DNA of 64,000 nt from an uncultured Blastocatellia bacterium (GTDB taxonomy: Bacteria > Acidobacteriota > Blastocatellia > Chloracidobacteriales > Chloracidobacteriaceae): the NCBI GenBank assembly GCA_937934745.1, contig CALGZC010000033.1, positions 1-64,000 on the forward strand, given 5' to 3'. Below are positions 1 to 64,000 of this stretch, piece after piece (position 1 is the first letter of the stretch; each line of letters begins with the position of its first letter). The notes below the pieces were generated by a model. It ran no database searches, was not told where the DNA came from, and was given only the letters and a program-made list of their open reading frames with translations. Made by a program: the position numbers and the translations under genes.

Positions 1-200
1 CTGTCTTACGGGATAGGCATCTGGTGCGAGAAGGGCGGGACACGCCTATGGGCGCTCGCCGAGCGGATGGTCTATGGAGCGAACCGCAGTGGGAAGCAGC
101 GCCCGCGCCAAAGCGACTCCGGGGTGGTGCAATGCCGCGCCTGAGCGCCGGAGGAATCTCCGGGCCTTCAGACCGGGGAGGATGTCAAGGAGGATGTCAA
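1..200 (+). mobile_element. Probable right end of an IS200/IS605-type (tnpB) element
   Basis: No intact gene is present. Positions 148-163 form a six-pair hairpin (CCGGAG, loop GAAT, CTCCGG), and about 158-200 read CTCCGGGCCTTCAGACC followed by GGGGAGGATGTCAA. From memory, this combination of an imperfect hairpin, GGGGAGGATG and a terminal TCAA resembles the right ends of IS200/IS605 elements that carry tnpB, where the same bases form the tail of the guide (omega/re) RNA. An open frame from position 1 to the TGA near 143 could be the last codons of a tnpB, but I cannot recognise its sequence. The body of the element would lie to the left of the window. This is a pattern match only; a structured non-coding RNA of another kind is possible. 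Confidence 0.4.
177..200 (+). repeat. Perfect 12-bp tandem repeat GGAGGATGTCAA x2
   Basis: GGAGGATGTCAA occurs twice head to tail, at 177-188 and 189-200. The unit coincides with the proposed terminal sequence of the IS605-like right end, so the end appears duplicated at the junction with flanking DNA. Slippage or a second transposition event could produce this. Confidence 0.8.
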
Positions 201-296
201 GTCAGTAACGGCTTCAAACAATCCCTAATGCCCTGTAACCTCGGTTAGGGCCGCTTCTTGAGGAAAGGGCACAGAAGCCGGCCGTTGTTGAGATGT

Positions 297-1184
297 ATGC
301 AACGAGAACGCTTGATTGGTATGGCCTGTATTGTTGCGGCTGCAGTCCTGTGGAGCCTGGGCGGTGTCGGCATCAAATCAGCACAGACGTATCCCCTGGC
401 CATTGCCGGCTTGCGGAGTTTGTTTGCCCTCACCGTACTGGCCATTGTCCTGCTATGGCGGATGCGACGTGAGGACTTTCTCATTCGCGATACGCTGCGG
501 CGGCGGTACGTTTGGTGGGGGGCGGCTGGTTATGCGCTGACGATGGTTTCTTTTACGTGGGCAAATAAGCTGACGACGGCCGCCAATGCGATTTTACTTC
601 AATACACAGCCCCGATTTTCGTGGCGTTGCTGGCGCGGCCGTTGCTTGATGAGCCGATTACCCGCCGTGACCGCTGGGCGATTGGCGGGTGTCTGTTCGG
701 TATGGCGTGGTTTTTTTTAGGCAAGTTGAGCTGGTCGGGCCTAACCGGCAACCTACTGGCCATTGTCGCCGGCATTGGCTTTGCCTCGATTGCCGTTTGC
801 TTGCGTGCAGACGCCCGAACGCAGCCGCCGGCAGGCGGTTCTCCCCCGTCAAGTTTGGTTTTGATTGCGCTTGGCAATGCCGTCACCGCCGGACTGTGTG
901 CCCCGGTTATAGTTGCCGCACTACCTGTGCCGTTGCCGACACTGGGTTTGCTGGCCGGTTTGGGTATCTTGCAGATCGGCGTTGCCTATGTGCTGTTTGC
1001 CATGGGCGTCAGTCGCGTTTCGGCGCTGGAAAGTACGCTATTGGCCATGCTGGAGCCGATTTTGAATCCGGTCTGGGTTGCCTTGGTTACGGGTGAACGT
1101 CCGGCAGCAACGGCGCTGCTGGGTGGGGCTATGGTGATCGGCGTCATTGTTTGGCGACAGATCGGGCAGCCATCCGCCGCCTGA
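297..1184 (+). CDS. EamA-family (DMT superfamily) permease
   Basis: This is an integral membrane transporter of the drug/metabolite transporter superfamily. About ten hydrophobic segments are arranged as two EamA repeats, and the typical motif LLQYTAPIFVALLA closes the first repeat. The second repeat carries LESTLLAMLEPILNPVW, the usual family signature with a Glu-Pro pair. The substrate cannot be told from sequence; relatives export amino acids or metabolites. I chose ATG 297 (protein starting MQRERLIGMACIV) because it places the start directly before the first membrane segment. An in-frame TTG at 258 would add 13 charged residues. No strong ribosome binding site marks either start. It stands alone ahead of nrdJ, with 117 bases between them. 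Confidence 0.85.
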   Translation: MQRERLIGMACIVAAAVLWSLGGVGIKSAQTYPLAIAGLRSLFALTVLAIVLLWRMRREDFLIRDTLRRRYVWWGAAGYALTMVSFTWANKLTTAANAILLQYTAPIFVALLARPLLDEPITRRDRWAIGGCLFGMAWFFLGKLSWSGLTGNLLAIVAGIGFASIAVCLRADARTQPPAGGSPPSSLVLIALGNAVTAGLCAPVIVAALPVPLPTLGLLAGLGILQIGVAYVLFAMGVSRVSALESTLLAMLEPILNPVWVALVTGERPAATALLGGAMVIGVIVWRQIGQPSAA

Positions 1185-1301
1185 GACTGTGGACACTACG
1201 ACTGCCGGTTGAAACACCACATATCGTTGCTACAGGGCGCATAAAACGCTATTCATAGGGCACACAGCTATCCATACCGACACAGTCTAGGTAGAGAACC
1301 C

Positions 1302-3701
1302 ATGCAAACTGCTGCGATCCTTGGAAGGGAAGCTCCCTCCACCCTGCCGTCCGTAATTGTCAAACGTGATGGGCGCACCGTCGGGTGGAATCCCGAACGT
1401 ATTGTCCGGGCCATTGCGCTGGCTTTTTACGCCGTTCGGCACAACAACGCCCCGAACCCTTTCAGCGATGCCCCTGAAGTGCGCTACGGCCTCGATGAAG
1501 ATGACTTTGCCGAAGCCCAGCGCATCACCGAGATGGTCGTCAATAACGTCCGGCTGCGCGCCCAGCATGGCCAGCAACCCACAGTCGAGCAGGTCCAGGA
1601 CATCGTGGAAATGATGATCGCCGGCGCCGGTCACTTTGATGTCGCGAAAAGCTACGTCCTCTATCGCGCCAAGAAAGCCGAAGCCCGCATCCATAAGCAT
1701 CACGAAAACGGCCTGGCCGACTACATTGCCGTCAGCAAGTACACCCGCTACCGCGCAGACCTCGGACGCCGTGAACTGTGGCCCGAGGCCGTCGCACGGG
1801 TCTTTGCGATGCACCGGAAACGCTTCCAGCATCTGCTGGCAACCCCAGTGCCGGAAATCGGCACCACCGTCGGCGAACTCATTGACCAGGCCGAACAAGA
1901 TGTTCTTCAGCGGCGCGCGCTGCCCTCCATGCGCTCACTCCAGTTCGGCGGCCTCGCCGTCGAGGCCAACAACGCCCGCATGTACAACTGCTGCTTCGGC
2001 CATATTGACCACCCACGCAAGTTTGCCGAGGCGACCTGGTTACTCCTATCCGGCGTCGGGGTCGGCTTTTCAGTCCAGAAACACCACATCGCGCAACTCC
2101 CGCCCCTGCCCCTGCGCAAACCCGTTGACGATCTTCCGGTCCGCCACTTCTCCATCCCCGACAGCATTGAAGGCTGGGCCGACGCCGTCGAGGCACTGAT
2201 CCAGAGCTACTACACGGGCCACTATGTCGAGTTCGACTACTCCCGCATCCGGCCGAAAGGCAGCTTGCTACGCACGTCTGGCGGACGCGCGCCCGGTCAC
2301 CTCCCCCTCAAGCGCGCCCTGGAAAGCATCCGCAGCGTGCTGGACGGCGCCGCGGGGCGCAAACTCAAGCCGATTGAAGCCTACGACATCCTCATGCACG
2401 CCGCCGGCGCCGTCATCTCCGGCGGAATCCGCCGCAGCGCCACGATTGCCCTCTTCAGCCCGGATGATGAAGAGATGATCAACGCCAAAACCGGCAACTG
2501 GTTCACCACCCACCCCCAACGGCAGTTCTCCAACAACAGTGCCGTCCTCGTCCGCCGCGAAGCCAAGCGCGAGCAATTCCAGGCGCTGTTTGACGCCGTC
2601 CGGCAGTTCGGTGAACCCGGCTTCTACTTCACCGAACACCCCGACTACGGCGCCAACCCCTGCGTCGAAATCGGTCTGATGCCGCTGCTGACCGTGGATG
2701 AAGCCGCACAGCAACGACTCCAGGCGCTGGGGTACACCGAACCCGTCCAGATCGGCGCGACCCTCTCCGGCTGGCAGCACTGCAATCTCTCGACCATCAA
2801 CGGACGAGCCTGCCGGACGCCGGAGGATTTCTATGCCCTCTGCCGCACCGCCGCCGTCATCGGCACGCTCCAGGCCGCCTACACCACCATGCCCTACCTC
2901 GGCCCCGTCACCCAGGTCATCAACGAACGTGAAGCCCTGCTCGGCGTCTCGATCTGCGGCATCCTGGATCGCCCCGACGTCCTGCTCAACCCCGCCGTCC
3001 TCCGCTGCGGCGCCGAAATCGCCAAGGCGACCAACGCCGCCCTCGCGCCCATCATCGGCATCAACCGCGCCGCGCGCGTCACCTGCGTCAAGCCCGAAGG
3101 CACTGCGTCACTCCTGCTCGGCACCGCCAGCGGCATCCACCCGCACCATGCCAAACGCTACTTCCGGCGCGTGCAGGCGGCGCGCACCGAAACGGTCTAT
3201 CAGTTCTTCCGCCGGCATAACCCCCACATGACCGAAGTCTATGGGATGAAACCGGACACCACTGATGTCATCACCTTCCCCGTGGAAGCGCCCGAAGGTG
3301 CCATCACCAAGAAAGACCTCAGCGCGACGCAGTTCCTTGAGATCGTCAAACTCGTGCAGGAACACTGGGTCAAACCCGGAACGGCGCACGAAGACTACCA
3401 TCCGGGTCTGTACCATAACGTCTCCAATACGGTTGTCGTCCGCCCGCACGAATGGGAGGCGGTGGCCGACTACATCTGGGAACACCGCGCCATCTTCACG
3501 GGTATCGCGATCCTCCCGGCCAGCGGCGATAAGGATTATCCCCAGGCGCCCCTTGAAGAAGTCTGCACCCCGCAGGACATCGCGCGCTGGAATGCGTTGC
3601 GGTACAACCCCGTGGACTACGGCGCACTGCGTGAGACGGCCGATGAGACCAACTTTAAGGAGATTGCCGCCTGCGCTGCCGGTGGGTGTGAACTCGGGTG
3701 A
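1302..3701 (+). CDS. nrdJ: Class II (adenosylcobalamin-dependent) ribonucleotide reductase
   Basis: The enzyme reduces ribonucleotides to deoxyribonucleotides with a thiyl radical generated from coenzyme B12, so it works with or without oxygen. The 799-residue protein starts with an ATP-cone (about residues 18-115, VIVKRDGRTVGWN). The barrel follows, with paired cysteines at 230-231 (MYNCCFGH), the radical-site motif NPCVEIG (N-x-C-x-E) and HCNLSTIN. The C-terminus CAAGGCELG (Cys791, Cys796) is the swinging redox pair expected of monomeric RTPR-type enzymes. No NrdB-like subunit gene is nearby, which fits class II. ATG 1302 is the first start in frame. The stop overlaps the next start (TGATG), so translation is probably coupled. 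I see no cobalamin riboswitch in the 117-base leader. Confidence 0.93.
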   Translation: MQTAAILGREAPSTLPSVIVKRDGRTVGWNPERIVRAIALAFYAVRHNNAPNPFSDAPEVRYGLDEDDFAEAQRITEMVVNNVRLRAQHGQQPTVEQVQDIVEMMIAGAGHFDVAKSYVLYRAKKAEARIHKHHENGLADYIAVSKYTRYRADLGRRELWPEAVARVFAMHRKRFQHLLATPVPEIGTTVGELIDQAEQDVLQRRALPSMRSLQFGGLAVEANNARMYNCCFGHIDHPRKFAEATWLLLSGVGVGFSVQKHHIAQLPPLPLRKPVDDLPVRHFSIPDSIEGWADAVEALIQSYYTGHYVEFDYSRIRPKGSLLRTSGGRAPGHLPLKRALESIRSVLDGAAGRKLKPIEAYDILMHAAGAVISGGIRRSATIALFSPDDEEMINAKTGNWFTTHPQRQFSNNSAVLVRREAKREQFQALFDAVRQFGEPGFYFTEHPDYGANPCVEIGLMPLLTVDEAAQQRLQALGYTEPVQIGATLSGWQHCNLSTINGRACRTPEDFYALCRTAAVIGTLQAAYTTMPYLGPVTQVINEREALLGVSICGILDRPDVLLNPAVLRCGAEIAKATNAALAPIIGINRAARVTCVKPEGTASLLLGTASGIHPHHAKRYFRRVQAARTETVYQFFRRHNPHMTEVYGMKPDTTDVITFPVEAPEGAITKKDLSATQFLEIVKLVQEHWVKPGTAHEDYHPGLYHNVSNTVVVRPHEWEAVADYIWEHRAIFTGIAILPASGDKDYPQAPLEEVCTPQDIARWNALRYNPVDYGALRETADETNFKEIAACAAGGCELG

Positions 3702-4702
3702 TGCCGTTGCGGCCAGACACCATCACTGCTGCCATACCACACCTAATGGCTGAGTGGCTTGCCGGACGGCTGGCGGACACCGAGGCCGATGCCTTGCTGC
3801 CCCACCTAACACCCGACGTGGCAACCTATGAGCAGTTTGTGGCGCTGCTCAACGCCGTTAGGCCAACGGTTATCCCACTGCCGCCTGTGGAGGGCGACAT
3901 TCTGGATTGTTGCGGAACAGGCGGTAGTGGGCGACCGCACTTCAACGTTTCGACGACAGTGGCGTTTGTCCTCGCGACGGCCGGGGTCCGGGTTGTCAAG
4001 TTCGGCAACCGTGCTGCAACAAGCACCGCCGGAAGCTTTGACCTGCTCGAACGGCTAGGCGTCCCGGTCGAATACCCACCGGAGCGGATTTCCGACCTGC
4101 TTGAAGCGACGAATCTGGCGTTTCTCTATGCGCCGCAGTGTTATCCGGCGCTCAAATTGGTTGCGGCGGCGCGGCGGCGGTTCGGGCGCCCAACCCTGTT
4201 CAACTACATCGGGCCGTTGCTGCATCCGCTGTGGCCGGCGCGGCGATTGGTCGGCGTCTCACACCCACGCATGCAGGTCTTTGTCGCGCAATGGCTGGCG
4301 GATGATCCGCGCACCCGGCGGGCATTGGTCGTTCGCAGCGAAGACAACAGTGACGAGCTTGCACCCCGGAGCGCGTCGGTCATATACAATGTGACGCACC
4401 GGCACATTGTCAAATACCGCTGGTCGGCGGCCGAAGTTGAGTCTCTGTCGGGCGTACTCGACTCAAGCCCGCTTGACTACGCGCCGGAAACAAACGTCAA
4501 ACTGTTTTGGCGGATCGTCGCCGGAGCGGATACAGCGTCGTTTGCCTACCATAGTGTTTGTCTCAACGCCGGGCTGGGCTTTGTCGCTGCCGGGCGCGTA
4601 GAAACCCTGGCGGAAGGCGCGGAGCTTGCCGCCGAGTTGCTCGCCGGCGGGTGCGTCAAACGCCACGTTGAAGCCTTTCTGGCGCGCATTCAGACAGCCT
4701 AG
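3701..4702 (+). CDS. trpD: TrpD-family phosphoribosyltransferase (anthranilate phosphoribosyltransferase homologue)
   Basis: TrpD attaches phosphoribose from PRPP to anthranilate, the second step of tryptophan synthesis. The fold signatures are clear: CCGTGGSG with FNVSTT (PRPP loop, about 70-86), GNRAATSTAG (102-111), LFNYIGPLLHP (166-176) and a metal-binding DE pair in NSDEL. Two residues that normally touch anthranilate look changed: the His of the KHGN motif is Phe101 and the His of the YHPA motif is Tyr148. The catalytic-site Arg in AARRRFG is kept. The gene therefore may be a divergent TrpD or a relative with another acceptor. It starts at ATG 3701 within the nrdJ stop (GTG 3698 is an alternative) and lies far from trpE and trpG. 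Confidence 0.75.
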   Translation: MPLRPDTITAAIPHLMAEWLAGRLADTEADALLPHLTPDVATYEQFVALLNAVRPTVIPLPPVEGDILDCCGTGGSGRPHFNVSTTVAFVLATAGVRVVKFGNRAATSTAGSFDLLERLGVPVEYPPERISDLLEATNLAFLYAPQCYPALKLVAAARRRFGRPTLFNYIGPLLHPLWPARRLVGVSHPRMQVFVAQWLADDPRTRRALVVRSEDNSDELAPRSASVIYNVTHRHIVKYRWSAAEVESLSGVLDSSPLDYAPETNVKLFWRIVAGADTASFAYHSVCLNAGLGFVAAGRVETLAEGAELAAELLAGGCVKRHVEAFLARIQTA

Positions 4703-5214
4703 GCACGGCTGACGCGCGGAAAAGCAACGCGAAGCGCCGGCAATAGGGCGGCCGATAGCGCTTCGCCGTATGCACCGTTGGCCGGAGCTGACCGGTCTGC
4801 CGGGTGCTTTGCGCGATGCGGATCAGGAGCGGCGTACCCGGAGCTGCGCCGGCGGGCGTGCTTGGTTGATTGTCGGGCGTGGGAAGCCGCAAGTGCACCA
4901 GACAATCGGCGCCCGATATGTCGCACGCCTTCCTAGAACGCAATCAAGGACATCTGCTCAGCACGGCGCGGTCGGTGAAAACGCTGTGTCTTCGGCCCTG
5001 TTGACCGAGCAGTTGATCGGGGCGCCGGTAGGGACAACCTGTGCCGGGTGTCCTCCGCTGCACGTCGCCGCCGTCTGTTGGCCGGTGCTGTCTGGTCCCG
5101 CTCACGGCGAGCGCCAACGTTTGACCGTTGCGCCGGTTGGGGCCATGATGACTTTGCCAGCTTGAGTTTTTGTTGATGGGTTTTCCTTGAGTTGTTCAGG
5201 AGGGCAGGAAGGCT
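4703..5214. other. Intergenic region without a supported gene
   Basis: The 512 bases between trpD and the flavin monooxygenase hold an open frame from 4770 to 5165, but its translation has no recognisable motif, is rich in Arg, Gly and Pro, and lacks a ribosome binding site. I treat it as chance. A nine-pair hairpin lies just after trpD (separate entry), and AGGAGGG at 5198-5204 is the ribosome binding site of the next gene. Confidence 0.6.
4729..4766 (+). terminator. Hairpin downstream of trpD, possible terminator
   Basis: GCGAAGCGC (4729-4737) pairs perfectly with GCGCTTCGC (4758-4766) across a 20-base loop, 27 bases after the trpD stop. There is no U-run after it, so it is a poor intrinsic terminator. 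It could stabilise the 3' end of the nrdJ-trpD transcript. Confidence 0.35.
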
Positions 5215-6522
5215 ATGGAGGACCGTGCCGATCGAGTGCTGATCATTGGCGCCGGACCAACCGGTTTAGTGGTGGCGCGCGCGCTCAAGCAGGCCGCCAT
5301 TCCCTATGATCAAGTTGACGCCGATGAAGATGTCGGCGGCAATTGGCGGCATGGCGTCTATACAACGGCGCACATCATTTCCTCACGCAAGACCACGTCA
5401 TTCCCCGAATACCCGATGCCTGCGGACTACCCGGATTTTCCAAGTTGCGCTCAGATGCTGGCTTACCTGAGCGACTACGCCCGCCATTTCGGACTGCGCG
5501 AAAGCATTGAGTTTCGACGGGAAGTCACCCTGGCAACACCGCTTGAAGACTGGACCTGGCGCGTCCGGTTCGCCGACGGCGTGGAACGGCGCTACAAAGC
5601 TCTTGTGGTCTGCAACGGTCACCACTGGGATCGGCGCTTTCCCGACTATCCGGGGCGCTTTGCGGGCGAGTGGCTACACTCTAAAGACTACCGGCAGCCC
5701 GACCAGCTCGTCGGGAAGCGCGTTTTGGTCATCGGAGGCGGGAACTCAGCCTGCGACATCGCTTCTGAGGCTGCCCGCGTCGCCGTCTGTAGCCACCTGA
5801 GCCTGCGGCGCGGCTACTGGTTTTTACCCAAGACCATGTTCGGCATCCCGACGGTGGAAATCATGCGGGGGTGGATGCCCGTACCGGTGCAACGTGCCTT
5901 GCTACGGGTGTTGCTGCGCATCATTGTGGGACGCTACACGCAGTACGGCCTGCCCGAGCCAGATCACAAAATCTTCGAGCGCCACCCAACGGTCAACTCG
6001 GAGCTGCTCCATTACCTCAAGCATGGACGCATTCGGCCGCGCCCCGACATCGCGCGTTTCGACGGGCGGACGGTCCATTTCGTTGATGGAACGGCCGATG
6101 AGTACGATCTGGTCGTTTGCGCGACGGGCTTTTATGTGAGCTTTCCGTTCTTGCCGCCGGGGCTGGTGACGGTCAACGGCAGCGTAGCGCAGCTTTACGC
6201 CGGGGTCGTCCCGCCGCGGACGCGAAATCTCTACATTTTCGGCACGACGCAGCCGCGCTACGGCTTTGGCCCGCTGGCGAGTCCGGCGGCGGATTTGCTG
6301 GCGCGTCTCATTCGGATGCAGGAGGCGATGACCTTGCCGTTGAGCATTGTGTTCGAGGCGAGCGGGGAAAAGCTGCCGACGACGCATCTGGTTGACCCGC
6401 ATGCGGCGCTGCGGCGCATGTGGCTGGCGCAGCGCCTGCTCCCGCTGCTGGCGCGCAAGGAGCGACGGCTGCGGGCGCGCGGCACAGCGCTGCCGCTCTG
6501 GACGCCGCTGCAGGCCGCCTAA
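5215..6522 (+). CDS. Flavin-containing monooxygenase family protein
   Basis: This is a predicted cytoplasmic FAD/NADPH enzyme that oxygenates a small N- or S-containing or carbonyl compound; the substrate is unknown. The 435-residue protein has the FAD-binding GAGPTG near residues 10-15, the family fingerprint F-x-G-x-x-x-H (FAGEWLHSKDY), the NADPH-binding GGGNSACD and the ATG-type motif VVCATGFYVSFPF. This order is diagnostic for group B flavin monooxygenases. ATG 5215 is preceded by the strong ribosome binding site AGGAGGG (5198-5204). The gene appears to be a single unit; its neighbours are unrelated. Confidence 0.9.
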   Translation: MEDRADRVLIIGAGPTGLVVARALKQAAIPYDQVDADEDVGGNWRHGVYTTAHIISSRKTTSFPEYPMPADYPDFPSCAQMLAYLSDYARHFGLRESIEFRREVTLATPLEDWTWRVRFADGVERRYKALVVCNGHHWDRRFPDYPGRFAGEWLHSKDYRQPDQLVGKRVLVIGGGNSACDIASEAARVAVCSHLSLRRGYWFLPKTMFGIPTVEIMRGWMPVPVQRALLRVLLRIIVGRYTQYGLPEPDHKIFERHPTVNSELLHYLKHGRIRPRPDIARFDGRTVHFVDGTADEYDLVVCATGFYVSFPFLPPGLVTVNGSVAQLYAGVVPPRTRNLYIFGTTQPRYGFGPLASPAADLLARLIRMQEAMTLPLSIVFEASGEKLPTTHLVDPHAALRRMWLAQRLLPLLARKERRLRARGTALPLWTPLQAA

Positions 6523-6937
6523 GCCGGCTCGCCGCTTGGCGCGATCAGGTTCCATTCCTGCGGGAATCCTGTGAGAAAAACGCGCGGAGTCTTGCCGTCG
6601 CGTCACGTATCGCCAGGCGCGAAGGACCCAGCAAACGCCGCCCAGGCGGGCATCCCGCGCTTGTTTTCCGACCCGCCCCGCGCCAACAGCCAGCGTCGGG
6701 CGCGCCGCTCCCGCCAAGCCGTCACAGCGCCAAGCGGCTTGGGCTTTTAGATTGCCGGTCGCGCTTGACCGGGCGGAAGGCCTCCAGTAGTAGAATCACG
6801 TGTAAGACATCCTCACATAGCGCTGCAACGCGCAACGCCGACGCTTTTGCAGAGCGAATTTCAGGAAGGCAGCGGCAGTTGTCTTTTCTTGAGTCTGATA
6901 AAGATATTTCGAGCGAGGGGATAAAATCGGAGGGAAC
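6523..6937. other. Intergenic region, likely promoter of the SulP-carbonic anhydrase pair
   Basis: No gene is supported in these 415 bases. The last 60 bases become AT-richer (TGATAAAGATATTT about 6896-6909, GGGATAAAATC about 6919-6929), which is where a promoter would be expected. The ribosome binding site CGGAGGGA precedes ATG 6938. I could not assign a specific operator. Confidence 0.5.
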
Positions 6938-8662
6938 ATGGGTAGGGACGGCTGGTCGCCAAAGCTGGTTTCGTCGTTGGCCGATTACAACTTCAAGACG
7001 TTTTTTTCGGACTTGGTTGCCGGCTTGACGGTTGGCTTGGTGTCGTTGCCGCTCGCGCTAGCTTTCGCCATTGCTTCCGGCGTGCCGCCGGAGGCGGGCC
7101 TGTACTGCGCCTGCGTCGCCGGGTTTTTGATTTCGGCGCTTGGCGGCTCGAAAACGCAGATCGGCGGTCCGACGGGCGCGTTTGTGGTGATTGTCTTCGG
7201 CATTGTCGCCCAGCACGGGCTGAATGGCCTCTTGGTCTGCACGCTCATGGCCGGCGTGATGCTCGTCGTCTTGGGCGTCACCGGGTTGGGAACGGCGATT
7301 CAGTTTGTGCCGTATCCCGTCATCCTTGGGTTTACCAACGGGATTGCCGTCCTGATCGCCAGCACTCAGATCAAGGATTTTTTTGGCCTTCAGATAGAAA
7401 GCGCTCCTGGCGATTTCTTGGGCCGCATGAAAGTCATTCTGGGTCACTTTCACACCCTATCGCCGGTGACGACCGGGTTGGCAGCCGGGACATTGCTTTT
7501 GCTGATTCTGTGTGTGAAATTTCTCAAAAAGGTTCCTGGCTCGATTGTCGCGCTGTTCCTTGGTACAGGTTTGGTGGCGGCCTTCAATCTCCCGGTAGAA
7601 ACGATTGGAACGCGCTTTGGCGGACTGCCGAGCGGCTTGCCGAGCATCGCGCCGCCACAGTTCCGGCCGGAGATGCTCTCGGTGTTGTTCCAGCCGGCCC
7701 TGACGATTGCTTTGCTGGGCGCGATTGAATCGTTGATGTCCGCCGTTGTTGCGGATCGCATGAGCGGCGACCGACACAACCCAAACGTCGAACTCATCGC
7801 CCAGGGCATTGCCAACATCGCGGTGCCGTTTGTCGGCGGCATCCCGGCGACCGGGGCAATTGCCCGCACGGCGACCAACATTCGCTCCGGGGCCAAGACG
7901 CCGGTGGCCGGCATCATCAATGCGCTGACGATTCTGGCGATTTTACTTTTCGCCGCCCCCCTGGCCAGCCACGTGCCGCTGGCCGTGTTGTCGGCGATTT
8001 TGTTCATGACTGCCTACAACATGGGTGAGTGGCATGAGATTCCAAAACTGCTCAGAATGTCGGGGGCGACGATTATCGTCTGGCTTGTGACCTTTGCGCT
8101 GACGGTTTTTGCCGATCTGACGGTGGCGGTTCAGGTCGGCATAGTGCTTGCGGCGCTGCTCTTCATCCGCAAAGTGGCCAAAACCACGACAGTTTCCTGG
8201 GTAACCCCAGATGACCTAGAGGACCAGCAACTGCACATCATCCAGGATCAAAAAATCCCTGATTATGTAACCGTACTGCACGTCCAGGGTCCGTTTCTCT
8301 TTGGCGCGACCCGGAAGCTGGACGATGTGGCCAAACGCCTTGAATCTTTCGCCCCGGTTGTGATCCTCGATCTCAGCGCTATGACGGCAATTGACGCCAC
8401 CGGCTTGCTGACGCTCGAGGCGTTTGCCAAGCGGCTGAAGGCCAGCGGTCGCGCCATGATCTTGAGCGCCATCCGGCCGCAGCCGGCCAAGCTGCTCAGG
8501 CAGTTGAGGTTTGAAAGGCTCATCGGACAAGAAAACTTTTGCCCGCATATCAATGCCGCGTTGGAGCGGGCCAAGGCGCTCTATGAAAAGCTGAATCAGG
8601 CGGCGGCGGCGGACGCGGCAGCGCGCGTTACCTCTGAGAGCATACACGGAGCTAAGCCATGA
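6938..8662 (+). CDS. SulP-family anion transporter with STAS domain, probable bicarbonate transporter
   Basis: The protein (574 residues) is an inner-membrane SLC26/SulP permease. The N-terminal part has many membrane segments and family motifs such as GLTVGLVSLPLALAFAIASG, GGPTGAFVVIVFGI and the GGIPATGAIARTATN segment. Residues from about 430 form a cytoplasmic STAS domain (VVILDLSAMTAIDATGLLTL). SulP proteins carry sulfate, bicarbonate or other anions. The next gene is a carbonic anhydrase whose start overlaps this stop (ATGA), so bicarbonate is the most likely substrate, as for cyanobacterial BicA; this is inference from context. The ribosome binding site CGGAGGGA supports ATG 6938. Confidence 0.9.
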   Translation: MGRDGWSPKLVSSLADYNFKTFFSDLVAGLTVGLVSLPLALAFAIASGVPPEAGLYCACVAGFLISALGGSKTQIGGPTGAFVVIVFGIVAQHGLNGLLVCTLMAGVMLVVLGVTGLGTAIQFVPYPVILGFTNGIAVLIASTQIKDFFGLQIESAPGDFLGRMKVILGHFHTLSPVTTGLAAGTLLLLILCVKFLKKVPGSIVALFLGTGLVAAFNLPVETIGTRFGGLPSGLPSIAPPQFRPEMLSVLFQPALTIALLGAIESLMSAVVADRMSGDRHNPNVELIAQGIANIAVPFVGGIPATGAIARTATNIRSGAKTPVAGIINALTILAILLFAAPLASHVPLAVLSAILFMTAYNMGEWHEIPKLLRMSGATIIVWLVTFALTVFADLTVAVQVGIVLAALLFIRKVAKTTTVSWVTPDDLEDQQLHIIQDQKIPDYVTVLHVQGPFLFGATRKLDDVAKRLESFAPVVILDLSAMTAIDATGLLTLEAFAKRLKASGRAMILSAIRPQPAKLLRQLRFERLIGQENFCPHINAALERAKALYEKLNQAAAADAAARVTSESIHGAKP

Positions 8663-9396
8663 ACCTGCGTCGGCGTGCTTTGCGCTTCTTTGCAGTGAGC
8701 GTGTTCCTGGCGGCTGCGGTCGGCCTGGCTTACCACTACGGGCAGACCGTTCACTATTGCGCTGACATTTCCGCGCCGCTGACGCCGCTGACCCCGGAAG
8801 CGGCGCTGAATGAACTCCGCCGCGGCAATCTGCGCTTTGTCAACTCCCGCCGGATTTACTCGGCCGATACCTGCCACGATGCCGAACGCCGCCGTGAAAT
8901 CTCGAAGGAGCAGCACCCGTTTGCCGCAATCCTGTGCTGCGCCGACAGCCGGATTTGCCCGGAGTTTATTTTCGACCAGCGGGCCGGGAGTATCTTCGAG
9001 ATTCGCAATGCCGGCAATGTCGTGGATGAGGACGTGCTGGCATCGTTGGAATACGCCGTCGAACACCTTCATGTCCCGCTCATTGTCGTCCTGGGTCACA
9101 AAGGCTGTGGGGCGATTGAAGCCGTCTGCGAAGCCGGCGAAGCGCCTTTGCCCCATCACCTGCGGGCATTGCAGATGCACATGAGCGGTATTCGCGAGCA
9201 GGCGGTGTTATGCCGGCATCGGGTCGACCGCACCACAGTTGACCGGCTGGCGGAAGAAAACGCCAGGCAACAGGCGCTTGCCCTTGTGCAGGAAAGCCCG
9301 GTTTTGAGAGCCGCCATTGAACACAAGGCGGTTCGCCTGGCCTATGGTCTGTATGATCTAGAGACCGGCGAGGCGACCTGCTGGAATGCGCCCTAA
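8659..9396 (+). CDS. Beta-class carbonic anhydrase, membrane-anchored or exported
   Basis: The enzyme interconverts CO2 and bicarbonate. The zinc site is intact: Cys94, Asp96 and Arg98 in CADSR, His147 and Cys150 in GHKGC. The 245-residue protein begins with a basic stretch and one hydrophobic segment (about residues 8-26), so it is probably anchored in, or exported across, the inner membrane. Its start overlaps the SulP stop by four bases, so both are probably made together and act as one bicarbonate uptake or CO2-handling unit. Its stop (TAA 9394-9396) overlaps the stop of trpG on the other strand. Confidence 0.92.
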   Translation: MNLRRRALRFFAVSVFLAAAVGLAYHYGQTVHYCADISAPLTPLTPEAALNELRRGNLRFVNSRRIYSADTCHDAERRREISKEQHPFAAILCCADSRICPEFIFDQRAGSIFEIRNAGNVVDEDVLASLEYAVEHLHVPLIVVLGHKGCGAIEAVCEAGEAPLPHHLRALQMHMSGIREQAVLCRHRVDRTTVDRLAEENARQQALALVQESPVLRAAIEHKAVRLAYGLYDLETGEATCWNAP

Positions 9397-10058
9397 AAGG
9401 AGGCGCTCGTCGGCGGGGCCGGGGCGGCGACGGGCGAGAGGGATCGCGCCGGGCGCAGGTCGGTTGCGCGACCGGTAAGCCGGAGAAAGTTGCCCAGCAG
9501 TCGGCTACCATCCGGCGTACCGATGGATTCCGGGTGAAACTGAACGCCGTACACCGGCAGCTCGCGGTGCGCCACCGCCATGATGAGACCATCGGCAGCC
9601 GCGCGCGCCGTGACGGTCAGGCAAGCCGGCAGCGTCGCTTCGTCCGCGATGAGCGAGTGGTAGCGCATGGCGGAAAAGCGTTCCGGCAACCCGGCGAAGA
9701 GCGGAACAGGCGCCGTCACGACAATTTCAGACATCTTTCCGTGGACAATCTGCGGCGCGCGGACGATGCGCCCGCCGTAGGCGGCGACAATCCCCTGGTG
9801 ACCCAAGCAAACGCCTAGGATTGGCGCGGCAAGCGTCGCGGCAGCCTGCAACACCGACCGGCAGATGCCGAAGTCGCGCGGATTGTCGGGGTGTCCCGGC
9901 CCGGGCGAGATGACAATTCCGCTCGGCCGCCACCTGTGCAGGGTTGCCACGTCCAGGGCGTCGTTGCGGACGACGACGACTTCCTCGGTCGTCTGCATCT
10001 GAAGCATTTGATACAGGTTGAAGGTAAAGGAATCGTAGTTGTCAATGATGACCAGCAT
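9393..10058 (-). CDS. trpG: Anthranilate synthase glutamine amidotransferase subunit
   Basis: TrpG hydrolyses glutamine and passes ammonia to TrpE to form anthranilate from chorismate. The class I amidotransferase triad is visible: Cys84 in GVCLGHQG, His175 and Glu177 in VQFHPESIG. The N-terminus MLVIIDNYDSFTFNL is typical. At 221 residues it is a full-length stand-alone subunit with a short extra tail. It starts 23 bases after the trpE stop and is the last gene of the aroF-trpE-trpG operon. It may also serve 4-amino-4-deoxychorismate synthesis, as TrpG does in several bacteria. Its stop overlaps that of the convergent carbonic anhydrase gene. Confidence 0.93.
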   Translation of the reverse strand: MLVIIDNYDSFTFNLYQMLQMQTTEEVVVVRNDALDVATLHRWRPSGIVISPGPGHPDNPRDFGICRSVLQAAATLAAPILGVCLGHQGIVAAYGGRIVRAPQIVHGKMSEIVVTAPVPLFAGLPERFSAMRYHSLIADEATLPACLTVTARAAADGLIMAVAHRELPVYGVQFHPESIGTPDGSRLLGNFLRLTGRATDLRPARSLSPVAAPAPPTSASF

Positions 10059-10081
10059 GGCGTTGGCGGCGCGACAGGCGC

Positions 10082-11557
10082 CTATCGAAAAGAGTCAGGG
10101 GGATCGTTGTCGGGTGGCATCGCGCCGGCTTCGGCCAGACGGAGCGCGGTGATGACGCTGCGCGCTTTGTTGCGCGTCTCGTCGGCTTCGGCCTGCGGCT
10201 GCGAGTCAAACACGACGCCAGCTCCGGCATTGACATGCGCAACGGCGTCCTGCACGAGGACGGAGCGAATGGCAATCGCGCTGTCCGCCTGCCCGGCGAA
10301 GTCAATGTAGCCCACCATCCCGGCGTAGAGTCCGCGCCGTTCTGGCTCGATCTGGGCGAGCAGTTCCATGGCGCGGATTTTCGGCGCGCCCGTCACCGTC
10401 CCGCGCGGGAAGCAACTGCGTATCGCGTCAAAGGCGGTCAGCTCCGGCCGCAATTTCCCGGTGACATCGGTGGCCAAGTGCATGACATGCGTGTAGCGGA
10501 CAATCCGCGCGATTTCTCCAACTGTCACCGTGCCGACCTGCGCAATCCGTCCGACATCGTTGCGCGCCAAGTCAACCAGCATGCGGTGTTCGGCGAGTTC
10601 CTTTTCATCGGCGCGCAGGCGCTCGGCCAGGCGCGCGTCTTCTTCCGGGGTGTCGCCGCGCGGGCGCGTCCCGGCGAGCGCGCGCAGCGTGACCGTCCCA
10701 TCCCGCGCGGTGACAAAAGTTTCCGGCGATGATCCGACGTAGGTAAAGCCCGGCGTTCCCGTGTAGCGCCCGAACTTCAGGCAGTAAGCGTAGGGGGAGG
10801 GATTGAGCGCCACCAGCGCGCGGTAGATGGCGAACGGCGCGGCCGTTGTCCGCCGCGCAAAGCGGCGCGCCGGCACAATCTGAAAAACCTCGCCGGCGGC
10901 GATATAGGCGCGGCACCGTTCCACCAGGCGCGCAAAAGCCGCGTCGTCAAGCGTAGTCTCGACGCCCGCGAAGACATCGCCCCCGCGCAGGGCGTCCGTG
11001 GCGTCGCGCAGCGGCGGCAGCGGCGCGCGCCGCCGCACCCGGTCATACACTTGTGCCACGATCGCGTCCCCGCCGTAGGAGACGATGTGCAGCTTGCGGT
11101 ACAGGTGATCGAAGATCACAAAGGTATCGTAGAGGCCAAAGCAGCCGTCCGGCGCGGCGTAGGGCGCGGCGGCCTGCATGGGGATGTTAGCCAGCAGGGC
11201 CGTTGCGCCGTACCCCAGATAGCCGACGAAGCCGCCGTAAAACGGCAGCCCTGGCGGCAACGCCTGCCGCTGGTCGGCGACCAGGGCGCTTTCGCGCGCG
11301 AGCAGCTCGCCCAAGAGCTGCAGCGGATCATCCGTCTGGGCGTGCCGTTCGGTTTGGCGGTGGAGGTCGTAAACCGACACGCGCCGTCCGTGAAAGGCCG
11401 CCACCAAGCGCGGTTCAATCCCGATGATGGAATATCGCGCCAGCCGGGCGTCGCCTTCGGCGCTTTCCAAAAGGAAGGCGACATCCGAGGCTGCGGCCAG
11501 CTCGTTGTAGAGCGCCGCCGGCGTCACGACGTCCGAGAGAACCGTCAGAAAGCTCAT
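10082..11557 (-). CDS. trpE: Anthranilate synthase component I
   Basis: TrpE converts chorismate to anthranilate. The 491-residue protein has the N-terminal LLESAEGD followed by RYSIIG, the motif that binds tryptophan for feedback inhibition, and a complete chorismate-binding C-terminal half (LAGTRPRG, LVDLARNDVGR, FPRGTVTGAPKIRAMELL, GLYAGMVGYIDF). The kept LLES motif separates it from PabB and indicates allosteric control by Trp. The start ATG overlaps the stop of aroF (ATGA), so the two are translationally coupled. The leader upstream of aroF should control this gene too. Confidence 0.94.
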   Translation of the reverse strand: MSFLTVLSDVVTPAALYNELAAASDVAFLLESAEGDARLARYSIIGIEPRLVAAFHGRRVSVYDLHRQTERHAQTDDPLQLLGELLARESALVADQRQALPPGLPFYGGFVGYLGYGATALLANIPMQAAAPYAAPDGCFGLYDTFVIFDHLYRKLHIVSYGGDAIVAQVYDRVRRRAPLPPLRDATDALRGGDVFAGVETTLDDAAFARLVERCRAYIAAGEVFQIVPARRFARRTTAAPFAIYRALVALNPSPYAYCLKFGRYTGTPGFTYVGSSPETFVTARDGTVTLRALAGTRPRGDTPEEDARLAERLRADEKELAEHRMLVDLARNDVGRIAQVGTVTVGEIARIVRYTHVMHLATDVTGKLRPELTAFDAIRSCFPRGTVTGAPKIRAMELLAQIEPERRGLYAGMVGYIDFAGQADSAIAIRSVLVQDAVAHVNAGAGVVFDSQPQAEADETRNKARSVITALRLAEAGAMPPDNDPPDSFR

Positions 11558-12384
11558 GCTGCGCGCTCCCTGGGTTGGTCGAGCCGGCGTCCCACCGCCT
11601 GCGCCACGGCCGAGGTCTCCGCGACGAGCTGCGCCAAGTCGTCAAGCGACAGCGCCTGCGCCGCGTCGGAGACCGATTGCTCCGGCACGGGATGACATTC
11701 GACAATGAGGCCGTCGGCCCCGACGGCGACCGCCGCCCGCGCGGCCGGCAGCACCAGGTCGCGGCGTCCGGTGGCATGGCTCGGATCGACGATGACGGGC
11801 AGGTGCGTCAGGCGCTTGAGCAAGGCGACCGCCCCCAGGTCGAGGACGTTGCGCGTCGCCGGATCGAAGCTCCGAATGCCGCGCTCGCAGAGGATGACCT
11901 GCGGGTTGCCGCCGGCGAGGATGTATTCCGCCGCGCCTAGGAACTCCTCGATGGTGGCCGCCAGCCCGCGCTTGAGCAAGACCGGCTTGGCAACCTGTCC
12001 GAGCGCCTTCAACAGCTCGAAATTCTGCATGTTGCGCGAGCCGACCTGGAAGCAGTCAAACACATCGTAGGCGCGCTCGATGTGGGCTACCGACATGACT
12101 TCGCTGACGACGCCAAGGCCGTAGTCCCGCTTCACGGCGTTGAGCAGCGCCAGCCCTTCATCCTGGAGGCCCTGGAAACTGTAGGGCGACGTGCGCGGCT
12201 TATAGATGCCGGCGCGCAGCAGGCGAACGCCTAGCTTGGCAAGGGCTTCGGCGGTGGCGCGCAGTTGAGTTTCGGATTCGGCGGCGCAGGGACCGGCAAT
12301 GAGGGCGAGCGGCTGCGCCCCGACAGGGACGCCAGCAATGGTAACGGTGGTGTGGTGTGACGGAGAACTTCGGCGAGCAAGCAT
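11554..12384 (-). CDS. aroF: 3-deoxy-7-phosphoheptulonate (DAHP) synthase, type I-beta
   Basis: The enzyme joins phosphoenolpyruvate and erythrose 4-phosphate, the first step of the shikimate pathway. Signatures are [41 protein letters not shown] and [14 protein letters not shown] (metal and substrate ligands). At 276 residues it is the short catalytic form without an ACT or chorismate-mutase regulatory domain, so feedback inhibition of the enzyme itself is not evident. Control by the upstream attenuator would fit. ATG 12384 has GAGGAAA about nine bases upstream. It is the first structural gene of the operon, followed by coupled trpE and trpG. Erythrose 4-phosphate can come from the pentose-phosphate genes at 19-29 kb. 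Confidence 0.93.
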
Positions 12385-12419
12385 CGTGGCGTTTCCTCAC
12401 GGTTGAAAAAAATAGCCCA

Positions 12420-12460
12420 AAAACAAAACCGCCGACCTTCCAGCTTGGGAAGGTCGGCGG
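12420..12460 (-). terminator. Rho-independent terminator in the aroF-trpEG leader (attenuator)
   Basis: Read on the minus strand, CCGCCGACCTT (12460-12450) pairs perfectly over 11 bases with AAGGTCGGCGG (12439-12429) around a 10-base loop, followed directly by TTTTGTTTTT. It lies 30 bases after the leader-peptide stop and 36 bases before ATG 12384. A strong intrinsic terminator between promoter and first gene is the hallmark of attenuation. Confidence 0.9.
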
Positions 12461-12489
12461 CTCGTCAGAAAGCCTGGCGGAGCGTTAAC

Positions 12490-12588
12490 TCAGTCGTCAA
12501 TCGCGCGCGCCGGCCGGCCGGTCGAAGCCCTCCCCGGGAGGCTCCACCAGTACCAATAGCCGCTAAACGTAAAGTTGCGCGCGTGCAT
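12490..12588 (-). CDS. Aromatic amino acid leader peptide of the aroF-trpE-trpG operon
   Basis: This 32-residue open frame begins ATG CAC GCG CGC, contains Phe at positions 6 and 8 and then SGYWYWWS (codons TAT TGG TAC TGG TGG at 12558-12544), and stops at TGA 12492-12490. Seven of its first 15 residues are Phe, Tyr or Trp, with three Trp codons within four. The terminator follows 30 bases later. Such an arrangement means that ribosome stalling, when charged tRNA-Trp or tRNA-Tyr is scarce, would favour read-through into aroF. The mix of codons suits an operon that contains both a general aromatic enzyme and Trp-specific ones. No clear ribosome binding site is visible. A short GC hairpin (CCTCC, CGG, GGAGG) overlaps codons just after the Trp run. 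I did not find this described elsewhere. Confidence 0.85.
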   Translation of the reverse strand: MHARNFTFSGYWYWWSLPGRASTGRPARAIDD

Positions 12589-12622
12589 AGAAAACAAGAA
12601 TAGGGTTAACGCTACTGGCGGG

Positions 12623-12651
12623 ACAATAGCGTTGCAGATGTTCGAATGCAA
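12623..12651 (-). promoter_or_regulatory. Candidate sigma-70 promoter for the leader and aroF-trpEG
   Basis: On the minus strand TTGCAT (12651-12646) and TATTGT (12628-12623) are separated by 17 bases. Transcription would begin near 12616, about 28 bases before the leader ATG. The position, immediately after the end of the heptosyltransferase gene, fits. A second possible -10, TATTCT near 12602-12597, would give a nearly leaderless leader mRNA. Confidence 0.55.
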
Positions 12652-12654
12652 GTC

Positions 12655-13689
12655 CTATGCGAGGGCAAGGGCGGTGAGCGTGGCCTGATAGACCGTTTCG
12701 GGCGTCAGTTCGGTCAGGCAGCGGTGGTCAATCGGGCAGTCCTTGAGCTGACAGGGCGCGCAGGGAACCAGTTTGCGCACGATGCGCGCCGTCGGCGAGA
12801 AAGGTGAAATCTGGTTGGGATCGGTCGGGCCGAAAATCGTCACTAGGGGGCGCTCTAGCGCCGCCGCGACGTAGGCTGGCCCGGTGTCGTTGCTCACCAC
12901 GGCGGCGCATCGGGACAGCAGCGCCACGCTTTCCCGGAGCGAAAGCTCGCCGGCAAGGACGGTCGCCCGTTCCGGGCGGCGCATCGCGCGGCGAACGGCG
13001 TCGCACAACGGGCGCTCCTGTGGTGCGCCAATGAGCCACAGGTGCAGGTCGTCCTGGTCGGCCAGTCGGTCGAGCAGGGCTGCAAAGGATGTCGCCGGCC
13101 ATTGCTTGGCGCGACTGTTGGCGGCGCCGGGGACAATGGCGACGGAGCGGCCGCTGCGCTCCAGGTGCGGCAGCTTGGCGGCGAGGGCGGCGTAGGCAGT
13201 TGGGGCGACTGGGAGCCGGTAGTCCGGCGCTTCGTAGTTGACCTGTGTTTGCCCGGTCAGCCGCGTTTCCCACTGCGCGAGCAGGTCGAGGTAGTAGTAA
13301 AGCTGGTGCTTGCGCCGCGTCGCCGGCGTGACGGGCAGGGCGTCGGTGAGGAGGAAGCGCCGCCCTTCGGTGGCGAAGCCAATCCGGCGCGGAATGCGTG
13401 CGGCAAACGCCAGGGCCGCCGCTTCAAAGGCGTTTTGAAAGAGCAGGGCCGCGTCAAAGCCGCCGGCGCGGAGCTTGGCGACGCCGGAAAGGAATGACTC
13501 CCGGCAGCGGTCGTACAGCAGGAGGTCATCGGCGAGCGGCGTATCGGTGAAAAGGTCGGCAACCCAGGGCCGAACCATCAGCGTCAGGCGCGCGCCGGGG
13601 AAGATGCGGCGCAGCTCGCGCAGCGCGGGCAAGGTCATCATCGTGTCGCCGATCCAGTTGACGCCGCGCACAAGAAGCCGGTGAAACAT
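12655..13689 (-). CDS. waaF: ADP-heptose:LPS heptosyltransferase (WaaF type)
   Basis: This glycosyltransferase family 9 enzyme adds heptose to the inner core of lipopolysaccharide at the cytoplasmic face of the inner membrane. The 344-residue protein starts LLVRGVNWIGDTMMTLPALREL, the typical N-terminal motif. It also has SNDTGPAYVAAALERPLVTIFGPTDP, with the conserved Asp-Thr-Gly acceptor motif, and a Cys-rich CAPCQLKDCPIDHRCL segment found in heptosyltransferase II. It confirms an LPS-bearing outer membrane, together with the LptE-like gene at 31 kb. The start ATG 13689 lacks an obvious ribosome binding site. Other LPS genes are not nearby. Confidence 0.92.
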   Translation of the reverse strand: MFHRLLVRGVNWIGDTMMTLPALRELRRIFPGARLTLMVRPWVADLFTDTPLADDLLLYDRCRESFLSGVAKLRAGGFDAALLFQNAFEAAALAFAARIPRRIGFATEGRRFLLTDALPVTPATRRKHQLYYYLDLLAQWETRLTGQTQVNYEAPDYRLPVAPTAYAALAAKLPHLERSGRSVAIVPGAANSRAKQWPATSFAALLDRLADQDDLHLWLIGAPQERPLCDAVRRAMRRPERATVLAGELSLRESVALLSRCAAVVSNDTGPAYVAAALERPLVTIFGPTDPNQISPFSPTARIVRKLVPCAPCQLKDCPIDHRCLTELTPETVYQATLTALALA

Positions 13690-13866
13690 AGCCGTACAGC
13701 ATAGCGCATAGCAGCGCAGATGGGTTGGCGTTTGTTGCCATCAGGACAGCTACCAATTGCCGCAGGACCTGATTACCGGCGACCTCGCAAGGTGGAGGCA
13801 GCAAGGGGGTGACGCGTGACTGTTCCACCCGCTCTGCTGCCCGTTTGCAGGTCGTGCCCTGGCTTC

Positions 13867-15795
13867 TCAGGGGGCAAGGTTGACCCGGATGCCCGAGGCA
13901 TACCGCGCGTTGCGGTGAACGCTGTGTGTGGCGCGCCGGAAATCGGCGTCGCGGGCCTGAAAAATGTTCTCCAAAAAAACCTGTGGATTCCGATCCACCA
14001 GCGGAAACCAGGAGCTTTGCACCTGCACCATGATGCGATGTCCCGGCTTGAAGCAGTGGTCAACGTCTTGTAGGGCAAAGGCAACCCGCTCGACCCGCCC
14101 GGGACGAAGCGGCGCCGGGCGTTCAAAACTGTTCCGAAACTTGGCTCGCATGACTTCCGCGCGCACCAGCATTTGGTAGCCGCCTAAATGGATGCCCGGC
14201 GGCAGCCCTTCCGGATCGGGCGTGTCGTCCGGGAAGACATCAATCAGCTTGACGATGAAATCGGCGTCCGTGCCGGTCGTCGTGATGAAGAGTTCCGCTT
14301 CGAGCGGACCGGTCAGCGTCACCGGCGCGGTCAGCGGCTCGGTCAGGTACGTCAGCACGTCGGGTCGCGCGGCGGCAAAACGTTGATCTTCAACCATGTA
14401 GGTAATGCCGCGCCGGTTCGTAATCTGGTTGGTGTAGGGAACGGGCGCGCGCGGGTCGCTGACGTAGTCATCCGCCCCGGATGGCGACCGGGGCGGGTCA
14501 AAGGACAGCCGCCCATCCGCGTGGAAATACAGTTTGGCCGGCTTGAGCCCCGGTGGCGGATACTGCATGTAGCGTCGCCATTCGTTCGAGCCGGTTTGAA
14601 AGACGTAGGCTTCCGGGAGTTCCGGGTCGGGCGCGTCCTTGAGGTGATGGGCAAAGAACTTCGCCTCGATTTCGCGGCGGTAAAACTCAGCGGTCGGCTG
14701 TCCGAAATCAATCGCCCCAAGCCGGCGACCATCGCCGCGCGCCCAGCCGCCGTGCGACCACGGACCCATCACGAGCAGGTTGCGAATGTTCGGGTTGCGC
14801 TGCTCGGCGCTCGCATAGAGCTTGAGCGGCCCGTACAAGTCCTCAGCATCAAACCATCCCCCGACGAAGAGTACCGCCGGGGCAACGCGGTGCATATGGG
14901 GAACGAGATTGCGCGACTGCCAGAAAGCATCGTAGTTCGGATGCGCCGCCATTTCGGTCCAGAACGCGACGCTGCCTTTGAAGTAGCGTTCCTCGATATG
15001 GCGCAGGGCGCCGACATCGAGGAAAAACCGATAGGCGTCGGGCGTTGGAAAGCGAAAGCCGGGCGCGCTTTTCGTGGTCGGCGCCGGCCGCGCCTGGCCG
15101 AACGACGAAAAAAACGTAAATGAGTCAATGAGAAAGAACGCCCCGTTGTGGTGCATGTCGTCGCCGATGAACCAGTCGGCGATGGGCGCCTGCGGCGAGA
15201 CGGCCCTGAGCGCCGGATGCGCGTCAATCATGCCGGCGGCAGCGTAGAAGCCCGGATAGGAAATGCCCCACATGCCGACGCGCCCGTTGTTGTTCGGCAC
15301 GTTTTTGAGCAGCCATTCAATGGTGTCGTAGGTGTCAGAGGATTCGTCAATGTCCTGCCCGCGCTTGTTCGGGTTGTGCGGGCGCATGTTGACGAACTCG
15401 CCCTCCGACATGTAGCGCCCGCGCACATCCTGATAGACGAAGATGTAGCCATCGCGCATCATCTCATCTGACGGCCCAATCCGCTGTCGGTAGCCTTCGC
15501 CATAGGGCGCACAACTGTAGGGCGTTCGGTTGAGTAGGATCGGATAGGTGCGCGACGTATCGCGTGGCACGTAGATGCTTGTAAAGAGCTTGACGCCGTC
15601 GCGCATCGGGACCTGGACTTCGGTTTTGACGTAGTGCGCCGCAACATCGAAGGCATCTGAGGACAAGACCTGCTGCGTTGCCGCCGCGTGTCCCGACCAC
15701 AGGGCCGACAGGCTGAACGCACAAACACCGACCAGGATCAGAGCATACCTGAACAGCCACGGCGTTCGCCGCCGCGCCGACGAGAGGACAATCAT
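13867..15795 (-). CDS. Secreted CocE/NonD-family hydrolase (X-Pro dipeptidyl-peptidase type)
   Basis: This is a serine hydrolase of the alpha/beta fold with a C-terminal jelly-roll domain. Relatives cleave esters, acyl-amino acids or Xaa-Pro peptides. The nucleophile is in GMWGISYPGF; the acid and base are probably Asp in GWFDAEDLYG and His in GPWSHGGW. The C-terminal part (LFITTTGTDADFIVKLIDVFPDD, then VQVQSSWFPLVDRNPQ) is the typical XPP C-terminal domain. ATG 15795 is preceded by AGGAG and gives a signal peptide (basic start, hydrophobic stretch, cleavage near HAAATQ), so the enzyme is exported. An upstream in-frame start at 15825 adds ten residues and looks less likely. It is a single gene with unrelated neighbours. 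Confidence 0.9.
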   Translation of the reverse strand: MIVLSSARRRTPWLFRYALILVGVCAFSLSALWSGHAAATQQVLSSDAFDVAAHYVKTEVQVPMRDGVKLFTSIYVPRDTSRTYPILLNRTPYSCAPYGEGYRQRIGPSDEMMRDGYIFVYQDVRGRYMSEGEFVNMRPHNPNKRGQDIDESSDTYDTIEWLLKNVPNNNGRVGMWGISYPGFYAAAGMIDAHPALRAVSPQAPIADWFIGDDMHHNGAFFLIDSFTFFSSFGQARPAPTTKSAPGFRFPTPDAYRFFLDVGALRHIEERYFKGSVAFWTEMAAHPNYDAFWQSRNLVPHMHRVAPAVLFVGGWFDAEDLYGPLKLYASAEQRNPNIRNLLVMGPWSHGGWARGDGRRLGAIDFGQPTAEFYRREIEAKFFAHHLKDAPDPELPEAYVFQTGSNEWRRYMQYPPPGLKPAKLYFHADGRLSFDPPRSPSGADDYVSDPRAPVPYTNQITNRRGITYMVEDQRFAAARPDVLTYLTEPLTAPVTLTGPLEAELFITTTGTDADFIVKLIDVFPDDTPDPEGLPPGIHLGGYQMLVRAEVMRAKFRNSFERPAPLRPGRVERVAFALQDVDHCFKPGHRIMVQVQSSWFPLVDRNPQVFLENIFQARDADFRRATHSVHRNARYASGIRVNLAP

Positions 15796-16304
15796 GACCA
15801 CTCCTGCACTTGGATTGAAGACCACAATTGGGCCTGAAACTGCGTGATGTCATCAAGGGTCGGTCGCGCGGCGCCGTCCGGTGTGTTGGAAGCAAGATTC
15901 CGAGAAGCAAATCTCTGACAAGACATAGCGCCGGCTCGAGTAGGGGTCGCGCAACCGGTTGCGAAAAAACGCTGTGAGAAAGCGCTTGACAGCCTGCCAA
16001 ATCCGCTTTGGAGCAGCCGATTTGGCTTAGCAGACGATGATCTTAGTTGTTGGAAGGCTGTTTTCCATAGTCTTTGAGAGCGTATTCTGGAGAGCGTATC
16101 GTGCGTTGCGCCCTGAAGCGACGTGAGTCAACCTAGTAGAGCAGTTCCTCTCCGGCCGAGAGTGAAACGCCGTCGCTTTGCTCCACGCAGCTTGATGGCG
16201 TCCCGGCCTGGCGGGAGCAAGATCGTGCGCATCGCCCAGAAGAGGGGCCTGGAACAGATGACAGATTCACCGCTGCGCCGCTGCCGGCAAGATGGACCTG
16301 ACCG
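15796..16304. other. Intergenic region with an inverted repeat
   Basis: The region separates two minus-strand genes and should hold the promoter of the CocE-type hydrolase. Short open frames here show no recognisable motif. An inverted repeat at 15996-16026 is the only clear structure. Confidence 0.5.
15996..16026. promoter_or_regulatory. Inverted repeat GCCAAATC/GATTTGGC, possible operator
   Basis: GCCAAATC (15996-16003) and GATTTGGC (16019-16026) are perfect inverted arms separated by 15 bases. A smaller repeat, CCAAA and TTTGG, overlaps the left arm. It lies about 200 bases upstream of the hydrolase start, so it could bind a dimeric regulator. No promoter boxes could be fixed relative to it. 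Confidence 0.35.
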
Positions 16305-17786
16305 TCACGAAGAACAGCTCACTTCAAGCCGTTTGCCCCAATCAGGCGGTGGTTCGGCGTAGCGCGCTTGCGTCGGCTGCTCGTCATAGGGTCGGCGTAG
16401 GACGTCTAAGAGGCGTTCGATTTCCGTGAAATCGCCCTCCTGGGCGCGTTCAATTGCCAGATGGGCGAGGTAATTGCGCAGAATATACTTCGGATTGACG
16501 GCCCGCATGCGCCGGTGGCGCTCCGGCGTCGGTAGCCCGTCCTGCGCCAACCGTGCGCCGTAACGGTCAAGCCAGGCGGCAACGGCCGCACGGTCCACAA
16601 AGACATCCTGCAAACGGGCATTCGCCGGATGGGCCGGATCCTCAGGCACAACCTCTGACAGGCGGCGAAATGCGATGGTGTAATCGGCCCGGTTGCGCTC
16701 CAGCAATGTCAACCAATCTACCAGTAACTCGGTATCTTCAGGGCGTCGGTTGACCAACCCAAGCTTGGCGAGCATCAGTCGCTCATACTCGGCAAAAAAC
16801 ACGTCGCGGAAGGTATCCAGAATCGCAGCCAGTCGCTCACGCGGAACAAACGTCGCAAATGTCTGAGCAAGGCACTGTAAGTTCCACAGGGCAATCCCCG
16901 GTTGCCGAGCAAAGGCATAGCGTCCGGTGACGTCCGAGTGGTTGCAAATGAAATGCGGATCATAGTCGTCCAGGAAGCCAAATGGGCCGTAGTCGAGCGT
17001 CAGACCTAGAATGGACATGTTATCCGTGTTGAGTACACCGTGGGCAAAGCCGACCGCTTGCCACTGCGCGACGAGCCGCGCCGTACGCACCGTCACTTCC
17101 TGGAGCAATCCTGCCAATCGCTCCTCTATCGCCAACGCACATCGGTCAGGGAAGAACTGCTCGATGACGTAATTGGCCAGGCGCGCCACGTCCTCTGCAC
17201 GACGGCGATAGAAAAAAACCTCGAACGAACCGAATCGGACATGCGTCGGTGCCAATCGTACCAACACTGCTCCGCGTTCCACGGTTTCCCGATACACCGG
17301 CTCGTCGCTGCCCAGGATGCACAGGGCGCGCGTTGTCGGAATGCCAAGCGCATGCATGGCTTCGCTACAGAGATATTCCCGAATGGTCGAACGTAACACG
17401 GCGCGCCCGTCGCCGAAGCGTGAATAGGGCGTGCGTCCGCTGCCTTTGAGCTGGAGGTCCCACTTTTCGCCACGTGCGTTCCGCACTTCGCCGAGCAGGA
17501 GGGCGCGTCCATCGCCTAGCTGTGGTACATAGACGCCGAACTGATGACCGGCATACAGTGTGGCAATCGGATCGCTGTTGGGCAGCCGCTTCTCGCCGTT
17601 GAAGTACGCAACGAAGTCGGGCCGGTTTGCCTCGGCCGGGTCGAGGTCAAGGAGCGCACTTGCCTCGGCGTTGAAGGCAACCAGTCGTGCGTTGCGCAGC
17701 GGTTCCGGCGCGACGCGGCTGTAATAATCTTCCGGCAGTCTGACATACGTGTTTTCAAACACCAGCGTCTCAAGGGTGCGTGACAA
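16305..17786 (-). CDS. selO: SelO/YdiU-family pseudokinase, protein adenylyltransferase
   Basis: SelO proteins transfer AMP from ATP to Ser, Thr or Tyr of target proteins and act in oxidative-stress responses. Family motifs are clear: YAGHQFGVYVPQLGDGRALLLGE, QLKGSGRTPYSRFGDGRAVLRSTIREYL, then GVLNTDNMSILGLTLDYGPFGFLDDYDP (the kinase-like active site with Asn and Asp ligands). I chose TTG 17786 as start because AAGGAG (17801-17796) sits nine bases upstream, giving 493 residues and an N-terminus MSRTLETLVFENTYVRLP that matches the family. An earlier TTG at 17894 adds 36 residues with no family similarity. The C-terminal Cys of some SelO proteins (a selenocysteine site in others) may correspond to LEVSCSS here. 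Confidence 0.92.
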   Translation of the reverse strand: MSRTLETLVFENTYVRLPEDYYSRVAPEPLRNARLVAFNAEASALLDLDPAEANRPDFVAYFNGEKRLPNSDPIATLYAGHQFGVYVPQLGDGRALLLGEVRNARGEKWDLQLKGSGRTPYSRFGDGRAVLRSTIREYLCSEAMHALGIPTTRALCILGSDEPVYRETVERGAVLVRLAPTHVRFGSFEVFFYRRRAEDVARLANYVIEQFFPDRCALAIEERLAGLLQEVTVRTARLVAQWQAVGFAHGVLNTDNMSILGLTLDYGPFGFLDDYDPHFICNHSDVTGRYAFARQPGIALWNLQCLAQTFATFVPRERLAAILDTFRDVFFAEYERLMLAKLGLVNRRPEDTELLVDWLTLLERNRADYTIAFRRLSEVVPEDPAHPANARLQDVFVDRAAVAAWLDRYGARLAQDGLPTPERHRRMRAVNPKYILRNYLAHLAIERAQEGDFTEIERLLDVLRRPYDEQPTQARYAEPPPDWGKRLEVSCSS

Positions 17787-17908
17787 AGCGGGAGACTCCT
17801 TATCGTTGGATCGGCGCGGAACGCTGCGGCTTGCGACCGGGACGCGCCGGAGAGTGAACACCGGGTATTGAAACCGGTAGGTGTGCCAAAACAAAGTGAC
17901 TTTGCCGT

Positions 17909-18823
17909 ATGGAAACCCTGATCCAACAACTCATCAACGGACTGGCGCTGGGTAGCATTTATGCCCTGATTGCCCTCGGCTACACCATGGTCTATGGGGT
18001 TTTGCGCCTGATTAACTTTGCCCACGGCGACGTGTATATGCTGGGAACCTTCGCCGGTTACTACACGGCGCTGCGCTTTGGCTTCTCAGAGGCTGCACCG
18101 TCATTTGTACGGGCTGCGCTCCTCCTGCTCGTGGCGATGGTCGTCTGCGCCGTTGCCGGACTGACCATCGAACGATTGGCCTACCGTCCAGTTCGTCAGG
18201 CCTCGCGGCTGACGGCCCTGATTACTGCCATCGGTGTTTCACTGTTTCTGGAGAACGTAGGACAAATCATCTTTGGGGCAAACCCTAAGTTTTTTCCGCA
18301 GGTTCTACCGCCACAACAGTTTCCGGTCTATGGGGCAGTGGTCATCACCACGCCCGACCTGGCCATTCTGGGGGCTTCGCTCATCCTCACAATTGGGCTT
18401 CACCGGCTTGTTCACCACACCGCTTTTGGACGTGCAATGCGTGCCATAGCGCACGATCTCGACACGGCTAAGTTGATGGGAATTGATACAAATCGGGTTA
18501 TTGCACTGACCTTTGCCATCGGATCGGCACTGGCTGCTGCCGCCGGAGTACTCGTGGCGCTACGTTATCCGAAGTTTGACCCGCTGATCGGCGTCACCAC
18601 CGGTCTCAAGGCCTTTATCGCTGCCGTTCTCGGCGGCATCGGCAACGTCAGCGGGGCAGTGCTGGGGGGCGTTATCATCGGCCTGGCCGAAACGATGGCC
18701 ACCGGTTATCTGCCGGCTACCCTCAACCCCTACAAAGACGCCGTTGCGTTTGCCATTCTGGTCGCCGTGTTGCTTGTCCGCCCGACGGGGATTCTGGGAA
18801 CGACGGCGCCGGAGAAAGTCTAA
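17909..18823 (+). CDS. livH: LivH-type branched-chain amino acid ABC transporter permease
   Basis: The 304-residue inner-membrane protein belongs to the LivH permease family. It starts LIQQLINGLALGSIYALIALGYTMVYGVLRLINFAHGD, the characteristic first segment, and contains RAMRAIAHDLDTAKLMGID, the loop that contacts the ATPase. The usual partners (LivM, LivG, LivF and a binding protein) are not adjacent: upstream is the divergent selO and downstream the convergent pgl. It may work with partners encoded elsewhere; some relatives carry urea or short amides rather than amino acids. Start ATG 17909 has only a weak ribosome binding site. Confidence 0.88.
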   Translation: METLIQQLINGLALGSIYALIALGYTMVYGVLRLINFAHGDVYMLGTFAGYYTALRFGFSEAAPSFVRAALLLLVAMVVCAVAGLTIERLAYRPVRQASRLTALITAIGVSLFLENVGQIIFGANPKFFPQVLPPQQFPVYGAVVITTPDLAILGASLILTIGLHRLVHHTAFGRAMRAIAHDLDTAKLMGIDTNRVIALTFAIGSALAAAAGVLVALRYPKFDPLIGVTTGLKAFIAAVLGGIGNVSGAVLGGVIIGLAETMATGYLPATLNPYKDAVAFAILVAVLLVRPTGILGTTAPEKV

Positions 18824-18967
18824 GCAAGCCGGGGCGGTCGCTTTTGGCAATGGTCGTTTTGCAGTTAGTTTTTGCGGCTGGTTTGGTGGTGACACAGACG
18901 CGGTGGCGCGCCGCCGGTACACACACAACCCAATCCACACGTCGTCAAACCGACGGCCAAGCACTGC

Positions 18968-19717
18968 CTAAACCGGTTCTGCCGTCTGAACCAATTCTGC
19001 CGGGAGTTGAGCCGCTGCATCGGCCGTAACCAGCCACGTCAGGGTGCCCTGCGACGGATGGATCATCTGCGACGGATAATGACAATGCTGATCGCCGACA
19101 AGCACCTCCCGCAGCACGTTTGCCTTTTCGCTACCGATGACGAAAAACTCGACGGCGTGGGCAGCATTAATCAGCGGAGCAGTAAAAGTAATGCGCGTTG
19201 TCTTGAGCTGCGGCACGTCGTTGGCGACCACCTTGGCTTCGGTTTCTGCCAGCGCCGCTGTGCCGGGAAACAGGGATGCCGTATGCCCGTCCTCCCCCAT
19301 CCCAAGGTGGATGAGATCAAATCGCGGCAGCTCGCCGTTGAAAAATGCCTGCAAGCCGGCATTGTAGCGCGTCGCCGCCTCGGAAGGTGACAGCTCGCCT
19401 TCAATGCGGTGAATGTTCTCGGCGGGAATGGCCAGCGGTCGGAGAAGATTTTCCTGCGCCAGGCGAAAATTGCTGTCCGGGTGGTCAGGCGGGACGCACC
19501 GCTCATCCCCCCAGAAGAAATGCACTGCGCGCCAGTTGATATGCTCGGCGAACACCGGCATTGCAAGATAGCGAAAGATGACGCGCGGCGTCTTGCCTCC
19601 AGAAAGAACCACGGCAAAACGTCCACGCGCGTCAATCGATAACGCAGCATGCGTTATAAATGACGCGGCAGCATGCTGGGCGAGTGATTCAGGGTCTGGA
19701 AAGATGTGAATCTTCAA
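18968..19717 (-). CDS. pgl: 6-phosphogluconolactonase
   Basis: The enzyme hydrolyses 6-phosphogluconolactone, the second step of the oxidative pentose-phosphate pathway. It belongs to the DevB/SOL family: VVLSGGKTPRVIFRYLA, INWRAVHFFWGDERCVPPDHPDSNF, and LGMGEDGHTASLFPG are all typical. It has 249 residues. It is the last gene of the minus-strand tkt to pgl cluster, six bases after opcA, so co-translation with opcA is likely. It converges on livH. Confidence 0.92.
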   Translation of the reverse strand: MKIHIFPDPESLAQHAAASFITHAALSIDARGRFAVVLSGGKTPRVIFRYLAMPVFAEHINWRAVHFFWGDERCVPPDHPDSNFRLAQENLLRPLAIPAENIHRIEGELSPSEAATRYNAGLQAFFNGELPRFDLIHLGMGEDGHTASLFPGTAALAETEAKVVANDVPQLKTTRITFTAPLINAAHAVEFFVIGSEKANVLREVLVGDQHCHYPSQMIHPSQGTLTWLVTADAAAQLPAELVQTAEPV

Positions 19718-19723
19718 GGTTTT

Positions 19724-20887
19724 TTACGTTGTCTGCGCGTCAAGCTTGAGTTCGTTGATGACATCGAGCGCCATCCGCAGTGCGCGCTCATAGGGTTTTG
19801 AGCGGCCGAAGATTTCAACTTCGCGCGTCATGAGGCGGGCATCGGTAAGTGCGGGAAGGGTAATGGTCGTGTGATGACGTGCCCCTTGGGTGATGTTCAC
19901 TGTCGTTGTGTAGAGCAAATCGGTTCCCTGCGTCGGCTGACAAACGACCTGGAAAAGAGCCGGCGCAGGCCGTTCGGCACTTAGCGTTACTGCTGTCAGC
20001 TCGCGCTGTGGTAAACGGCTGTCCGTCTGCGGTTCAATCGTGAGGGTGACACGCCGCCGAGCGGCCCGAAAGCGCAGCTCGGCCTGGTGCGGCGTAATTG
20101 CGTATGCGTCTTTGAGTTTCCAATCGAGCTGGGCTATGAGAAAACCGGCGAGGAGGAGTGTCTGCATCGGTAGTCCCGGCGACTCATCATCTTTGGCATA
20201 GGTGATGCTAACGCGCGTTATCTCGGATAAGTACTGCGTTAGATCGGGTGCGTCAAAGAGTCCGGCAATAAGATCTCTCCAGCGTGTCAGGCGTGTCCAG
20301 TTGAGGTCACTGAATGCAGCCCGGCGGCGCGTCTCAAGAACAAAAGCGGCCAGCTCTGAGGCGAGGGGGTCCCGGTGCGTTAGCCCACGGCTATCAACAA
20401 TGACGCGATCTACTTCGGGTAAAAAGTCACCAAAGTATTTCTCACGCAGAGTTTGTACATCTCTCCACCAGAGAAACACGGGGAGGTCAGGCGCAATCAG
20501 CGGCGCAACGGTTCGTGCCAGGTATTTGATGGCTGCACCGCTGACCGAGACGCGAATTTCCTCGCAGCATACCTGTCGCCTGTGGTCGTCTAAGTGACAG
20601 TGGGATGCAATCCAGGCCTGGGCGTCCGGGGCATTGCCGGCCGGGTTGGCATGGACAATGATGGCGCGGCAGGGCGCAGATGCTGTTATGTGGGCGACGA
20701 TGTCCGAAACCTCGCCGATACAACTTTCGTCGGTGGTGAAGACGAGTAGGTTTAGCAGGCAAACGCGTAAGACGGCTGCGCCGGCGTCGCCCTCATGAGC
20801 TGCCGCTTTCCACAGTTCGGTCAACTCGCGTTCAATGGCCGCCACATCTACCTGGCGGCGGCGTTCGATATCTTCAACAATCCCCAT
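19724..20887 (-). CDS. opcA: Glucose-6-phosphate dehydrogenase assembly protein OpcA
   Basis: OpcA binds and activates glucose-6-phosphate dehydrogenase in cyanobacteria and actinobacteria. The 387-residue protein has the family core VCLLNLLVFTTDESCIGEV, then IIVHANP, CCEEIRVSVSG, LPVFLWWRD, FGDFLPEVDRVIVDSRG and LLAGFLIAQLDWKL. It lies 17 bases after zwf and six before pgl, exactly the context known in other phyla. In cyanobacteria the activity is redox-controlled through cysteines near the C-terminus; I see no Cys in the last 50 residues here, so that form of control is not evident. The name is secure from sequence and context; regulation is inference. Confidence 0.9.
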   Translation of the reverse strand: MGIVEDIERRRQVDVAAIERELTELWKAAAHEGDAGAAVLRVCLLNLLVFTTDESCIGEVSDIVAHITASAPCRAIIVHANPAGNAPDAQAWIASHCHLDDHRRQVCCEEIRVSVSGAAIKYLARTVAPLIAPDLPVFLWWRDVQTLREKYFGDFLPEVDRVIVDSRGLTHRDPLASELAAFVLETRRRAAFSDLNWTRLTRWRDLIAGLFDAPDLTQYLSEITRVSITYAKDDESPGLPMQTLLLAGFLIAQLDWKLKDAYAITPHQAELRFRAARRRVTLTIEPQTDSRLPQRELTAVTLSAERPAPALFQVVCQPTQGTDLLYTTTVNITQGARHHTTITLPALTDARLMTREVEIFGRSKPYERALRMALDVINELKLDAQTT

Positions 20888-20904
20888 CGGTCTGTTCTCC
20901 CACC

Positions 20905-22437
20905 TCAGAGCCGCCGCCAGGTGCGTCCTTCCTCCAGCAGTTGATCGGCTGCTTCCGGCCCCCAGGTTCCGGCTTCATAGAAGTGCAGGTTGCGTTCACC
21001 ACTTGCCGCCCAATGGTCGAGGATCGGCATCACGAGCGCCCAACCGGTTTCCACCATGTCGCGACGTGTGAAAAGTGTTGCATCGCCAAACATGCAGTCC
21101 AGCAACAACCGCTCATAAGCTTCTGACGATCGGACGCCAAATGATGTGCCGTAGCGAAACTCCATGTTGACGGAGCGCAGGTGAATGGCATGGCCCGGCA
21201 GCTTGGCTGCCAATCGCAGGGTGAGTCCTTCATCGGGCTGGATTTTCATCACGAGCAGGTTTGGCTCCTGGAGATCGGCTTCGGTGGTTGTAAATAACCG
21301 CATCGGAACTTGGCGAAACTGGACCGCAATTTCGGCTGCGCGTTTGGTCATCCGCTTGCCGGAGCGCAGATAAAATGGCACCCCTGCCCACCGCCAGTTG
21401 TCGATTTCGAGCTTGACGGCTGCATACGTTTCGGTTGTGGACGTGGGGCTAACCCCTTCCTCCTCGCGGTAGCCAGGGACGATTTTGCCGCCGACCCAAC
21501 CGGCCGTGTACTGCCCCCGTACGGCGTGGGCATCCACGGCATCGCGCGGGATCGGGCGGATGGCCCTGGCAACCTTGACGGCCTCATCCCGGATGGCGTT
21601 GGCATCAAGCGAAGTCGGTGGTTCCATCGCGACCAGCGCCAGCAACTGGAGTAAGTGATTCTGGAGCATGTCGCGAACCGCACCGGAACCTTCGTAGTAG
21701 CCGCCGCGCCCCTCAACACCGACCACTTCAGCGGCGGTGATCTGTACGTGGTCAATGTAGCGCCGATTCCAGACCGGCTCGAAAATACCGTTGGCAAACC
21801 GCATGACAACAATGTTCTGGACGGTTTCCTTCGCCCGGTAGTGGTCAATGCGGTAGACCTGATCCTCATCGAAGATGCGCCCGACGTGCGCATTGAGTTC
21901 ACGCGCCGTCTGAAGGTCGTAGCCGATGGGTTTTTCAATAATGATGCGAGTCCAACTCCCCGGCGCACTGCGCGCGAGTCCAGATGCCCCCAGGGCATCC
22001 ATAATCGGCCCGATCAGACTCGGCGGGGTAGAGAGGTAAAAAATCCGGTTGCCCCCCGTGCCACGCTCGGCATCAATCGTGGCGAGCCGAGCTTTGAGCC
22101 GCTCGTAGCCTGCCGGGTCGTCATATCCGCCCTGGCAGTAGAAGAGTCCGGCGGCAAAGCTCGCCCACTCGGCACCGGTCGGCGGCCCCGAGCTGGAAAA
22201 CTCGGTTACGGCATCAAACATCTGGGCGCGTAGCGCCTCATCGCTGAGGGGACTGCGCGCATAGCCGACCATGGAAAACCCACCGGGTAGCCACCGTTCA
22301 CGGGCGAGGTTGAAGAGCGCCGGAACGAGCTTGCGTTTGGCCAGATCGCCCGACGCGCCGAAGATAACAATGGTACAGGGATCGGGGGTGCGTTCCACGC
22401 GCGCTTCCTCGCGCAGAGGATTCCACGTATTTGCCAT
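20905..22437 (-). CDS. zwf: Glucose-6-phosphate 1-dehydrogenase
   Basis: The enzyme oxidises glucose 6-phosphate to the lactone and makes NADPH. The coenzyme-binding motif is GASGDLAKRKLVPALFNL, and the catalytic motif RIDHYRAKETVQNI carries the active-site His and Lys. The C-terminal half with IQPDEGLTLRLAAKLPG is typical. At 510 residues it is full length. It is followed closely by its partner opcA. ATG 22437 is the natural start. Confidence 0.95.
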   Translation of the reverse strand: MANTWNPLREEARVERTPDPCTIVIFGASGDLAKRKLVPALFNLARERWLPGGFSMVGYARSPLSDEALRAQMFDAVTEFSSSGPPTGAEWASFAAGLFYCQGGYDDPAGYERLKARLATIDAERGTGGNRIFYLSTPPSLIGPIMDALGASGLARSAPGSWTRIIIEKPIGYDLQTARELNAHVGRIFDEDQVYRIDHYRAKETVQNIVVMRFANGIFEPVWNRRYIDHVQITAAEVVGVEGRGGYYEGSGAVRDMLQNHLLQLLALVAMEPPTSLDANAIRDEAVKVARAIRPIPRDAVDAHAVRGQYTAGWVGGKIVPGYREEEGVSPTSTTETYAAVKLEIDNWRWAGVPFYLRSGKRMTKRAAEIAVQFRQVPMRLFTTTEADLQEPNLLVMKIQPDEGLTLRLAAKLPGHAIHLRSVNMEFRYGTSFGVRSSEAYERLLLDCMFGDATLFTRRDMVETGWALVMPILDHWAASGERNLHFYEAGTWGPEAADQLLEEGRTWRRL

Positions 22438-22538
22438 GGGGTGTTACTCCCGAAGGCGCCGGGCGCACCAGACGGCGGACCGGCGCCGGACTGTCAGCCG
22501 CAAAGGGGTTGTGAACCGGAAGACTTGCGTGAGCAGAC

Positions 22539-23972
22539 TTACGTGATCAGTGCTTTCCAGTCAGTGTGAATCGAGCCGGCTTCTGGCCGATCAAGGCGTT
22601 CATACGTGTGTGCGCCGAAAAAGTCACGCTGTGCCTGCGTGAGGTTCTGGGGCAGCCGCGCCGTGCGATAGCTGTCGAAGTAGGCCAGGCTCGCGTTCAT
22701 TGCCGGGAGGGGGATGCCGGCCAGGGCGCCGAGACTGACCACCGTTCGCCAACCGGTCTGGGCCTCGGTCAGCCACCGGTTGAGGTCTGGGTCAAGCAGT
22801 AGGTTGGGCAGGTCGGGCTGCCGCTGATAGGCCTGTTTGATTTTGTCGAGCAGCTGCGCCCGGATAATGCAGCCACCCTTCCAAATGCGGCTGATGTCGC
22901 TCAACTTGAGGCGCCAGTCATAGACTCGCGAGGCGGTGGAAAGCAGCGCCATGCCCTGGGCGTAAGAGCAGATTTTGCTGGCGTAGAGCGCATGGTGAAC
23001 AAGGATGATAAAATCTTTCAAATCAGGCATTTCTGGCGATGTCGGCGGGCCGACAATGATCTGTTCGGCTGCCTCCCGCTCGGCTTTGAGCGCCGACAGT
23101 AGGCGGGCGTCCAGGGCTGCCTGGATGGTCGGAATGGGGACTTCCAGGTCCAGCGCCGCCGTCACGGTCCATTTTCCCGTCCCTTTTTGCCCGGCCTTGT
23201 CGAGCACCAGCTCGACCAGCGGCTGCTCGGTTTCTGGGTCTACGGCGCGGAAAATCTGCGCCGTAATTTCAATCAGAAATGACTGCAACACCCCTTCGTT
23301 CCAAGCCGCAAAAACGGCGGCCAGTTCGAGGGCGCTGAGGCGACCGATGCGCTTGAGCAGGTCATAGGCTTCGGCAATCAGCTGCATGTCGCCGTACTCA
23401 ATGCCGTTGTGGACCATCTTGACGAAATGGCCCGCGCCGTCGGGACCGATGTAGGTCACACAGGGACCGTCATCGACCTGAGCTGCAATTGCTTCCCAGA
23501 TCGGGCGGAGCTGTTCATAGGCTTCCCGGTCGCCGCCCGGCATCAGCGAAGGCCCCCAGCGGGCGCCGTCCTCACCGCCGGAAACGCCGCAGCCGATGAA
23601 GTACAGGCCTTCTGCTTTGAGCGCTTTGGCGCGCCGAATCGTGTCGTGGTAGAGGGCGTTCCCGCCGTCAACAATGATGTCGCCCGGTTCGAGGTAGGGC
23701 TTGAGCTGCTCAATTGTCCAGTCGGTCGCCGCGCCGGCTTTGACCAGGAGCATGATCTTGCGCGGGCGCGCCAGCGCCGCCACGAAATCCTGCGGGCTGC
23801 GCGTTGGAATAAACTTTTTGTGCGGACCGACCGTTGCCATAAAACTGTCCACCCGCGCCGGATCGCGGTTCCAGACGGCGACGGTAAAACCATGGCACTC
23901 CATGTTTTGCGCCAGGTTAGCCCCCATGACTGCCAAGCCGATCAGCCCGATGTCGGCTAATTGTTCCGCCAT
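22539..23972 (-). CDS. gnd: 6-phosphogluconate dehydrogenase (decarboxylating)
   Basis: The enzyme converts 6-phosphogluconate to ribulose 5-phosphate, CO2 and NADPH. The NADP fold starts GLIGLAVMGANLAQNM; the substrate-binding motif is GCGVSGGEDGARWGPSLMPGG; and KMVHNGIEYGDMQLIAEAYDLL carries the catalytic Lys and Glu. With 477 residues it is the long, dimeric form. It lies between the tal-pgi fusion and zwf, 101 bases from zwf. Confidence 0.95.
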   Translation of the reverse strand: MAEQLADIGLIGLAVMGANLAQNMECHGFTVAVWNRDPARVDSFMATVGPHKKFIPTRSPQDFVAALARPRKIMLLVKAGAATDWTIEQLKPYLEPGDIIVDGGNALYHDTIRRAKALKAEGLYFIGCGVSGGEDGARWGPSLMPGGDREAYEQLRPIWEAIAAQVDDGPCVTYIGPDGAGHFVKMVHNGIEYGDMQLIAEAYDLLKRIGRLSALELAAVFAAWNEGVLQSFLIEITAQIFRAVDPETEQPLVELVLDKAGQKGTGKWTVTAALDLEVPIPTIQAALDARLLSALKAEREAAEQIIVGPPTSPEMPDLKDFIILVHHALYASKICSYAQGMALLSTASRVYDWRLKLSDISRIWKGGCIIRAQLLDKIKQAYQRQPDLPNLLLDPDLNRWLTEAQTGWRTVVSLGALAGIPLPAMNASLAYFDSYRTARLPQNLTQAQRDFFGAHTYERLDRPEAGSIHTDWKALIT

Positions 23973-24057
23973 GTCAGCCTCACTTTCCTGAAAACATCAT
24001 CACCTGCGATCCGGGCGGTGCATTGGAGTGACTGCCCACAAACACACCGCCCCGCCG

Positions 24058-26904
24058 TTACGGACGTGGGGTATGCGCCAGCGCCTGAGCGCATGCCTCC
24101 CGCAACTTGACCAGTTGTGCCGGGACATCGGCCCCCACGTGAACCCTGAGGACACGGCGCTGCCGCTCGGCCAGAACTTGAAAGTCACCGCGCGCTTGAG
24201 CTGCTTTGACGACGCCGAAGGTGTACGCCTGTCCCGGTACAGGCAGATCGTGGGCGTCGTCGCAGGTGATTTGTAAAAATACACCGGTGTTCGGCCCGCC
24301 CTTGTACGCCTGTCCGGTCGAGTGGAGAAACCGTGGACCAAAGCCCAGGCAGGTGGCGACGCGCTTTTCCTCGCGGACGGCGTGCCGAATCGCTTGCAAG
24401 TGCGCTTTGTTGATCTGGTTCATGTCGAGGTACGCCAGGATGGCAAAGTAATCGCCGGCCGACAGCCGCGCCAGGTGGGCACGCAAGTAGCCGGCCAGGC
24501 TGTTGTGTGTCCCTAGTGCCGCAGCATTTGCCGGATCGGTAAACAACCGGATTCCGTCGGCTTCAAAAATTGGCGTCTCCGCTGGCAGCGCGCCGGTTTG
24601 TTCGTAGGCGGTAGTCAATTCCCGGGTCGCCACCTTACTCGCTTCGACATCCGGTTGGTCAAAGGGGTTGACCCCCAACATGGCGCCGGCGACTGCAGTG
24701 GCCATTTCCCAGCGGAATAACTCCTGCCCAAGTGTCAGTGCATCGGCCAGACGATGGGTAATGACCGGGTACCCGGCATCTTTGAACGCGGCAACGACGG
24801 CATCGGCTGCATCGTTGTCATCGTCCTCAAGTCGCAGGTAGGCAAACACACGGTCTGGACCGTAGGCTGAAATGTCGGTTGGGAACTCAAGATCGACCGG
24901 GATAATCGCTTTCCCCTGTTTGCCGGTGGATTCCGCAATGAGCTGCTCCAGCCACGCACCCATTGCCCAGAGCTTCGGTGACGTAATGAAGGTCAGTTTG
25001 TCGCGTCCGGCCTGGGCAAGCACCCCTAGTGCACACCCCAGGGTCACGCCGGGGTTTTCGGCGATGGGGACGCAGGCTGAACAGGCCGTCACCATGGCGT
25101 TGGCGGTGTTGAGGAAGGCATCCACCGGAATCCCCATGATCGCCGCCGGAACGATGCCAAAGTTAGACAGCGCCGAATACCGTCCACCGATGCTTGGAAC
25201 GCCTGGGAAGATGTACCGGAAGCTGTCGGCCCGGGCCGTGTTCTCAAGCTGCGAACCGGGATCGGTTATGGCGATGAAGTGCGCCCCGACCTGCTCGGGG
25301 CCGACCACCTGTTTCATCCGCTCAAAGAAGTACTGTTTGAAGATGTTGGGTTCGAGCGTTGTACCCGATTTGCTCGCCACAATGAAGGCCGTGTGCGCCA
25401 GGTCAAGCTGGGCTTCGACGGCGCTGATCTGTGCCGGGTCGGTTGAGTCCAGGACGTGTACAACCGGCGACCGGTCCAAGACCCCGAAGGTCATTCGCAG
25501 TACCTCTGCGCAGAGACTTGAACCTCCCATGCCGAGGATGACGACATGCTTGAAGGTGCGGCGGATGTCCTCAACGGCGGGCATCAGCGCCGGTAGTCCG
25601 GCAAGCTGAGCGTCAACCACATCGAGCCAGCCCAGCCACCGGTTTTCATCCTGTCCCGTCCAGACGCGGGCATCGCGCATCCAGAGCCGGCGGACCTTGC
25701 CTTTGATCTGCCAATCGTCGAGTTCGGCGTCCAGGCGACGGCGGTGCTCATCGGGCAGGTGCAACTCCTGGGCGTTGAGGCGCGCCGGGTCAACCGTCCG
25801 ACGCCTTTTGTCCAGTGAGTTCAGGAGCTTGTCAAAGGGTTCGACGAAGAGCCGCACGGCATCCACCAGCAGGGTGTCGGTCACGTCCCTGAGCGAGATG
25901 CCGACCTGGGCGAGTGTCTCCAGTGTCGCGTGGGCCGCATCGAGATCGCTTTCCAGTGTCGGGCGGACCTGCCCGTGGTCGCGGAAGGCCTCCCAGGTTG
26001 CCAACGGCATCGTGTTCACGGTGTCCGGTCCGATGAGTTCTTCGACGTAGAGAACGTCGCTGTACCGGGGATTTTTCGTTCCCGTACTGGCCCAGAGGAG
26101 GCGTTGCGTCTGTGCGCCAGCCGCCGCAAGCCGTTCCCAGGAGGGGCCGGAAAAAATCTGCTTGTAGGCCTGATAGGCCAGCTTGGCGTTGGCAATGGCA
26201 ACCTTGCCCCTGAGGCTTTCGAGCCGTGACCGGTCCCCATCACCGGCTTGGAGTTTGGCCTCAAGTTGTGCGTCCACCAGGGTATCAATCCGGCTTACAA
26301 AGAAGCTGGCAACGCTGGCGACACGGCCCAGGTCGCCGCCGGCAGCGGCCCGGGCCTCAAGTCCGGCAAGGTACGCTGCCGCGACCTGGCGGTACACGTC
26401 CTGCGCAAACAGCAGGGTAACGTTGACATTCAGGCCTTCGCTGATGAGCTGCTGAATCGCGGGAATCCCCTCGCGAGTTGCCGGAACCTTGATCATCAGA
26501 TTCGGGCGATTGATCATCTGCCACAGCCGACGGGCTTCGGCGATGGTGCCGGTCGTGTCGTGGGCCAGGTACGGCGATACTTCGAGGCTGACATAACCAT
26601 CGCGTCCCTGTGTGCGCTCATAGACCGGTTTGAGCACGTCGGCAGCGTGCTGGATGTCCTCCACGGCCAACCGCTCGTACACGGTCAGGGCATCGAGGTG
26701 TTCGGCCTCTATGGCGGCCAGGGCCGCGGCGTAGTCTGGGCTGCCGGTGATGGCCTTTTCAAAAATCGCCGGATTGGAGGTGAGGCCCATCAAGCCATCT
26801 TCATCTATCAAGCGCTGCAACTTACCGCTTGTGATGAGGCTGCGTTGAATGTAGTCCAGCCAGGGCGACTGCCCGTGCGCGTGTAACGCTTGGAGAGGAT
26901 TCAT
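24058..26904 (-). CDS. tal-pgi: Bifunctional transaldolase / glucose-6-phosphate isomerase
   Basis: One polypeptide of 948 residues joins two enzymes. Residues 1 to about 370 are transaldolase: the Schiff-base Lys is in NLMIKVPAT, preceded by GYVSLEVSPYLAHDT, with SEGLNVNVTLLFA after it. The rest is phosphoglucose isomerase: GMGGSSLCAEVL, VASKSGTTLEPN, GGRYSALSNFG and a C-terminal LDMN segment. It would interconvert sedoheptulose 7-phosphate and fructose 6-phosphate and return fructose 6-phosphate to glucose 6-phosphate for zwf, closing the oxidative cycle. I use ATG 26904 (MNPLQALHAHG, with GGAG upstream); an earlier start at 26967 adds 21 unrelated residues. Such fusions are known in a few bacterial groups. 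Confidence 0.92.
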   Translation of the reverse strand: MNPLQALHAHGQSPWLDYIQRSLITSGKLQRLIDEDGLMGLTSNPAIFEKAITGSPDYAAALAAIEAEHLDALTVYERLAVEDIQHAADVLKPVYERTQGRDGYVSLEVSPYLAHDTTGTIAEARRLWQMINRPNLMIKVPATREGIPAIQQLISEGLNVNVTLLFAQDVYRQVAAAYLAGLEARAAAGGDLGRVASVASFFVSRIDTLVDAQLEAKLQAGDGDRSRLESLRGKVAIANAKLAYQAYKQIFSGPSWERLAAAGAQTQRLLWASTGTKNPRYSDVLYVEELIGPDTVNTMPLATWEAFRDHGQVRPTLESDLDAAHATLETLAQVGISLRDVTDTLLVDAVRLFVEPFDKLLNSLDKRRRTVDPARLNAQELHLPDEHRRRLDAELDDWQIKGKVRRLWMRDARVWTGQDENRWLGWLDVVDAQLAGLPALMPAVEDIRRTFKHVVILGMGGSSLCAEVLRMTFGVLDRSPVVHVLDSTDPAQISAVEAQLDLAHTAFIVASKSGTTLEPNIFKQYFFERMKQVVGPEQVGAHFIAITDPGSQLENTARADSFRYIFPGVPSIGGRYSALSNFGIVPAAIMGIPVDAFLNTANAMVTACSACVPIAENPGVTLGCALGVLAQAGRDKLTFITSPKLWAMGAWLEQLIAESTGKQGKAIIPVDLEFPTDISAYGPDRVFAYLRLEDDDNDAADAVVAAFKDAGYPVITHRLADALTLGQELFRWEMATAVAGAMLGVNPFDQPDVEASKVATRELTTAYEQTGALPAETPIFEADGIRLFTDPANAAALGTHNSLAGYLRAHLARLSAGDYFAILAYLDMNQINKAHLQAIRHAVREEKRVATCLGFGPRFLHSTGQAYKGGPNTGVFLQITCDDAHDLPVPGQAYTFGVVKAAQARGDFQVLAERQRRVLRVHVGADVPAQLVKLREACAQALAHTPRP

Positions 26905-27008
26905 ACGTCTTTGCTCCAGATGGTCAAAAAACACTTCACGAGGTTCTGCTGAACCGTTGCCCCACAAGTTCAGGCAGCAGTGAGCAAGTGCGTGCGGTGG
27001 TGATCACG

Positions 27009-29048
27009 TCAGGCAGGTGTCGTCAGCAGTGCTTTGGCGACGGCGACGACACGTTCGGTTGTAAAGCCAAATTCACGCATCAGAACGGTGAAGGGTGCCG
27101 ACGCGCCAAAGCCTGTCATCGCAAGGATAGCTCCTTCGTCGGTGACATAGTGACTCCAGCCGAGCGGAGCGGCAGCCTCAATCGCAATCCGCTTTTTGAC
27201 GTTTGGCGGCAGCACCAGGCAACGGTAGTCGGCCGGCTGCCGTTCAAACAGTTCCCAGCTCGGCATGCTGACGACGCGCGCGGCAATGCCTTCCAGTTGG
27301 AGTTTTTCCTGCGCGGCGACGACCCACTGAAGCTCCGAGCCACTTCCAATAAGGATGAGGTCAGGTGGGCTACGGTGTTCTTTGGAAAAGATATAGGCAC
27401 CACGTGAGAGTTCACCTGCCGGAGTGTAACGGGTGCGGTCGAACGTCGGAACCTTTTGACGGGTAAGAATGATCGCCGTCGGGCCGGTTGTGTTGCGGAT
27501 GGCCGCCCGCCAGGCTTCAACAGTTTCGTTTGCGTCGGCCGGACGAATGACCGTGAGATTGGGCATCGCCCGCAGTCCGGCCAGTTGTTCCACGGCCTGG
27601 TGTGTCGGGCCGTCTTCACCGAGTCCGATGCTGTCATGGGTAAAGACGTAGATGACACGCAGCCGCATCAACGCCGCCAACCGGATGGCCGCCTTCATGT
27701 AATCGGAAAAGACGAGGAATGTGCCGCCATAAGGAATAAACCCACGACTCAGTGCCAGGCCGTTGAGAATGGCGCCCATGCCGTGTTCCCGAACCCCGAA
27801 GTGAAAGTTACGTCCGTGGCGGTCGGCGGCGCTGTAGGCCGTTGCGGCCTTGATGGCCGTGTTGTTGGACGGTGTGAGGTCGGCCGAACCGCCGAGGAGA
27901 AAGGGGAGTCGTGCCGCCAGGGTATTGATCACCGTCCCCGAAGCCTGCCGGGTCGCCATGTCATCACAAAATGTCGGTAAGTCGGCGTCCCATCCCGGCG
28001 GCAGCTCACCGGCGTGAAAGGCACGCCATTCGGCGGCAAGGTCAGGGTAGGTCGCTTCGTAAGCCGCAAACTGTGCCGCCCAGTCGGCTTCCAGTTGTGC
28101 ACCGCGTGGAATGCAGGCGCGGTACACCTCCAGCGCCTCGTCGGGAATGGTAAACGGCGCCTCGTAGGGCCAGCCGTACACCTGTTTGGTGAGCTTGACC
28201 TCTTCCGTCCCGAGCGGCTCACCATGCGCCTTGGCGGTGTCTTGTTTGTTCGGGCTGCCGTAGCCGATGTGCGTGCGGGCGACGATAAGCGATGGGCGGG
28301 TGGTCTCAGCGCGGGCCTGCTCAAGCGCCTGAGCAATCTGCTGAAGGTCGTCGCCTTCAATCGATTGAACATGCCAATCGTAGGCGAGAAACCGCGTTGC
28401 TACATGTTCACGAAAGGTAAGGTCCGTGCTGCCGTCAATTGTAATGCGGTTGTCAGCGTAAAAGACAATGAGCTTGCCGAGCTTGAGCGTCCCTGCCAGG
28501 CTACAGGCCTCCGACGCGACGCCCTCCATCAGATCGCCATCGCTGCAAAGGACATACGTGTGGTAGTCCACAATGGTGTGACCGGGACGATTGAAGTGCG
28601 CAGCGAGCTTCGTTTCAGCAATCGCCATGCCGACGGCTGTGGCAATGCCCTGGCCCAGCGGCCCGGTCGTCGTTTCGACGCCGGGCGTGTGTCCGTACTC
28701 CGGGTGTCCGGGTGTTTTGGAACCCCACTGGCGAAAGCGCTTGATGTCTTCAAGCGGTAGGTCGTAGCCCGTCAGGTGCAGAAGCCCGTACAAGAGCATA
28801 CAACCGTGTCCGGCAGAGAGTACGAAGCGGTCACGGTTCGGCCAGTGTGGGTTGCGTGGGTTGTGGCGCAGGTAGCGTGTAAACAGCAGGTAGCCAAACG
28901 GCGCATTTTCCATGGGTGCGCCGGGATGCCCGGACTGTGCTTGTTCAACAGCATCAATCGCGAGGGTGCGAAGCGTCGTGATGCAGAGACGGTCGCGTTG
29001 CGTCATCCGGGCAACCGGTTGGTCGGCAGGCATAGGCGCGATAAGCAT
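27009..29048 (-). CDS. tkt: Transketolase
   Basis: The thiamine-diphosphate enzyme moves two-carbon units between sugar phosphates. Motifs: [37 protein letters not shown] (the GDG thiamine-diphosphate motif), [10 protein letters not shown], and [17 protein letters not shown] in the pyrimidine domain. The 679-residue length is normal. It is the first gene of the cluster, so the promoter should be in the AT-richer region above 29049. An internal ATG at 29033 is an alternative start. Confidence 0.95.
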
Positions 29049-29176
29049 TCAAGTACGGTTGGTAGCGTTGAAAAAAGCGCGTCAGGCAATTCGCATGAAA
29101 GGTGAGGAAGCGAACGGTGGTCACTTTCTATCGCCAATCACGATGCCAAAGCAAGTCAAACGCGAGTCCATCCTCG

Positions 29177-29204
29177 ACAATACGCCACAGACAATATGCC
29201 ACAG
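29177..29204. repeat. Near-perfect 14-bp tandem repeat
   Basis: ACAATACGCCACAG (29177-29190) is followed directly by ACAATATGCCACAG (29191-29204), with one mismatch. It lies about 130 bases upstream of the tkt start. Confidence 0.75.
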
Positions 29205-29512
29205 AAACCCGCCCCTTCAGGTGGGGATAGAGATCATTACAAGGTGGATGAGGAAAAAGGCAAAACCTCACCTGGCGTCTCAATCCAAACCCAATCCATT
29301 GGTTTTGGTGACCGGCCGGAAACGCTTGATGTGATTAGCCTGTAGTCTCCCGTTTCAAGCGGCCTGGGACGCCTTCAAGCAAGGTCTTGCCTTAGGAAAG
29401 GGAGCTGTGCCGCGTACAAATCGAGGGCGTTGTCCGTCCGGTGTGTGCCGGTCGCCTTCGTTGCCAATCGGTGAGTTAAGGTTTCAAGCTGTCTATAAAG
29501 TCCTTTTTGAGA

Positions 29513-29574
29513 AAATCTTGTAAAATAAATCTTGCATATAGAAATCTTGAAGCTACTTTAGATAAAAAATCTTA
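29513..29574. repeat. Repeated AAATCTTG motif in AT-rich island
   Basis: AAATCTTG occurs at 29513-29520, 29527-29534 and 29542-29549, with a variant AAATCTTA at 29567-29574. The spacing of the first three starts is 14 and 15 bases. Repeats of this size and regularity can be binding sites for a regulator, but the AT-rich background raises the chance level. Confidence 0.6.
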
Positions 29575-29591
29575 GGTTTTGAGATTTTTTT
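29564..29591. terminator. AT-rich hairpin, possible bidirectional terminator
   Basis: AAAAAATCT (29564-29572) pairs with AGATTTTTT (29582-29590) around a nine-base loop and is followed by T. Either strand ends in a T-run. It is about 200 bases downstream of the methyltransferase stop on the minus strand. The stem is weak because it is nearly all A-T. Confidence 0.35.
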
Positions 29592-29791
29592 ACAGTGTTG
29601 TGTTTGATATATCTTGTCTTCCGGGCGCAACGTTGGTACGCGCCGGCAGGCCGGACGTGCGGTCAGGTATTACCGGGCGGCGCCAGCGCAAGGAGCTACC
29701 CAGGGCTTCGTGCGCCCGGCGGCCTGGTCGGTCATAGGCGACCCGACGTGGATCGCTGCATTTGCCTGAGGCTGTCACAGCCGCAACGCTC

Positions 29792-30394
29792 TCATCCATG
29801 CCCTCCGCTAAGTGGTTTGATGGCTTGCACTTCGGCCACAATGTCTAGAATAGACAGTCTCTGGTGGACAATGGTAAAGCCGGCGGCTCGGATTGCCTGG
29901 TGCGTGAGGCGGTTGAGATGACAACCGGCAGCAAGGCGCCTTTGGAGAGGTGTCAGCACGTCGGCAACGTAGCCGAGTAGCCCCGGTGGGCGGACGTGTT
30001 CTAGGGCAAGAAGCAGACCACCGGGCCGCAGAACGCGACGGATTTCTGCCAGGGCACGCGGCGGATCGGCAACGCTGCATAGTGCTAGGGTGACGACAAC
30101 AGTATCAAAGCTATGGTCGGAAAAGGGCAATGCCTCGGCAGCGGCGGTGAGAAACGTCACCGACAGCGCAGGTGGATGCGGCTTTGTCTCGGCGATACGC
30201 AGCATGGCCGGATCGGGGTCTGTGAACGTCAGCGACCGAACGTGTTGGTAGAAGGGAAGGTTGGCGCCCGTGCCACCGCCGATTTCAAGGACATCACCGG
30301 TTGCCCGTGGGATGAGGGCCTGCCGTCGCGCCGCGAAAATCCTCTGTTCCAGTGGGCGCATACAGGCGTCGTAGTTGTCGGCAAAGCGGCCCAT
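29792..30394 (-). CDS. Class I SAM-dependent methyltransferase, UbiE-like
   Basis: The 200-residue protein has the full SAM-binding set: VLEIGGGTGANLPFY (motif I), TDPDPAMLRIA, AAAEALPFSDHSFDTVVVTLALCSV and VLRPGGLLLALEHV. This is the Methyltransf_11/UbiE type. Relatives methylate quinones, lipids (for example phosphatidylethanolamine) or small molecules; the target here is unknown. The C-terminal stretch GYVADVLTPLQRRLAAGCHLNR resembles membrane-lipid methyltransferases. AAGGAGG precedes ATG 30394 at good distance. It lies 244 bases from the LptE-like gene on the same strand. Confidence 0.88.
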   Translation of the reverse strand: MGRFADNYDACMRPLEQRIFAARRQALIPRATGDVLEIGGGTGANLPFYQHVRSLTFTDPDPAMLRIAETKPHPPALSVTFLTAAAEALPFSDHSFDTVVVTLALCSVADPPRALAEIRRVLRPGGLLLALEHVRPPGLLGYVADVLTPLQRRLAAGCHLNRLTHQAIRAAGFTIVHQRLSILDIVAEVQAIKPLSGGHG

Positions 30395-30638
30395 CGTCGT
30401 ATCCTCCTTTTGCGTGCAGTGTCCCTGCTGGAGCGTTCGGTGGTGACGAGCTTGAGTGTCTATGTCGCAGGTCGTAGAGACAAAGTAGGTGCAGCCATCT
30501 CCGGCGGATTGCCCCCACCCTTCGCTTGCCGACGCAGCCCCCTACACATCGGCAGGTGGTTCGTGTGCAAACGGTTCTTCGACCGTCCCTGTCGCGACGG
30601 GCTGTTCCGGCGTTGATCGGGTCAGACCCCTGCGCAGG

Positions 30639-31226
30639 CTAGAACCGCTCAAGCATAGTCGTGACGACACTCCGGGCAAAGTCGCGGGCTAGGCGTTCGA
30701 CGGCCGGTTCTTCTTCATTGAAGAAAGAGCGTGGATCGGAGGAAAATTCATACTCACCACGAAACTCAAGATTGGGATTATCAAAGAGCACCCGGTTGCG
30801 TGTGTGGTCACGCAGGGTCACCCCAGATCGCACGGTGATCTGAAACAGCCGGACCGTCCCGCGATCATCAACTAGCGCCTGTCCCGTTGTGATGGACTTG
30901 ATGTCACCGGAAAGCACGGCGTCCGCCCGTTCGGGATCGTTGATCAAGGTTACCGGCAGCCGCCGCCGTAGAATTTCGTCAACGACGGCCTGCGTAAACC
31001 GCTGTTCAATCCGGTAACGCAGGGTTTGGTTCGTAAATGGTTGAACAGCAAGGGTTTTAATTTCCGGCGGAAAGGCTCTGCGGCTGTCTAGCCGGTGGTA
31101 GCCGCAGGGACCTGCGCCCAGACAGCCAAGGAGGAGCAGCCAGACGAAACCGATGGTGTAGTGTCTGGTGTGGCTCAGAAGGTAGCGGCGCAGGCCGCTC
31201 ACCATCCTGTGGGCAGTTTCGGTCAT
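30639..31226 (-). CDS. lptE: LptE-like LPS-assembly lipoprotein
   Basis: LptE plugs the LptD barrel and delivers LPS to the outer-membrane surface. The 195-residue protein has a signal segment (TIGFVWLLLLGCLGAGPCGYHRL) and then the typical core KTLAVQPFTNQTLRYRIEQRFTQ, DAVLSGDI, and FRGEYEFSSDPRSFFNEE. The lipid-modified Cys could be that of CGYH or of LLLGC; neither is a perfect lipobox. The start ATG 31226 is fused with the stop of the large ATPase gene (TGATG), implying translational coupling, though M8 is an alternative start. The family call is firm; the exact lipidation site is not. Confidence 0.82.
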   Translation of the reverse strand: MTETAHRMVSGLRRYLLSHTRHYTIGFVWLLLLGCLGAGPCGYHRLDSRRAFPPEIKTLAVQPFTNQTLRYRIEQRFTQAVVDEILRRRLPVTLINDPERADAVLSGDIKSITTGQALVDDRGTVRLFQITVRSGVTLRDHTRNRVLFDNPNLEFRGEYEFSSDPRSFFNEEEPAVERLARDFARSVVTTMLERF

Positions 31227-34200
31227 CAGCGGAGCCCGTCCTCTTCAAGCACGATGGGAACGTCTTCCGGCAGTTCCTCTAACCAGGCTGTGAGCCGTGC
31301 CGTGAGGTCGGCTTTGGTTATCGCCATTCCGGTTAGAACGGGAAGGCGCCGGACCGCAGCGGACGCCAGTTGTGCGAGCGCCAAAGCCGCATTGATGTGG
31401 TCAACGGCCTCCGGCGCAATCGCAAACTCTGTTTGCGGATTGGTGGAGGTGAGCGCTGCTAACGCGGCGGTTGTGAGTCGCTCTTCGGCATCCGTCAGAC
31501 CGAGAGTACGCAGGTTTTGTTGGATGAGCGACCGGTGCTGTGCAATGTAGTGCCGAAAGTATTGAATCCCCTGCTGGACGGTTTCCTTCAGTTGTTCGAG
31601 CTGCTTGGCCAGAGGTGGTATGGTCCGCCGCCGGATCAGGCCACTCACCAGTGGCTGGTGGTCTAAGAATTCACGGAGATGGAGATTACGCCGCCGCAGC
31701 TCAATGTCTGATAGGATGGACTGGGTACGTGTGACATAGACGTTGTCGGCGGTCGTCAAGCGGGACAGGGTTTCAAAAAGGCGCCAGGTCGGGCTGGCCA
31801 GGAATGTAGTTAGCGGGGCAAGATCGAGGTTTTTGGTCGCCTGTTCATCCTGCGCAATACAGTCCTCGATATAGTGTTTCTTGAAGCGTTCAAAGACCTG
31901 CTCGAAGCGCAGGCGTTTGTCTTCGTCTAGGAGACGGTGTGGATGCTCAAAGAACGCGCTGAGCTCACGGCGCGCGTTGCGTGCATCGGCATCCATCACA
32001 GGGAGGGCGCTCAGCGTATAGGCCTTGGCCGTTACGTAGAAAGGCAACCAGTCGAGAAACTCCACAAGCAAGCGCAGGTCAATGACGGCACGCTGATAAA
32101 TTGTGGGATTAGCGGCAAAGATGTCCACAATGCGGGCCAGCCCCATTTCCAACGAAATTCGTTCAAACAGCACGGCTTCGACGGCAGCCGCCGTTGTTTC
32201 AAAATACCGTTTACACGTGATGATGAGCTGCCAGGTGCGCGTGGTCAGCATTTCTGGCGGCATCGCCTCGAAGCGCTCTGCCAGACGATAACCCCGCCAT
32301 TTCTCATACCACTGTGCGAGACTTTCCCGTACCTGCCGACGGTCGGTGGCAAGGTCGGGCAGGTCAACCCGCTCCGTCAGGAGCCGGCCCCATTCCGAAA
32401 GGGTTTCCGACGTATAGGTGATGGCTGCCGTCCGCCGGATTGATCCATACTGCCGAAAACTGACATCCTGCGTCAGCTCTGCCGCCGTAAAGATGCGCAA
32501 TCCTGAGACATCAACCAGCTCGATCCGCCAACCGGCGACCAGGGCCATCATGATGATTTGTTGCGCCGGTTCGAGCAGTCCGTAGGGTTCACGGCGTAGA
32601 GTTTGATAGATGACCTGAACGGGTACCGACTCAGAGCCGGCGGCCTCGACAAGCCGCAACACTTCACTGATGCACGGCTCACCCAGGGCGGCATCCCGGT
32701 CCATGGCCAATTGGTAGAGGCCATCGCGCTGGACAACAATGTGAAACGGTGCGGCAAAGTGGCGCGCTGCCTCTTGAACGGTGGGGTCGTTTGGATTCAG
32801 GCCCCCAAGCAGGCCCAGCACCAGGCGTTTGGTTTCGCGCTCCGTCAGCGGTGCGGAAAAGACCGGATGCGCCGGGAAACGGATGTCAAGCGGCTTACGA
32901 ATCACCGTGCCGAGAAAATCGTTGAACGTGCGCGGCAAGCCTTCGGGAAACAGTTGGCGCAGGGGGTAGTGTTCGCCATTGGCCGCCAGCAGTTCACCTT
33001 CTTCGACATAATGCCGCAGAAAGAGTGTTCGTGTTTGGGTTTCGAGCGCGGCGACGCGCTCGGCGATCTCCTCGCCGAAGACATCCTCCCCACGGGTGTA
33101 AGCAATCCAGAGTGACTTGAGCGTTTCAATCTCTGCCGCACTCAGCGGCGATGGATGCCAAGACAACAAGCTTGGTATGGTCGCGCCGGCAGTGAGGTCC
33201 AGCGGGGACTGGCTGCTCTCAATACACAACTGCCAGTCGTACTCGCAGAGTTCGTCCGCCCAGTGATAGGTGACAGAGGGTTTGGCCTCAGCTTCCGCTT
33301 CGTCGCCGGTCGGGATGACGATATTGACCGGTGTGAAGGGGTCGCCGCTGCGCTCAATCCCAACTGGCGGATTGGTGAAAATTTCCGGTGGTAGTCCGAA
33401 ACTGACAACGCCGCGCCGCCCTGTATTGCGCCACAGGACGACGATTTCGTCCCGGTAAGTTTTAGCGCCGCTCAGCAGGAGGGCATCCAGCGTGAACGGA
33501 AAGTCATGGAAGGCGGCGCTGCCGCCTAGCGTGACCAGAAGTGCATCGAGGGTTTCGTCGTTTGGCATTTCAGCCAGAGCGACTTTCAGGCGCGCTTCCG
33601 GGTCAAACTGTTCCACCACGGTCAGGCTATAGCGGCAGACGCCGCCGGCTACGTCCTTGACGATTTGCTTTTCACTGTGCGTGTACAGGTCATCCAGCAG
33701 CAGTGCGGCTTGGTGGTAGCCGATCTCACCCAACATCATGGCGTTGGTCAGTTCATCGGCGCTGACAGGACGCCCGACCAGCGAATATAGAAACAACCCT
33801 TTGAGAAGCAGTTTGGCCGGAATGCGCTGCTCAAAACTCAGCGCCGGCAGCCGCATTGTGGAAAGGTAATCGTACACGGCGACGGCGCGCGCCAGTGTTG
33901 GATGGCGCTTGAGCTCAAAGTCGTACTTGTCAAACAGGTCGTCGAGTGAGATTAACTGCATCGGCCGCCGCCGGAGTGCACCGCCGATGACGGCGTTGAT
34001 AAAGCTGAACAGAGAGAAGCTCTCACAGTAAGTAGATAACCCTGGTGCGACTTCCAAAACGGCGGGGTGAACAGGGTAGAGACTGCAAAACTCCTCCTCG
34101 CTCCAGTGAAAACGCGGAAGCGACTTGAGCGTTTCTTGATAGAGCGCTGTCAACTCGGCGCGCTGGTGCGCCGTCTTGCGAAAAACGGCTTGGTCGGTGA

Positions 34201-34936
34201 TCCGCCGCAGGTTGTCGAGTGTGAGTGTGTCGGTTTGGTAGTTTGCCGTTAGTCGCGCCGCCGGCCCGGTATGCGGTGCGGTCACGTCACTGTCAAGCGC
34301 CAACAGGAGGGCGAAGGGAAGCGTACACGACTTTTCCGCCAGGTTGGTCAACCAATCGAGTGTGTCTTGTACCAGGGCTCGGCGGTGGGCGCGCAGCGCG
34401 TCGGATAGATCGTCAATGACAAACAGGAAGGCCATGCCCGGAAAGAGGCGGCTGGCCAACAACTCATAAATCTGCCCGTCTGCAATTGCCGAAAACCACT
34501 GGGCATCATCAAACGCAATCGGCGCTTCGGGGATGTTGAGCAGGGCCGCCCGCAGGAGGGTGGCAAAGTCGGTCAGTCCATCCACCAGCGGTTTACCGGA
34601 GATGTACACCGGCAGAAATGTAATGCCTTCGAGGCGCTTGATGGCGTTGGCAAGCGGAGGGTTGTTGGCCACAATGTGCCGCGTTCTGGGTGTGCAAGCC
34701 AGAGCGCGCACAACGGCGAGGGTGTGACTCTTGCCGGTGCCGCGTACGCCGGTAATCAGCCGCGCCGCTTCTGGCGTTTTGAGCGATGCAATGCCTTCGA
34801 TGAGCCGCGCCGTCAGCCGTGACAGCTCAGAGGTGAAGTAGTATGACCGAATGATACGGTCGGCGCTTGCTTCGACGAAATTCGCCAGCGGGTCAATGGG
34901 CTGGTAGTCAAGGTAAGCACGGATATTTTGCAACAT
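31226..34936 (-). CDS. Giant P-loop ATPase resembling BREX PglY/BrxC and DUF6079 proteins
   Basis: I do not recognise a characterised orthologue. The 1,236-residue protein has an N-terminal AAA-like ATPase: Walker A GVRGTGKS at 63-70 and Walker B FLFVIDD ending at Asp175-Asp176. The preceding layout (a short N-terminal segment, then SADRIIRSYYFTSELSRL just before the P-loop) is like that of BREX-type ATPases and DUF6079 proteins. The remainder is helical, without other motifs I can name, and has no membrane segments. ATG 34936 (MLQNIRAYLDYQP) is my choice; an earlier start at 35020 adds 28 residues. Its stop overlaps the start of lptE. No BREX methyltransferase, phosphatase or nuclease gene is adjacent, so a defence role is only a guess. 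Confidence 0.75.
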   Translation of the reverse strand: MLQNIRAYLDYQPIDPLANFVEASADRIIRSYYFTSELSRLTARLIEGIASLKTPEAARLITGVRGTGKSHTLAVVRALACTPRTRHIVANNPPLANAIKRLEGITFLPVYISGKPLVDGLTDFATLLRAALLNIPEAPIAFDDAQWFSAIADGQIYELLASRLFPGMAFLFVIDDLSDALRAHRRALVQDTLDWLTNLAEKSCTLPFALLLALDSDVTAPHTGPAARLTANYQTDTLTLDNLRRITDQAVFRKTAHQRAELTALYQETLKSLPRFHWSEEEFCSLYPVHPAVLEVAPGLSTYCESFSLFSFINAVIGGALRRRPMQLISLDDLFDKYDFELKRHPTLARAVAVYDYLSTMRLPALSFEQRIPAKLLLKGLFLYSLVGRPVSADELTNAMMLGEIGYHQAALLLDDLYTHSEKQIVKDVAGGVCRYSLTVVEQFDPEARLKVALAEMPNDETLDALLVTLGGSAAFHDFPFTLDALLLSGAKTYRDEIVVLWRNTGRRGVVSFGLPPEIFTNPPVGIERSGDPFTPVNIVIPTGDEAEAEAKPSVTYHWADELCEYDWQLCIESSQSPLDLTAGATIPSLLSWHPSPLSAAEIETLKSLWIAYTRGEDVFGEEIAERVAALETQTRTLFLRHYVEEGELLAANGEHYPLRQLFPEGLPRTFNDFLGTVIRKPLDIRFPAHPVFSAPLTERETKRLVLGLLGGLNPNDPTVQEAARHFAAPFHIVVQRDGLYQLAMDRDAALGEPCISEVLRLVEAAGSESVPVQVIYQTLRREPYGLLEPAQQIIMMALVAGWRIELVDVSGLRIFTAAELTQDVSFRQYGSIRRTAAITYTSETLSEWGRLLTERVDLPDLATDRRQVRESLAQWYEKWRGYRLAERFEAMPPEMLTTRTWQLIITCKRYFETTAAAVEAVLFERISLEMGLARIVDIFAANPTIYQRAVIDLRLLVEFLDWLPFYVTAKAYTLSALPVMDADARNARRELSAFFEHPHRLLDEDKRLRFEQVFERFKKHYIEDCIAQDEQATKNLDLAPLTTFLASPTWRLFETLSRLTTADNVYVTRTQSILSDIELRRRNLHLREFLDHQPLVSGLIRRRTIPPLAKQLEQLKETVQQGIQYFRHYIAQHRSLIQQNLRTLGLTDAEERLTTAALAALTSTNPQTEFAIAPEAVDHINAALALAQLASAAVRRLPVLTGMAITKADLTARLTAWLEELPEDVPIVLEEDGLR

Positions 34937-35236
34937 TGTGTTAAGCCAAACCAGGTGCGGGCGGGGACGACGGCTGTGGTTGCCGGTTCTGCCGATAAAC
35001 AGATCGCTGCACTGCCTCAAGCCAAGCGCTCACGCCAGGCACGCCGTTCAAGGTCGGTAAGCCGCGCTGATCGCCTTGTGCTACTGCACAAGATGAGCCG
35101 CGTCGCTTTATACCCAAACTTCATACCCAACATTGGTTGTGTTTAACTGTAATGGCGGCGCAGGAGCTGACTTTTTGTCTGAACATAACCGGCTGACGGG
35201 CGCCGAGCTTGGTCAACGGCCTTGGTCAAAGCCAGG
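34937..35236. other. Intergenic region between two minus-strand genes
   Basis: About 300 bases upstream of the giant ATPase and downstream of the DUF512 gene. It should hold the ATPase promoter. I see no recognisable gene, repeat or terminator. Confidence 0.5.
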
Positions 35237-36601
35237 CTAAGCGCAGGTTTGCAGTGCTGCCACAACGAAGTCGCGACCGGTGACGCCGGCCACTTCAACG
35301 GCTAGGCCTAACCGGTCGCGGACATCCGCCAGCGTCAAATTGTCAATAAACAGTCCTCGCTCGCCCATAACCGTCTCACTTGATATCAGTAGTCGCTCGC
35401 CACGGAAGCGGTGACGGGCTGCTATCAGATCGCTTCCGGCAACCAGACCGGCGACGTTGACTTCGTGGCCGAAGTAAGTGTTTGGGACGCCGACGACCTG
35501 CAACCGGGTACCGAACTGCGCGTTGAGCTGTTCTACCAGGCGGGTCAGGTATGGCGCAAACAGCGTCCCGGTTGCCACCGTCGTTTCTGGAAAGCGTCCG
35601 GTCGGCGGCCGTTGTTGGGCACGCCGGACGGCCTTGTGAAACGTATCTATAAACCGCCGTACCATCCCAACGCCATCCTCAATCTGCGGATAGTTGCCGT
35701 AATGCCGTGCGGAGGGAATCGGGACGCCGGCGCGAATGTAAAACTCGTCGCCTAAGAAAGCAAAGTTCGTTCCATAGCGGCGCTTGAGATCACGCTGAAT
35801 CGGCGTCACAAGTTCAATAATTGCAGCTTCCCATTCGTCTGTCGGCGCCACCAGGAGATGACGTTTGCGGTGGTGTTTGGTGAGTCCAAGCGGGACGATA
35901 GCGACCGAGCTGACCCCTTCCGGGTGCAGGGCCGCCAGATCGTAGATCGTCCGGCGCAGCACGTCGCCGTCGTTGATGGTCGGGCACAGGACAACCTGCG
36001 CGTGCAACTCGATGCCGTGCGCCAGCAGCCGCCGCATTGTTCCGAGAATATCGTCCGCCTGCTTGCGTCCGAGTAAATACCGCCGCACTTCGGGGTCGGT
36101 GGCGTGTACCGAGACGTACTGCGGCGAAAGACGTTGCTCGACGATCCGGTTGAACTCCTCTTCCGTGAGCGTCGTCATCGTCGTGTAGTTCCCGTGCAAA
36201 AATGACAACCGAATGTCCTCGTCCCGAAAAAACAGCGACGGTCGCGCGTCCGGTGGATTCTGCTCACAGAAGCAGAACAGACACTCGTTGCCGCATTGCC
36301 GCGGCTTAAAGGCCTCAAAGTCCAGTCCCCAGATGTCTCCTTCACCGACATCCACTGCGGCCTGCCGGGTGATACCGTCGGCCTGCACAATGGTGAGGGC
36401 AACGTGCTCTTCGGAGCCGGTGTAAAACTGGAAATCCAAGTAATCACGTACTTTGCGCCCGTTAACTGCTAGAATTCGGTCACCCGGCCGCAACCCGACG
36501 ACCGCCCCCAGTCCGTCCGGGTCAACTTCGGTGACCGTCACACCTTTCTTGGCCTTGAGTTCGGTGATGGGGTAGATGGTTTCAAACTGTAGGCTATACA
36601 T
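35237..36601 (-). CDS. PDZ and radical-SAM-like DUF512 protein
   Basis: The 454-residue protein belongs to the family of putative radical SAM enzymes with DUF512, found in clostridia and cyanobacteria. It has an N-terminal PDZ domain (about 15-65, VDPDGLGAVVGLRPGDRIL), then the iron-sulfur cysteines CGNECLFC (C-x3-C-x2-C), SFLHGNYTTMTTLTEEE, ISPQYVSVHATDP-like segment (LSPQYVSVHATDPEVR) and the C-terminal DUF512 part. The reaction and substrate are unknown. The protein is cytoplasmic. It stands 300 bases upstream of the ATPase on the same strand. Confidence 0.88.
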   Translation of the reverse strand: MYSLQFETIYPITELKAKKGVTVTEVDPDGLGAVVGLRPGDRILAVNGRKVRDYLDFQFYTGSEEHVALTIVQADGITRQAAVDVGEGDIWGLDFEAFKPRQCGNECLFCFCEQNPPDARPSLFFRDEDIRLSFLHGNYTTMTTLTEEEFNRIVEQRLSPQYVSVHATDPEVRRYLLGRKQADDILGTMRRLLAHGIELHAQVVLCPTINDGDVLRRTIYDLAALHPEGVSSVAIVPLGLTKHHRKRHLLVAPTDEWEAAIIELVTPIQRDLKRRYGTNFAFLGDEFYIRAGVPIPSARHYGNYPQIEDGVGMVRRFIDTFHKAVRRAQQRPPTGRFPETTVATGTLFAPYLTRLVEQLNAQFGTRLQVVGVPNTYFGHEVNVAGLVAGSDLIAARHRFRGERLLISSETVMGERGLFIDNLTLADVRDRLGLAVEVAGVTGRDFVVAALQTCA

Positions 36602-37124
36602 CGTTCAAGCGCTGAGAAGCGTTGCTCTAGTCACCTGTGTGTTCCACAAGTGGGCAAGCGTAGCGGCTTGTTGGATGTTCGGCAAATGCTGCCGGCGATT
36701 CTGAAGGCCGCTTGGCGGGGAGCGTCGCCTGACCGTCGGCGACGCATGCGTTGTGGGGATCCCGCCTCGGTTATAAACCTCGGTAGGCAACACCTCGGGG
36801 CTGTCGGCAAGGAGGGCGTCGGTCTTGTAGTCGGTCTTGTAGAAGTCATCCCCGGCAATCTACCGGCGCCGGGCGAGCGGAGTTTACCGGTATCTCTCCG
36901 GCGCATGGGGTCGCCCACAGGCAAGGTGAGGTGCGAAGAACGCGCCGGCGGCTGCAGGCTGCTGTGGCCGGTAGACTCCAAAGGTTTGGCGGGCCATGGC
37001 ATTGTGACTCGTGTGGCTTCAAAGCCAAGCGATGGCCCCAGCAGCCCACCGGCATTTGATTGCCGGCATGGAGCGGCGTGGCAGCACTGGGTTCTTCGAC
37101 GAAAGGCAGAGGAGTGTTTCAGCT
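36602..37124. other. Divergent intergenic region with hairpin
   Basis: This 523-base region separates divergent genes (DUF512 protein and BMP lipoprotein) and should carry both promoters. A perfect eight-pair hairpin lies at 36722-36745 (GCGTCGCC, loop TGACCGTC, GGCGACGC). No U-run follows on either strand. GAGGAG near 37110 is the ribosome binding site of the BMP gene. Open frames here have no recognisable content. Confidence 0.5.
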
Positions 37125-38141
37125 ATGAAACGCGGTCCACGATTGGGTGTGATGTGGTTGGCGGCGCTGGTGTGGGGCGCGGCGCTTGGGTGTGGTTATA
37201 CGCCCCGCGACGAAGCCGGCAAACTCACGGTTGGGATAGTTTTCGACATCGGCGGCAAAGACGATAAGTCGTTCAATGCTGCGGCCTGGGAAGGCGCTAA
37301 ACGCGCCAAGCAGGAACTGCCGATTGTGCTGCGGCATGCCGAGCCGGGCGAGCCAAACAACCTGGAGCCCTGCATGCGGGCGTTTGCTGAACGCGGCTAT
37401 GACCTCATCATTGGGATTGGTTTTGCTCAGGGGCCGGTTTTGGCGACGGTGGCAAAAGAGTACCCACACCTGCACTTTGCCATTGTGGATGCGGTTGTTG
37501 ATTTGCCGAACGTTGCCTCGTTGGTTTTCAAAGAGCATGAGGGGAGCTTTCTGGTCGGCATGCTGGCTGCGCGCGCCAGCAAAACCGGCAAAATCGGCTT
37601 TGTCGGCGGTATGGATATTCCGCTGATTCGGAAGTTTGCCACCGGCTATGAGGAGGGGGCGCGTTATGTCAACCCGGACATTGTCGTGTTGAAAAACTTT
37701 GTCGGGATTACCGACGCCGCCTGGAACAATCCGGGCAAGGGCAAAGAGTTGGCTAAAGCCCAGTACGAAGCCGGAGCCGATGTCGTCTTCCAGGCAGCCG
37801 GCAACTCCGGCATCGGCGTCTTTGATGCCGCCGAGGAACATCACAAGTTGGCGATTGGCGTGGATGCTAACCAGAACTGGGTCAAACCGGGCTTTGTGTT
37901 GACCAGTATGGTGAAGCGTGTAGATGTCGCCGTCTATACCATCATCAAGGAAGTCCTCGAAGGTCGCTTTCGCGGCGGCAGGCATGCATACGGTCTGGAA
38001 AACGATGGCATTGCGTATGCGTTAGACGACTACAACCGCCCGCTGGTTTCTGAATCCATGCTGCGCGAAGTTGAGGCGGCACGGGAAAAAATTATCCGGG
38101 GCGAGTTACAGGTTACCGACTACATGGCGAATCTAAAGTGA
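37125..38141 (+). CDS. BMP-family substrate-binding lipoprotein
   Basis: This is a periplasmic binding protein of the basic membrane protein/PnrA family, whose members bind purine nucleosides or related heterocycles for ABC uptake. It starts at ATG 37125 (after GAGGAG) with a signal peptide ending in a lipobox ALGC, so it is a lipoprotein. The mature part has LTVGIVFDIGGKDDKSFN, GIGFAQGPVL, KIGFVGGMDIPLIRKF and VDANQNWVKPGFVLTSMVKR, all typical. No permease or ATPase gene adjoins it. Its stop overlaps the start of thiO (TGATG), which suggests a link with thiamine metabolism, for example uptake of a thiamine precursor; this is inference. Confidence 0.88.
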   Translation: MKRGPRLGVMWLAALVWGAALGCGYTPRDEAGKLTVGIVFDIGGKDDKSFNAAAWEGAKRAKQELPIVLRHAEPGEPNNLEPCMRAFAERGYDLIIGIGFAQGPVLATVAKEYPHLHFAIVDAVVDLPNVASLVFKEHEGSFLVGMLAARASKTGKIGFVGGMDIPLIRKFATGYEEGARYVNPDIVVLKNFVGITDAAWNNPGKGKELAKAQYEAGADVVFQAAGNSGIGVFDAAEEHHKLAIGVDANQNWVKPGFVLTSMVKRVDVAVYTIIKEVLEGRFRGGRHAYGLENDGIAYALDDYNRPLVSESMLREVEAAREKIIRGELQVTDYMANLK

Positions 38142-39277
38142 TGCCCACCAGTGATGTCATCGTGATTGGCGGCGGCGTAATCGGGCTGGCAATTGCCCGT
38201 GCGCTGGCGCGGGATGGCCTGCGCGTCGTGGTGTTTGAACGCAATGCCCGCCCGGGTGGGGAAGCCTCGTGGGCGGCAGCCGGGATGCTGGCCCCACAGT
38301 CAGAAGCTGATGCGCCGGGTCCGCTCTTTGACCTGTGTTTGCAGAGTCGGGCGCTGTACCCGAACTTTGTCGCGGCTCTGTGGGAGGAAACCCGGATTGA
38401 CGCCGAACTGTGTCCGGCCGGGACAATGGTGTTGGCGGAGGAGGAACACGAAGTTGCTGCCCTTCAGGCCAAACTTGTCTGGCAAACGGCGGCCGGTTGT
38501 CATGCTGAATGGTTGTCGCCGGATGATGTCCAGGCGCTTGAGCCGTTACTGACCGGCGTCGGGGCGTTGTATTTGCCGGATGATTGGCAGGTTGAAAACC
38601 GGCGCTTGACACAGGCGTTGATCGCCGCGGCAACGGCGTCTCAAGTCCAGATTGTATGTCACTGTGAGGCCGTGACGCTCTTGGTCGAGCACGGGCGCGT
38701 AACCGGGGTGGACGTGCGTGAGGAGCGCTGGTCAGCTCCGATTGTCGTCAATGCGGCCGGAAGTTGGGCAACACAGATGTCGCCGGCGCTGCTGCGCTTG
38801 CCGGCGCGTGTCGTGCGTCCGATTCGGGGACAGATGCTGGCTTTGCAGATGCCTCTGCCGACCAAACTCCGGCATGTTGTGCGCACCTCGCGTGTCTATC
38901 TTGTCCCGCGCCGGGATGGGCGGCTCATTGTTGGCGCAACGGTGGAGGATGTTGGCTATGAAAAGCAGGTGACGGCCGGTGGTGTTTCGGCGCTGCTGTC
39001 GGGCGCAACGACGGTGGTGCCGGCTCTGGCGCAGGCAGCCTTGCTCGAAACGTGGGCCGGGTTGCGTCCCTTGGCGACCGACGACCTGCCGCTGATCGGG
39101 GAAACCGACATTGAGGGCTTGTTTTGTGCCACCGGACACTACCGGAATGGGATTTTGTTGACGCCTATTACGGCTGAGATCATGCGCTGCTTGGTGCGTG
39201 GCGTCCCGCCGCCCTGCGACATCAGGGCATTTTCACCGCGCCGGTTTAGAGTGAGTGCGGGAAAGATGGCGCCATGA
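38141..39277 (+). CDS. thiO: Glycine oxidase ThiO (FAD-dependent)
   Basis: ThiO oxidises glycine to iminoglycine for the thiazole half of thiamine. The FAD motif is VIVIGGGVIGLAIARALA, followed by VVVFERNARPGGEASWAAAGMLAPQ, which is diagnostic for ThiO. The C-terminal part has ETWAGLRPLATDDLPLIGE and CATGHYRNGILLTPITAE. The ATG at 38141 overlaps the stop of the BMP lipoprotein gene; GTG 38138 is an alternative. Other thiamine genes and a TPP riboswitch are not visible nearby. Confidence 0.88.
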   Translation: MPTSDVIVIGGGVIGLAIARALARDGLRVVVFERNARPGGEASWAAAGMLAPQSEADAPGPLFDLCLQSRALYPNFVAALWEETRIDAELCPAGTMVLAEEEHEVAALQAKLVWQTAAGCHAEWLSPDDVQALEPLLTGVGALYLPDDWQVENRRLTQALIAAATASQVQIVCHCEAVTLLVEHGRVTGVDVREERWSAPIVVNAAGSWATQMSPALLRLPARVVRPIRGQMLALQMPLPTKLRHVVRTSRVYLVPRRDGRLIVGATVEDVGYEKQVTAGGVSALLSGATTVVPALAQAALLETWAGLRPLATDDLPLIGETDIEGLFCATGHYRNGILLTPITAEIMRCLVRGVPPPCDIRAFSPRRFRVSAGKMAP

Positions 39278-39405
39278 GCCTGGGCGCTGCTGCACGCAAT
39301 GGCGCGCCTGACAGTCCGCCCCTGAACGTGGTCTCCAGAAAGCCGTGTTCTCGCCGCAGGGATCGGGCGGGGATACGCGCCCGGCTTGGCCGGTGAGCGC
39401 CGAAA

Positions 39406-40095
39406 CTAGCGGGCGCCGAAAATGGCTGTGCCGATGCGGAGTATCGTGGCGCCTTCCTCAACGGCAACCTCAAAATCGTGGCTCATCCCCATTGACAACT
39501 CCGGCAGCGTATCGTCTGGAAAGCGTGCCAGGAGTTCGTCGCGCAGGGTGCGCAGTTGACGAAAAAAGGGTCGCACATCTTCTGGGTCAGGGCAAAACGG
39601 CGGGATCGTCATCAGTCCGCGGACGCGCAGGTGGGGAAAGTCGCGGACGAGAGCATAGACTGCCGGTAGTTCCTCAGGATGCAGTCCGAATTTGGTGGCC
39701 TCGTCGCCGAGCTTTACCTGGAGCAGCACGGTGACCACCTTTCCGGCTGCACCTGCCAGGTGGTTAAGGCGCCGTGCCAGCGCCGGGGAATCCACGGTGT
39801 GGATGAGATGGAAGTGTTCAACGGACGGCTTGGCTTTGTTGCCCTGGAGGTGCCCGATGAGGTGCCAGCGCACCTGTGGTGGACTATGTGGAATTTTCCC
39901 CAAAGCTTCTTGGACACGATTTTCCCCAATATCGAAGACTCCACAGTCCACCGCCGCCTGAATGGCAGCGACCGGGTGCGTTTTGGAGACCGCGACAAGG
40001 GTAATTTGGTCCGGCGTACGGCCGGCGCGTGCACTGGCAGCCGCGATGCGTTCTCGAACCAGGGCTACGTTGTCGGCAATACACGACAGGTTCAC
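39406..40095 (-). CDS. yggS: YggS-family PLP homeostasis protein
   Basis: The protein carries pyridoxal phosphate without a known catalytic activity and helps balance vitamin B6 and amino acids. Motifs: [14 protein letters not shown] (the PLP-binding Lys), [36 protein letters not shown] and [31 protein letters not shown] 40095, one base after the dksA-like stop, gives 229 residues and a normal N-terminus. GTG 40104 is also possible. A longer open frame up to 40398 only overlaps the upstream gene. Confidence 0.92.
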
Positions 40096-40096
40096 A

Positions 40097-40450
40097 CTAC
40101 TCACCAGCGAGACCGCGCTCGATTTTTTCTTGGTAGGCTGCCGTATAACGCGCCCAGGGTATCGCCTCCAGACGCTTACGGGGGATCTCTTCGCCTGAAC
40201 CCTGGCAGATACCATAAGTTCCGTCGGCAATGCGTGCCAGCGCATCCTCAACATCTTGAAGTAACTGGCGGTATTGATCGGATTGACGTGCAGCCAATTC
40301 GCGATTGGCATAGGCAACGGCAGCATCCAGTGGGTCCTTGGCTTCATCGCCGGCTTCGTCCTCATGGGTTGTGAGATTGAGGGCGGCACGCAGCTCACGA
40401 CGCTTGGCCAGTAGTTTTTCTTTCTGTTGCGCTAGAAAGGCAGCATCCAT
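40097..40450 (-). CDS. DksA/TraR-family protein lacking the zinc-finger cysteines
   Basis: DksA-type proteins enter the RNA polymerase secondary channel and modulate transcription. This 117-residue protein has a coiled-coil N-terminal part and the family pattern DGTYGICQGSGEEIPRKRLEAIPWA. Only Cys82 of the four zinc ligands remains; the others are Ser85, Thr103 and Tyr106. It is therefore a zinc-independent variant, as known for DksA2 of Pseudomonas. The acidic tip carries the pair of acidic residues expected near the end of the coiled coil (about 30-40, DEAGDEAKDPLDAA). AAGGAGAA precedes ATG 40450. The gene is followed immediately by yggS. Confidence 0.85.
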   Translation of the reverse strand: MDAAFLAQQKEKLLAKRRELRAALNLTTHEDEAGDEAKDPLDAAVAYANRELAARQSDQYRQLLQDVEDALARIADGTYGICQGSGEEIPRKRLEAIPWARYTAAYQEKIERGLAGE

Positions 40451-40599
40451 AGGTGAGATGTTCTCCTTGTTAGGTTAGCTTTGCGAAGCGATGGACGCGC
40501 AAGCCTAGTGAGGTCATTCCACGGTGTCAATTTGTGTCAGAATTGTGATTCCGGCGGAAGACTGCTTTTCCGCCCTCGTGTTGGGGGGTATGACCTAAC

Positions 40600-41112
40600 G
40601 TGTTTGGTGAACAGGGATTGCCACCCACTGACCAGGCGGAGGGCATTGTGGCACCGCCGCCGCCCTCCTGCCGTACCCTGGCAATTGACTGGGGCCGGAA
40701 GCGAACGGGCCTGGCGATTTGTGATGAGTTAGGCCTGACCGTACGCCCGCTGGCCGTTTGGCCAACCGGGGGGCGTAAGTCGCTGGTAGCACGCACGGCA
40801 GCGTTGATTGCCGAAGAGCGCGTCGTGCGGTGCGTCGTCGGGTTGTCTTACCGGCTGGACGGCACACCCAACCAGGCGACGCCCCATATCCTAGCCTTTG
40901 TGACGGCGCTGCGCCGCGCAACCACCGTAGAGATTGTCACCTGGAATGAACGCCTAACTTCGGTGGCAGCCGAAGATTGGCTGCGTGAGCAGGGGCTACC
41001 GCGGCGGCAATGGGTCGGGCGGCAAGACGCTCTTGCCGCCGCCATTCTGCTTCAAGATTTTCTGGCAAGTCGGGCTGCGGTGTCACCACCTTCCCCGTCC
41101 ACTGACGCCTGA
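40600..41112 (+). CDS. ruvX: YqgF/RuvX-family Holliday junction resolvase
   Basis: RuvX is an RNase H-fold nuclease involved in 16S rRNA processing or Holliday junction resolution. The family motifs are TLAIDWGRKRTGLAICD (first catalytic Asp), VVGLSYRLDGTPN, TWNERLTSVAAE and WVGRQDALAAAILLQDFL (last catalytic Asp). GTG 40600 gives 170 residues, with about 25 residues before the conserved core. The gene is divergent from the dksA-like/yggS pair. Confidence 0.9.
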   Translation: MFGEQGLPPTDQAEGIVAPPPPSCRTLAIDWGRKRTGLAICDELGLTVRPLAVWPTGGRKSLVARTAALIAEERVVRCVVGLSYRLDGTPNQATPHILAFVTALRRATTVEIVTWNERLTSVAAEDWLREQGLPRRQWVGRQDALAAAILLQDFLASRAAVSPPSPSTDA

Positions 41113-41200
41113 CGCCACGTGGGGGCGCGTCAAGCCGAGTTCGCTTTGTGAGCGGGTGCAACAGCAGATCCCTTGTCTGAGAAAACCTCCCCGGCGGCGG

Positions 41201-41800
41201 TCACTGCCGTTCACCCGGTAGTGCGCCAGCCTGGCGCAGTGCATCCACGAACAGGATGGTCATCATGGTTTTGGCGTCGACGATGCCGCCGTGATACACC
41301 AGCGTCCGCGCCGTGGCGAACGGCATACGGACGGTGCGAATGTCTTCATCGGCATCGAGGCGCTGCGTTCCCGGTGTGAGTTCAGTGGCAAGAAAACAGT
41401 AGAGAACTTCGGTGCTGTAGCCGGGCAGCGCATAGAACTGCGTGACGAACGTCAGCTCGGCGGCCTGGTAGCCGGTTTCCTCTGCCAGTTCGCGGCGGGC
41501 AGCAGCTTCTGGGTCTTCGCCGAGTTCCAAGCGCCCGGCCGGCACTTCCAACAGAACCTGACCTGCCGGGTGACGGTACTGGTGAATCAGCAGAACGTCG
41601 TCGTTGTCAAACACCGGTAAGACGGCAGCGCCGCCGAGATGGTGAATGACATCCAATTCCAGCCGCGCGCCTGAGGACAGTTGAATAGCATCGTGGGAGA
41701 TGTCGAAAACGCGTCCCCGGTGGAAGAAGGTGCGTGTAAGTAACCTGACAGCGCCGACGTCGGGTGCTGGGAGGGTTGTGGGAGGGAGATCGGTGGGCAT
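41201..41800 (-). CDS. NUDIX hydrolase, ADP-ribose pyrophosphatase-like
   Basis: The NUDIX box GRLELGEDPEAAARRELAEETGYQAAEL is complete (G-x5-E-x7-REUxEExGU pattern). The flanking LLIHQYRHPAG, FYALPGYSTEVLYCFLA and DEDIRTVRMPF fit the ADP-ribose pyrophosphatase group. I chose ATG 41800 (MPTDLPPTT, 199 residues), since an upstream start at 41908 adds 36 residues without family similarity. No ribosome binding site clearly marks either start. An inverted repeat (41913-41958) lies upstream. Confidence 0.88.
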   Translation of the reverse strand: MPTDLPPTTLPAPDVGAVRLLTRTFFHRGRVFDISHDAIQLSSGARLELDVIHHLGGAAVLPVFDNDDVLLIHQYRHPAGQVLLEVPAGRLELGEDPEAAARRELAEETGYQAAELTFVTQFYALPGYSTEVLYCFLATELTPGTQRLDADEDIRTVRMPFATARTLVYHGGIVDAKTMMTILFVDALRQAGALPGERQ

Positions 41801-41912
41801 CGGGTGTGAAGTCAAGTCGAAGCAAGGGTAGGGAGAAGCAGCCGTGTTGTGCTGGCGGTGCGTGTCGAGCCGTTGCAACCGACCGTCGCGCAGGACGGCA
41901 GTTCGCACCGAG

Positions 41913-41958
41913 CCCCCGAAGTAGCTAGGCTCTCAAACTCGGAAGACTACTTCGGGGG
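41913..41958. promoter_or_regulatory. Perfect 12-bp inverted repeat upstream of the NUDIX gene
   Basis: CCCCCGAAGTAG (41913-41924) is inverted exactly as CTACTTCGGGGG (41947-41958) with a 22-base loop. It lies about 115 bases upstream of the NUDIX start and 70 bases downstream of the next minus-strand gene's stop. No U-run follows on either strand, so it is not a standard terminator. It could be an RNA hairpin or a protein-binding site. Confidence 0.6.
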
Positions 41959-42030
41959 AGGGGCGGTTAACAGAAAGCCGGTCATCGGGAACAATTTGTC
42001 AAGAAATTTGCCGAGAAACTCGTAGAGACG

Positions 42031-42804
42031 CTACCAAATCAGTTCAAACTCCATATCGGTGGCACCGCTGGCGCGATCAACAATGCGGATGACCGCTACG
42101 AAATCATTGTTGGCCGACGGCTGCTGAAAGACCTCGACCCGCCCGCGTCCGCGGAGGCGATTGGCCCGAACCGTGACCGGGTAGCGCGGCAGCGGACTGG
42201 TGAATGTGAAGCGTTCGTTGAGCGGGAGTTGCCCGGAGATACGTTCCGTGCGTACCTCGTCACCTCGCACATAAATGTAGATCTCGTCATCAACCCGCCC
42301 AGACCACCGCAGGCGGCCGGTGACACGGCCGGCATCCCAGCCACCTGAATTCCAGCGTCCGTCCTGACGTCCGTCATTGGGTTCGCGTCCGAGGTTGCCC
42401 CGGCCGAACCGTAGCTCACGGGCAATATCATCGAGTGTGCTCGGCAGGCTACTCCAACCGGGTTCAAAGTTGGCTTGGCTGCGCAGAAAGTCAACGGCAT
42501 GATTGAGTTCGGCATCTGGGCGACCTGCCCGTGCCATCTGGGCAAAGAGTTCTGCTCCGGCGACAAACATCCGCGCCTGGTAAAAGCGTTGAATATCGCG
42601 CCGGCTGCTGCTCAAACCGCGCTGGTAATCCCGTTCCAAGCGGTCGGCAACATCGCGTGCCTGGCGGACCAGTTGGTTCGCCAGGTTTTCAAGCCGGTTG
42701 TTGAACCGTTGGCGTCCGGCACTCGGCAGGGAAGACGAAAGGGTGAGGACAAAGAGCAGGCTCAAGACGGCGACAAAGGAACGTGGTGCTGTCATCATGG
42801 GCAT
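42031..42804 (-). CDS. Secreted protein of unknown function
   Basis: I do not recognise the family. The 257-residue protein begins with a signal peptide (FVAVLSLLFVLTLSSSLPSAG). A helical part follows (about 35-110, with QLVRQARDVADRLERDYQRG and FRSQANFEPGW-like text), then a Gly/Asn/Asp-rich linker (about 135-160). The C-terminal beta-rich domain contains GRLRWSGRVDDEIYIYVRGDEV and ends in MEFELIW. It is probably periplasmic or surface bound. It is on the same strand as, and 72 bases downstream of, the M20 hydrolase gene. Confidence 0.7.
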   Translation of the reverse strand: MPMMTAPRSFVAVLSLLFVLTLSSSLPSAGRQRFNNRLENLANQLVRQARDVADRLERDYQRGLSSSRRDIQRFYQARMFVAGAELFAQMARAGRPDAELNHAVDFLRSQANFEPGWSSLPSTLDDIARELRFGRGNLGREPNDGRQDGRWNSGGWDAGRVTGRLRWSGRVDDEIYIYVRGDEVRTERISGQLPLNERFTFTSPLPRYPVTVRANRLRGRGRVEVFQQPSANNDFVAVIRIVDRASGATDMEFELIW

Positions 42805-42875
42805 CTCGCTCGGTCAAGATTTGATACCAACCGCCGGCAGTCCGGGCGGCTGGTGCCCCAAGGATGCGTCCGGTG

Positions 42876-44342
42876 TCAGTTTTGTTGGTCGGACCGGACG
42901 GATGCCCCAGGCTTGCTTGGCCCGGCTTCGGACCCAGCCTGGCCGCCGGGTTGCCGGGCTGCTGCTTCCAGCCAATCGGTCGCCAGAGCTGCCATGACGG
43001 CGACACCAATCGGTAAGCATTGTTCATCCACATCAAAATCCGGCGTGTGGAGCATAGCCGTGATGCCCTTGGCTTTGTTCCCGACGCCGAGGAAGTAAAA
43101 GAAGGCAGGGACGCGGTTAGCAAAGTATGCGAAATCCTCCGCGCCCATCTGCGGACGTACAGCGAGAACATTGGCATCACCGACGATGCGCCGGATGGTG
43201 GGGAGCATCTGCGCAACAAGCTGGGGGTTGTTGACGGTGACAGGCACGATGCGTTCGTAGTCTAGTTCGTAGCCGGCACCGTGGCTTTCTGTCACACCCT
43301 TGAGTATCTGCCGCATCAGCGGCTCAATCCGCGCGTGAACCTCTGGGTCAAGCGTTCGCACCGTGCCTTCCATTCGGACTTCATCCGCCAGGATATTAAA
43401 GCGATTACCGCCGTGGATGCTGCCGATGGAGAGAACCAGGGGCGTTTGGGTATCAATGCGTCGGCTCCGAATGGTTTGAAGTTGTTCAATGACGGCGGCG
43501 GCGGTCACGATGGCATCTACCCCCTCATGTGGGTAAGCCCCGTGAACCTTCTTACCGCGTATGGTGATGAGAAAGCGGTCGGCGCTCGCCATTGCTGAGG
43601 TTTCGCAATAGCCAATCGAGCCGACTTCCAGCATCGGCAGGCAGTGCAATCCAAAGATGGCCTCCGGTGTGGGGGCATCGAAGGCGCCTTCCTCAAGCAT
43701 CATTTTTGCGCCGCCCTGCTCGCCACGCGGCGGTCCTTCTTCGGCTGGCTGGAAGATAAACTTCACCACACCGGGCAAGTCGGCGCGGTATTTGGCCAGC
43801 ACTTCCGCAACGCCAAGCGCGACGGTTGTGTGTACATCGTGTCCGCAGGCATGCATAACGCCGGGATGGCGCGATTTGTAGGGTGTGTCGCGGGTTTCCT
43901 CAATCGGGAGGGCGTCCATGTCGGCGCGGATGGCGATGACCTTACCGGGTCGTCCGCCGCGCAGGACGCCGATGACCCCGTGATGGGCAATGCCGGTGGT
44001 GACTTCCAGACCGAGCGCCCGAAGCCGTTCTGCGACGAGCCGCGCGGTACGTTCCTCTCGATTGGAGAGTTCCGGGTGCCGGTGCAGGTCGCGGCGAAGA
44101 TCGATAAGTGTTGGCGTTAGGTCGGCAATATCCTGCCGGTAGCGGGCATCACGGGCATGGGTCGCGACGGACGGTGGGTGAGAATTCACCATAGCGCAGG
44201 GCTTGTGTGCCGCAGCAGTAACCATCAGCAGTGAACACAGACAGCGACTTGCGGCCGGAGGAGAGCCCAAAAGGAGACCAAGCCCGCACCAGAGCAGCAG
44301 CAACCAGGCAGTGGGCATCCGTCCGTGTTGCTGCCACAGCAT
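42876..44342 (-). CDS. M20-family amidohydrolase with N-terminal signal or anchor
   Basis: This metal-dependent amidohydrolase resembles hippurate hydrolase and N-acyl-amino acid amidohydrolases. Visible motifs: DLHRHPELSNREERTA, IRADMDALPIEE (metal-binding Asp), VMHACGHDVHTTVALG, FIFQPAEEGP with the catalytic Glu, then GAEDFAYFANRVPAFFYFLG. The 488-residue protein starts with a hydrophobic segment (AWLLLLWCGLGLLLG), so it is likely exported or membrane anchored; an internal Met51 would give a cytoplasmic form. It is five bases from the membrane protein gene upstream, so the two are probably in one operon. Confidence 0.9.
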   Translation of the reverse strand: MLWQQHGRMPTAWLLLLWCGLGLLLGSPPAASRCLCSLLMVTAAAHKPCAMVNSHPPSVATHARDARYRQDIADLTPTLIDLRRDLHRHPELSNREERTARLVAERLRALGLEVTTGIAHHGVIGVLRGGRPGKVIAIRADMDALPIEETRDTPYKSRHPGVMHACGHDVHTTVALGVAEVLAKYRADLPGVVKFIFQPAEEGPPRGEQGGAKMMLEEGAFDAPTPEAIFGLHCLPMLEVGSIGYCETSAMASADRFLITIRGKKVHGAYPHEGVDAIVTAAAVIEQLQTIRSRRIDTQTPLVLSIGSIHGGNRFNILADEVRMEGTVRTLDPEVHARIEPLMRQILKGVTESHGAGYELDYERIVPVTVNNPQLVAQMLPTIRRIVGDANVLAVRPQMGAEDFAYFANRVPAFFYFLGVGNKAKGITAMLHTPDFDVDEQCLPIGVAVMAALATDWLEAAARQPGGQAGSEAGPSKPGASVRSDQQN

Positions 44343-44347
44343 ACGTC

Positions 44348-44908
44348 CTAGCCTGATGTTGACGATGACTGTAAACGGCGGGCCTGCAAGTTGCGCAGCA
44401 CGACGCCGGTTAGGAACGCGCCGATGAACGCGGCCGGTAGGTGGAGGACAAGCCCAAGTCCGACCACCGGCGCAGCGGGTTCAACGCCGGCCAGGTACAT
44501 AACGGTAACGGTTGTCCCGTAGAACAGACAGGCCGAGGCCAAACTGCCCGGCAGGGAGACAAACGTCGGGACTTTCCCGGCGTACTTAGCCTGTATCGCG
44601 GCGTTACGTCGGGCCCGTTTTTCACCCGTCGGGTCAAGTCGGCGGTTGAGAAACCCAATACCGAAGGCAAGTGCCACGGCAAAGCCGATATGGAGTCCAA
44701 AGGCCGTTGGCAGATGCGTGAAGTTCAAATCGGCCGCTGCCAAGGCAGCGGCTGCGTGCAGTGCCACCAGTGTCGTCAGGAAAAAAAAGGACGACCACAA
44801 CAGTGTGACCCCCAGCCAGGTGCTGTACGGAATCTGGCGCGGAGCTGGATCATACGCAATCGGCCTGGTGGTTGGCGAGGGTGGAAACGTCGGAGCAAGG
44901 GCATCCAT
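44348..44908 (-). CDS. Four-helix integral membrane protein of unknown function
   Basis: I do not recognise this 186-residue protein. It has four likely membrane segments (about residues 33-58, 68-86, 118-138 and 145-165) with a basic loop DPTGEKRARRNAAIQAKYAG between the second and third. ATG 44908 is preceded by GGAGGAA, which decides against a longer TTG start at 44923. It is between the M20 hydrolase and alpha/beta hydrolase genes, close to bchX. A role in the photosynthetic membrane is conceivable but unsupported. Confidence 0.75.
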   Translation of the reverse strand: MDALAPTFPPSPTTRPIAYDPAPRQIPYSTWLGVTLLWSSFFFLTTLVALHAAAALAAADLNFTHLPTAFGLHIGFAVALAFGIGFLNRRLDPTGEKRARRNAAIQAKYAGKVPTFVSLPGSLASACLFYGTTVTVMYLAGVEPAAPVVGLGLVLHLPAAFIGAFLTGVVLRNLQARRLQSSSTSG

Positions 44909-44948
44909 ACGCTGTTCCTCCAATCAGGCTGTGTGAGGCGGGCATTTC

Positions 44949-45878
44949 TCAGTCAGGGTTCAGATCAAAGATGTTGAGATACAGAAAGCGCTGGACCACA
45001 GCATTGAATGCGCCCGGTGTTTCATCTTGCGGGCAGTGACCGGTGTCTGGGATGACAACAGATTCCGCCTGGGGGATCAACTCACGGAATGGCTGAAGCA
45101 GACGCGGAGGCAACAGCCGGTCGCGTCCCCCCCAGACGAGGAGCGTTGGGGCCGCAATGCCGTTCGGCGCTTCAATGAAAAAGTCGTTCGGCCGGCGCGC
45201 CACAGCTAAGTACGAGTACTTAGCTCCTGGCCGGCGCAGGGGCGCTATAAAGGCTTCGAGCAGGTCAGGCGTCACGGCTGCCGGGTTGAAATAGGCCGAA
45301 ATCAACCCCTGCCGTGCTATATCCGGCGTCGCAAAGAGCCAATACGACAGATCGCGAAGCAAGCGGTTCTCGGCGGCAAATTGCAGCGCACGAAAGAGCA
45401 GGTCCGAGGGTGTCCGTGGGGGGTAGCCGCTTGGATCGACAAGGACAAGTCCGGCCGTTCGGTCGGGATAGTCATGCGCGAACTGGGCAGCAACCAGGCC
45501 GCCCATGGAGTGGCCGAAAAGCGTCACTTTTTTCAGGCGGCGCGCATCAAGGAAGTCACGTACCTGTTGCCCCCACAGCCGTGCGCTGTAGTGAACGTCC
45601 GGCATATCGCTCTGACCAAAGCCAAGGAGGTCAAGCGCGTACACCGTTGCGTCGGCCGCCAGCGCCGGAATGTTTTTACGCCAATGCTCAACCATTGCGC
45701 CGTAGCCGTGTAGAAGGACAACGGCGTGGCCCGACGGGTGCGGATCGGTTTCCCAGACGCGGATGCGACCGTACTGCCAATGCCAGAAGGTTTCTGTAAC
45801 GACCGTTGTTGCCGTGGGGAGGTCCTCTGCCACCTGCGCCGTGGCACCAGGCTGTTCGTCCACCAGGAGAGCCGACAT
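44949..45878 (-). CDS. Alpha/beta-fold hydrolase next to bchX
   Basis: The protein (309 residues from ATG 45878) is a canonical alpha/beta hydrolase: VVLLHGYGAMVEHWRKNI (oxyanion region), LFGHSMGGLVAAQFA (nucleophile Ser), then VWGGRDRLLPP (Asp) and PDTGHCPQDETP (His). The sequence LLGFGQSDMPDVHYS resembles cyanobacterial and plastid hydrolases, including those acting on chlorophyll derivatives, and BchO-type proteins. Its divergent neighbour is bchX, so a role in pigment metabolism is possible; that is inference. An upstream start at 45947 would add 23 residues. Confidence 0.85.
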   Translation of the reverse strand: MSALLVDEQPGATAQVAEDLPTATTVVTETFWHWQYGRIRVWETDPHPSGHAVVLLHGYGAMVEHWRKNIPALAADATVYALDLLGFGQSDMPDVHYSARLWGQQVRDFLDARRLKKVTLFGHSMGGLVAAQFAHDYPDRTAGLVLVDPSGYPPRTPSDLLFRALQFAAENRLLRDLSYWLFATPDIARQGLISAYFNPAAVTPDLLEAFIAPLRRPGAKYSYLAVARRPNDFFIEAPNGIAAPTLLVWGGRDRLLPPRLLQPFRELIPQAESVVIPDTGHCPQDETPGAFNAVVQRFLYLNIFDLNPD

Positions 45879-45954
45879 ACGAGAACTGTCAACACAGAAC
45901 ACAAACTCGTGGGGATGCTGAAAGTATGCGCCGGAAGACGGCGGCAAACAACTG

Positions 45955-45988
45955 TTTTCCGATGGAATTCGGCAGCGAATACGGAAAA
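45955..45988. promoter_or_regulatory. Nested inverted repeat in the bchX promoter region
   Basis: TTTTCCG (45955-45961) and CGGAAAA (45982-45988) enclose a second inverted repeat, ATTCG, GCAG, CGAAT (45967-45980). The 34-base element lies about 140 bases upstream of bchX and 80 bases upstream of the divergent hydrolase start. It may be a regulator-binding site shared by both. It does not match the TGT-N12-ACA site of PpsR/CrtJ. Confidence 0.4.
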
Positions 45989-46125
45989 ACGTTTGGTCGG
46001 CCCACCGGGCTGAGTATAGGTTGGATGGTAGGCGTTCGGCTCAACGCCAAGTCTTGCGTTGTAACGTTGAAGGCGTTCTTCCCCACGGCGCTGAAGACCT
46101 AAGCCTTCCTTGCGGAGGATGCTTC

Positions 46126-47010
46126 ATGTCGGCACGTCGCATTGTTGCCATCTATGGTAAAGGCGGAAGCGGTAAATCTTTCGTCACCTCTAATCTCAGC
46201 TACTACCTGGCGAGTAAGTCGCACCGTGTGCTGCAAATTGGCTGTGATCCAAAACACGACTCCACGGCGCTGTTGTTCGGCGGTAAGTCGCTCCCGACGT
46301 TGTTAGAAGCCTGGGCGTTACGTCAGGAAGCAAAAGCCGCCAGTGTGGTCCCACCGATCAGTGAGGTTGTGTTCAAACGCCATGGCGTCTTTGCCCTCGA
46401 GCTGGGCGGCCCGGAGGTGGGGCGTGGCTGCGGTGGGCGCGGCATCACACTCAGCTTCGATTTATTGTCTCAGATGGGGTTTGAGGACTGGGAGTTTGAC
46501 TACATCATTTATGACTTCCTCGGGGATGTGGTTTGCGGCGGCTTTGGGACACCGATTGCCAAGTCCATGGTGCGGGACATCATCCTTGTCGGTGGCAACG
46601 ACCATCAGGCGCTCTACGTCGTCAACAACCTCTGCAGCGCCGTTCGCTACTTTGCCGAACAGGGCGGCACGACCCGGGTTCTGGGCATGATCATCAATCG
46701 AGATGACGGCTCGGGGTGGGGCGAGCGGTATGCACAAGAAGCCGGGATTGACGTCATTACCCGCATTCCGCTCTCAGATGACATCCGCAACCGTAGCATG
46801 GCCTTCCAGTTGATTTCAGACGATCCGAACTATCGCGGTTACTTTGAGGACATTGAGTGGGCCATCTTGCATGGGACGCCAAAACTCCCGAAAGCGGTGG
46901 ACTTTGAGGCGTTTTCAAGCGACATCATGCGGACGCGCAACCTCGGCGGTCTCGATCCGGCGGCGGAAGAGGAACTCATGCCGTCGCAGTTAGAGTGTAT
47001 GGTGTTGTAA
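46126..47010 (+). CDS. bchX: Chlorophyllide a reductase iron protein subunit BchX
   Basis: BchX is the ATP-driven electron donor to BchYZ, which reduces ring B of chlorophyllide a on the way to bacteriochlorophyll a. It is a nitrogenase iron-protein homologue. The 294-residue protein has the P-loop IYGKGGSGKSFVTSNLS, then IGCDPKHDSTALLFGG (the LLFGG part separates BchX from BchL). ELGGPEVGRGCGGRGIT carries one 4Fe-4S ligand and FLGDVVCGGFGTPIA the other. The start ATG 46126 has GGAGG upstream. bchY and bchZ are not in the window. This gene is the best evidence that the organism makes bacteriochlorophyll. Confidence 0.95.
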   Translation: MSARRIVAIYGKGGSGKSFVTSNLSYYLASKSHRVLQIGCDPKHDSTALLFGGKSLPTLLEAWALRQEAKAASVVPPISEVVFKRHGVFALELGGPEVGRGCGGRGITLSFDLLSQMGFEDWEFDYIIYDFLGDVVCGGFGTPIAKSMVRDIILVGGNDHQALYVVNNLCSAVRYFAEQGGTTRVLGMIINRDDGSGWGERYAQEAGIDVITRIPLSDDIRNRSMAFQLISDDPNYRGYFEDIEWAILHGTPKLPKAVDFEAFSSDIMRTRNLGGLDPAAEEELMPSQLECMVL

Positions 47011-47681
47011 ATTTTGGTCGTACAACATCGTTCAGCGCCGCCCGGCTGCTGCGCTTGCTGCGCACTGTTTGTCCGGTTGTATGCCCGACGCGGTCCCCGG
47101 CGTGGCATCGGCATCAATGAACGCCTTGACCCACAGCGCAGGACGGCAACGGACTGCGCTACCGCGTTGGCGACTATCGGTTCGGGCAGAATATAGCGCC
47201 CGGTGCAGGCCCCCGCGTGTGTGGGGTGTTTGCAGGATGTTTCCTGACGCACGAGGCGCTCCCACGCCCGCAGCGCACACGCCCTCAAAGGCGCTTTGTC
47301 AACGGCGAGTGTTCTTATTCAGCCAGGAAGCCGCTTCAATCGAACCAATGTCCGCGAGTTTGGGCGCACCTTCCCGCCGACGAATCCGCCCCTCAATACG
47401 CAGTTCAACCTGCCGCCGCGCCGTGGCGGCCGATTCATCGTGACGCCCGACCGCTTCCGCCGCGCCTTTCCGCCGCGCCAGTTTCAGCTTGGCTTTCGGA
47501 TGACGTTTTAGCGCCTGTTGCGCCGGGCGCGGCTTGTTTCAGGTCGCCAAGGTCGGCGCTCCGGCCTATCCGACGTCGGCGCCTTCGCGTCGAATGTCCG
47601 ACTTTCCGCCCGCGGGCCGCGTCTCAAGTCGCCAGGAGCGGATGCTCGGCATTCGCTCAGTCATTTGCGGAGGTGAAAGCC
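47011..47681. other. Region between bchX and a secreted protein, with a gene remnant
   Basis: These 671 bases hold no intact gene. A long frame from 47217 runs into the next gene but its first part is Arg- and Pro-rich and resembles nothing. Another frame at 47326-47511 reads like the C-terminus of an outer-membrane receptor (separate entry). The ribosome binding site GGAGGTGA precedes ATG 47682. Confidence 0.5.
47326..47511 (+). pseudogene. C-terminal remnant of a TonB-dependent (Oar-like) receptor
   Basis: The frame reads GSRFNRTNVREFGRTFPPTN, continues with NTQFNLPPRRGG and ends PPRQFQLGFRMTF before TAG. FNRTN followed, near the end, by PRQ-Q-G-(aromatic) and a final Phe is how acidobacterial carboxypeptidase-like TonB receptors typically finish, with a last beta strand recognised by the BAM machinery. 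Upstream the frame stops near 47247 without the rest of a barrel. It therefore looks like the tail of a receptor gene lost by deletion. The call is from motif only. Confidence 0.4.
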
Positions 47682-49064
47682 ATGAAGCTCCAGTTGAGCT
47701 TAGCCCTGCTGTTACTGGCGACCTGCCTGACGACCGCCGCCGAGTCGCTTCAGAAAGCGCCCGCTCGAAAAGCCGCCGCGCCGGGCGACTGGCGCCCGAA
47801 GGTCAGGCAAGTCGGCGACCCGAACGCTAACTACCTCAATGTCGAGTTTACCGCCAGCGGGAAGTACATGGTTTGGTTCGAGGGCCTGGCGGATGGCAGC
47901 GACAACGGGATTGTCTGGCACTGCGGCGTCAACCCGCAAACCGGCGATCTCATCCCGCCGGATGGGCGCGGCTTCCGCGCCTTTGAGTCCACGTCGTGGG
48001 GACGCGCCAATCCGGGCTGCGACAAGCTTGGCGACTACTACGTTGGCACCGACCGAGCCGGGCGCTTGCTGCTGGTCCGGCCGAAGGGCCCTGCGCAGGG
48101 AGAGGTCACGTTGTTGGCGACGCCGCCCGACCCGCGCCGCCGGGCCATTTATCCAACCAATTTGCCAAGCCAGGCCGGCGGCTTTGTTTTCTTCATTCAG
48201 AATGAGAGAACGCCCGGCGCGGGGACGCGCGCGAACCAGAACAACTGGGTCGAGCTGCAATACATCTCGCTGGCCGATCCATCCAGCGCGCGGGCGATTG
48301 AGCGGCAGGACACCCCGCCGGTCGGCTTCGCGCCCATGGATATCGGGTTTGCCCGCTGGATGCGAAACCGCCCCATCGTCACGTTTGGCGCGTTGGCCGC
48401 CCCAAGCGGCAAGGTGGAAGTCCGCGCGTTTGACGCCGGGCAGCCGGAGCGCGGCGTCTTTGACTTGATCAACGACGGGCATGACAAAATTGATCCCTAC
48501 CCGGCCGCGATTGGCGATTTCGAGTATGTCATGGCCGGCATTGACGCGACGGCGACCAGTCACATTTACCGGCGTCCGGCCGGGCAGCCCGCGGATGCCC
48601 CGTTTGTTTTGTTTCGGACGCTGTTCCCGACCGGCAGCCAGCTCGCGACGCCCAGCCTCGCTCAGTCGCATGAGCCTTTCGTCCTCAACGGGCGGCTTTA
48701 CACGACGTATCAGGTCAACAATCGCGGGCGCAACTTCTTCGACACGACCTTTCGTCAGCCAGGGGAAATCTGGCTGGTTGACCTCAGCGCCAATCCTGTC
48801 GAGCAGTGGCTGATCGCGCCCGATATCCCTGGGCTTGTCGCCGAGCCAGAGCCGCTGCTGACCGCGGAGGGGGGAGCGTGGGTGTTCTACAACCGTCCGG
48901 TCGGCGAAGGCGCGCTGTTCGAGGGGCGGCGCGAAGCGCGGCGAAATCCGGCCGGGAGCGGCTGGCTTCGCCGGCGCTTCAGGTATAGCAAGGGGGCGGC
49001 TGCAACGCAGGCGAGCCCGCGCTTTGCGCTTTTCCGGGCGGACATCCCCGCGCGCGCCGAATAA
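47682..49064 (+). CDS. Secreted protein of unknown function, possible beta-propeller
   Basis: The 460-residue protein begins with a signal peptide (LQLSLALLLLATCLTTAAES) after GGAGG and ATG 47682. The mature part is beta-rich, with repeats such as YLNVEFTASGKYMVWFEG, YYVGTDRAGRLLLVRP, GGFVFFIQNERT and HIYRRPAGQPADAPFVLFR, spaced like propeller blades. I do not recognise the family. It is on the same strand as the nuo genes but separated by nearly 400 bases. Confidence 0.7.
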   Translation: MKLQLSLALLLLATCLTTAAESLQKAPARKAAAPGDWRPKVRQVGDPNANYLNVEFTASGKYMVWFEGLADGSDNGIVWHCGVNPQTGDLIPPDGRGFRAFESTSWGRANPGCDKLGDYYVGTDRAGRLLLVRPKGPAQGEVTLLATPPDPRRRAIYPTNLPSQAGGFVFFIQNERTPGAGTRANQNNWVELQYISLADPSSARAIERQDTPPVGFAPMDIGFARWMRNRPIVTFGALAAPSGKVEVRAFDAGQPERGVFDLINDGHDKIDPYPAAIGDFEYVMAGIDATATSHIYRRPAGQPADAPFVLFRTLFPTGSQLATPSLAQSHEPFVLNGRLYTTYQVNNRGRNFFDTTFRQPGEIWLVDLSANPVEQWLIAPDIPGLVAEPEPLLTAEGGAWVFYNRPVGEGALFEGRREARRNPAGSGWLRRRFRYSKGAAATQASPRFALFRADIPARAE

Positions 49065-49461
49065 TTCCGCGTCCCAATACGCCGCCTTTTTTGACTTTTC
49101 GGCGTTTCCTGTTCGTCGAACAACTGATTCGTCGCGCAACCGAGGCCGCGCCCCGGCTGCCAAGACGTACAGGAGGCTGCGCAGCGACCGTTACAGGAAG
49201 CTGCGCGGCGCTCGTCCTCAAGCCGCGCCGGCTACTGAGCGGCGTGCAGGGGCAACATCCGATCAGACCGAGAAAGGCCCTGCGCTCGAACGCGGGCAAT
49301 CGCCAACCGTGTGATCGAACGGCCTTGTGGGCGGATAGCTTGTTCGGTTGGCGCCAAAGGCTTGATTTTTGGGTGAGAAAAGCATTCCAATCGGGGCGTG
49401 TGAAAACTCACGGTGCCGCGGATCGGCAGGCGACTGCGCGAGCGACCGTAACTGGGCGGCT
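49065..49461. other. Intergenic region upstream of nuoJ with direct repeats
   Basis: No convincing gene is present. An open frame from 49024 to 49314 covers the direct repeats and is very basic. Near repeats at 49168-49186 and 49192-49210 are the only clear structure. No promoter was recognised, though the nuo genes need one here if they form a separate transcript. Confidence 0.45.
49168..49210 (+). repeat. Direct repeat, 19 bp with two mismatches, 24-base period
   Basis: TACAGGAGGCTGCGCAGCG (49168-49186) and TACAGGAAGCTGCGCGGCG (49192-49210) match at 17 of 19 positions. The period is 24 bases, eight codons if translated. Confidence 0.7.
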
Positions 49462-49959
49462 ATGACTTTTCAGCAACTGTTGTTCATTGGCTTTGCGGCG
49501 CTGGTTTTGGGCGGCGGCATCGCGGTCGTCCTCCTGCGCAACCCGCTCTACGGGGCCTTTGCGCTCATCACGTCCTTTGTCGGGCTGTCGGCCCTGTACG
49601 TCATGATGGGCGCGCAGTTCATCGGCGCGGCGCAGATCGTGGTCTATGCCGGGGCGATCATGATGCTGTTCGTCTTCGTCATCATGCTGCTCAACGTCCG
49701 GGCCGATGAGGAGCGCCCGCCGCGCCATCGCTTTCTCGTCTGGCTGGCCGCGCCGCTCGCGCTGCTGTTGAGCGCCGGCCTGTGGCTTGCCGTCGCCGGT
49801 GTGCAGGGCGACCGCGCGCCGTCCGGCGAAGCGGGCACGGTCGAGCGGGTCGGCAAAAACCTGATGACGCGCTACCTGTTGCCGTTTGAGCTAACCTCGG
49901 TGTTGATTTTGCTGGCGGTGGTGGGCGCGCTGCATCTGGCAAAGCGCGAAAAGGAGTGA
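49462..49959 (+). CDS. nuoJ: NADH-quinone oxidoreductase subunit J
   Basis: NuoJ is a membrane subunit of complex I near the quinone site and proton path. The 165-residue protein from ATG 49462 (MTFQQLLFIG) has the typical NPLYGAFALITSFVGLSALYVMMGAQFIGAAQIVVYAGAIMMLFVFVIML region and five membrane segments. A longer frame from 49369 adds 31 residues without similarity. It is followed after six bases by a secreted repeat protein instead of nuoK. Confidence 0.93.
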   Translation: MTFQQLLFIGFAALVLGGGIAVVLLRNPLYGAFALITSFVGLSALYVMMGAQFIGAAQIVVYAGAIMMLFVFVIMLLNVRADEERPPRHRFLVWLAAPLALLLSAGLWLAVAGVQGDRAPSGEAGTVERVGKNLMTRYLLPFELTSVLILLAVVGALHLAKREKE

Positions 49960-49965
49960 CGCGAT

Positions 49966-50661
49966 ATGCGATGCGCGGATGCCCGCCATCGGCGGCTTTG
50001 GCTGGGGGCGCTTCTTCTGGGGCTGGCGCTACTGCCCGCGCCGACCGGCGCCCGTAGCCAAGCCGAGGGGCGGACAGAGTATCTGATGGTCGGTTACGCT
50101 CCCAAGGGGCGCATTCCCGGCGTCGCCGTCTATCGGAATGAAGACGGCACGCTGCGCGGCCGGTGGACCACCGGCCAGGCCCAGGGGCGGATTCTGTCCG
50201 AAACAGCTACCCCGGAGGCGCTTGCTGATGGCATTGAAGGCGCCTATGCGACGACTGGCGCCAATCCCGACGGGCGAGCCTATCGCGGCAAACTCGGCAT
50301 TCGCAAAATCGCGGATAAGGTTTACGCCCTGACCTGGACGAATGGCGACACCGGCATCGGCCTTCTTGCCGGGCAGGCGCTAATTGTCGGCTACGGCGAG
50401 CAGGCGGGCGTGGCGCTCTACGCTCTGAAGCCCGACGGCAGCGGCGATGGCGGGTGGACGACGGTCGCCGCTGGCGGGGGCATCGGGCGCGAGCGGTTCT
50501 ACGGCGGCGGCGGGTTGACGGCGACCCATCGCGTGGCAGGGACGCGCCCCGACGGGACGCCCTACGAAGCGACGGTCACAATCACAAAGGAAGGAAGCGC
50601 CTACCGTTTGGCGTGGTCAACAGGCGAAGTCGGCATCGGGCTGTTGACCGCCGCCAGGTAG
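49966..50661 (+). CDS. Secreted two-repeat protein inserted in the nuo cluster
   Basis: I do not recognise the family. The 231-residue protein begins with a signal peptide (LWLGALLLGLALLPAPTGA). The rest consists of two repeats of about 90-95 residues (about 40-135 and 139-229). Each starts MVGY or IVGY, then GVAVY/GVALY, a G-W-TT segment, a PDG-x-x-Y turn, and ends with a W-x-x-G-(D/E)-x-GIGLL motif (TWTNGDTGIGLL and AWSTGEVGIGLL). It lies six bases after nuoJ and 15 bases before nuoK, so it is co-transcribed. It is exported, presumably to the periplasm, where the P side of complex I is. A role with complex I is inference only. Confidence 0.85.
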   Translation: MRCADARHRRLWLGALLLGLALLPAPTGARSQAEGRTEYLMVGYAPKGRIPGVAVYRNEDGTLRGRWTTGQAQGRILSETATPEALADGIEGAYATTGANPDGRAYRGKLGIRKIADKVYALTWTNGDTGIGLLAGQALIVGYGEQAGVALYALKPDGSGDGGWTTVAAGGGIGRERFYGGGGLTATHRVAGTRPDGTPYEATVTITKEGSAYRLAWSTGEVGIGLLTAAR

Positions 50662-50676
50662 CGCAAGGCGGCGACT

Positions 50677-50979
50677 ATGGTTCCGTTATCGTGGTATCTC
50701 ATCCTCAGCGCGGCGCTGTTCGCCATCGGCGCCGTCGGGGTGTTTGTCAAAAACAACATCATCTCGACCCTGCTGTGCCTGGAGCTGATGCTCAACGCGG
50801 CGAATCTGGCGTTTGTCGCGTTTTCGATCTTTCAGGGGACGATTGAAGGGCAACTGTTCGTCATTCTGGTGATGGCGGTGGCGGCGGCGGAAGCCGGCGT
50901 CGGGCTGGCCATCGTCATTGCGCTGTTTCGCAATCGGGAGACGCTGGATGTGGATGAATCGAGCCTCCTCAAGCTCTAA
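50677..50979 (+). CDS. nuoK: NADH-quinone oxidoreductase subunit K
   Basis: NuoK has three membrane helices and carries two Glu residues needed for proton transfer. The 100-residue protein shows [18 protein letters not shown] and [18 protein letters not shown], both family signatures with the conserved Glu. ATG 50677 gives the usual length. It lies between the secreted repeat protein and nuoL. Confidence 0.94.
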
Positions 50980-51039
50980 CCCGCACTGTCATTCGCGCCC
51001 TGTCCGCGCCGGCCGGCGGATGGGGCTTCATGGACCGGC

Positions 51040-52974
51040 ATGCTAACCCTGATGATTGTGGCGCCGCTGGTCGGCGCGCTTATCCTGACCTTGGCCGGCC
51101 GCCGTCTCGGCGAGCGCCTGACGGGCGTCATCGCCTGCTTGTCCGTCGCGGTCGCGGCCGGATGCGCGTTTGTCGCTTTCTTCTCGAGGCTGCTCCCCGC
51201 CGCGCCGGATGCTGAAGGCGTCCGGCGCGTGACCGAGCGGCTGGGAACGTGGTTCAGCGTCGGGAGCTTCAGCGCCGACTTTGGGCTTGTTCTCGATCCG
51301 CTCTCGGGCGTCATGGCGCTGTTCATCACCGGCGTCGGGTTGCTGATCCACGTGTTCGCCACCGGCTACATGCATGGCGACGCCGGGTACGCGCGGTTTT
51401 TCGCTGCCCTGAACCTGTTTGTCGCCGCGATGCTGACGCTGGTCCTGGCCGACAATCTGTTGTTGCTGTTTGTCGGCTGGGAGGGCGTCGGCGTTTGCTC
51501 CTACTTGCTGATCGGTCACTACTTCACGCGCGACGAGGCCGCGGACGCCGCGCGCAAGGCATTTGTCTATAACCGCATCGGCGACGCCGGCCTCGTCTTG
51601 GCGACCTTGGCGCTCTTTACCCAGGCGGGAAGCGTCAGCTTCGCAGCCATCGCCCGCTGGGCGGCGCAGCAGCCGGTGGAGGCGCTCGGCTGGGCGGCGG
51701 TCGGCGCGGGCGGATTGACGACCGTCGGCCTGCTGTTGCTGCTGGGCGTGGCGGGGAAGAGCGCGCAGATTCCGCTCTTCGTCTGGCTGCCGGACGCCAT
51801 GGCCGGCCCGACGCCCGTTTCGGCCCTGATCCATGCCGCGACGATGGTCACGGCCGGCGTCTATCTGCTTGTCCGGCTGAACGTCGTGTTCCTGCGCGCG
51901 CCGACGGCGCTGATGGTCGTCGCCGTTGTCGGCGCAGCGACAGCGCTCATGGCGGCGACGATTGCCCTGGGGCAGGATGACATCAAGAAAGTCCTGGCCT
52001 ACTCGACGGTTTCCCAGTTGGGCCTGATGGTCATGGCATGCGGGGCGGGGGCGTTCACCGCCGGGCTGTTTCACGTCACGACCCACGCCTTCTTCAAAGC
52101 CCTGCTCTTTCTGGGCGCGGGCAGCGTGATTCACGCGCTGCACGAGGAGCAACATCTGCGTCGCATGGGGGGGCTGCGGCAATTCATGCCGGTCACGTAC
52201 TGGACGATGACCGCCGGGTGGCTGGCCATTGCCGGCTTTCCCCTGTTTGCGGGTTTTTTCAGCAAGGACGAAATCCTGTTGGAAACTTTCACGTCGGCCG
52301 TCTTGCCGGGCGGCTTGGCGAAGGCCCTCTGGGCGGTCGGCTTGCTGACCTCGTTTTTGACGGCGTTGTACATGACGCGCCTGATGGCGCTGACCTTTCA
52401 CGGCGAGCCGCGCGAGGCCGTCGCCCACGTTCAGCCGCATGAGTCGCCGCCGGTCATGACCGCGCCGCTGGTCGCGCTGGCGCTCTTGTCGGTCCTGGGC
52501 GGGGCGCTGGGCTTGCCGGAGGCGTTCGGTCAGCATCCGTGGATGCGCGAGTTTCTGACGCCCCTGGTGGCTGCGCCGTCCGAGTTCGCCCGCGAAGCGG
52601 CTTCGCATGCGCTGGAGCTGGCCCTGATGGGCGTTTCAACCGTCGTCGCGCTGGCCGGCCTGGCTGCCGGATGGCTGTTCTTCACGCGCCGCCCGCTGTG
52701 GGAAGCGCCGCGCGTCTGGCAGGCGAAGTACTGGGTGGATGAAGCGTATGAGGCGGCGATTGCCCGTCCGTTGAGGTTGCTCGCCGAGCGCGGCCTATGG
52801 CTTGGGCTGGATGTTTCCATCCTGGATGGGCTGGTCGGCGGCGTCGGGCGCAGCCTGGCCGGCCTTGGCGCGACGCTGCGCGACATGCAGTCCGGCTACG
52901 CCCGCGGCTACGTCGTCATGATCTTCATCGCGGCGCTGTTGATTCTGAGTTATTTCGTTTTCGGTCAAGGATAA
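51040..52974 (+). CDS. nuoL: NADH-quinone oxidoreductase subunit L
   Basis: NuoL is the large antiporter-like proton-pumping subunit at the end of the membrane arm. The 644-residue protein has FVGWEGVGVCSYLLIGHYF (conserved Glu), KSAQIPLFVWLPDAMAGPTPVSALIHAATMVTAGVYL and HVTTHAFFKALLFLGAGSVIH (conserved Lys and His), plus a C-terminal lateral-helix region. The start ATG 51040 is 60 bases after nuoK and the stop is four bases before nuoM. Confidence 0.95.
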   Translation: MLTLMIVAPLVGALILTLAGRRLGERLTGVIACLSVAVAAGCAFVAFFSRLLPAAPDAEGVRRVTERLGTWFSVGSFSADFGLVLDPLSGVMALFITGVGLLIHVFATGYMHGDAGYARFFAALNLFVAAMLTLVLADNLLLLFVGWEGVGVCSYLLIGHYFTRDEAADAARKAFVYNRIGDAGLVLATLALFTQAGSVSFAAIARWAAQQPVEALGWAAVGAGGLTTVGLLLLLGVAGKSAQIPLFVWLPDAMAGPTPVSALIHAATMVTAGVYLLVRLNVVFLRAPTALMVVAVVGAATALMAATIALGQDDIKKVLAYSTVSQLGLMVMACGAGAFTAGLFHVTTHAFFKALLFLGAGSVIHALHEEQHLRRMGGLRQFMPVTYWTMTAGWLAIAGFPLFAGFFSKDEILLETFTSAVLPGGLAKALWAVGLLTSFLTALYMTRLMALTFHGEPREAVAHVQPHESPPVMTAPLVALALLSVLGGALGLPEAFGQHPWMREFLTPLVAAPSEFAREAASHALELALMGVSTVVALAGLAAGWLFFTRRPLWEAPRVWQAKYWVDEAYEAAIARPLRLLAERGLWLGLDVSILDGLVGGVGRSLAGLGATLRDMQSGYARGYVVMIFIAALLILSYFVFGQG

Positions 52975-52978
52975 GCGC

Positions 52979-54484
52979 GTGACGTTTCCCGATATGTTGC
53001 TCGATGCTGGCTCTTTGCTTGTCTGGCTGGTAGCGCTGCCGCTCGTCGGGGCGCTGGCGCTGGTCGTTCTGACGGCGACCTCGATGGAACTGGGGCGGCG
53101 CTATGCCCTGACGACGGCGCTGGCTGCGGCGCTGCTGACGTTTGGGCTGTCATTGCGCTTGATTGCGCGGCACGCCGATCCCGCGCTGGTCGTCAATGCG
53201 CCGTGGATTCCGACGCTGGGCGTCAATTGGCACTTGGCGGCGGATGGCCTCAGCCTCTGGCTGATCTTGCTGACCACGCTGCTTACGCCGTTGGCGATGC
53301 TGGCGAGCGCGGCGATTGTCACGCGCCGTCCGGCGTATTTTCTGCTGCTGCTGTTGTTTGAAAGCGGTCTCGTCGGCGTTTTTCTGGCGCGCGATTTGGT
53401 GACGTTTTACGTTTTCTGGGAAGTCGTCCTCATCCCGGCCTACTTTTTGATCGGCATGTGGGGCGGGGAAAACCGCCGGGCGGCGGTGACGAAGTTCTTT
53501 CTCTACACGGTCGCGGGCAGCTTGCTGATGCTGGCTGCCATCATCGGGTTATACGTCGGGCACGGCGCGGCGACCGGGCGCTACACCTTTGATGTGGAGA
53601 CGCTCGTCGCCGCCCGCAACGTAATCCCGGCGGAAACGCGCCAGTGGTGCTTCTGGGGCTTCGCCGCGGCGTTTTTCGTCAAGATTCCGCTTTTCCCGCT
53701 GCATACCTGGCAGGCGGATACCTATGCGGAAGCGCCGACGCCGGTCGCCGCGCTGCTGTCGGGCGCGATGTCGAAAATGGGCACCTACGCCCTGGTTCGC
53801 TTCGGCGTCGGCCTCTTTCCCGATATCGCCCGCGAATGGGCGACGCTGATGCTGACGCTGGCCGTGGTCAGCATTCTGCACGGCGCGCTGGCGGCGCTGG
53901 CGCAGACCGACCTGAAGCGCTTGCTTGCCTATTCGTCGTTGAGCCACCTGGGGTTTGTGACGCTGGGCGTGTTTTCGTTCACGACATACGGCGTCGAAGG
54001 CGCCATGTTTCACATGGCGGCGCATGGGGTGACTACGGCGGCGCTCTTCTTGCTGGTGGCCATGCTTGAAGCCCGCCGAAAAACAACGGCGCTGGCGGAT
54101 TTTGGCGGCTTGGCGGGCGCCATGCCGCGCTTTGCCTTCCTGATGGTGGTGGCCAGCCTGGCCTCGGCCGGCGTGCCGCTGACCAACGGCTTCATCGGCG
54201 AGTTTCTGACCTTGCTAGGCGCGTTTACGGTCGCGCCCGGGTTCGCCGTCGCGGCGGCCGGCGGGATGATTTTGTCAGCCGTCTATTTGCTGACGGCCGC
54301 GCGGCGGACGCTGTTCGGTTGCAGCGCATCGCTGTTTGAAGCGCCAGATATGGACTGGCGTGAAACGCTCGCCGTCGCGCCGCTGGTCGCGCTGATGCTC
54401 GTGATGGGCGTTGCGCCGCAGCTTTTCCTCCGGCCGACCCGTCCGGCCGTGCCGCCGGAGGCCGTTGCTGTTTCCCGTTCGTGA
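52979..54484 (+). CDS. nuoM: NADH-quinone oxidoreductase subunit M
   Basis: NuoM is the second antiporter-like proton-pumping subunit. The 501-residue protein contains FYVFWEVVLIPAYFLIGMWGG (conserved Glu), KIPLFPLHTWQADTYAEAPTPVAALLSGAMSKMGTYALVRF and LLAYSSLSHLGFVTLG. GTG 52979 is four bases after the nuoL stop; an internal ATG at 52994 is possible. No nuoN follows; the next gene is on the opposite strand. Confidence 0.94.
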   Translation: MTFPDMLLDAGSLLVWLVALPLVGALALVVLTATSMELGRRYALTTALAAALLTFGLSLRLIARHADPALVVNAPWIPTLGVNWHLAADGLSLWLILLTTLLTPLAMLASAAIVTRRPAYFLLLLLFESGLVGVFLARDLVTFYVFWEVVLIPAYFLIGMWGGENRRAAVTKFFLYTVAGSLLMLAAIIGLYVGHGAATGRYTFDVETLVAARNVIPAETRQWCFWGFAAAFFVKIPLFPLHTWQADTYAEAPTPVAALLSGAMSKMGTYALVRFGVGLFPDIAREWATLMLTLAVVSILHGALAALAQTDLKRLLAYSSLSHLGFVTLGVFSFTTYGVEGAMFHMAAHGVTTAALFLLVAMLEARRKTTALADFGGLAGAMPRFAFLMVVASLASAGVPLTNGFIGEFLTLLGAFTVAPGFAVAAAGGMILSAVYLLTAARRTLFGCSASLFEAPDMDWRETLAVAPLVALMLVMGVAPQLFLRPTRPAVPPEAVAVSRS

Positions 54485-54600
54485 GTGTGCAAACAGCCAT
54501 CACATGGTGGGTCACAAGGGAGTGTCTTTGACGTGCGGGTGGTTGTCCGCCTGCCCCGGACGACCGGGTTGGCCCGCGCATCATCTCTCCAGAACGGCCA

Positions 54601-55707
54601 CTAACGTATTGTGCGCGCTTGGGCGAGGAAAGAGCCCAGAAACTGCGCCACCTCCAGCTTTTCCGCCGCGGTGGCGGCGGCAGTCACTTCAACATGACCG
54701 ACTGCCAGAGTCACGAGAACGCGGCATCGGTCGCCCAGCGCCTGTGCCAGCCACTGCGTCTCGGACGGGGGGATGACGGCATCGTTGGCACCGTGAACGA
54801 GAAACACCGGACAGTGAATGTGTTTAAGGACGTGATGCGGGGAGACGGCGCGCAATGCCGCCGTTCGTTGCGCAACCTGGGAAAGGATCATCGGGGAAAC
54901 AGCGGCACAATCGCCTTCAAAGAGTTTTGTGATGATTGCCTGTCCGGCGGGAGACATCCGTTCCGCCGCCAAGCGCGCTTGGTCAGGTTGTCCCCATAAC
55001 TGGAAGCGGAGGGACATGCGTCCGGCCTCCCGGTCGGTAGGTGGGAAAATTGCTTCTACATAGGTGTAAGCAAGTAATAGGACGCCGTACGGGTCGGCCT
55101 TCCGGTACACGGTCTCGCCCTGCGGTGTACGGATTTCGTTTGTCAGCAGGAAGCGCGTCACCCGTTGCAGGTCGTCATGGGCTCCAACGGCCAGGACGTA
55201 GCCGATCTCAGGTGCAAACCGGCGGTCGGCAGCCGCCATCAAACACAAGCCTCCGGCAAACGACAGTCCCATGACGCCGACCCGTCTTCCGAACCGGCGA
55301 CGCAGTGTTTTGGCCGACCAGCCAATGATCTCGATGGCGTCTTGTTCAATGCGGTAGTCGGCCAGGGACTGTATGTGTGGCGTCAGGACCATCAACCCGG
55401 CTGCGGCCAATGTGTGGGCAAAGGTTCTCAGTCGCGCTTCGTCAGCGCCGTCCCGGTGGACACCGTGTACCAGAACGATTGTCGGAACGTCGGTGAGCCC
55501 TTCCGGGCGGTACAACCAAGCGCGCACCGGGCCGCGGGGCGTCGCCACAACGTGCGCCGCCGTGGTCACCTGATGGGTGGTTGGTAGGAATCGATCCTGT
55601 CCCCCGGGTGTACTCGGCGCTCCACGGCACACGATCAGGGTGAGGAGGGTAGCCCAGGCGACCCACTGAACTGGTAGTTGAGACCGCCGGTGCCGTGGGC
55701 CGATCAT
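54601..55707 (-). CDS. Exported alpha/beta hydrolase
   Basis: The 368-residue protein has a hydrophobic N-terminus (WVAWATLLTLIVCRG), so it is exported or anchored, and an alpha/beta hydrolase core: VPTIVLVHGVHRDG, GVMGLSFAGGLCLMAA (nucleophile), VHGANDAVIPPSE (Asp) and VGHVEV (His). It resembles dienelactone-hydrolase-like or acyl hydrolases; the substrate is unknown. Its start overlaps the stop of the RodZ-like gene (ATGA), so the two are coupled. Confidence 0.82.
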   Translation of the reverse strand: MIGPRHRRSQLPVQWVAWATLLTLIVCRGAPSTPGGQDRFLPTTHQVTTAAHVVATPRGPVRAWLYRPEGLTDVPTIVLVHGVHRDGADEARLRTFAHTLAAAGLMVLTPHIQSLADYRIEQDAIEIIGWSAKTLRRRFGRRVGVMGLSFAGGLCLMAAADRRFAPEIGYVLAVGAHDDLQRVTRFLLTNEIRTPQGETVYRKADPYGVLLLAYTYVEAIFPPTDREAGRMSLRFQLWGQPDQARLAAERMSPAGQAIITKLFEGDCAAVSPMILSQVAQRTAALRAVSPHHVLKHIHCPVFLVHGANDAVIPPSETQWLAQALGDRCRVLVTLAVGHVEVTAAATAAEKLEVAQFLGSFLAQARTIR

Positions 55708-56522
55708 CGGATGGTAGGCTCAGGAGTCAGTCGTCCGATGAGGCTTGTTTCAAGCATATCGGGTGTAATAACCGCCCGCTTCACCGTGATCCCATCGCGT
55801 GACGGTAGCTGGAGTGGGCGGCCATTCACCGTGACAGAAACGAACGGTAGTGCGCCTAGCGAAAGGACGATTTTTTCTTTCGCCCGGTAAAGCCGCACAT
55901 CATCGGGTAGGAGAACAAACTCTTCTGGTTTTCCATCGTCAAGTTGGACGCGCGTCCAACATTTACCGGTAGCGCGTAGCTCAAGCGTTAGCCCCTCTGC
56001 CGGCGTGGTCGCCGGCGGAGGCGTGGTAGGTGAGGGCGGAGGTGTCGCGGTCGGGGGCGGTGGAGGAGCCTCTGTCTGGGCAGCCTGAGGCGTTGCCGGC
56101 TGAGTTGTTGTAAAGGCGACCAGTAGGTTGCTCAGGACGTGCGTCCAATCAGGAAAAGCATAGGTTGTGCCGGCAACAACGACGACAAGAACCGCCAAAC
56201 TGAGTCCGAACAGAAGGGCATTGCCCGTTTTCGGCAGCGGTGCGGTGTCCGGGGTACAACTCACCTCTTCGTCGGTTGGGATGCGTGGGCTGCCCGACTG
56301 CCGTTCGTAGAGCTGAAGCGCACGGGTTTCATCGTAGTTGATCGCCTTGGCCAGTTGGCGGACGAACGAACGATTGTACAGCTCCCCAGGCAGCTCACGG
56401 TAGTCGTCACGTTCGATGGCGTGTAAAAAGCGAATGGGGATGTTGGTGGCCTTGGATATGTCGTCGAGCGACTTGCCACAGGCCTCGCGCTGTTGTTTGA
56501 GTTCCTGACCCAGTGTTGCCAT
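55704..56522 (-). CDS. rodZ: RodZ-like helix-turn-helix membrane protein
   Basis: RodZ anchors the MreB cytoskeleton in rod-shaped bacteria. From ATG 56522 the protein has 272 residues: a cytoplasmic HTH domain (LGQELKQQREACGKSLDDIS, TNIPIRFLHAIERDDYRELP), one membrane helix (LFGLSLAVLVVVVAGTTYAF), a Pro/Thr-rich periplasmic linker (about 150-175), and a C-terminal DUF4115-type beta domain (LELRATGKCWTRVQLDDGK). It is followed by the coupled alpha/beta hydrolase. No mre genes are nearby. The earlier start at 56612 adds 30 residues. Confidence 0.85.
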   Translation of the reverse strand: MATLGQELKQQREACGKSLDDISKATNIPIRFLHAIERDDYRELPGELYNRSFVRQLAKAINYDETRALQLYERQSGSPRIPTDEEVSCTPDTAPLPKTGNALLFGLSLAVLVVVVAGTTYAFPDWTHVLSNLLVAFTTTQPATPQAAQTEAPPPPPTATPPPSPTTPPPATTPAEGLTLELRATGKCWTRVQLDDGKPEEFVLLPDDVRLYRAKEKIVLSLGALPFVSVTVNGRPLQLPSRDGITVKRAVITPDMLETSLIGRLTPEPTIR

Positions 56523-56706
56523 TGGCGCATCTCCTGCTCCGTCCTGTTGGGCGCAAAGGCATGGGCCTGCTTGCTCTTCTTGTGCAGCCTGTGAAAGACT
56601 GCCTGCCGGCACTCACGTTTGTGATGGTAGTCATCTACTTTGACAGGTGTCAAATCAGGATGCGTGGCCGGGTTGTTTCAAACACTAAGAGTCAAGATGT
56701 GATGGT

Positions 56707-57222
56707 ATGACGTGCGGCAGCCGGCGTAGGTTTTTATATGGCTTATTGGGCATGGTCAGTTTCATCGGCGGTTGCAAGCGTGAGACGCTGCCCACCAGAC
56801 AAGCTTCAGGAGAACCAAAACTAGTCGTACCACCACCCCAAGAGCTGCCCTCCTGTCCGGTGTGCGGCATGCCGGTGTTGCCTGATGAAAATGAGAACCG
56901 CTTTGAGGCGACGATCCCCAACCGGCCACCGGTGCCGCTGTGCTCGGCTGTGTGTGCCGTCGTGTACACCGACCGGCATCCTGAAGTCACCCGCCTTGAC
57001 GTGTTTGACTATCAGCGCCGCACGCTCGTACCGGCCATGACGGCGTTTCACCTCTACGAATCCCGGTTGGAGGTGCGTGCCGCCATGCCGCCTATCACGG
57101 CATCTTTTGCCGTGCGTGATGATGCCGAAGCAGTTCGCCGGAAGTACGGCGGGCGTTTGTTGACATGGGAGAAACTCAAACGCGAAATCCGCCGGACGGA
57201 GTACTACCGAACTTCGCCCTAG
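56707..57222 (+). CDS. NosL-like Cys-rich lipoprotein with Tat-type signal
   Basis: The 171-residue protein starts with a twin-arginine motif SRRRFLYGLL and a lipobox ending at Cys23 (FIGGC), so it is a lipoprotein probably exported folded by the Tat pathway. It has CPVCGM (50-55), the copper-binding motif of NosL, and a further pair, Cys79 and Cys83 (PLCSAVCAVVY). NosL proteins deliver copper to nitrous oxide reductase; I see no nos genes here, so it may serve another cupro-enzyme. Maf follows after 13 bases. The assignment is from motifs. Confidence 0.65.
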   Translation: MTCGSRRRFLYGLLGMVSFIGGCKRETLPTRQASGEPKLVVPPPQELPSCPVCGMPVLPDENENRFEATIPNRPPVPLCSAVCAVVYTDRHPEVTRLDVFDYQRRTLVPAMTAFHLYESRLEVRAAMPPITASFAVRDDAEAVRRKYGGRLLTWEKLKREIRRTEYYRTSP

Positions 57223-57235
57223 GTCCTGACTGCTT

Positions 57236-57823
57236 ATGAAGCTGATTCTGGCTTCGGCCTCACCGCGTCGGGTGGAACTCCTGGCCATGGCCGGTTATGT
57301 CTTTGAGGTTTCCCCGACCGACGTGGATGAAACGCCGCAATCCACAGAGACGTCGGAAGCGTATGTCCAGCGGATTGCGTTGGCAAAAGCCAGGGCGGTT
57401 CGGTGCGCCGAACCGGCGCTGGTTCTCGGAGCCGATACCACCGTTGTTCTCGATGGAGAACTCCTCGGAAAACCGGCTTCGGCGGCCGATGCCACACGCA
57501 TGCTCCGTCGCCTCAGTGGGCGCTGGCACGAGGTGGTCACAGGGGTTGCCATCCGGCGCCTGCCGGATGATGTGCAGCTTGTCACGTATGAGCGAACGGT
57601 GGTGGTTTTTGATGAACTATCGGACGACTGGATTCGCGACTATGTCGCTTCCGGTGAGCCTTTTGGGAAGGCCGGGGCGTATGCCATTCAAGGTCGCGGC
57701 GGCACGCGGATTACCCGCATTGAGGGCAACTACCACAATGTTGTTGGCTTACCGGTGAGTACCGTGATCAGGTTGCTTGGTGAACAGGGGGTTGGCTGTC
57801 CAACCTCCGGGATCCTCCCTTGA
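57236..57823 (+). CDS. maf: Maf-family nucleoside triphosphate pyrophosphatase
   Basis: Maf proteins hydrolyse non-canonical or pyrimidine nucleoside triphosphates (house-cleaning) and affect septation. The 195-residue protein shows LILASASPRRVELLAMAG (nucleotide-binding start), ADTTVVLDGELLGKPASAADATRMLRRLSG and GKAGAYAIQGRGG. It is complete. It lies 13 bases after the NosL-like gene. Confidence 0.93.
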   Translation: MKLILASASPRRVELLAMAGYVFEVSPTDVDETPQSTETSEAYVQRIALAKARAVRCAEPALVLGADTTVVLDGELLGKPASAADATRMLRRLSGRWHEVVTGVAIRRLPDDVQLVTYERTVVVFDELSDDWIRDYVASGEPFGKAGAYAIQGRGGTRITRIEGNYHNVVGLPVSTVIRLLGEQGVGCPTSGILP

Positions 57824-57877
57824 CAGGAAGACGCTGACGGCGCGCGCGGCGCACAGATCACGTGCATACAGCACAGG

Positions 57878-60502
57878 TCACGTGCGTACAAAACGTACGA
57901 TGACCAGCGTGACATCGTCTTCGGCGGCAGGCTCACTGAGAAAAGCCCGCAGCTCGGTGAGAATTGCTTTCTGGAGGGTGACAGCCGAAGTCCCCCCCGC
58001 AAACCTGGCAATGAGCTGCTCCAGCCGCTCAAAACCGAAAACTTCTCCGGCAGCATTGCGCGCTTCAATCAGCCCATCGGTGTAAAGCACCAGCGTGTCG
58101 CCGGTTTGATAGGGCAGGTGTTGCGTCGGATACCGGACATTTTGCCGGACACCAAGGGGATAGGCCCCCTGTTCAATTGCTTCAACGCTCCCCGTGGCAG
58201 CGTGGTAGTGGTACGGATGGGGGTGACCGGCGTTCGCTATCTCAAAGGTTTGTGTGGCGGTGTCAATGACCAGGTAGGTCAGAGTCATCAAGTTACGTTT
58301 GCCGCCGGATGCCGTGATGAGCCGATTCATAGCTGCCATGACCGCCGATGGATGTGGATCGCTGCCGACCTGATTGCACAGCCCGCCCTTGGCCAGCGCC
58401 ATGAGCAAACCTGAAGACACCCCATGTCCGGTGACATCGCCGATAGCAACGGCCAATCGGCGCGGACCCAAAACGAAAAAATCGTAGTAGTCACCGCCGA
58501 CATCCCTGGCAGGGAGTGAAACGCCGACCACATCGAGGCCGGGCAGCCTCGGTGAGGCATTGGGTAGTAGTTGCTGCTGAATGTCGCGCGCAATCTCCAG
58601 TTCGCGGCGCAACGTTGCTTCGGCTGTGAGTCGGCGGAGGAGTTGTGCATTGTCCAGGCGCAGCGCCACCGACTCCGCGACCGTCATTAAGAGTGATTTG
58701 TCCTCACCGGTGTAGGGTTCACCGGAAAGCTTCGGCCCCAAGCTAAAAATGCCCAACAGGTTGTCGCCTGAAACCAGTGGAATGAGAAGATGCGAGTCAA
58801 GCCTGCGCAGCGTCGGGTGCTTGCCGTAGGGAATGCCCTCGTTGGATGTGGGATCTACGTCAAACGGCTCTGGTGAACGGCGCAGCCTGGCAATCAGTGG
58901 CGAGGAGGTCGGAAATGACAGTTCCGATTCGACTATGCCCGATGCGTTCGCTCCAAAGCGACAAGCGAAGCCACGGAGTACCGGTGCGTTGTTGCCGTTG
59001 ACACCGCCTGTGGGTGAGCCGTTCAGCAGACCGGGATGGAGCAGGAAGCCGATGGTTTTGACATGCAATGCCGAGTCCACCGTTGTTGCGACCCGCTGCA
59101 GCATTTCTTCAATGTTAGCGGCTTGTCGCACCGAGGCGGCGAGGTTACTCAGCACTTGTTGGACGTGGTAGGCTTCGCGGAAGAAGCGCCGGTCAATCAC
59201 GCGCTGGAGGCGGGGGTTGACATACACGGCCAGGCCAAACAACACACCTCCCGTCAGCACGATCCAGAACCCCACCGCCGCCGGTGATGGCCGCTGACCG
59301 CTCACCGTGTAACCCCACACGACTAACGGGTACACCAAGTGCCGCTCGACAAAGTACAGCGCGAGGCATTCGAGGACAATGACCCCCCGCGAAACGAATA
59401 GATACCGGACGCTGCTGCGTAAAATTTGTTGAACGCCCAGCACCCGGTGCTTGACAACGACATACGCAAACGAGAGTGGAAACAGGGGGAAGAGGGCAAT
59501 CGGGATGACATACAGCCATGGATAATCTTCGACGCTGAGTCGCAAGGCGCTGACTGCTAGCACTAACAGCAACAGCGGGAGCAATCCGAGCGCCGAACCC
59601 AGTGTGAACACCCTCAGCCGGCGTGCTTGCTCTGGAGTTTGCGTTCGGCTTTGTTCGAGGTAGCCTATAAACGGCGATGCCAGCCCGAGCCACAGGAGTC
59701 CGAGGTGGACGGTGGATGCTAACTTTACCGGCCAAAGCGTTTGAAGCCACCGGGTCGCTTCAAATGACAGCGTGTGCGCCGTAAAGTGCACAACCCCGAC
59801 CAAGCCCAGCAGGAGTGCGAGCAAGCCATAGAGACGCCGCACCCAACGAACTGCTGTGGTAAAGCGACTTGGGCGAGGAAACTCAAGAAAGAAGCGGAGG
59901 CAAAGATAGCCGACAGCAGTGACGCCGAGCATCTGAAGGAATCCGGCGGGAACGGTCACTGCGGGAGGCAACAGAATGTGTCCTGCACTGCCGAACAGTG
60001 TTGCTAAACAGATGAAGAAGAGTCCACCTGTTCGTGCGGTAGCATCTTCCCACCGAAGCCAGCAAATGGCCAGCCCGACGCCTGCGCACGATAGGATGAT
60101 CAGGGCCGTTGTAAAGGTAAAGAACCCTCCGAGTGAAAACCAACCGCCAACCGGCGGCGCAAGCTGAATAAGCACCGGGTACATACGCCCGTCAGCTTTC
60201 CGAACCAGTAGCGGCAACTGCTTGGTTCGTTCAGCTTGGCGCCGCAGGCGCCCGTAGTCACCGAAGCCGGTAAACGGTCGTCCATCCGGTCGGAAAAGTT
60301 CGTCCCCAACCGCCAGACCGGCCGCCTGCGCCGGGCTGCCGGCTTCAACCAGGCGGACAACGGCCCGGGTTTCCTCCAGACTAAGTCCAACCGACCAAGA
60401 ACGCAGCTCAACGACGCCAGATGCCAGCCTAACCATCACGTAGAAAACGGTCAGGAGCGTCAGAAGCGATAGCGTCACAGAGGAGCGGACAGGCCGGTTC
60501 AT
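57878..60502 (-). CDS. SpoIIE-type PP2C phosphatase with PDZ, membrane and GAF domains
   Basis: A large signalling protein of 874 residues. An N-terminal membrane segment is followed by a PDZ-like domain (about 40-115, SPAQAAGLAVGDELFRPDG), then about eight membrane helices (120-425), a GAF domain (about 480-640) and a C-terminal SpoIIE PP2C phosphatase (IARDIQQQLLPNASP, then ARDVGGDYYDFF and AIGDVTGHGVSSGLLMALAKG with metal-binding Asp residues). It should dephosphorylate an anti-sigma-factor antagonist or similar protein in response to a membrane or cytosolic signal; the partner is not in the window. It is divergent from the VWA gene. Confidence 0.92.
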   Translation of the reverse strand: MNRPVRSSVTLSLLTLLTVFYVMVRLASGVVELRSWSVGLSLEETRAVVRLVEAGSPAQAAGLAVGDELFRPDGRPFTGFGDYGRLRRQAERTKQLPLLVRKADGRMYPVLIQLAPPVGGWFSLGGFFTFTTALIILSCAGVGLAICWLRWEDATARTGGLFFICLATLFGSAGHILLPPAVTVPAGFLQMLGVTAVGYLCLRFFLEFPRPSRFTTAVRWVRRLYGLLALLLGLVGVVHFTAHTLSFEATRWLQTLWPVKLASTVHLGLLWLGLASPFIGYLEQSRTQTPEQARRLRVFTLGSALGLLPLLLLVLAVSALRLSVEDYPWLYVIPIALFPLFPLSFAYVVVKHRVLGVQQILRSSVRYLFVSRGVIVLECLALYFVERHLVYPLVVWGYTVSGQRPSPAAVGFWIVLTGGVLFGLAVYVNPRLQRVIDRRFFREAYHVQQVLSNLAASVRQAANIEEMLQRVATTVDSALHVKTIGFLLHPGLLNGSPTGGVNGNNAPVLRGFACRFGANASGIVESELSFPTSSPLIARLRRSPEPFDVDPTSNEGIPYGKHPTLRRLDSHLLIPLVSGDNLLGIFSLGPKLSGEPYTGEDKSLLMTVAESVALRLDNAQLLRRLTAEATLRRELEIARDIQQQLLPNASPRLPGLDVVGVSLPARDVGGDYYDFFVLGPRRLAVAIGDVTGHGVSSGLLMALAKGGLCNQVGSDPHPSAVMAAMNRLITASGGKRNLMTLTYLVIDTATQTFEIANAGHPHPYHYHAATGSVEAIEQGAYPLGVRQNVRYPTQHLPYQTGDTLVLYTDGLIEARNAAGEVFGFERLEQLIARFAGGTSAVTLQKAILTELRAFLSEPAAEDDVTLVIVRFVRT

Positions 60503-60672
60503 CGTGTGGGGCGGAGCGCGGTCGGTGAGACGGTTCGTCGTTCTTGCAGGCCGTTATGTACGGTCTTAGAATCATAATCCCTGGCCGGGCAGGAGGGCTA
60601 CGATTCCGGTTGGTTGGCCGGCGGTTTGTTCTGCACGGTGTCTGTTCACAACAAGACGAGGGTGGAGCGCTT

Positions 60673-61677
60673 ATGCGGGGCCGGTGGTTGGCTGGCGCTT
60701 GGATGTGGTTGGCTGGCGCTTGGATAATGACGGCAGTGGGGATGTTGTGTGGGCCGGCGCTTGTCGGGCGGGCCCAGCAACCACTGCCAGCTCCACGTCC
60801 AGACGAGACGCCCGTTGTCAAAACCACCACCAACCTGGTTACGCTCAATGTGAGCGTGACCGATCCGCAGGGACGCTTTGTGACCGGTTTGGAGGCGGCG
60901 CACTTCGAGGTTTACGAGGACAATATCAAGCAGAACATTGAGTTCTTTAGCGATGAAGATGCGCCGGTTTCAGTTGGCATTGTCTTCGACATGTCAGGCA
61001 GCATGCGCGGGCGGCTCAACAAGTCCAACGTTGCATTGCGGAAATTTTTGGATGCCTGCCATGACGAAGACGAGTACTTCCTCGTCGGCTTCAACCACCA
61101 GGTCAAGCTGCTCGTGGACTACACCCCGAATCCCGAACGTATCGCCGGCGCCGTCATGCTGGCGGAAGCGCGTGGCCAGACCGCGCTCTATGACGCGATT
61201 TACATTGGGGTTGAAAAACTCAAGGAAGGCCGCCATGGTCGCCGGGCGCTGATTGTCATCAGTGATGGACAGGATAACAGCAGCCGCTACACATTTCGGG
61301 AACTGCGGCAGTTGGTGCGCGAAGCCGACGTCCAGATTTACGCCATCGGCATTGCGACGGCCTTCAATGACACATCGCTGGATTTGCAGGGGAAAGCCAT
61401 TTTGGATGAGATTACACGGCTGACAGGAGGGCGGGCTTTCTTCCCGAATAGCCAGATTGAGTTGCAAGAGATCATTACCCGGATTGCAGTCGAGCTACGC
61501 CACCAGTATGGTATCGGCTATACGCCGACCAATTTGGCGACCGTACCTTCAGGGGGCAAATCTGCCGAAAAGCAACGATGGCGCAAACTCAAGGTGAAAC
61601 TCAATCCACCGAAAGGTCTTCCGAACTTGACGGTCAACGCCCGCGAGGGGTACTACGCTACCTTTGCCACAGAGTGA
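60673..61677 (+). CDS. Secreted VWFA-related protein
   Basis: From ATG 60673 (334 residues) the protein has a signal peptide, a short strand-rich domain (TNLVTLNVSVTDPQGRFVTGL, then FEVYEDN) and a von Willebrand factor A domain. The metal-ion-dependent adhesion site is FDMSGSM, with Thr in QTALYDAIY and Asp in VISDGQDNSS. It ends with HQYGIGYTPTN and a C-terminal beta part. This family is common in Acidobacteria. The function is probably protein-protein binding outside the cytoplasm. The signal peptide contains an exact seven-codon duplication (WLAGAWM, WLAGAWI). It precedes the S41 homologue on the same strand. Confidence 0.85.
   Translation: MRGRWLAGAWMWLAGAWIMTAVGMLCGPALVGRAQQPLPAPRPDETPVVKTTTNLVTLNVSVTDPQGRFVTGLEAAHFEVYEDNIKQNIEFFSDEDAPVSVGIVFDMSGSMRGRLNKSNVALRKFLDACHDEDEYFLVGFNHQVKLLVDYTPNPERIAGAVMLAEARGQTALYDAIYIGVEKLKEGRHGRRALIVISDGQDNSSRYTFRELRQLVREADVQIYAIGIATAFNDTSLDLQGKAILDEITRLTGGRAFFPNSQIELQEIITRIAVELRHQYGIGYTPTNLATVPSGGKSAEKQRWRKLKVKLNPPKGLPNLTVNAREGYYATFATE
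60684..60725 (+). repeat. Perfect 21-bp tandem repeat in the VWA signal peptide
   Basis: A 21-base unit beginning GTGGTTGGCTGG and ending CTTGGAT occurs twice without mismatch (60684-60704, 60705-60725). It adds exactly seven codons to the hydrophobic core of the signal peptide, so the frame is kept if copies are gained or lost. Confidence 0.9.
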
Positions 61678-61737
61678 GTTGGCCTCGCTGTCGCCAGCTC
61701 CCCACGGTTTTCCATCCTTTTGTTGGGATAAGGTTCT

Positions 61738-63021
61738 ATGTCGTTTAAGGCGAAACTCGTCCTGATGGTGTTCTCAACGGCGCTGGCCGTTTATGCCGTC
61801 GTCGGCGGCCTGCTGGCGCGGCGCATAGGCGCTGTGGCAAAGGGCAATCCCTATGTCCAACTCAAGATTTTCAACGAAGTCGTCAAGCACATTGCCAACG
61901 ACTATGTGGACGAGCCGGACATGGACAAGGTGCGCATCGGCGCATTGCGCGGCCTAGCAGAGGGGCTTGATCCATACTGCGCTTATCTATCACCGGAACA
62001 GGTGCAGCGATTCAAGCCGGAGACGATGACCGCCCTGCCATTTGGCATGGTGGTCTCGAAGTATGGGGGATTGGCCTATGTGACGGCGGTCGTGCCGGAG
62101 TCACCGGCAGCTCAGGCAGGGATCAAGACCGGTGACTTTCTGGAGTATGTTAATACGGTTGCCACCCACGATGTCAGCCTGTACGAGGTGATGGAAATGC
62201 TGACCGGTGTTCCAAGCGGAGGCAGCATTGAAGTGACAGTGCTACGTCCCGGGTTAGGCAAAGGCGAGAAATATACCCTCCGACCGGGATCGTTTCAGTC
62301 ACCGGTGACGGCACGGATGGAAGCCCCTGACACGGGCTACATCAAAGTGGGTTTGCTGACGAAAGGGAAAACCGATCAGGTGATTGCAGCGTTGCGCCAG
62401 TTACGACAACGCGGCGCACAGAAACTCGTACTCGATCTGCGGGAATCTGCCCAGGGTGAGCTAACAGAAGGGGTGGCGCTGGCCAGTGTGTTCATCCCAT
62501 CTGGCATCGTGGCGCGCACACTGGAGGCTAACAACGTGGTGACAAGTCTCACAGCCCAGCCCGTCAGCCTGACCTTTGAAGGGAAATTGGTTGCGCTGAT
62601 TGACCGCTCAACAGCCGGCCCGGCAGAGCTTGTTGCAGCGGCCATTCGCGACAACCGGCGTGGCGAACTTGTCGGTGAGAAAACCTTCGGCGCCGGTTCT
62701 GAACAGCGACTGTTCCCATTGCGGGATGGTTCGGCAATGTTGTTGACAACTGTGCGGTATGCTCCGGCAACCGGAAAGTCGCTGATGGAAGAGCCAGTCA
62801 GGCCATCGGTAGAAGTCAAGGTTGCGGACGTTGAGCCGGTCACCCCGGACTTGGACTTTGACCCTTCCCGACCAACAGAGGTCCCCGAAGAAGAGCCGAA
62901 GAAGGTTACTCCGCCGACCGAGGACGTTATTCTCAAACGCGCCTTGGAAGTGCTCAAAGGCGAGGCCAAGCAGGCCGCCCAACCGGCTGTCGGGAAGATC
63001 ACGCTTCCCAAAGCAGCCTAA
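61738..63021 (+). CDS. S41/CtpA-family protein without catalytic Ser and Lys (pseudopeptidase)
   Basis: The 427-residue protein has the full layout of a C-terminal processing protease: an N-terminal membrane anchor (LVLMVFSTALAVYAVVGGLL), helical part, PDZ domain (about 100-185, SPAAQAGIKTGDFLEYV), an S41 core and a C-terminal acidic, Pro-rich tail. In active enzymes the Ser lies in SASASE and the Lys in TFGKG. Here the matching segments are RSTAGPAELVAAA (290-302; Gly294 at the Ser position) and VGEKTFGAG (Ala319 at the Lys position). Both catalytic residues are absent, so it should not cleave peptides. It probably acts as a periplasmic scaffold or binding protein. It follows the VWA gene by 60 bases. 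Confidence 0.88.
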   Translation: MSFKAKLVLMVFSTALAVYAVVGGLLARRIGAVAKGNPYVQLKIFNEVVKHIANDYVDEPDMDKVRIGALRGLAEGLDPYCAYLSPEQVQRFKPETMTALPFGMVVSKYGGLAYVTAVVPESPAAQAGIKTGDFLEYVNTVATHDVSLYEVMEMLTGVPSGGSIEVTVLRPGLGKGEKYTLRPGSFQSPVTARMEAPDTGYIKVGLLTKGKTDQVIAALRQLRQRGAQKLVLDLRESAQGELTEGVALASVFIPSGIVARTLEANNVVTSLTAQPVSLTFEGKLVALIDRSTAGPAELVAAAIRDNRRGELVGEKTFGAGSEQRLFPLRDGSAMLLTTVRYAPATGKSLMEEPVRPSVEVKVADVEPVTPDLDFDPSRPTEVPEEEPKKVTPPTEDVILKRALEVLKGEAKQAAQPAVGKITLPKAA

Positions 63022-63102
63022 AAAACGTTTGCACCCGGTTTTGAACCGGTTTTTCGCGGCGGCTCCGACACCAAGCCTGAAACCTGAGTCTGAAAACCGA
63101 GC

Positions 63103-63885
63103 ATGAAACTGGATGCCACGCGCCGTACGCGGTCTGAGATGCAGGCCTACCTAGCTGAAGCGTTGGCCGGCTGCTATGAAGGCCCACCGACCCTGTCGCC
63201 CATCGCGGGTGGGCGGACAGCGGCCGAACGCCAACTCAATGCGTTTGACGCGCGGCGCTATAGTTCACGCAACCACGTCACGCGCGGCCATGTTTCCCGT
63301 CTGTCCCCGTATATTCGGCATGGCGTCCTGACGCTACGCGAAGTACGCGATGCCGTTTTTGCCCGCTTTGGGCGGGCTGGGGAAAGTATCTACAAGTTTG
63401 TTTTTGAGCTTGCTTGGCATCAGTTTTGGCAGGAAGTGTACGCTGCCCTAGGGGACGATATTTACACGGACATTGAGGCGTATAAATTTCCACCCCCAAT
63501 TTGGGAGGAAACGCTGCCGGAGGATGTGGCGCGCGCCAAAACCGGACTGGTGTGTATAGACGAATCACTTTCTGAATTGTACACGACCGGTTACATGCAC
63601 AATCATGCCCGGCTGTGGGTCGCTGCCTACCTCATTCACCATCGGAAAGTCCACTGGACGGTCGGCGAGCGATTGTTTTTTGCCCATCTGTTGGACGGTA
63701 ATCCACCGCCTAATGCGCTTTCGTGGCAGTGGGTGGCGTCAACCTTCTCTAGCAAGCCGTACTATTTCAATCGGCAGAACGTCGAGAAATATACCGATGG
63801 TGAGTGGTGTCGCCGCTGTCCGGCCCGGTGTCCGTTTGACCGCACCTACGACGAGTTAGCGGTTGAGCTGTTTGGGCAGGCGTAG
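63103..63885 (+). CDS. Photolyase/cryptochrome-like protein reduced to the FAD domain
   Basis: The 260-residue protein matches the C-terminal, FAD-binding half of DNA photolyases: SRNHVTRGHVSRLSPYIRHG, ELAWHQFWQEVY, TGYMHNHARLWVAAYLIHH and LDGNPPPNALSWQWVASTFSSKPYYFNRQNV. The N-terminal alpha/beta antenna domain (normally about 130-200 residues) is absent, and ATG 63103 is the first plausible start. A Cys cluster follows near the C-terminus (CRRCPARCPFD: Cys-x2-Cys-x3-Cys). It might bind FAD as a light sensor or repair protein, or the cysteines could bind metal. The gene follows the S41 homologue by about 80 bases. Confidence 0.8.
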   Translation: MKLDATRRTRSEMQAYLAEALAGCYEGPPTLSPIAGGRTAAERQLNAFDARRYSSRNHVTRGHVSRLSPYIRHGVLTLREVRDAVFARFGRAGESIYKFVFELAWHQFWQEVYAALGDDIYTDIEAYKFPPPIWEETLPEDVARAKTGLVCIDESLSELYTTGYMHNHARLWVAAYLIHHRKVHWTVGERLFFAHLLDGNPPPNALSWQWVASTFSSKPYYFNRQNVEKYTDGEWCRRCPARCPFDRTYDELAVELFGQA

Positions 63886-64000
63886 CCGATCTGATCGGTT
63901 GTCGGGACCTCTTCGGCGTCCGTAGTTGGAGTCTTGGGGTGGGAGGGTGGCGCAACGGCAGGATAGTGCTGGGGACAGCTTCAGGTCTGCTGACATTTCA
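63886..64000. other. Window end, no supported feature
   Basis: The last 115 bases hold no complete gene. GGTGGCGCAACGGCAG (about 63942-63957) and CTTCAGGT later resemble pieces of tRNA sequences, but no cloverleaf can be drawn within the window. Confidence 0.3.

Follow-up and report, generated by a model that had tools for sequence, protein, structure and literature searches.

What does the short open reading frame before the aroF-trpE-trpG operon of an uncultured Blastocatellia bacterium respond to, if it responds to anything at all? In the window, by which we mean the whole stretch of 64,000 nucleotides analysed here, the initial annotation had described a leader peptide rich in Phe, Tyr and Trp with a terminator behind it, and had suggested that a phototrophic acidobacterium senses several aromatic tRNAs through this one leader. 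A gene for the FMO protein was found in the genome, which makes the organism a phototroph, as had been remarked, of what we take to be the Chloracidobacterium kind. We argue below that the region is very probably an attenuator and probably a sensor of Trp and Tyr, while a three-way aromatic sensor is possible but unproved.

Results

The operon and its promoter-like sequence

The gene names aroF-trpE-trpG hold by profile matches (Table 1), that of TrpE lying below its cut-off (top profile trpE_most, 459 bits, under the cut-off of 517.7). The promoter-like sequence TTGCAT-17-TATTGT noted earlier is present; it is a weak sigma-70 match, below the threshold of a consensus scan, and its hexamers and spacing are kept in the genus, where the -10 hexamer ends some 29-34 nt upstream of the leader ATG (the hexamers of G006 were assigned by eye). 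In other lineages the -35-like hexamer is TTGACA, and promoter-like hexamers precede the leader in every lineage.

Table 1. Coordinates of the leader, its RNA elements and the operon genes, as positions in the window.
Feature	Position	Strand	Remarks
-35-like hexamer TTGCAT	12646..12651	-	TTGC-like in 7/7 genus genomes, 17-18 nt from -10
-10-like hexamer TATTGT	12623..12628	-	34 nt upstream of leader ATG; TAnnnT genus-wide
Leader peptide ORF MHARNFTFSGYWYWWSLPGRASTGRPARAIDD	12490..12588	-	32 codons plus stop, ATG to TGA
Phe-Thr-Phe, codons 6-8	12565..12573	-	Possible but doubtful Phe sensor; conserved in the genus
Tyr-Trp-Tyr-Trp-Trp control codons 11-15	12544..12558	-	Highest predicted antiterminator occupancy on stall
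Pause hairpin 1:2, GGAGCCTC..GGGGAGGGCTTC	12518..12550	-	RNAalifold consensus, six genus sequences
Antiterminator 5' arm (GGGGAGG, 12534-12528, plus TCG and GGCC blocks)	12517..12534	-	Mimics terminator 3' arm
Terminator 5' arm and first loop base GCCGCCGACCTTCCC	12447..12461	-	Common to antiterminator and terminator; genus-invariant
Intrinsic terminator	12419..12460	-	13-bp stem, then TTTTGTTTTT
aroF, class I-beta DAHP synthase	11554..12384	-	NF006421 and TIGR01361 above cut-offs
trpE, anthranilate synthase component I	10082..11557	-	Overlaps aroF stop; TIGR00564 is the best match
trpG, glutamine amidotransferase subunit (TrpG/PabA)	9393..10058	-	TIGR00566; last gene, next gene convergent

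The leader is conserved in the genus as a translated frame

In translation, the leader of this genome (G000) carries F6, F8 and Y11-W12-Y13-W14-W15, an exact match to the initial description. A leader of 32 codons precedes aroF in all seven genomes of the genus, whose AroF proteins are 85-97% identical to that of G000, and the core FTFSGYW is invariant as protein throughout. The Tyr/Trp cluster reads YWYWW in five of the seven, YWYWR in G002 (one Trp codon gone) and YWHWR in G004 (one Tyr and one Trp codon gone). Relative to G000, nothing but synonymous changes (at F8, G10 and Y13) and the Y13H replacement of G004 is seen in codons 6-14; codons outside this stretch vary freely across the genus, and compensating indels in G001, G005 and G006 leave the second half partly frame-shifted, with the stop still at codon 33. 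Because the stop stays in place despite the indels and codons 6-14 are constrained, we read the pattern as selection for a translated leader, and the preservation of FTFSGYW in every genome, together with almost exclusively synonymous change in codons 6-14, argues against a chance ORF. No Shine-Dalgarno sequence is visible before the leader ORF in the genus sequences. A strict pattern for the exact genus peptide found it nowhere beyond the genus among 396 Acidobacteriota genomes, and TGGTAYTGGTGG, which occurs too commonly, was dropped as a stand-alone search motif.

Aromatic leaders occupy the same site in other lineages

At the same site, two other genera of the family and one genus of another family have leaders with the clusters YWWYYW, WQYKAWW and WYWW. 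Those of G008 (MNTQFFTAQYWWYYWFSPPVACPIVST) and G009 (MSMTFSVAQKWQYKAWWIRTNGLPRLCTQLKR), from the same family, stand before aroF-trpE-trpG with terminators of their own, and those of G112 (MKTSNYNSRTINAAWYWWSVNVGGCVVWRAM) and G124 (MTTTNYNSRTINAAWYWWSVNVGGCVVWREM), from the other family and both of the form ..AAWYWWSVN.., belong to loci in which aroF lies directly before trpE. The Tyr/Trp codons are largely kept within the genus and recur in three other genera, in support of the initial annotation. In G008 and G009, too, a Phe codon precedes the first Trp by six codons; the leaders of G112 and G124 have no Phe codons.

Where leaders were seen in the trpE-first genomes of family f6, they are mostly Trp-only (HWGWWHSS, SWHWAWSW, SWWAW, NWRTW). 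Tyr lies inside the Trp cluster in all four aroF-first lineages versus 2 of 11 distinct trpE-first leaders, the latter classified by hand and eye (one-sided Fisher p ~0.01). We regard this association of Tyr codons with aroF-first operons as suggestive only, because some trpE operons (G088, G091, G104, G075) carry aroF at their far end. A broader rule, by which Tyr codons would accompany aroF wherever it lies in the operon, was weakened by G088, in which a Trp-only leader precedes trpEDCFBA-aroF. Trp-only leaders stand before trpE in another Blastocatellia family (L025, L027, L028, L024, L040, L070, L074); where the operon behind such a leader was read fully, as in G088, it is trpEDCFBA-aroF. 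Few convincing leaders were found before other class I-beta genes of the class.

Terminator and antiterminator are predicted to exclude each other

The stem before aroF is the strongest terminator-like site of the interval 9300-13000. Its arms CCGCCGACCTTCC/GGAAGGTCGGCGG form 13 contiguous Watson-Crick pairs (-27.0 kcal/mol), slightly better than the 11 pairs first counted, are followed by TTTTGTTTTT, and begin about 28 bases after the leader stop codon. In the RNAalifold consensus of six genus sequences, pause hairpin 1:2 takes in the last of the control codons and sequesters the antiterminator arm. When a ribosome is held at codon 14 in foldings of G000, this arm is predicted to pair with 12461-12447, GGGGAGG joining CCTTCCC (12453-12447) and the helix being extended via the TCG and GGCC blocks. 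The competing structures anticipated in the initial annotation are therefore predicted by the folding, the antiterminator using the bases right after the Tyr/Trp codons. In G008, G009 and G124, whose sequences differ and whose terminators are their own, a matching antiterminator block likewise follows the control codons directly. At 89% similarity, the genus sequences vary too little for covariation among them to be more than weak: a double compensatory change is seen in 1 of 51 consensus pairs. Compensation between lineages is the stronger evidence. Rfam gave no match in the window, including T-box, Trp_leader and other cis-regulatory families.

A stalled ribosome is predicted to free the antiterminator

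To place the ribosome, each leader codon in turn was set in the A site, and the 15 nt that follow the first P-site base were treated as covered. Folding then took in the RNA as far as the last base of the terminator loop, which left the 3' arm out of reach; the model is a plain equilibrium one in which the footprint is fixed, and not a kinetic simulation. In G000, the predicted occupancy of the terminator 5' arm by upstream pairing was 0.85-0.90 for Y11 to W15 in the A site; it fell to 0.64 at S16 and was 0.36 for a ribosome at the stop codon. Mean occupancy was 0.68-0.99 in the Tyr/Trp cluster versus 0.20-0.49 at the stop in all 11 loci, for which the fair count is four lineages, the seven genus loci not being independent. 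When the segment from the control codons to the terminator was shuffled with dinucleotides preserved, p(difference) was 0.007-0.046 in 10 of the 11 loci and p(stall) was <= 0.02 in nine; the weakest cases are G004 (0.86 versus 0.49; p(difference) 0.15) and G009 (p(stall) 0.09). Stalls at the Phe codons gave occupancies of 0.53-0.72 in G000, G001 and G005, with 0.63-0.64 for G000 itself, and of 0.84-0.99 in G002, G003, G004 and G006, such that a stall at Phe may help in some genomes. The initial annotation had named three findings that would speak against it, namely loss of the Tyr/Trp codons in close relatives, lack of an alternative structure involving the leader codons, and a transcription start downstream of the leader; as far as sequence permits a judgement, none of them was encountered.

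A second DAHP synthase is present

All ten genomes of the family have a class I-alpha DAHP synthase gene elsewhere, before which no aromatic leader was found in the seven genomes inspected; class II DAHP synthase is absent. We therefore rejected the idea that aroF, as sole DAHP synthase, forces Tyr and Phe sensing, and a need for Tyr sensing does not follow.

Discussion

There is, in our view, a strong case that aroF-trpE-trpG is controlled by ribosome-mediated transcription attenuation. Control by TRAP, whose hallmarks are repeated (G/U)AG triplets in the leader together with an mtrB gene, seemed a poor candidate given this classic architecture. An upstream ORF with clustered end-product codons and a terminator between leader and first gene were both found, and an exclusive antiterminator, favoured by a stall at the control codons and not at the stop, is predicted in silico, more weakly in G004 and G009. 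Anatomy, conservation, codon placement and, in four lineages, mutually exclusive pairings can be read from the DNA; in the cell, we infer, the leader would be translated and the ribosome would stall or pass, with termination or read-through as the outcome. Transcription would start upstream of the leader. With charged Trp-tRNA (and probably also Tyr-tRNA) at hand, the ribosome would pass Tyr-Trp-Tyr-Trp-Trp and reach the stop codon, pause hairpin 1:2 would re-form behind it, and the terminator would halt RNA polymerase before aroF. If charged tRNA ran short, the ribosome would stall at codons 11-15 and cover the 5' side of the pause hairpin, and the freed GGGGAGG..TCG..GGCC segment would pair with the terminator 5' arm before the 3' arm was made. 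Such antitermination would allow read-through into DAHP synthase and anthranilate synthase jointly.

Which tRNAs would be sensed is less uniform a matter. Sensing of Trp is what we hold safest, and very likely, on account of the leader anatomy and the presence of Trp codons in every leader. Sensing of Tyr is likely, given the position of its codons between Trp codons and their recurrence in four aroF-first lineages. Sensing of Phe is doubtful, since the Phe codons lie 4-6 codons upstream of the first Trp, have a weaker predicted stall effect in G000, G001 and G005 and are absent from G112 and G124. The composite Phe/Tyr/Trp sensor first proposed thus keeps its Trp part by anatomy and, probably, its Tyr part by position and recurrence, and its Phe part is the one called into question.

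A simpler device would be an attenuator that senses Trp-tRNA alone, as classic trp leaders and the Trp-only leaders of related Blastocatellia do, with the Tyr and Phe codons as passengers, for example as spacers that set the stall positions. We consider this a minority prospect, though one to be taken seriously: the operon ends in trpEG, leaders before trpE in family f6 are Trp-only as a rule, and the class I-alpha enzyme could serve Phe and Tyr. Moreover, PMC11802643 describes the Tyr codon of the Corynebacterium glutamicum AroR leader as without regulatory effect, a caution that a codon's presence in a leader is not the same as its being sensed. Against passengers speak the skew of Tyr towards the clusters of aroF-first lineages (p ~0.01) and the mixture of Phe, Tyr and Trp in DAHP-synthase leaders of other phyla.

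The invariance of F-T-F-S-G, which contains no Trp or Tyr codon and is as constant as the control codons, and the Phe that precedes the first Trp by six codons in three genera could also be accounted for if FTFSGYW acted within the exit tunnel, as TnaC and other arrest peptides do, and sensed a free aromatic metabolite, the RNA pairings serving as read-out. However, the segment is not conserved in other lineages with the same architecture, the control codons are clustered as tRNA sensing predicts, and part of the conservation could be due to base pairing inside the leader, so that nascent-peptide arrest appears improbable. Least probable is that the stem simply terminates the heptosyltransferase gene upstream (12655-13689) and regulates nothing. 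That gene does share the strand of the leader, from which its end is about 70 nt away, but an aromatic ORF arisen by chance is contradicted by the conserved 32-codon frame, the conserved core and the matching antiterminator blocks in unrelated sequence contexts.

Attenuation by tRNA sensing, the reading we prefer, has well-known relatives. The enterobacterial ilvGMEDA and thr leaders combine codons of several amino acids in one leader, branched-chain or Thr/Ile codons there and aromatic ones here. With E. coli trpL (Rfam Trp_leader RF00513) the locus shares a short leader with clustered Trp codons, a pause hairpin, an antiterminator, an intrinsic terminator and trpE downstream; it differs in the interleaved Tyr codons, the upstream Phe codons, the DAHP synthase gene in first place, the lack of an Rfam match and its acidobacterial host. 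The AroR leader of C. glutamicum aroF, with Phe-Tyr-Phe, attenuates a DAHP synthase gene (PMC4046766, PMC11802643) and likewise has more than one kind of aromatic codon, whereas neither Trp codons nor linkage to trpEG are reported for it; Phe limitation alone affected its transcription (Neshat et al. 2014, as reported in PMC11802643). The uORFC-13-1 motif of Acholeplasma, a predicted uORF and terminator before aroF (PMC8632094), is likewise a prediction and differs in having Phe codon(s) only, another structure and another phylum. Database-predicted attenuators also precede class I-beta aroA > tyrA operons (PMC1173090).

Of 79 class I-beta loci in named genomes, 15 are preceded by an ORF with Phe, Tyr or Trp at six or more of eight consecutive positions; shuffled sequences yielded 0.2 such cases and the opposite strand 1. 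These mixed leaders occur in cyanobacteria, Melainabacteria, Desulfobacterota, Calditrichota and Clostridia, and footprint folding is clear for about 5 of 11 distant ones and not for the remainder. Cyanobacterial and Melainabacterial class I-beta genes (L140, L143, L165) often have two tandem mixed or Tyr-rich leaders, each with a terminator, as in MFAASSYFYFWYWKVRPE and MTLFSNWYYGFYFWPDRSSG upstream of aroF. In Desulfobacterota-like MAGs (L156, L160, L183, L217), the aroF leaders share a C-terminal VCPSxRR-like motif after the Phe/Tyr/Trp run, which hints at a common leader family.

The initial claim of novelty can consequently not stand as worded, given the known mixed Phe/Tyr leader of C. 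glutamicum and the wide spread of mixed leaders at aroF. What appears moderately new is the case in Acidobacteriota, and a Trp-dominated, Tyr-interleaved leader that would control DAHP and anthranilate synthases jointly; we found no paper describing this leader in the open-access literature searched, a scope outside which the large survey of Lopatovskaya et al. 2010 lies. Predicted attenuators of Acidobacteria were almost without assigned function in an earlier survey (PMC2965389), and a clear job is now proposed for one of them. The comparison further suggests a rule by which the codon mix of a leader tracks the set of end products fed by its operon, with trp attenuators and DAHP-synthase attenuators grading into each other. 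Tentatively, and with the odds somewhat against so broad a reading, the leader may respond as an OR-gate when Trp, Tyr or, less markedly, Phe runs short, and in this way tie DAHP synthase, at the entry to the shikimate pathway, to anthranilate synthase, which opens the Trp branch. It would then exemplify widespread, largely undescribed mixed-aromatic leaders before class I-beta DAHP synthase genes, with codon compositions that reflect the products served by each operon.

Two observations concern the history of the operon genes. The nearest relatives of AroF outside its own family are, among the named genomes, cyanobacterial (64-61% identity), and aroF may have been transferred. The genus also has a second, strongly diverged TrpE-like protein (L224; G000:C24:47117-48496), which scores about 174 bits with trpE models; since the proteins that probably correspond to it in G008 and G009 still match TrpE well, it may be an old TrpE displaced by the aroF-linked one.
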